Assembly (NCBI GenBank): GCA_945281075.1 | Contig: CALYQE010000051.1 | Coordinates: 1-11,717 of the forward strand | Direction of reading: 5' to 3' | Source of the DNA: an uncultured Lactobacillus sp. | Lineage (GTDB): Bacteria > Bacillota > Bacilli > Lactobacillales > Lactobacillaceae | Length of the DNA stretch: 11,717 nt | Shown: positions 1 to 11,717 of the stretch, one piece after another | Layout of the letters: the number at the start of each line of letters is the position of its first letter | Numbering within the stretch: position 1 is the stretch's first letter | The notes under the pieces: model-generated | Told to the model about the DNA's origin: nothing | Database searches by the model: none | Seen by the model: the letters and a program-made list of their open reading frames with translations, nothing else | Translations under genes and position numbers: made by a program

Positions 1-58
1 AAAAATCTAGCTGATCTATAAGCAATTATTTTAAGTAGAAAAGCTTAATTAATTTAAT

Positions 59-100
59 AAACCTCATAATTGGACCAACCAATTATGAGGTTTTATATTT
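59..100 (+). terminator. strong rho-independent terminator
   Basis: A perfect inverted repeat has arms 59-73 and 79-93, built around CCTCATAATTGG and CCAATTATGAGG, with a five-base loop ACCAA. The right arm runs into TTTTATATTT. The stem is about 15 bp including flanking A-T pairs. It probably ends a gene lying to the left of the window. The A-rich left flank means it could also work in the other direction. Confidence 0.85.
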
Positions 101-286
101 ACTTGAACAGAAAAATTAAGCAATTAAATTATTTAACTAATTGTCAACTAACCAAGAAAGACCAACTCTTTCTGAACGATCTAGCCCGAAAATTAAGGAA
201 ATTTTCAAAGGAATATCCGAGTATCCGTCATTATCCTCTAGCGAACTACTGCTAGAAATTATTAAATTATTTTATCGTTGGATTAA

Positions 287-490
287 TTTTGCGTTTACTT
301 ATGGATCTCGTCATATTTTTTCATAGTCCCATTTCATAAATGTAGCAATATTGTAAAAGGTCCAACTGTTGCTAGCATCATTCGTTTAAGCAAAAATGAA
401 CCATATCAATTTGATTAAGATATAATCCCAATTTTATTAAATGTTAGTTTTCCTTGTTTAATCGGCTTATTTAGTTTATCCATATTTTAA
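287..490 (+). pseudogene. possible remnant of a membrane-protein gene
   Basis: One forward frame reads 43 codons from 287 to a TAA at 416-418, then continues in the same frame for 23 codons to a TAA at 488-490. The first part contains KGPTVASIIRLSKNEPYQFD and the second is strongly hydrophobic (DIIPILLNVSFPCLIGLFSL). Both look like protein rather than random AT-rich sequence, and the second resembles a transmembrane segment. There is no start codon or ribosome binding site in this frame; the upstream open frame 141-326 (ending near KLFYRWINFAFTYG) is in a different frame, so a frameshift is possible. The family is not recognised. The stops and frame changes point to a decayed gene, but random occurrence cannot be excluded. 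Confidence 0.3.
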
Positions 491-704
491 GGGAAGGTTG
501 CAAATAAACTTTGAAGAAGCAATTTATGTGGAATGGATGATATTCAGCCTTTAGTTGCAATCGATTTTTTGATTAAAATATGCATGCTAAAATAAATATT
601 AATTTCTTTTACTTTATCTATTTATGTAGTTGATTAACTGTATCATCTCTGATGATAGCAATCTCATAACTCCAAAATGCTTATAGTTGAATACTCTAAC
701 CTCT

Positions 705-733
705 TTACCATAGATAACTGGTAAGATTTTTTT
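705..733 (+). terminator. weak hairpin with T-run
   Basis: Arms TTACCA (705-710) and TGGTAA (719-724) enclose an eight-base loop and are followed by GA and seven T residues (727-733). The stem is short. It could be the terminator of the decayed plus-strand gene. On the minus strand it lacks a T-run, so it is not a good terminator for the yhcH-like gene that ends at 800. Confidence 0.3.
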
Positions 734-799
734 GTTTATTCATATTTTTTCTATAAGTTTTATTTTGTACTTATTATCTTTATTAAACTTAAATAAAAA

Positions 800-1279
800 T
801 CAATACTTAAAAAGTTTGATAGGTACTTTTATAACTGCTTTTTTGCAAGCTACAGACTGGTCTGCTAAATTAAGGCAAGCTTCATGAGCATCTTCAGGAA
901 ACAGGATTAGATAGTCGCCCGGATTAAGGCAAATAGAAGATGCTTGTCCATCAAATCGTTTGTAATGAGCTACGTCTTCCAATGTTCCTAGTGCATTGTC
1001 AATTTGCGTTAGACTATCTGGCCTAATTACTCTTGTAATTTCTTTCCCCATAATTAAAAAGTGAAAATCCAAATGATCTTCGTGATTTTCAAACCTTCCA
1101 TCTATTTCTTTTTTAGTATTATATTCCTGAATTTTGACAAAAATGCCGTCACTTATGTTGTATTTTCCAACAGCTAAAGTTTTTAAATTAGTCTCTTGTA
1201 GCCATTTAAAGACTTTAGCTAGGTATTGATTCTGACAGATAAAATTCGTTGTCTGGTCATTAATATTAGCAAAAATCAT
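800..1279 (-). CDS. YhcH/YjgK/YiaL family (DUF386) cupin-like protein
   Basis: This 159-residue protein has the length and pattern of the YhcH/YjgK/YiaL family, small cytoplasmic beta-sandwich proteins that bind a metal. Members include an N-acetylneuraminate anomerase (NanQ/YhcH), EbgC and TabA; several sit in sugar-acid operons. Seen here: VGKYNISDGIFVKIQEYNT (about 37-55), the metal-site region FENHEDHLDFHF (63-74, with E64, H66, D71 and H73 as candidate ligands), and FPEDAHEACL (127-136, H132). It ends with KKAVIKVPIK, typical of the family. The start has AAAGGA seven bases upstream. It is transcribed divergently from the permease, and the shared intergenic region carries two of the TGTTT-N7-AAACA palindromes, so it probably belongs to the same regulon. 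A role in anomer or ring-form conversion of the locus substrate is inferred from the family, not shown. Confidence 0.85.
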   Translation of the reverse strand: MIFANINDQTTNFICQNQYLAKVFKWLQETNLKTLAVGKYNISDGIFVKIQEYNTKKEIDGRFENHEDHLDFHFLIMGKEITRVIRPDSLTQIDNALGTLEDVAHYKRFDGQASSICLNPGDYLILFPEDAHEACLNLADQSVACKKAVIKVPIKLFKY

Positions 1280-1313
1280 TTTTTCGTCCTTTCAAATCCT
1301 TTCAAGTAAGATG

Positions 1314-1341
1314 TTTATACCAATATTTTATATTGCTGAAA
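1314..1341 (-). promoter_or_regulatory. candidate promoter of the yhcH-like gene
   Basis: On the minus strand there is a -35-like TTTCAG (plus-strand 1336-1341), a 16-base spacer and a -10-like TATAAA (1314-1319), about 35 bases before the start codon. The nearest palindrome (centre 1370) would lie about 63 bp upstream of transcription start. The match is moderate. Confidence 0.35.
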
Positions 1342-1361
1342 AAAATAGTTTTAGTATTTAT

Positions 1362-1378
1362 TGTTTAAAAATAAAACA
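1362..1378. promoter_or_regulatory. operator-like palindrome, site 1 (distal, permease pair)
   Basis: TGTTT-AAAAATA-AAACA, 17 bp with perfect five-base arms. It is one of four such sites in the window, all in the two divergent intergenic regions. Its partner is centred 62 bp to the right. The TGT...ACA form resembles upstream activator sites used by Fis-HTH enhancer-binding proteins such as NifA. The PrpR-like regulator encoded at 2914-4650 is the obvious candidate binder; this is inferred from position and symmetry. Confidence 0.6.
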
Positions 1379-1423
1379 GTACGAGATAATATGCTACAAA
1401 TTATTTTTTTAATATTCAAATAA

Positions 1424-1440
1424 TGTTTAAATTTAAAACG
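1424..1440. promoter_or_regulatory. operator-like palindrome, site 2 (proximal, permease pair)
   Basis: TGTTT-AAATTTA-AAACG, 17 bp, with a single mismatch at the last base of the arms. Its centre (1432) is 43 bp upstream of the candidate permease -10 at 1475, which is about -55 relative to the expected transcription start. This distance matches the proximal site at the kinase promoter to within one or two bases and suits an activator. Confidence 0.6.
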
Positions 1441-1453
1441 ATTAATAATGCAG

Positions 1454-1480
1454 TTAGACCTCTTTTTTTATTAGCATAAT
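1454..1480 (+). promoter_or_regulatory. candidate permease promoter
   Basis: The -10-like CATAAT is at 1475-1480 (five of six consensus bases) and a -35-like TTAGAC is at 1454-1459, with a short spacer of 15. The poor spacing would fit a promoter that needs an activator. A cre site begins just downstream, over the expected transcription start. Confidence 0.45.
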
Positions 1481-1483
1481 TGT

Positions 1484-1497
1484 TGTAAGCGATTACT
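1484..1497 (+). promoter_or_regulatory. cre site for CcpA, permease promoter
   Basis: TGTAAGCGATTACT matches the catabolite responsive element consensus TGNAANCGNWNNCA at every position but the last. It lies between the candidate -10 and the ribosome binding site, where bound CcpA would block transcription. This implies glucose repression of uptake. Confidence 0.7.
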
Positions 1498-1526
1498 TAT
1501 TTTTTTACTTGAAAGAGGTCATTGAA

Positions 1527-2813
1527 ATGTCACAAGCATATATTGTTTTAATTGTGATGGCTGTAATGATCATTGCGATGGTTTCTGATAAATTCGACTT
1601 TGGATTTGCACCAGTAGCTGCATGTACAATTTTGGTTTTAACAGGAACGGCCACCGTGCAGGAAGCGTACGGTGGATTTATTAATAATAATACTATCCTG
1701 ACTGCAGGCTACGTTATTATTAGTTCGCTTTTTGCAAAAACACGTGCCATTCACAAACTACAAGCATTTTTGCTAAAAGTTCAGAAGGGTAAAAGTGGAC
1801 TTACTTTATACGTTATTCTACTATTGTTTACTATTATCTTGATGACAGTAATGGAACCCGGCCCTGCGACATTGTTGATATGTCTAGTACTATCAACTCT
1901 ACCAGCAGGTAGCGGTATCCCTTCAGGTCAAATGCTCCTGCCGCTTGCCTCCATGGTCGATATCGGTGCGCGCAAGGTTCCAATGGGTATGACAATGGTG
2001 TATGTACTTGCTTTGAATAACTTTATTACTAATGCAGGTTTTAACCACATTGTTAGCATGGGCACTTGGATCATTGCAGGTGTTGTCCCGCTTTTTATTG
2101 CCTTCATCTATTCCTTGGTAGCATATCGAGTTTTGCCTAAAAAAGATCTTAAGATTGATGCTGGTGAAGATCAGGCTAAAATAGAAGAAAATGTGCAAAA
2201 CAGCTTAAAGCCCTGGCAAGAAGACTTAATTTACATTTCATTTATATTCACCACGGTTGCTATGTTCTTTACTAACCAGTTAGGCAATATTGTCTATGTT
2301 GTTCCTTTGATTGGCATTGGTCTGATGTACTTTAGCAAAATTATTAACTTTAAAGAAATTCGCAAGGGCATGTCTAGTCCAATCATTTATCTATTAGGTG
2401 GCATGTTTGGCTTAGCCGATATTATGGCTGCTAAGGGCGTGACCAAGATGATTGGTTCAAGTCTGCAAGGACTCCTTGGGAACAACTCGAGCATCTGGCT
2501 TATTACCTTTGTCTTTGCTTTTGCCGCAACGATTATGGCCAATTTGACTGGTTCAAATATGGGTACAACAATGATTCTAACGCCGATTGCCATTGCTGTA
2601 GCTGTTTCGTCGGGGCTTGATCCACGTGCTGCTGGTCTAGCCACTGTAATTGCCTCAAATGCGGCGATCATCATGCCAATGGACACTGCGATTGGAATTG
2701 CTGTTGCTCAAGGTCACTATAAAATTGGTCGAACGTTTGTCTACACGATTCCACTCACGATTATTTATATCGTTGTGGTTGCGGTAGCCTGTTGCTTATT
2801 GTTCCCAGCCTAA
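1527..2813 (+). CDS. SLC13/DASS-like (ion transporter superfamily) permease
   Basis: This is a 428-residue integral membrane protein with about ten or more hydrophobic segments and a charged cytoplasmic loop at about 203-235. It resembles SLC13/CitT-type carriers of the ion transporter superfamily, which move di- and tricarboxylates or other anions with Na+ or H+. The two-fold family repeat is visible: EPGPATLLICLVLSTLPAG (about 110-128) and NLTGSNMGTTMILTPIAIAV (339-358), the latter with the SN(T)-type substrate/ion motif. The ATG at 1527 is chosen because GAAAGAGGT lies seven bases upstream; an in-frame TTG at 1509 has no such site and would sit before that RBS. It stands alone between a cre-bearing promoter and a bidirectional terminator. 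From context it likely imports the acidic substrate of the locus; the actual substrate cannot be read from the sequence. Confidence 0.8.
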   Translation: MSQAYIVLIVMAVMIIAMVSDKFDFGFAPVAACTILVLTGTATVQEAYGGFINNNTILTAGYVIISSLFAKTRAIHKLQAFLLKVQKGKSGLTLYVILLLFTIILMTVMEPGPATLLICLVLSTLPAGSGIPSGQMLLPLASMVDIGARKVPMGMTMVYVLALNNFITNAGFNHIVSMGTWIIAGVVPLFIAFIYSLVAYRVLPKKDLKIDAGEDQAKIEENVQNSLKPWQEDLIYISFIFTTVAMFFTNQLGNIVYVVPLIGIGLMYFSKIINFKEIRKGMSSPIIYLLGGMFGLADIMAAKGVTKMIGSSLQGLLGNNSSIWLITFVFAFAATIMANLTGSNMGTTMILTPIAIAVAVSSGLDPRAAGLATVIASNAAIIMPMDTAIGIAVAQGHYKIGRTFVYTIPLTIIYIVVVAVACCLLFPA

Positions 2814-2883
2814 AATTTAATGAAATTAGGTGAAAACTGTTTGCTGGCTTTAATGAGAAAATTTATGGTTAACATTAAGATAC

Positions 2884-2915
2884 AAAAAGACTGAGGAATT
2901 TTCCTCAGCCTTTTT
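2884..2915. terminator. bidirectional terminator between permease and regulator
   Basis: The stem CTGAGGA (2891-2897) / TCCTCAG (2902-2908) with loop ATTT is flanked by AAAAAG on the left and CTTTTT on the right, so it has a T-run in both directions. It serves the convergent permease and regulator genes and overlaps the regulator's TAA stop at 2914-2916. Confidence 0.85.
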
Positions 2916-4650
2916 ATTTCAGGTAACGCCATAACGTTGCCCGACTTATGTCTAATTGTTTGGCCGTCTTGGTTTTGTTGCCCCTATTTTCTTTTAAGAC
3001 CTGCTTAATTTCTTGCACAATAATATCATGCAGGTTCAATTTGGTGTAGTTAGTCGCTTTCTTTTTGTTCAAAATTTGCGGTTTTGACTTTTCAGCAGTT
3101 GCGAATTGGCGAAGAATATCTGCAATATCTTTTCCTCTGAGAATAGGTCCGCTTGAAGTAGCAAGTGCAGTAGTTAATACGTTGATAAATTCACGGTAAT
3201 TTTGTGGCCAAGGATAGCTTGACAGTTGATCGAGTGCAGTATCCGAAACACCAGAAAAAGTTTTACCTGTTTTTAAACTGAAATCGTTTAGTATTGAGTG
3301 TACTAACTGGTTAAAAATTTCATAAGACATTTCGCTTAAAGGCTTCAAGAAGAGATGGTTAACATTCAAAGAATCAGGAAAGACAACACTAAGTTTAGTG
3401 CCATAGGGCTGATCAATTAAAAAAACAAGCTTGTTTCTGCTAGCTAAGTTAGACTCATGGATAAAATCGAAAAGGTCAAGTTGATCATTCTGACTCAACT
3501 TTTCAATCCCGGAAAGTTGAATAAGGTGGTGATTTTCAAAAAAAGGGGAATTGGTATTGGTAATGGCCTTGTGAATTTCTTCGTGATTAGACAATGTGAG
3601 TAGAATTGGTTTAAGTTTTTGATTTCGAATTCTGCGAACAATCAAGGAACATAGATATTCCTTTGCAAGGCCTTCTTCACCAACTAAGCAGAGTGGAGTT
3701 GCAAGGTCTGAATAATAATCTAAAAGTTTAAAAAAGTGTTTATCATAGCAAATCGAATAAATAGAAGAAATATATTCAAAATCATATTCGGGTACCCGAT
3801 TTTGTTGGGACAGCTGTCCAAGGTTATCAATCATAACAATTGAAAAAGATTTGGTTTGTTTAACTAGCATATGCCAAGAAGAGTCATCAAAAGCTAGAAT
3901 CTGCTTATGTTCACTTAAAGCCTTACGAATTTTTTGTGCAAGGCTATCGGCCTTCTTTTTGTTAGTACTAAATAGAATATTAAAGTAATTACCTTTTTCA
4001 AAAAAAAGCGTGTAATCATGAAAAGATTTGAGTGACTCAGAAAGCAGGGAAAAGTAATTTACGTTTTTTTGTTTTTCTTTAAGTAAAAAAAAGCAGGTTT
4101 TAAGTGCCTGGGTTACCACTTCGTCCCCAGACTCGATTAGGTAGGAATTAAAGTGGTGGATATTGTTGGAAGTCAAAATGATTCCTGAATCACAGAGAAC
4201 ATTGTTGTAACCCATAGTTGATAACCTATTCATGGCTTTATTAATATCAATTTTCTTTTTTACGACAAATTTTTTCATCTTAATATTAAATTGAGCTAAT
4301 GTTTCAGTAATCGCCTGGTTGAAGGCATCGTAGCAAATAATTGCGGTCTTATTGGGGTCAGGGATATTTCTAATTGTTCGAATGATATCATATTGAGAAA
4401 TGCCAATGTCAATCACGGGTGCATTGGTTTGCCCCTTAAGAAAATCAAAGGTACCACCGCGAGAAAGTAGCAAGTCAAAGTAATTATTTTTGACTAGGTT
4501 GCTCAGTTTCCGCTTATTTGCCATGTTTGCTAGCTCGATTTGAATTTTAACATTCAGTTCAGGATTTCTTTTTGTCATTTTCTTAAAGGAATACTCAATT
4601 TTGTTTTTTAGTCCAGGATAAGGGACAATACAAAGAATTTTAGCAGTCAT
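2914..4650 (-). CDS. PrpR-type transcriptional regulator with eroded AAA+ domain
   Basis: This 578-residue protein has three parts. The N-terminal PrpR_N sensor domain (about 1-190) shows LLSRGGTFDFLK (61-72) and PVIDIGISQYDIIRTI (78-93); in PrpR itself this domain senses 2-methylcitrate, and relatives sense other acids. The central region (about 310-500) aligns with sigma-54 activator AAA+ modules: a Walker-A-like GEEGLAKEYLC (324-334) and YPWPQNYREFINVLTTA (479-495, matching the usual WPGNVREL.N). The GAFTGA loop and a clean DE Walker B are not seen. The C-terminus (about 540-578) is a Fis-type helix-turn-helix, NRGNKTKTAKQLDISRATLW. The start has AAGGAGG five bases upstream. It lies divergent from the catabolic operon and is probably its local regulator, acting with sigma-A RNA polymerase. 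The effector is unknown. Confidence 0.8.
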   Translation of the reverse strand: MTAKILCIVPYPGLKNKIEYSFKKMTKRNPELNVKIQIELANMANKRKLSNLVKNNYFDLLLSRGGTFDFLKGQTNAPVIDIGISQYDIIRTIRNIPDPNKTAIICYDAFNQAITETLAQFNIKMKKFVVKKKIDINKAMNRLSTMGYNNVLCDSGIILTSNNIHHFNSYLIESGDEVVTQALKTCFFLLKEKQKNVNYFSLLSESLKSFHDYTLFFEKGNYFNILFSTNKKKADSLAQKIRKALSEHKQILAFDDSSWHMLVKQTKSFSIVMIDNLGQLSQQNRVPEYDFEYISSIYSICYDKHFFKLLDYYSDLATPLCLVGEEGLAKEYLCSLIVRRIRNQKLKPILLTLSNHEEIHKAITNTNSPFFENHHLIQLSGIEKLSQNDQLDLFDFIHESNLASRNKLVFLIDQPYGTKLSVVFPDSLNVNHLFLKPLSEMSYEIFNQLVHSILNDFSLKTGKTFSGVSDTALDQLSSYPWPQNYREFINVLTTALATSSGPILRGKDIADILRQFATAEKSKPQILNKKKATNYTKLNLHDIIVQEIKQVLKENRGNKTKTAKQLDISRATLWRYLK

Positions 4651-4661
4651 TATAGCCTCCT

Positions 4662-4678
4662 TGTTTCATATTTAAACA
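4662..4678. promoter_or_regulatory. operator-like palindrome, site 3 (distal, operon pair)
   Basis: TGTTT-CATATTT-AAACA, 17 bp with perfect five-base arms, beginning one base before the regulator's ribosome binding site on the minus strand. It would lie just downstream of the candidate regulator transcription start near 4685, a position suited to negative autoregulation. Its centre is 60 bp from the next site. Confidence 0.6.
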
Positions 4679-4691
4679 TGTATGTAGACTA

Positions 4692-4697
4692 ATTATA
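4692..4697 (-). promoter_or_regulatory. candidate -10 of the regulator gene
   Basis: A perfect TATAAT lies on the minus strand at 4692-4697, 41 bases before the start codon. The -35 region at 17-base spacing (TTTTTA) is poor. The promoter is flanked by palindromes at 4662-4678 and 4722-4738; the latter would overlap or adjoin the -35, suggesting autoregulation. Confidence 0.45.
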
Positions 4698-4721
4698 CTT
4701 CTCTTTTTAATTATTAAAAAT

Positions 4722-4738
4722 CGTTTAAAAATTAAACA
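4722..4738. promoter_or_regulatory. operator-like palindrome, site 4 (proximal, operon pair)
   Basis: CGTTT-AAAAATT-AAACA, 17 bp with one outer mismatch. Its centre (4730) is 44 bp upstream of a -10-like ATTAAT at 4774-4779 of the kinase operon, almost the same geometry as site 2 at the permease promoter (43 bp). Confidence 0.6.
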
Positions 4739-4773
4739 CAAATAACTACTTCTTTTTATTTGATAAATTTAAG

Positions 4774-4779
4774 ATTAAT
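4774..4779 (+). promoter_or_regulatory. candidate -10 of the catabolic operon
   Basis: ATTAAT matches four of six -10 bases, with no good -35 at 17 bases. It is proposed mainly because its distance from the proximal palindrome equals that at the permease promoter. A weak promoter would fit activator dependence. No sigma-54 (TGGCAC-N5-TTGC) element is seen here. Confidence 0.3.
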
Positions 4780-4812
4780 AGGTAGACAAAATACGAGATA
4801 GGAGGTGAAAAA

Positions 4813-6069
4813 ATGAGTAAATTTCTGATAATTGCTGATGATTTTACTGGTGCTAACGATACTGGGGTGAAGCTGACAGAAGAAGGTATGCCAGTAAACG
4901 TCTTTTTTTCGGCATTTAATATTGTCCCTAATATTTCTTGCGTACTTGATACCGAAACAAGAAATGATTCGGAAAAAGCAGCTTACGAAAAAGTCAAAAC
5001 AATCTTGAATTCGGTTGATATTAATCAGTTTGACTTTATTTATAAAAAGATCGATTCAACTTTAAGAGGAAATATTATCCCAGAGATTAAGGCAATAAGT
5101 GAGTGCTTTTTACCTGATTATATTGTTTTTGCTCCGGCATTACCAGCTCTTGGAAGGCAAGTGATGAATAAAAGACTGCTTGTTAATGGTATTGAATTGA
5201 AAAAAACAGAATTTGCTCACGATCCGATTAAGCCGGTAAAAATAGATAATATTGAATCAATTTTAACGAAGTATTTTGGCGCAAATAACGTTCAGTATTA
5301 TTCACTTCGAGATTTAAGAAATAATCTTGAACTTGATTTGAGTAAAAAATGCTTTGGTTTTGATACAGAAAATGATGATGATCTTGGCCACATTACCACT
5401 CTTTTTCATAATCTTAGGGGCAAGATTTTATGGGTCGGTTCATCAGGCTTGATTGAAGGCATGGTTAAGAAAAATAAATCCAGTGCGCCTGCCATTGCCT
5501 TAGTTGGAAGCGTTAGTAACAAAACACGAAAACAGATTTTGTATGCAAAGGAAAATGGATTGGAAATTATTTCGTTACCTATTTATGAAATATATAAGTC
5601 AGAGGATTATTCAAGTTATGTCGATCAGGCTCTTCACGTTCTAAAAAGCGGCAAGAACCTGGCTTTAGTTTCTTCAGCTTCGCTTGAGCGAGCAAATCTG
5701 AAGAAAACTAGAATGCAGTTTAAGGTCGCTGGCTTTAGTAAGTCTGAAATGGAAGAAATTGTGCAAAGAACTCTTGCAGGCATTTGTCGTAGGGTTGTTA
5801 AAAAATTTCCTGTTTCTGGTCTATTTGTTACTGGAGGGGCGACTGCACAGAATATTTTACGGATGGTCAAAGCACAGGGAACGGTGATTAAAGAAGAGGT
5901 TGCACTGGGGATGCCGTTGTTGACAATTACTGGAGGAGAATTCGACGGGATTAATATGATTTCTAAGGCTGGTGCTTTTGGAGACCCTAGTTTGATTATG
6001 TTTGGTTTGAATAAATTGCGTACTTTAGGAAAGAAGAAGGGAATGTCATGGAATTGCAGGAAAGCTTAA
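4813..6069 (+). CDS. four-carbon acid sugar kinase (DUF1537 family)
   Basis: This 418-residue protein is of the DUF1537 kinase family, ATP-dependent kinases of threonate, erythronate and related acid sugars (DtnK, OtnK, DenK, LtnK types). The N-terminal substrate domain shows IIADDFTGANDTG (6-18), KKIDSTLRGN (78-87) and PALPALGR (108-115); the C-terminal nucleotide domain shows VGSVSNKTRKQI (231-242), VTGGATAQNIL (339-349), ITGGEFDG (372-379) and SKAGAFGD (384-391). The length is typical of the family. A near-perfect AGGAGGTG lies five bases before the ATG. It is the first gene of the operon, and its end overlaps the next gene by 22 bases. With the PdxA-family gene in the same operon it matches the DtnK-PdxA2 pair that converts D-threonate to dihydroxyacetone phosphate. 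The family is secure; substrate stereochemistry is not. Confidence 0.9.
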   Translation: MSKFLIIADDFTGANDTGVKLTEEGMPVNVFFSAFNIVPNISCVLDTETRNDSEKAAYEKVKTILNSVDINQFDFIYKKIDSTLRGNIIPEIKAISECFLPDYIVFAPALPALGRQVMNKRLLVNGIELKKTEFAHDPIKPVKIDNIESILTKYFGANNVQYYSLRDLRNNLELDLSKKCFGFDTENDDDLGHITTLFHNLRGKILWVGSSGLIEGMVKKNKSSAPAIALVGSVSNKTRKQILYAKENGLEIISLPIYEIYKSEDYSSYVDQALHVLKSGKNLALVSSASLERANLKKTRMQFKVAGFSKSEMEEIVQRTLAGICRRVVKKFPVSGLFVTGGATAQNILRMVKAQGTVIKEEVALGMPLLTITGGEFDGINMISKAGAFGDPSLIMFGLNKLRTLGKKKGMSWNCRKA

Positions 6070-7199
6070 CTGCTAACTTTGAAAAAACAATGCTGTTGCC
6101 AAATACGGGGATACAAAGTCATGCATCTAATCTGTTGTTATTAGCTAATGGTGATACTTTGTGCACCTGGTTTTCAGGAACAGAAGAAGGCAAAGCTGAT
6201 ATTACAATTTTTTTGTCACGAATGAAAAAGGATAAAAATTCTTGGTCAAAGCCAGTGAAGATGTCCGATAACCCTGGCCGTTCAGACCAGAATCCCGTAT
6301 TATTCAAGGCACCAAGCGGCGATATATGGTTGCTTTATACTTCCCAGGATGGTGGCAATGAAGATACTGCAATCATTCAGTATAGGGTTTCACATGATGA
6401 GGGGCAAACGTGGAGTAAGCAAAGCAACCTTTTTCCGGGTGAAACTGGACTGTTCATACGTCATCCTTTAGTTGTTACTGACAAGGGAGAATGGCTTCTA
6501 CCCCTTTACCACTGCATAGTGAAAAATGATGGAAAGCCTTGGGATGGGACCTATGATTATAGTTGCGTACGAGTCTCAGCAGATGAAGGCCAAACATGGA
6601 AAGAACATGACATACCAAATAGTCAGGGTTGCGTGCAAATGAGTGTCGTTAAACTGCTCAATCAAAGAGGCTATGTCGGATTCTTTAGGAGTCGTTGGGC
6701 AGACTATGTTTACCGCTCTTTTTCAGAAAATGGCATTAACTGGACGACACCAAAGGCAACGAACCTGCCTAACAATAATTCTTCTATTCAAGCTGCTCTG
6801 TTACCAGATGGCAACCTGATTTTGGCCTTTAATAAATCCAGCGCAAAAGATACCAAAGTCAGGAGACTGTCACTATTTTCAGATGAAACCGAGGCAAAGG
6901 ATGCACCGAACAAAAAGCAAAGAAAAGTGGCCTTCTGGGGTGCGCCACGGGCACCAATGACAGTTGCAATTTCAGAAGACGAAGGTAAAACTTGGCCGTA
7001 TATTAGAAATATCGCTGAAGGAAGTGGCTATGCATTGACCAATAATTCAAAAGATAAAAAGAATAAAGAATTTTCATATCCGTCAGTTAAGCCAACCATG
7101 GACGGCAAAATTGACTTAACTTTTACTTATTACAGACAAAATATTGCTTTTGTTGAACTAACTGAAGACTGGATCAAAGAAGGAAAGGAAGTATATTGA
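6048..7199 (+). CDS. cytoplasmic BNR/sialidase-like beta-propeller protein
   Basis: This 383-residue protein has four Asp-box (BNR) repeats: SHDEGQTW (115-122), SADEGQTW (177-184), SFSENGINW (224-232, degenerate) and SEDEGKTW (309-316), indicating a sialidase-type six-bladed propeller (BNR_2-like). Other striking motifs are SHASNLLLLANGDTL (24-38), RSDQNPVLF (78-86), IRHPLV (137-142) and FFRSRW (212-217). No signal peptide is present and the canonical N-terminal RIP motif of sialidases is not seen, so it likely acts inside the cell on a small imported molecule. Genuine exo-sialidase activity is doubtful because no sialic acid catabolic genes accompany it. The start at 6048 has AAGGG six bases upstream and overlaps the kinase gene, indicating translational coupling. 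A hydrolase or lyase role on a glycosylated or cyclic acid is inferred; the reaction is unknown. Confidence 0.75.
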   Translation: MELQESLTANFEKTMLLPNTGIQSHASNLLLLANGDTLCTWFSGTEEGKADITIFLSRMKKDKNSWSKPVKMSDNPGRSDQNPVLFKAPSGDIWLLYTSQDGGNEDTAIIQYRVSHDEGQTWSKQSNLFPGETGLFIRHPLVVTDKGEWLLPLYHCIVKNDGKPWDGTYDYSCVRVSADEGQTWKEHDIPNSQGCVQMSVVKLLNQRGYVGFFRSRWADYVYRSFSENGINWTTPKATNLPNNNSSIQAALLPDGNLILAFNKSSAKDTKVRRLSLFSDETEAKDAPNKKQRKVAFWGAPRAPMTVAISEDEGKTWPYIRNIAEGSGYALTNNSKDKKNKEFSYPSVKPTMDGKIDLTFTYYRQNIAFVELTEDWIKEGKEVY

Positions 7200-7200
7200 T

Positions 7201-8358
7201 ATGGCAGAAACAGCGTTTTTAAAACTACCCCAAAGGGTATATTTAGGTAAAGGCCTGCTGGATGATTTAGGCGCATTTCTCAAAACGAGGAAAAATACCA
7301 ATGTCTTGCTTTTTACAGACGAAGGTCTGCTAAAAGCAGGGCTGGTTCAGCCATTGAAAGATTACTTAGAAGAAAACAAGATTCAATATCATATTGAAGC
7401 GGAAATTAAGCCAGAGCCAAGCTATGTGCAAGTTGATGAACTTTTTCAAAAGGTAAGCAAGTTTGAATTCAGTACTATCATCGCAATCGGTGGCGGCTCG
7501 GTTATGGATGCGGCGAAATTAATTTCGCTCTTACTACATACTAAGATAAGCGTTAAGGATTTGATTAACAACCCTACAAAAGCGCAGAAGCATTGCGCAA
7601 CGGTTTTTATCCCGACTACAGCTGGGACCGGATCGGAGGCAACTATCAACGCAATAGTCAGTATTCCAGAAAAGCAAGTTAAATTCGGAATAGTTTCCGA
7701 AGCAATGCTTCCGGATTTGGTGCTACTGGATGTTAATAACGTCAAGAATTTACCGAAGGCAATTCTTGCTTCATCCGCGATCGATGCTTTGAGTCATTGC
7801 ATTGAATGCTTTACTGCTAAGAATGCAACGATAATGAGCAATGGGGTTGCACTTCTAGGAGCTAAACTGATTTTTAAAAATGTTATACAGGCCTATCAGA
7901 ATCCTTCAGATATTAAGGCCCGTGAAGCTCTGCAACTAGGTGCTTTTTATGGCGGTGTAGCAATTACCGCATCGGGGACCAACATTGTCCATGCTTTGTC
8001 ATATCCGCTAGGTGGCAAGTTTCATATTGCACATGGCGTTGCTAATGCAATTTTATTTAAAGCGGGTATGGAAACCAATAAGCCAGCTATCAAAAATCGT
8101 TTAGCTATTTTATGTGATAATATTTGGCCCGAAGAGGGCAGCAAAACTACTGATGAAAAGGCTGACTTTGTAATTGATAAGATTGCACAAGTTGTTAAAG
8201 ACACGGAAATTCCAACTGATCTAAGGAAATTTGGCGTTAAAAATTCAGACTTGAATTTTTTGACCAATTCTGCTTTAGAACAAAAGCGTCTTCTTAGTCA
8301 TAATATGAAAAAACTGTCCCGAGCAGATGTCTTAAATGTATATAAGTCAGTTATGTAG
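7201..8358 (+). CDS. iron-containing (group III) alcohol dehydrogenase
   Basis: This 385-residue NAD(P)-dependent dehydrogenase belongs to the Fe-ADH family (FucO, EutG and glycerol dehydrogenase relatives). The nucleotide motif GGGSVMDAAK is at 97-106 and PTTAGTGSEAT at 138-148. All four metal ligands of the family appear present: D195 and H199 in DALSHCIE, H264 in VHALSYPLGG, and H278 in HGVAN. It begins one base after the preceding stop, with an AGGAAAGGAA ribosome site inside the end of that gene, so it is tightly coupled. In this operon it could reduce an aldehyde released by the aldolase, or oxidise an alcohol to feed the pathway. The direction and substrate cannot be read from the sequence. 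Confidence 0.88.
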   Translation: MAETAFLKLPQRVYLGKGLLDDLGAFLKTRKNTNVLLFTDEGLLKAGLVQPLKDYLEENKIQYHIEAEIKPEPSYVQVDELFQKVSKFEFSTIIAIGGGSVMDAAKLISLLLHTKISVKDLINNPTKAQKHCATVFIPTTAGTGSEATINAIVSIPEKQVKFGIVSEAMLPDLVLLDVNNVKNLPKAILASSAIDALSHCIECFTAKNATIMSNGVALLGAKLIFKNVIQAYQNPSDIKAREALQLGAFYGGVAITASGTNIVHALSYPLGGKFHIAHGVANAILFKAGMETNKPAIKNRLAILCDNIWPEEGSKTTDEKADFVIDKIAQVVKDTEIPTDLRKFGVKNSDLNFLTNSALEQKRLLSHNMKKLSRADVLNVYKSVM

Positions 8359-8377
8359 TTTTGAGAGGAGTTTTAAA

Positions 8378-9280
8378 ATGAGCAAGCCAAAAATAGCACA
8401 TGGCATTATTGCCGCAATGATTACCCCAATGGATGATGAAGGAAATGTCGACTTTAAGGAGATGAGAAATCAGGTTGATCGTCAAATTGCTGCTGGTATT
8501 AGTGGAGTCTTTACTCTGGGTACGAATGGTGAAGGATATATTCTTGATCATGATGAAAAGTTGAAGGTAATGAAAGCAGTCATTGAAGAAGCTGATCACC
8601 GTGTTCCGGTGTATGTGGGAACAGGCTGTGTTTCAACAACTGAGACAATTGAATTATCAAAACAGGCTGAACAACTAGGTGCAGATGCATTATCAGTAAT
8701 TACCCCTTGGTTTGCCCAAGCATCACAAGAAGATCTATATAAGCATTACAAGGCATTAAATGACGTCATAGGCATTCCAATTTTGCTTTATAATATCCCA
8801 GCTCGTAGTGGCAACTCTTTGGCACCACAAACTGTAGCACGACTGGCCGATTTGCCAAATATTGCTGGCATTAAGGATTCAAGTGGCAACTTTGATAATA
8901 TACTGCAGTATATTGAATTGACTCGTAACAAGAATTTCGCAGTTATTTCGGGTAATGATTCATTAATTTTGTGGACACTGAAGGCTGGTGGCACTGGCGG
9001 AATTGCTGCCTGTGCTAATGTTTTACCGGAAATTATGGTTTCGATTTACAAGTATTATCAAAATGGTGACTGGGAAAAAGCCCAAAGAGCCCAAGATTCT
9101 ATTCGTCCGTTCAGAAACTGCTTTAAATTAGGAAACCCTAATACGATTGTAAAAATGGCAACCGATTTGATGGGCTTTCCAGTAGGAATGCCACGTGCTC
9201 CGTTTAATAGCTTGCCGGATAGGGTAGTTCAAACTGTTCAAAAAACTTTGGATAAGTATTATAGCGAGTATAAAAAGTAA
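8378..9280 (+). CDS. DapA/NanA-superfamily class I aldolase
   Basis: This 300-residue TIM-barrel protein belongs to the dihydrodipicolinate synthase / N-acetylneuraminate lyase superfamily. Visible are GTNGEG (48-53), catalytic Tyr138 in YNIPARSG (138-145), Schiff-base Lys166 in GIKDSSG (164-170), and SGNDSLILWTLKAGGTGGIA (191-210). Such enzymes form or split a pyruvate-derived keto acid. Arg143 after YNIPA recalls DapA and keto-deoxy-acid aldolases, while NanA usually has a non-Arg residue there. No lysine-pathway genes are nearby, so a biosynthetic DapA role is unlikely. A catabolic aldolase giving pyruvate plus an aldehyde is inferred. The ATG at 8378 is chosen because GAGAGGAG lies seven bases upstream; the frame is open further upstream to 8336, but that would overlap the previous gene without a ribosome site. 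Confidence 0.85.
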   Translation: MSKPKIAHGIIAAMITPMDDEGNVDFKEMRNQVDRQIAAGISGVFTLGTNGEGYILDHDEKLKVMKAVIEEADHRVPVYVGTGCVSTTETIELSKQAEQLGADALSVITPWFAQASQEDLYKHYKALNDVIGIPILLYNIPARSGNSLAPQTVARLADLPNIAGIKDSSGNFDNILQYIELTRNKNFAVISGNDSLILWTLKAGGTGGIAACANVLPEIMVSIYKYYQNGDWEKAQRAQDSIRPFRNCFKLGNPNTIVKMATDLMGFPVGMPRAPFNSLPDRVVQTVQKTLDKYYSEYKK

Positions 9281-9301
9281 TTATTGAAAGGAGATAAACT
9301 G

Positions 9302-10333
9302 ATGAATAGACCAATTGTTGGGATTACAATGGGAGACCCTGCAAGTATAGGACCAGAAATTTCACTGAAAGTTTTTCGAAGCAAAAAACTTTATCAGAAA
9401 TGTCATCCTTTATTAGTTGGTGACGGCAATGTGCTTGAAAAGGTAATGGAAAAGCTGCCTGACCGCAGACTTAAGCTTAATCAAATTATGAATGTAAAAG
9501 ATGCTAAGTTTGAATTTGGTACGATAGATGTTTATGATTTGCACGAGGTTGATATTGATCGACTTAAATTTGGCAAAGTTAGCAAAATGGCTGGTAATGC
9601 CGCTTTTCAGTATGTTAAAAAGGTAATTGAGCTGGCTAATAATCGCGAAATCGATGCGACTGTTACTAACGCCCTGAATAAAGAGGCGATGAACTTGGCT
9701 GGACACCATTACGCTGGACACACTGAAATTTATGGCAAATTTACCAATACACCGAATTACACAATGATGCTAGCACATGGGAATCTACGTGTAGTCCATG
9801 TATCAACGCACGTTTCTTTGCGTAAAGCTTGTGATATGGTTAAAAAAACTAGAATTGAAAATTGCATTTATTTGGCTGATAAAGTATGTCGTAACTTAGG
9901 AATTGCTAGTCCAAGAGTAGCAGTTGCAGGCTTAAATCCACATGCGGGTGAAGATGGTCTATTTGGTGATGAAGAGATAAAGGAAATTATACCGGCAGTT
10001 AAAGCAATGCAAGCAAAGGGAATTAATGTTGAAGGGCCAATACCAGCGGATACAGTTTTTGCAAAGTGTCTTGGTGGTATGTATGACATTGCTGTTGCAA
10101 TGTATCACGATCAGGGTCATATTCCCGTTAAAATAATCGGTTTTCAGTATGACGAAAAAAAGAAAAAATGGGATAGTGTTGCAGGAATTAACGTAACACT
10201 TGGTTTGCCAATAATTAGAACTTCTGTCGATCATGGAACGGCTTTTGATCAGGTGCTCAAAGGCACAGCTAATGAAGTAAGTTTAAAAAATGCAATTGAT
10301 TATGCAATCAAGTTATCAGAAAATAAACAGTAG
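9302..10333 (+). CDS. PdxA-family 4-phosphate-hydroxyacid dehydrogenase (PdxA2-like)
   Basis: This 343-residue NAD-dependent enzyme is of the PdxA family. PdxA oxidises and decarboxylates 4-hydroxythreonine 4-phosphate; the PdxA2 branch does the same with D-threonate 4-phosphate, giving dihydroxyacetone phosphate and CO2. Motifs: ITMGDPASIGPEI (8-20), GHTE (139-142, substrate-phosphate region) and the three expected metal histidines, H170 in STHVSLR, H214 in GLNPHAGEDG and H269 in YHDQGH, then LGLPIIRTSVDHGTAFD (300-316). Ser15 replaces the usual Gly of GDPAGIGPE. GAAAGGAGA lies seven bases before the ATG at 9302; an upstream in-frame TTG at 9284 overlaps that site and is rejected. It is last in an operon led by an acid sugar kinase, and no other vitamin B6 gene is present, which favours the catabolic PdxA2 role. 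Confidence 0.88.
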   Translation: MNRPIVGITMGDPASIGPEISLKVFRSKKLYQKCHPLLVGDGNVLEKVMEKLPDRRLKLNQIMNVKDAKFEFGTIDVYDLHEVDIDRLKFGKVSKMAGNAAFQYVKKVIELANNREIDATVTNALNKEAMNLAGHHYAGHTEIYGKFTNTPNYTMMLAHGNLRVVHVSTHVSLRKACDMVKKTRIENCIYLADKVCRNLGIASPRVAVAGLNPHAGEDGLFGDEEIKEIIPAVKAMQAKGINVEGPIPADTVFAKCLGGMYDIAVAMYHDQGHIPVKIIGFQYDEKKKKWDSVAGINVTLGLPIIRTSVDHGTAFDQVLKGTANEVSLKNAIDYAIKLSENKQ

Positions 10334-10396
10334 AGAAGAATTTCAAACTTATATCTATTGAAAAAGCATGCTGCATAATATTGTAAAATTGTTTTT

Positions 10397-10436
10397 AAAG
10401 GGTTTAGATGCATAATTTACATGTAAGCCTTTTATT
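10397..10436 (+). terminator. weak hairpin after the operon
   Basis: AAAGGGTTTA (10397-10406) can pair with TAAGCCTTTT (10424-10433) through ten pairs, two of them G-U, around a 17-base loop, and T residues follow. It is a possible early terminator or processing stem for the catabolic operon 64 bases after the pdxA-like stop. Confidence 0.35.
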
Positions 10437-10692
10437 AATAGTAAAATTCTCACTGAATGTTATTAAAAGATATTCTTAGCTAAGAAAATACCTTAATTAA
10501 AATTGAGTTAACAGTTGATAGGACAAAGTAAGAATGACAAAAATTTAGTAATAACAAACTGACTTTAAAAAGAAAAGCTTATTTATTCGTTTTATTGACT
10601 AGTTTAAGACTTCATGATTTTGATTGTTGAAGTGGTCAAATGTGCAAAGAAAAAAGTTAAAATGTAAAGAGCTTAAAATAACTGAAATAAAC

Positions 10693-10722
10693 AAAAGGCA
10701 AGCTAATGGCTTAGCCTTTTTT
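10693..10722 (+). terminator. rho-independent terminator
   Basis: Arms AAAAGGC-AAGC (10693-10703) and GCTTAGCCTTTT (10709-10720) pair with one bulged T around loop TAATG, followed by a T-run to 10722. It lies 360 bases beyond the last operon gene, so either the operon has a long 3' untranslated region or the hairpin ends a small transcript of unknown origin. Confidence 0.7.
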
Positions 10723-10785
10723 ACTGTATTCAAAAGCTAAGTTTATAAATTTGGGATTGTCAAATAAGTTTAAAAAAAATTATTC

Positions 10786-10815
10786 TTGACATAGACGTCT
10801 ATAAATGTTTATATA
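10786..10815 (+). promoter_or_regulatory. promoter of the DeoC-like gene
   Basis: A perfect -35 TTGACA (10786-10791) is followed after 18 bases by a -10-like TATATA (10810-10815; neighbouring overlapping hexamers are also possible). It is the best -35 in the window, suggesting a stronger basal promoter than those of the operon and permease. A 12-bp palindrome fills most of the spacer. Confidence 0.65.
10791..10802. promoter_or_regulatory. perfect 12-bp palindrome in promoter spacer
   Basis: ATAGACGTCTAT is perfectly self-complementary and lies between the -35 and -10 elements, a classic repressor position. Its TAGAC/GTCTA halves recall GntR-family operators, and a GntR-like gene begins downstream at 11669. 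The link is inferred. Confidence 0.45.
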
Positions 10816-10819
10816 TAAC

Positions 10820-10833
10820 TGTAAGCGATTGCA
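10820..10833 (+). promoter_or_regulatory. cre site for CcpA, DeoC-like gene
   Basis: TGTAAGCGATTGCA matches the cre core consensus TGNAANCGNWNNCA at every defined position. It lies immediately downstream of the -10, over the expected transcription start, so CcpA binding should repress. It shares its first eleven bases with the cre at the permease promoter. Confidence 0.8.
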
Positions 10834-10873
10834 TGCGATTGAAAACTTATTGTAAAAAGAAAGGCGGTTAACA

Positions 10874-11566
10874 ATGTTAAATTTATCAGATAAGGAATTA
10901 GCAGCAAAAATTCAACACACGAATGTTAATCCAGAGCTTACTCCAGAAGACATTAAAAGCTTATGTGATGATTGCAAGCACTTTGGCTTTAATGGCGTTA
11001 TGATTCAGCCACAATGGGTTAACCTTGCTAGAAAAGAACTTGCGGGAACTAATGTTCAGGTTGCTACGTGTATGAGTTTTCCTATGGGTGCTCAAAAAAC
11101 CGAAGTGAAAATCTTTGAAGCAGAGAAATGCTTTGAAGATGGTGCCGACCAGCTTGACTGGATGCCTAATGTTGGATTCTTAAAAGCCGGTATGTATGAT
11201 GAGTATCAAAATGAAGTAGCAGCAGTTGTTAAAGCAGCCAAAGGCAAGGTTGTTAAAATTATGTTGGAATTTGGTATGTTGACTCGGGATGAAAAAATCA
11301 TGGCGGCAAAACTATCAAGAGATGCTGGTGCAACTTATCTTAAGAATTCAAGCGGCTGGGGCAAAGGCGGTCATGCAACTATTGATGACATTCAGCTGTT
11401 AAAACGAATTGCGGGCGACAAGTGCTTAGTAAAAGCTTCTGGTGGTATTCGAAATCGTCAACAGGCATTATCACTGCTTGAAGCTGGTGCGTCGCTTTTG
11501 GGAACAAGTGCTGGTCCACAAATTATTACTGGCGAGAAAAGAGAAGATAGATCTATAGCAGATTAG
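10874..11566 (+). CDS. DeoC-like class I aldolase (DERA family)
   Basis: This 230-residue TIM-barrel protein belongs to the deoxyribose-phosphate aldolase family, which splits 2-deoxyribose 5-phosphate into acetaldehyde and glyceraldehyde 3-phosphate. The catalytic residues appear conserved: Asp95 in QLDWMPNVG (93-101), Schiff-base Lys157 in YLKNSSGWG (155-163) and Lys187 in VKASGGIR (186-193). The surroundings differ from common DeoC, which usually reads close to EIDMVIN and KTSTGF, so the substrate may differ. AAAGGCGG lies six bases before the ATG. It has its own promoter, cre site and possible operator, and is followed by a GntR-type regulator rather than by nucleoside genes (deoB, deoD, pdp), which argues against a plain deoxynucleoside role. 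It could serve the acid sugar pathway or be an independent unit. Confidence 0.8.
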   Translation: MLNLSDKELAAKIQHTNVNPELTPEDIKSLCDDCKHFGFNGVMIQPQWVNLARKELAGTNVQVATCMSFPMGAQKTEVKIFEAEKCFEDGADQLDWMPNVGFLKAGMYDEYQNEVAAVVKAAKGKVVKIMLEFGMLTRDEKIMAAKLSRDAGATYLKNSSGWGKGGHATIDDIQLLKRIAGDKCLVKASGGIRNRQQALSLLEAGASLLGTSAGPQIITGEKREDRSIAD

Positions 11567-11593
11567 TTTATTTATCACCATTGCTTATAGGGC

Positions 11594-11638
11594 TAATAGT
11601 ATAAATGCTTTATAATAAAAACAAAGATTATACTATAA
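11594..11638. repeat. imperfect inverted repeat upstream of the GntR-like gene
   Basis: TAATAGTATAA (11594-11604) and TTATACTATAA (11628-11638) are inverted copies with one mismatch in eleven, 23 bases apart. A perfect -10-like TATAAT lies between them at 11611-11616, without a clear -35. The arrangement could be an autoregulatory operator pair for the following regulator. AT-rich sequence makes chance similarity possible. Confidence 0.35.
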
Positions 11639-11668
11639 ATTAAACGTTTAAAGAAGGAATGTATCCCT

Positions 11669-11717
11669 ATGAGCAATATATCAATAGATAATAATTCTCC
11701 AATTTCTATTTACCAGC
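11669..11717 (+). CDS. start of a probable GntR-family regulator (partial)
   Basis: Only the first 16 codons lie in the window. The ATG at 11669 has AGAAGGA about ten bases upstream; the nearby ATG at 11659 runs into a stop after ten codons. The peptide ends in SPISIYQ, which fits the common GntR-family start of the form P-(I/L)-Y-x-Q before the winged helix. The family call is tentative because so little is visible. The gene may regulate the DeoC-like aldolase just upstream. Confidence 0.5.
   Translation, partial: MSNISIDNNSPISIYQ

Follow-up and report, generated by a model that had tools for sequence, protein, structure and literature searches.

What does a lactobacillus break down with an operon in which a sialidase-like propeller, an iron-type alcohol dehydrogenase (Fe-ADH) and an aldolase are encoded together with a four-carbon acid sugar kinase and a PdxA-type enzyme? 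Catabolism of D-threonate by DtnK and PdxA2, reportedly described by Zhang et al. in 2016, involves a similar pair of kinase and oxidative decarboxylase; unlike that system, the cluster adds the aldolase, the Fe-ADH, the propeller, a YhcH-type protein and an anion permease. From gene content, conservation of the unit, a predicted fold, active-site residues and stereochemical consistency, which are what we observe directly, we infer both a substrate and every reaction leading from it: at slightly short of an even chance, a C7 2-keto-3-deoxy diacid is what the operon catabolizes, with Dha, free or as a small ketoside, the most likely candidate. Dha (3-deoxy-D-lyxo-2-heptulosaric acid) is a side-chain sugar of the pectic polysaccharide rhamnogalacturonan II (RG-II).

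Gene content of the locus

The window, the whole 11,717-nucleotide contig that was analysed, comes from the MAG of a Lactobacillus whose relatives include species of the honey-bee gut; the module is also present in nitrogen-fixing and in plant-associated bacteria. The ORF listing confirms five open reading frames (ORFs) that are tightly packed in the same direction on the plus strand, as had been claimed from the letters alone, and all five family calls exceed the Pfam cut-offs. In order, they encode a DUF1537 four-carbon acid sugar kinase of 418 aa (4813..6069; PF07005/PF17042), a sialidase-fold propeller of 383 aa with a Pfam match to BNR_2 (6048..7199), an Fe-ADH of 385 aa (7201..8358; PF00465/PF25137), a DHDPS-family class I aldolase (8336..9280; PF00701, 267.4 bits), and a PdxA2-type NAD-dependent oxidative decarboxylase (9284..10333; PF04166, 350.7 bits). 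Judging by sequences that resemble ribosome-binding sites, translation of the aldolase probably begins at the ATG at 8378 and that of PdxA at the ATG at 9302.

This five-gene core stands, and the unit extends beyond 4813-10333. Three further genes of the window recur beside the cluster at other loci and bring to the operon proper a transporter, a YhcH protein and a regulator. They encode a YhcH/YjgK/YiaL-family protein of 159 aa (800..1279, minus strand; PF04074, 100.5 bits), a CitMHS/SLC13-type anion permease (1509..2813, plus strand, probably starting at the ATG at 1527; PF03600, 78.6 bits against a cut-off of 31.9), and a regulator with PrpR_N, AAA lid and Fis-HTH matches that is divergent from the operon (2914..4650, minus strand). 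The YhcH protein passes the broad TIGR00022 model (80.5 bits, cut-off 45.5) and falls below the NanQ N-acetylneuraminate anomerase model NF040884 (76.3 bits, cut-off 160); it is probably an anomerase that opens the ring of an ulosonic-type acid. The permease, which scores below the DASS cut-off (72.5 vs 198.6 bits), is the probable importer of the acid. The PrpR-like regulator is probably not a classical sigma-54 activator, since its matches include no Sigma54_activat core and no sigma-54 DNA-binding domain was found in the MAG, which is 76% complete.

Counts of promoters and terminators in the window are no higher than in shuffled sequence, no RNA family in it matches Rfam at the gathering score, and a cre-like site at 1483-1498 lies within chance (allowing one mismatch gives two hits where 1.47 are expected). 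A DeoC gene (10874-11566), 540 bases downstream of PdxA in the window, was rejected as a core gene. It also follows PdxA in L007 and in MAG contig C36, and in L. helsingborgensis it is succeeded by a GntR/UTRA gene and by genes that look PTS-like by eye; DeoC was at no other cluster among the further loci surveyed.

The five genes form a conserved module

Co-occurrence of the five families in other genomes had been proposed as a test of the original prediction, and it is what we find: all four partners (kinase, PdxA, Fe-ADH and aldolase) lie beside the propeller at 22 of the 26 propeller-bearing loci examined, and a DHDPS-family aldolase is encoded within ~8 kb of the propeller at every one of them. 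The module recurs across Bacilli and Proteobacteria. At 19 loci the pairwise distances of the five families are correlated for all ten family pairs (r 0.50 to 0.85, to which shared host ancestry contributes), and none of 999 permutations reached the observed correlation for any pair. The five genes are one conserved module, beyond what chance would give. Five loci with distant propellers lack kinase, PdxA and Fe-ADH alike; the stretches examined from G180, Streptomyces and Pseudoroseomonas have the propeller and the aldolase but none of these three. In Cupriavidus, kinase and PdxA are fused in a single ORF.

The accompanying genes are also shared. YhcH, the permease and the PrpR-like gene all accompany the cluster in Lactobacillus loci, and at least one of them lies beside it in the other Lactobacillales loci examined. 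Close to the cluster there is a YhcH-type gene in L. helsingborgensis, MAG contig C36, G082, G641, E. coli, Klebsiella and Pantoea; SLC13-type permeases at four loci (L025, L052, L053 and L054) are 56 to 76% identical to that of the E. coli cluster; and homologues of the PrpR-like regulator adjoin the cluster at seven (L007, L020, L022, L051, L052, L024 and L025). The carriers beside the cluster vary, comprising SLC13-type, SSS, a TTT-type binding protein, Opp-type and other ABC transporters. E. coli UTI89 has the same seven kinds of gene (the five, YhcH and an SLC13-type permease) with a different regulator, and its cluster is matched in 1044 of 5426 complete E. coli genomes. The MAG also carries a separate DeoR-PdxA-kinase-GntP-like operon.

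The original prediction was that the full set may be an undescribed pathway. This holds insofar as the open-licence papers searched yielded no described pathway, none naming three or more of the five families together and, among the matches listed (titles and abstract starts), none on bacterial catabolism of Dha. The gene set itself is in print as an uncharacterised region: the same cluster constitutes genomic region 6 of E. coli BEN2908, in the nagE-glnS interval, with a CitT-like permease, a NanQ-like protein, COG4692, DapA, Fe-ADH, OtnK, PdxA and a GlpR-type regulator, and the accessible parts of that paper link the kinase/PdxA pair to PLP synthesis and give no pathway (PMC12928451).

The aldolase appears to retain a pocket for a semialdehyde acid

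The window aldolase has a GTNGE motif, Phe107, Tyr133, Arg138 and Lys161 (E. coli DapA numbering). Lys161 and Tyr133 are kept in all 26 cluster aldolases and Arg138 in 19. The window enzyme passes the DapA model TIGR00674 (237.8 bits, cut-off 206.15), which the cluster aldolases of E. coli (189.9) and A. fabrum (198.3) miss. Its version of Thr44-Tyr107-Tyr133, given as the proton relay of DHDPS in published extracts, is incomplete: Phe takes the place of Tyr107 in the window enzyme, as it does in 21 of the 26 cluster aldolases. The window enzyme also fails the nanA model TIGR00683 (139.7 bits, cut-off 382) and has Arg, not Leu, at the column of NanA Leu142. According to the available portions of three structural papers, Arg138 of DHDPS binds the carboxylate of aspartate semialdehyde (ASA), C7 of the pyruvate-ASA complex, whereas NanA has Leu and HOGA has Asn in the same column (PMC5380162, PMC11201819, PMC3188589). 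ASA is itself a semialdehyde acid of four carbons, so a pocket that would accept the proposed C4 product looks to be kept.

Six of the 26 aldolases (Roseomonas, Methylobacterium, R. beringeri, S. fredii, Pseudoroseomonas and Streptomyces) resemble other DHDPS subfamilies and lack Arg138, and that of Cupriavidus has Lys at this position. Nor is Arg138 peculiar to the cluster, being present in the DHDPS-family paralogue on contig C112 of the MAG. A KDG-type aldolase was set aside, as YagE has Leu at 138.

The window kinase is nearest to the D-threonate kinase model among those compared, with a score below the equivalog NF047819 cut-off (243.9 vs 450 bits), and PdxA likewise falls below the D-threonate-4-phosphate dehydrogenase PdxA2 equivalog NF002891 (340 vs 583 bits); their counterparts in the E. 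coli UTI89 cluster pass both models, with 535 and 681.6 bits. The best NCBIfam model for the Fe-ADH is lactaldehyde reductase TIGR02638 (231.9 bits, missing the cut-off of 523.15). Where the original prediction had this enzyme balancing redox, we consider it more likely that it stands in the main line and reduces the C4 semialdehyde acid to the tetronate.

The propeller has an altered active site

The propeller is predicted to have the sialidase propeller fold, and no signal peptide was seen on it by eye; it is probably a cytoplasmic ketosidase or a related ring- or ketoside-directed enzyme. Of the Tyr and Glu residues that we take to form the GH33 sialidase nucleophile pair, only the first is present: in the homologue alignment Tyr344 is invariant, and the Glu column at position 197, located by sequence alignment to pneumococcal NanB, is His in 43 of 48 sequences and Gln in the other 5. 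Ketoside hydrolysis by the propeller is therefore uncertain.

Its relatives include the BNR_2 domain of a rhamnosidase fusion (24% identity, pairwise E 3e-23), whose gene adjoins a GH140 gene and lies ~9 kb away from a gene resembling BT_1020, within a Bacteroides locus of RG-II type. The rhamnosidase partner of this fusion fits the Kdo chain better than Dha. The propeller matches the BT_1020-like protein itself only marginally in sequence (E 0.003), and BT_1020 is absent among the best 50 matches listed by Foldseek and by VIA-align, which is uninformative on kinship. In the accessible text of two studies, BT_1020 is a GH142/GH143 Dha hydrolase of Bacteroides RG-II degradation; as proposed for the protein here, its sialidase-like propeller works on a 3-deoxy ulosaric acid in ketosidic linkage, but that propeller is described as five-bladed and has its Tyr-Glu pair intact (PMC7263609, PMC6811678).

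A proposed route from Dha to pyruvate and dihydroxyacetone phosphate

The permease would bring in the anion, and the sialidase-fold protein would free or open Dha, most likely by ketoside hydrolysis, with YhcH accelerating ring opening; the propeller reaction is the least certain of the scheme. The aldolase would then cut between C3 and C4 to give pyruvate and 2,3-dihydroxy-4-oxobutanoate, the Fe-ADH would convert this aldehyde to D-threonate, the kinase would form D-threonate 4-phosphate, and PdxA2 would oxidize and decarboxylate it to dihydroxyacetone phosphate (DHAP) and CO2, for a net yield of pyruvate plus DHAP. The sequence of events in the original prediction, with the propeller acting first, the aldolase releasing pyruvate and a C4 acid compound, and kinase and PdxA finishing, appears compatible with the aldolase residues and the conserved partners. 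Stereochemical enumeration shows that D-lyxo Dha leads to D-threonate, and that it is one of only two isomers among the eight to do so, the other being D-xylo. For a diacid that forms a ring, an anion permease and a protein of YhcH type are fitting companions. In Agrobacterium, a gene for GH127 (beta-L-arabinofuranosidase) lies ~6 kb beyond the cluster; chain D of RG-II is given, in the extracts available, as beta-L-Araf on Dha. At G180 the same type of aldolase and the propeller are paired with a fumarase/tartrate-dehydratase pair, as might be seen if the C4 product left through tartrate there, although the alpha subunit of this pair scores under the L(+)-tartrate dehydratase alpha model (189 vs 365) and best as fumarate hydratase (417.3, cut-off 276). 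The window encodes no RG-II hydrolase, and an SLC13-type carrier is expected to import the free acid rather than a disaccharide, so the propeller's task is unclear.

We suggest, somewhat more tentatively than the substrate class itself, that this is a first bacterial route for Dha, in which a non-GH33 sialidase-fold enzyme precedes a DHDPS-lineage aldolase that yields pyruvate and D-threuronate, the latter passing through D-threonate 4-phosphate to DHAP. If the Dha reading is true, the fate of one of the rarest sugars of pectin is accounted for, and a family that commonly carries the annotation 'exo-alpha-sialidase' gains a function, showing that this label can stand for something other than sialic acid of the host. 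Bee-gut lactobacilli, rhizobia and roughly one in five complete E. coli genomes would then be tied to the turnover of RG-II in plants, in pollen and in the diet.

The scheme resembles the glucarate/galactarate route, in which KDGluc aldolase GarL, tartronate semialdehyde reductase GarR and glycerate kinase GarK act in turn: there too a retro-aldol reaction gives pyruvate and a semialdehyde acid, which is reduced and phosphorylated, although that acid is one carbon shorter, the enzymes belong to other families, and the operon here has no dehydratase.

Alternative readings of the module

The same chain of enzymes could serve another 2-keto-3-deoxy C7 diacid or a conjugate, the propeller providing the conjugate-specific step. 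We regard this as rather unlikely, though it would explain why the module is widespread beyond obvious pectin degraders, the differing carriers may mean different conjugates, and the D-xylo isomer gives D-threonate equally well; against it, no other C7 ulosaric acid is known to us from nature. Less probable again is a pair of linked jobs, in which free D-threonate is consumed by kinase and PdxA2, and the other three enzymes (propeller, aldolase and Fe-ADH) handle an unrelated 2-keto-3-deoxy acid whose aldehyde is reduced and discarded like lactaldehyde. The lactaldehyde reductase model nearest to the Fe-ADH, the loci with propeller and aldolase alone (G180, Streptomyces and Pseudoroseomonas, in the stretches examined) and the second PdxA-kinase operon of the MAG all speak for such a division, but the four partners stay together at 22 of 26 loci with correlated family distances, and a lactaldehyde-type product would need no arginine for the C7 carboxylate.

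Sialic acid catabolism, encoded by nanA-nanT-nanE-nanK-nanQ in the K-12 region and fed by sialidases in other bacteria, shares with the cluster a DHDPS-fold aldolase and a YhcH-type anomerase; it differs in having Leu for Arg138, a ManNAc branch for the tetronate branch, and an unaltered propeller active site. That the module catabolizes sialic acid or Kdo, and that its propeller is a genuine sialidase or a hydrolase of Kdo, would accord with the sialidase fold, the NanA/DapA-family aldolase, YhcH and the homology to the rhamnosidase-fused propeller of an RG-II-type locus. It is nevertheless very improbable: the GH33 Glu is missing, 19 of 26 cluster aldolases have Arg for the Leu of NanA, and, as retro-aldol cleavage of sialic acid or Kdo gives ManNAc or arabinose, the kinase and PdxA2 would have no role.

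Conservation of the five-gene operon

The window is an entire contig of a 1.84 Mb draft Lactobacillus genome (188 contigs, 76% complete, 3.25% contamination). Its five operon genes (window 4813-10333), encoding a DUF1537 kinase, a BNR_2 propeller, an Fe-ADH, a DHDPS-family aldolase and PdxA, were recovered by ORF listing at exactly the coordinates of the original prediction, and domain and family model searches confirmed the families assigned there. The genes overlap or almost abut, with ribosome-binding-site-like sequences placing the starts of the aldolase at 8378 and of PdxA at 9302. Upstream lie a CitMHS/SLC13-type permease, a YhcH-family protein and a divergent PrpR_N/Fis-type regulator (2914-4650). 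The regulator has no recognisable sigma-54 interaction ATPase core and no sigma-54 match was found in this 76% complete draft; it may represent an activator family that has departed from sigma-54 control.

These eight genes are also present in L. helsingborgensis, a species of the honey-bee gut and the closest named one with DNA available for comparison, whose propeller is 81% identical to that of the window; the nearest named propeller, by its protein record, is from Lactobacillus sp. XV13L (85%). A 76% identical propeller (P0011) is on record for Lactobacillus crispatus, beyond the bee lineage. The draft carries the eight genes a second time, on contig C36 (L020:154-11052), where the whole cluster is 79 to 84% identical in DNA across four aligned blocks. 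This copy may be a paralogue or come from a second Lactobacillus strain within the bin; a single ribosomal protein L2 gene was found in the draft. A separate DeoR-PdxA-kinase-GntP-like operon on contig C124 (L021:386-4943) looks like an ordinary tetronate route.

Overlapping searches for propeller relatives matched 3 of 75 genomes in the genus (own genome counted), 6 of 395 in the order and 11 of 398 in the class. A search of the phylum that started from the E. coli propeller matched 15 of 398 genomes, the new matches all being weak (E 5.5e-27 or worse) and outside the set of neighbourhoods read. A plasmid collection gave 315 places in 312 records. Neighbourhoods were read at 16 of these places, in E. 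coli UTI89, and at the genus, order and class matches minus the weak G164, G256, G283 and G775; because the plasmid places were hand-picked from match lists, the counts are not population frequencies. A propeller cut-off of at least 230 bits, chosen post hoc with the scores known, yielded 26 loci, the Bacteroides fusion locus L042 being left out of the locus table. A DHDPS-family gene lies within ~8 kb of the propeller in every one of them, and all four partners do so in 22; a lack of co-occurrence in other genomes, which would have counted against the original prediction, was thus not observed. Three of the remaining loci have the aldolase only (L023, L090 and L092; at L023 no partner was found in a further 10 kb each side) and L035 is without the kinase, while the kinase match is weak (69 to 92 bits) in four full loci (L036, L034, L043 and L089). 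L035 and L036 are Pantoea plasmid clusters in which, over the stretch read, the kinase is absent or present only as a fragment. None of the five loci whose propellers are distant (105 to 140 bits) has a kinase, PdxA or Fe-ADH gene, and one has a weak DHDPS match.

Across 19 five-gene loci (without L022, L036 and L034, near-duplicate or weak), between-family distances are correlated in each of the ten pairs, with r from 0.50 to 0.85 and none of 999 permutations reaching the observed value. Host ancestry by itself contributes a degree of correlation here, the alignments took in entire open frames, and a fused Cupriavidus ORF was entered as both kinase and PdxA. The operon is a real, conserved unit, with no function assigned to it in the literature searched. 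One locus, L037 (CP125156.1), is registered as a 5.37 Mb plasmid but is almost certainly a Klebsiella chromosome; its propeller reads as two pieces.

In UTI89 the cluster lies between nagE and glnS and comprises an SLC13 permease, YhcH, a sialidase-family protein, a frameshifted TerC, a DHDPS-family protein, an Fe-ADH, D-threonate kinase, D-threonate 4-phosphate dehydrogenase and a DeoR regulator. Of 5426 complete E. coli genomes, 1044 contain a match to this 9 kb stretch, which in 1043 of them covers 80% or more of its length. A passage of one study gives the region as uncharacterised, with a similar cluster in Sinorhizobium meliloti (PMC12928451).

Aldolase residues and the proposed substrate

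In E. coli DapA numbering, all 26 cluster aldolases have Lys161 and Tyr133, with Phe107 in 21, Arg138 in 19 and Asn45 in 19 (one gap); position 138 is Leu in E. coli NanA and YagE. According to passages of PMC5380162, PMC11201819 and PMC3188589, Arg138 of DHDPS holds the carboxylate of the aldehyde substrate, which is C7 of the pyruvate-aspartate semialdehyde complex, and is replaced by Asn in HOGA and by Leu in NanA. The cluster aldolase thus mostly retains the catalytic lysine and the far-carboxylate arginine, without Tyr107 of the DHDPS relay. Arg138 alone is no marker of the cluster, since a paralogue on contig C112 of the draft also has it; a further DHDPS-type gene, truncated at the end of contig C40, looks like the genuine DapA, and another lies on C45. 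Six loci are without Arg138 and their aldolases look like other DHDPS subfamilies, and Cupriavidus has Lys there; for these odd enzymes the sole explanation we offer is that non-orthologous replacement may have occurred.

DHDPS joins pyruvate and a C4 semialdehyde acid into a 2-oxo-4-hydroxy-heptanedioate type adduct, and 3-deoxy-D-lyxo-2-heptulosaric acid (Dha), a side-chain sugar of rhamnogalacturonan II (RG-II), is a trihydroxylated 2-oxo-heptanedioate. In our judgement it is probable that the aldolase would release pyruvate and a C4 semialdehyde acid, which would be converted to a tetronate and then to DHAP. That the substrate is Dha or a Dha ketoside is put forward tentatively, at slightly under even chances, and the step of the propeller is the weakest link in the proposed chain. 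Computed C3-C4 retro-aldol cleavage followed by aldehyde reduction gave D-threonate from two of the eight 3-deoxy-2-heptulosarate stereoisomers, D-lyxo and D-xylo, and RG-II Dha is described in the source passage as D-lyxo. The E. coli cluster kinase and PdxA score above the D-threonate equivalog cut-offs (535 vs 450 and 681.6 vs 583), whereas those of the window fall below both (243.9 and 340), and D-threonate in Lactobacillus therefore rests on the shared module. In part of a review, RG-II is noted in the walls of pollen tubes and Kdo in those of pollen (PMC12168206), which would fit a bee-gut host.

Variant loci

Kinase and PdxA are fused in Cupriavidus sp. KK10 as a single open frame of 786 residues (L089:7413-9770). 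In genome G180 the place of kinase, PdxA and Fe-ADH beside the aldolase and propeller is taken by an ABC importer and a class I fumarase/tartrate-dehydratase pair. The alpha subunit scores best as fumarate hydratase, and the pair would provide an alternative exit if the aldehyde were oxidised to tartrate. At L023, a propeller fragment, aldolase and fumarase/tartrate-dehydratase pair (L023:6020-9072) adjoin an intact propeller, and the C4 product may leave by this other route. In Agrobacterium fabrum a GH127 gene within an ABC-transporter operon adjoins the cluster. An RG-II-type locus of Bacteroides finegoldii encodes a rhamnosidase-BNR_2 fusion (L042:2226-6092), whose BNR_2 domain has Gln at the column of the GH33 catalytic Glu and may therefore share altered chemistry.
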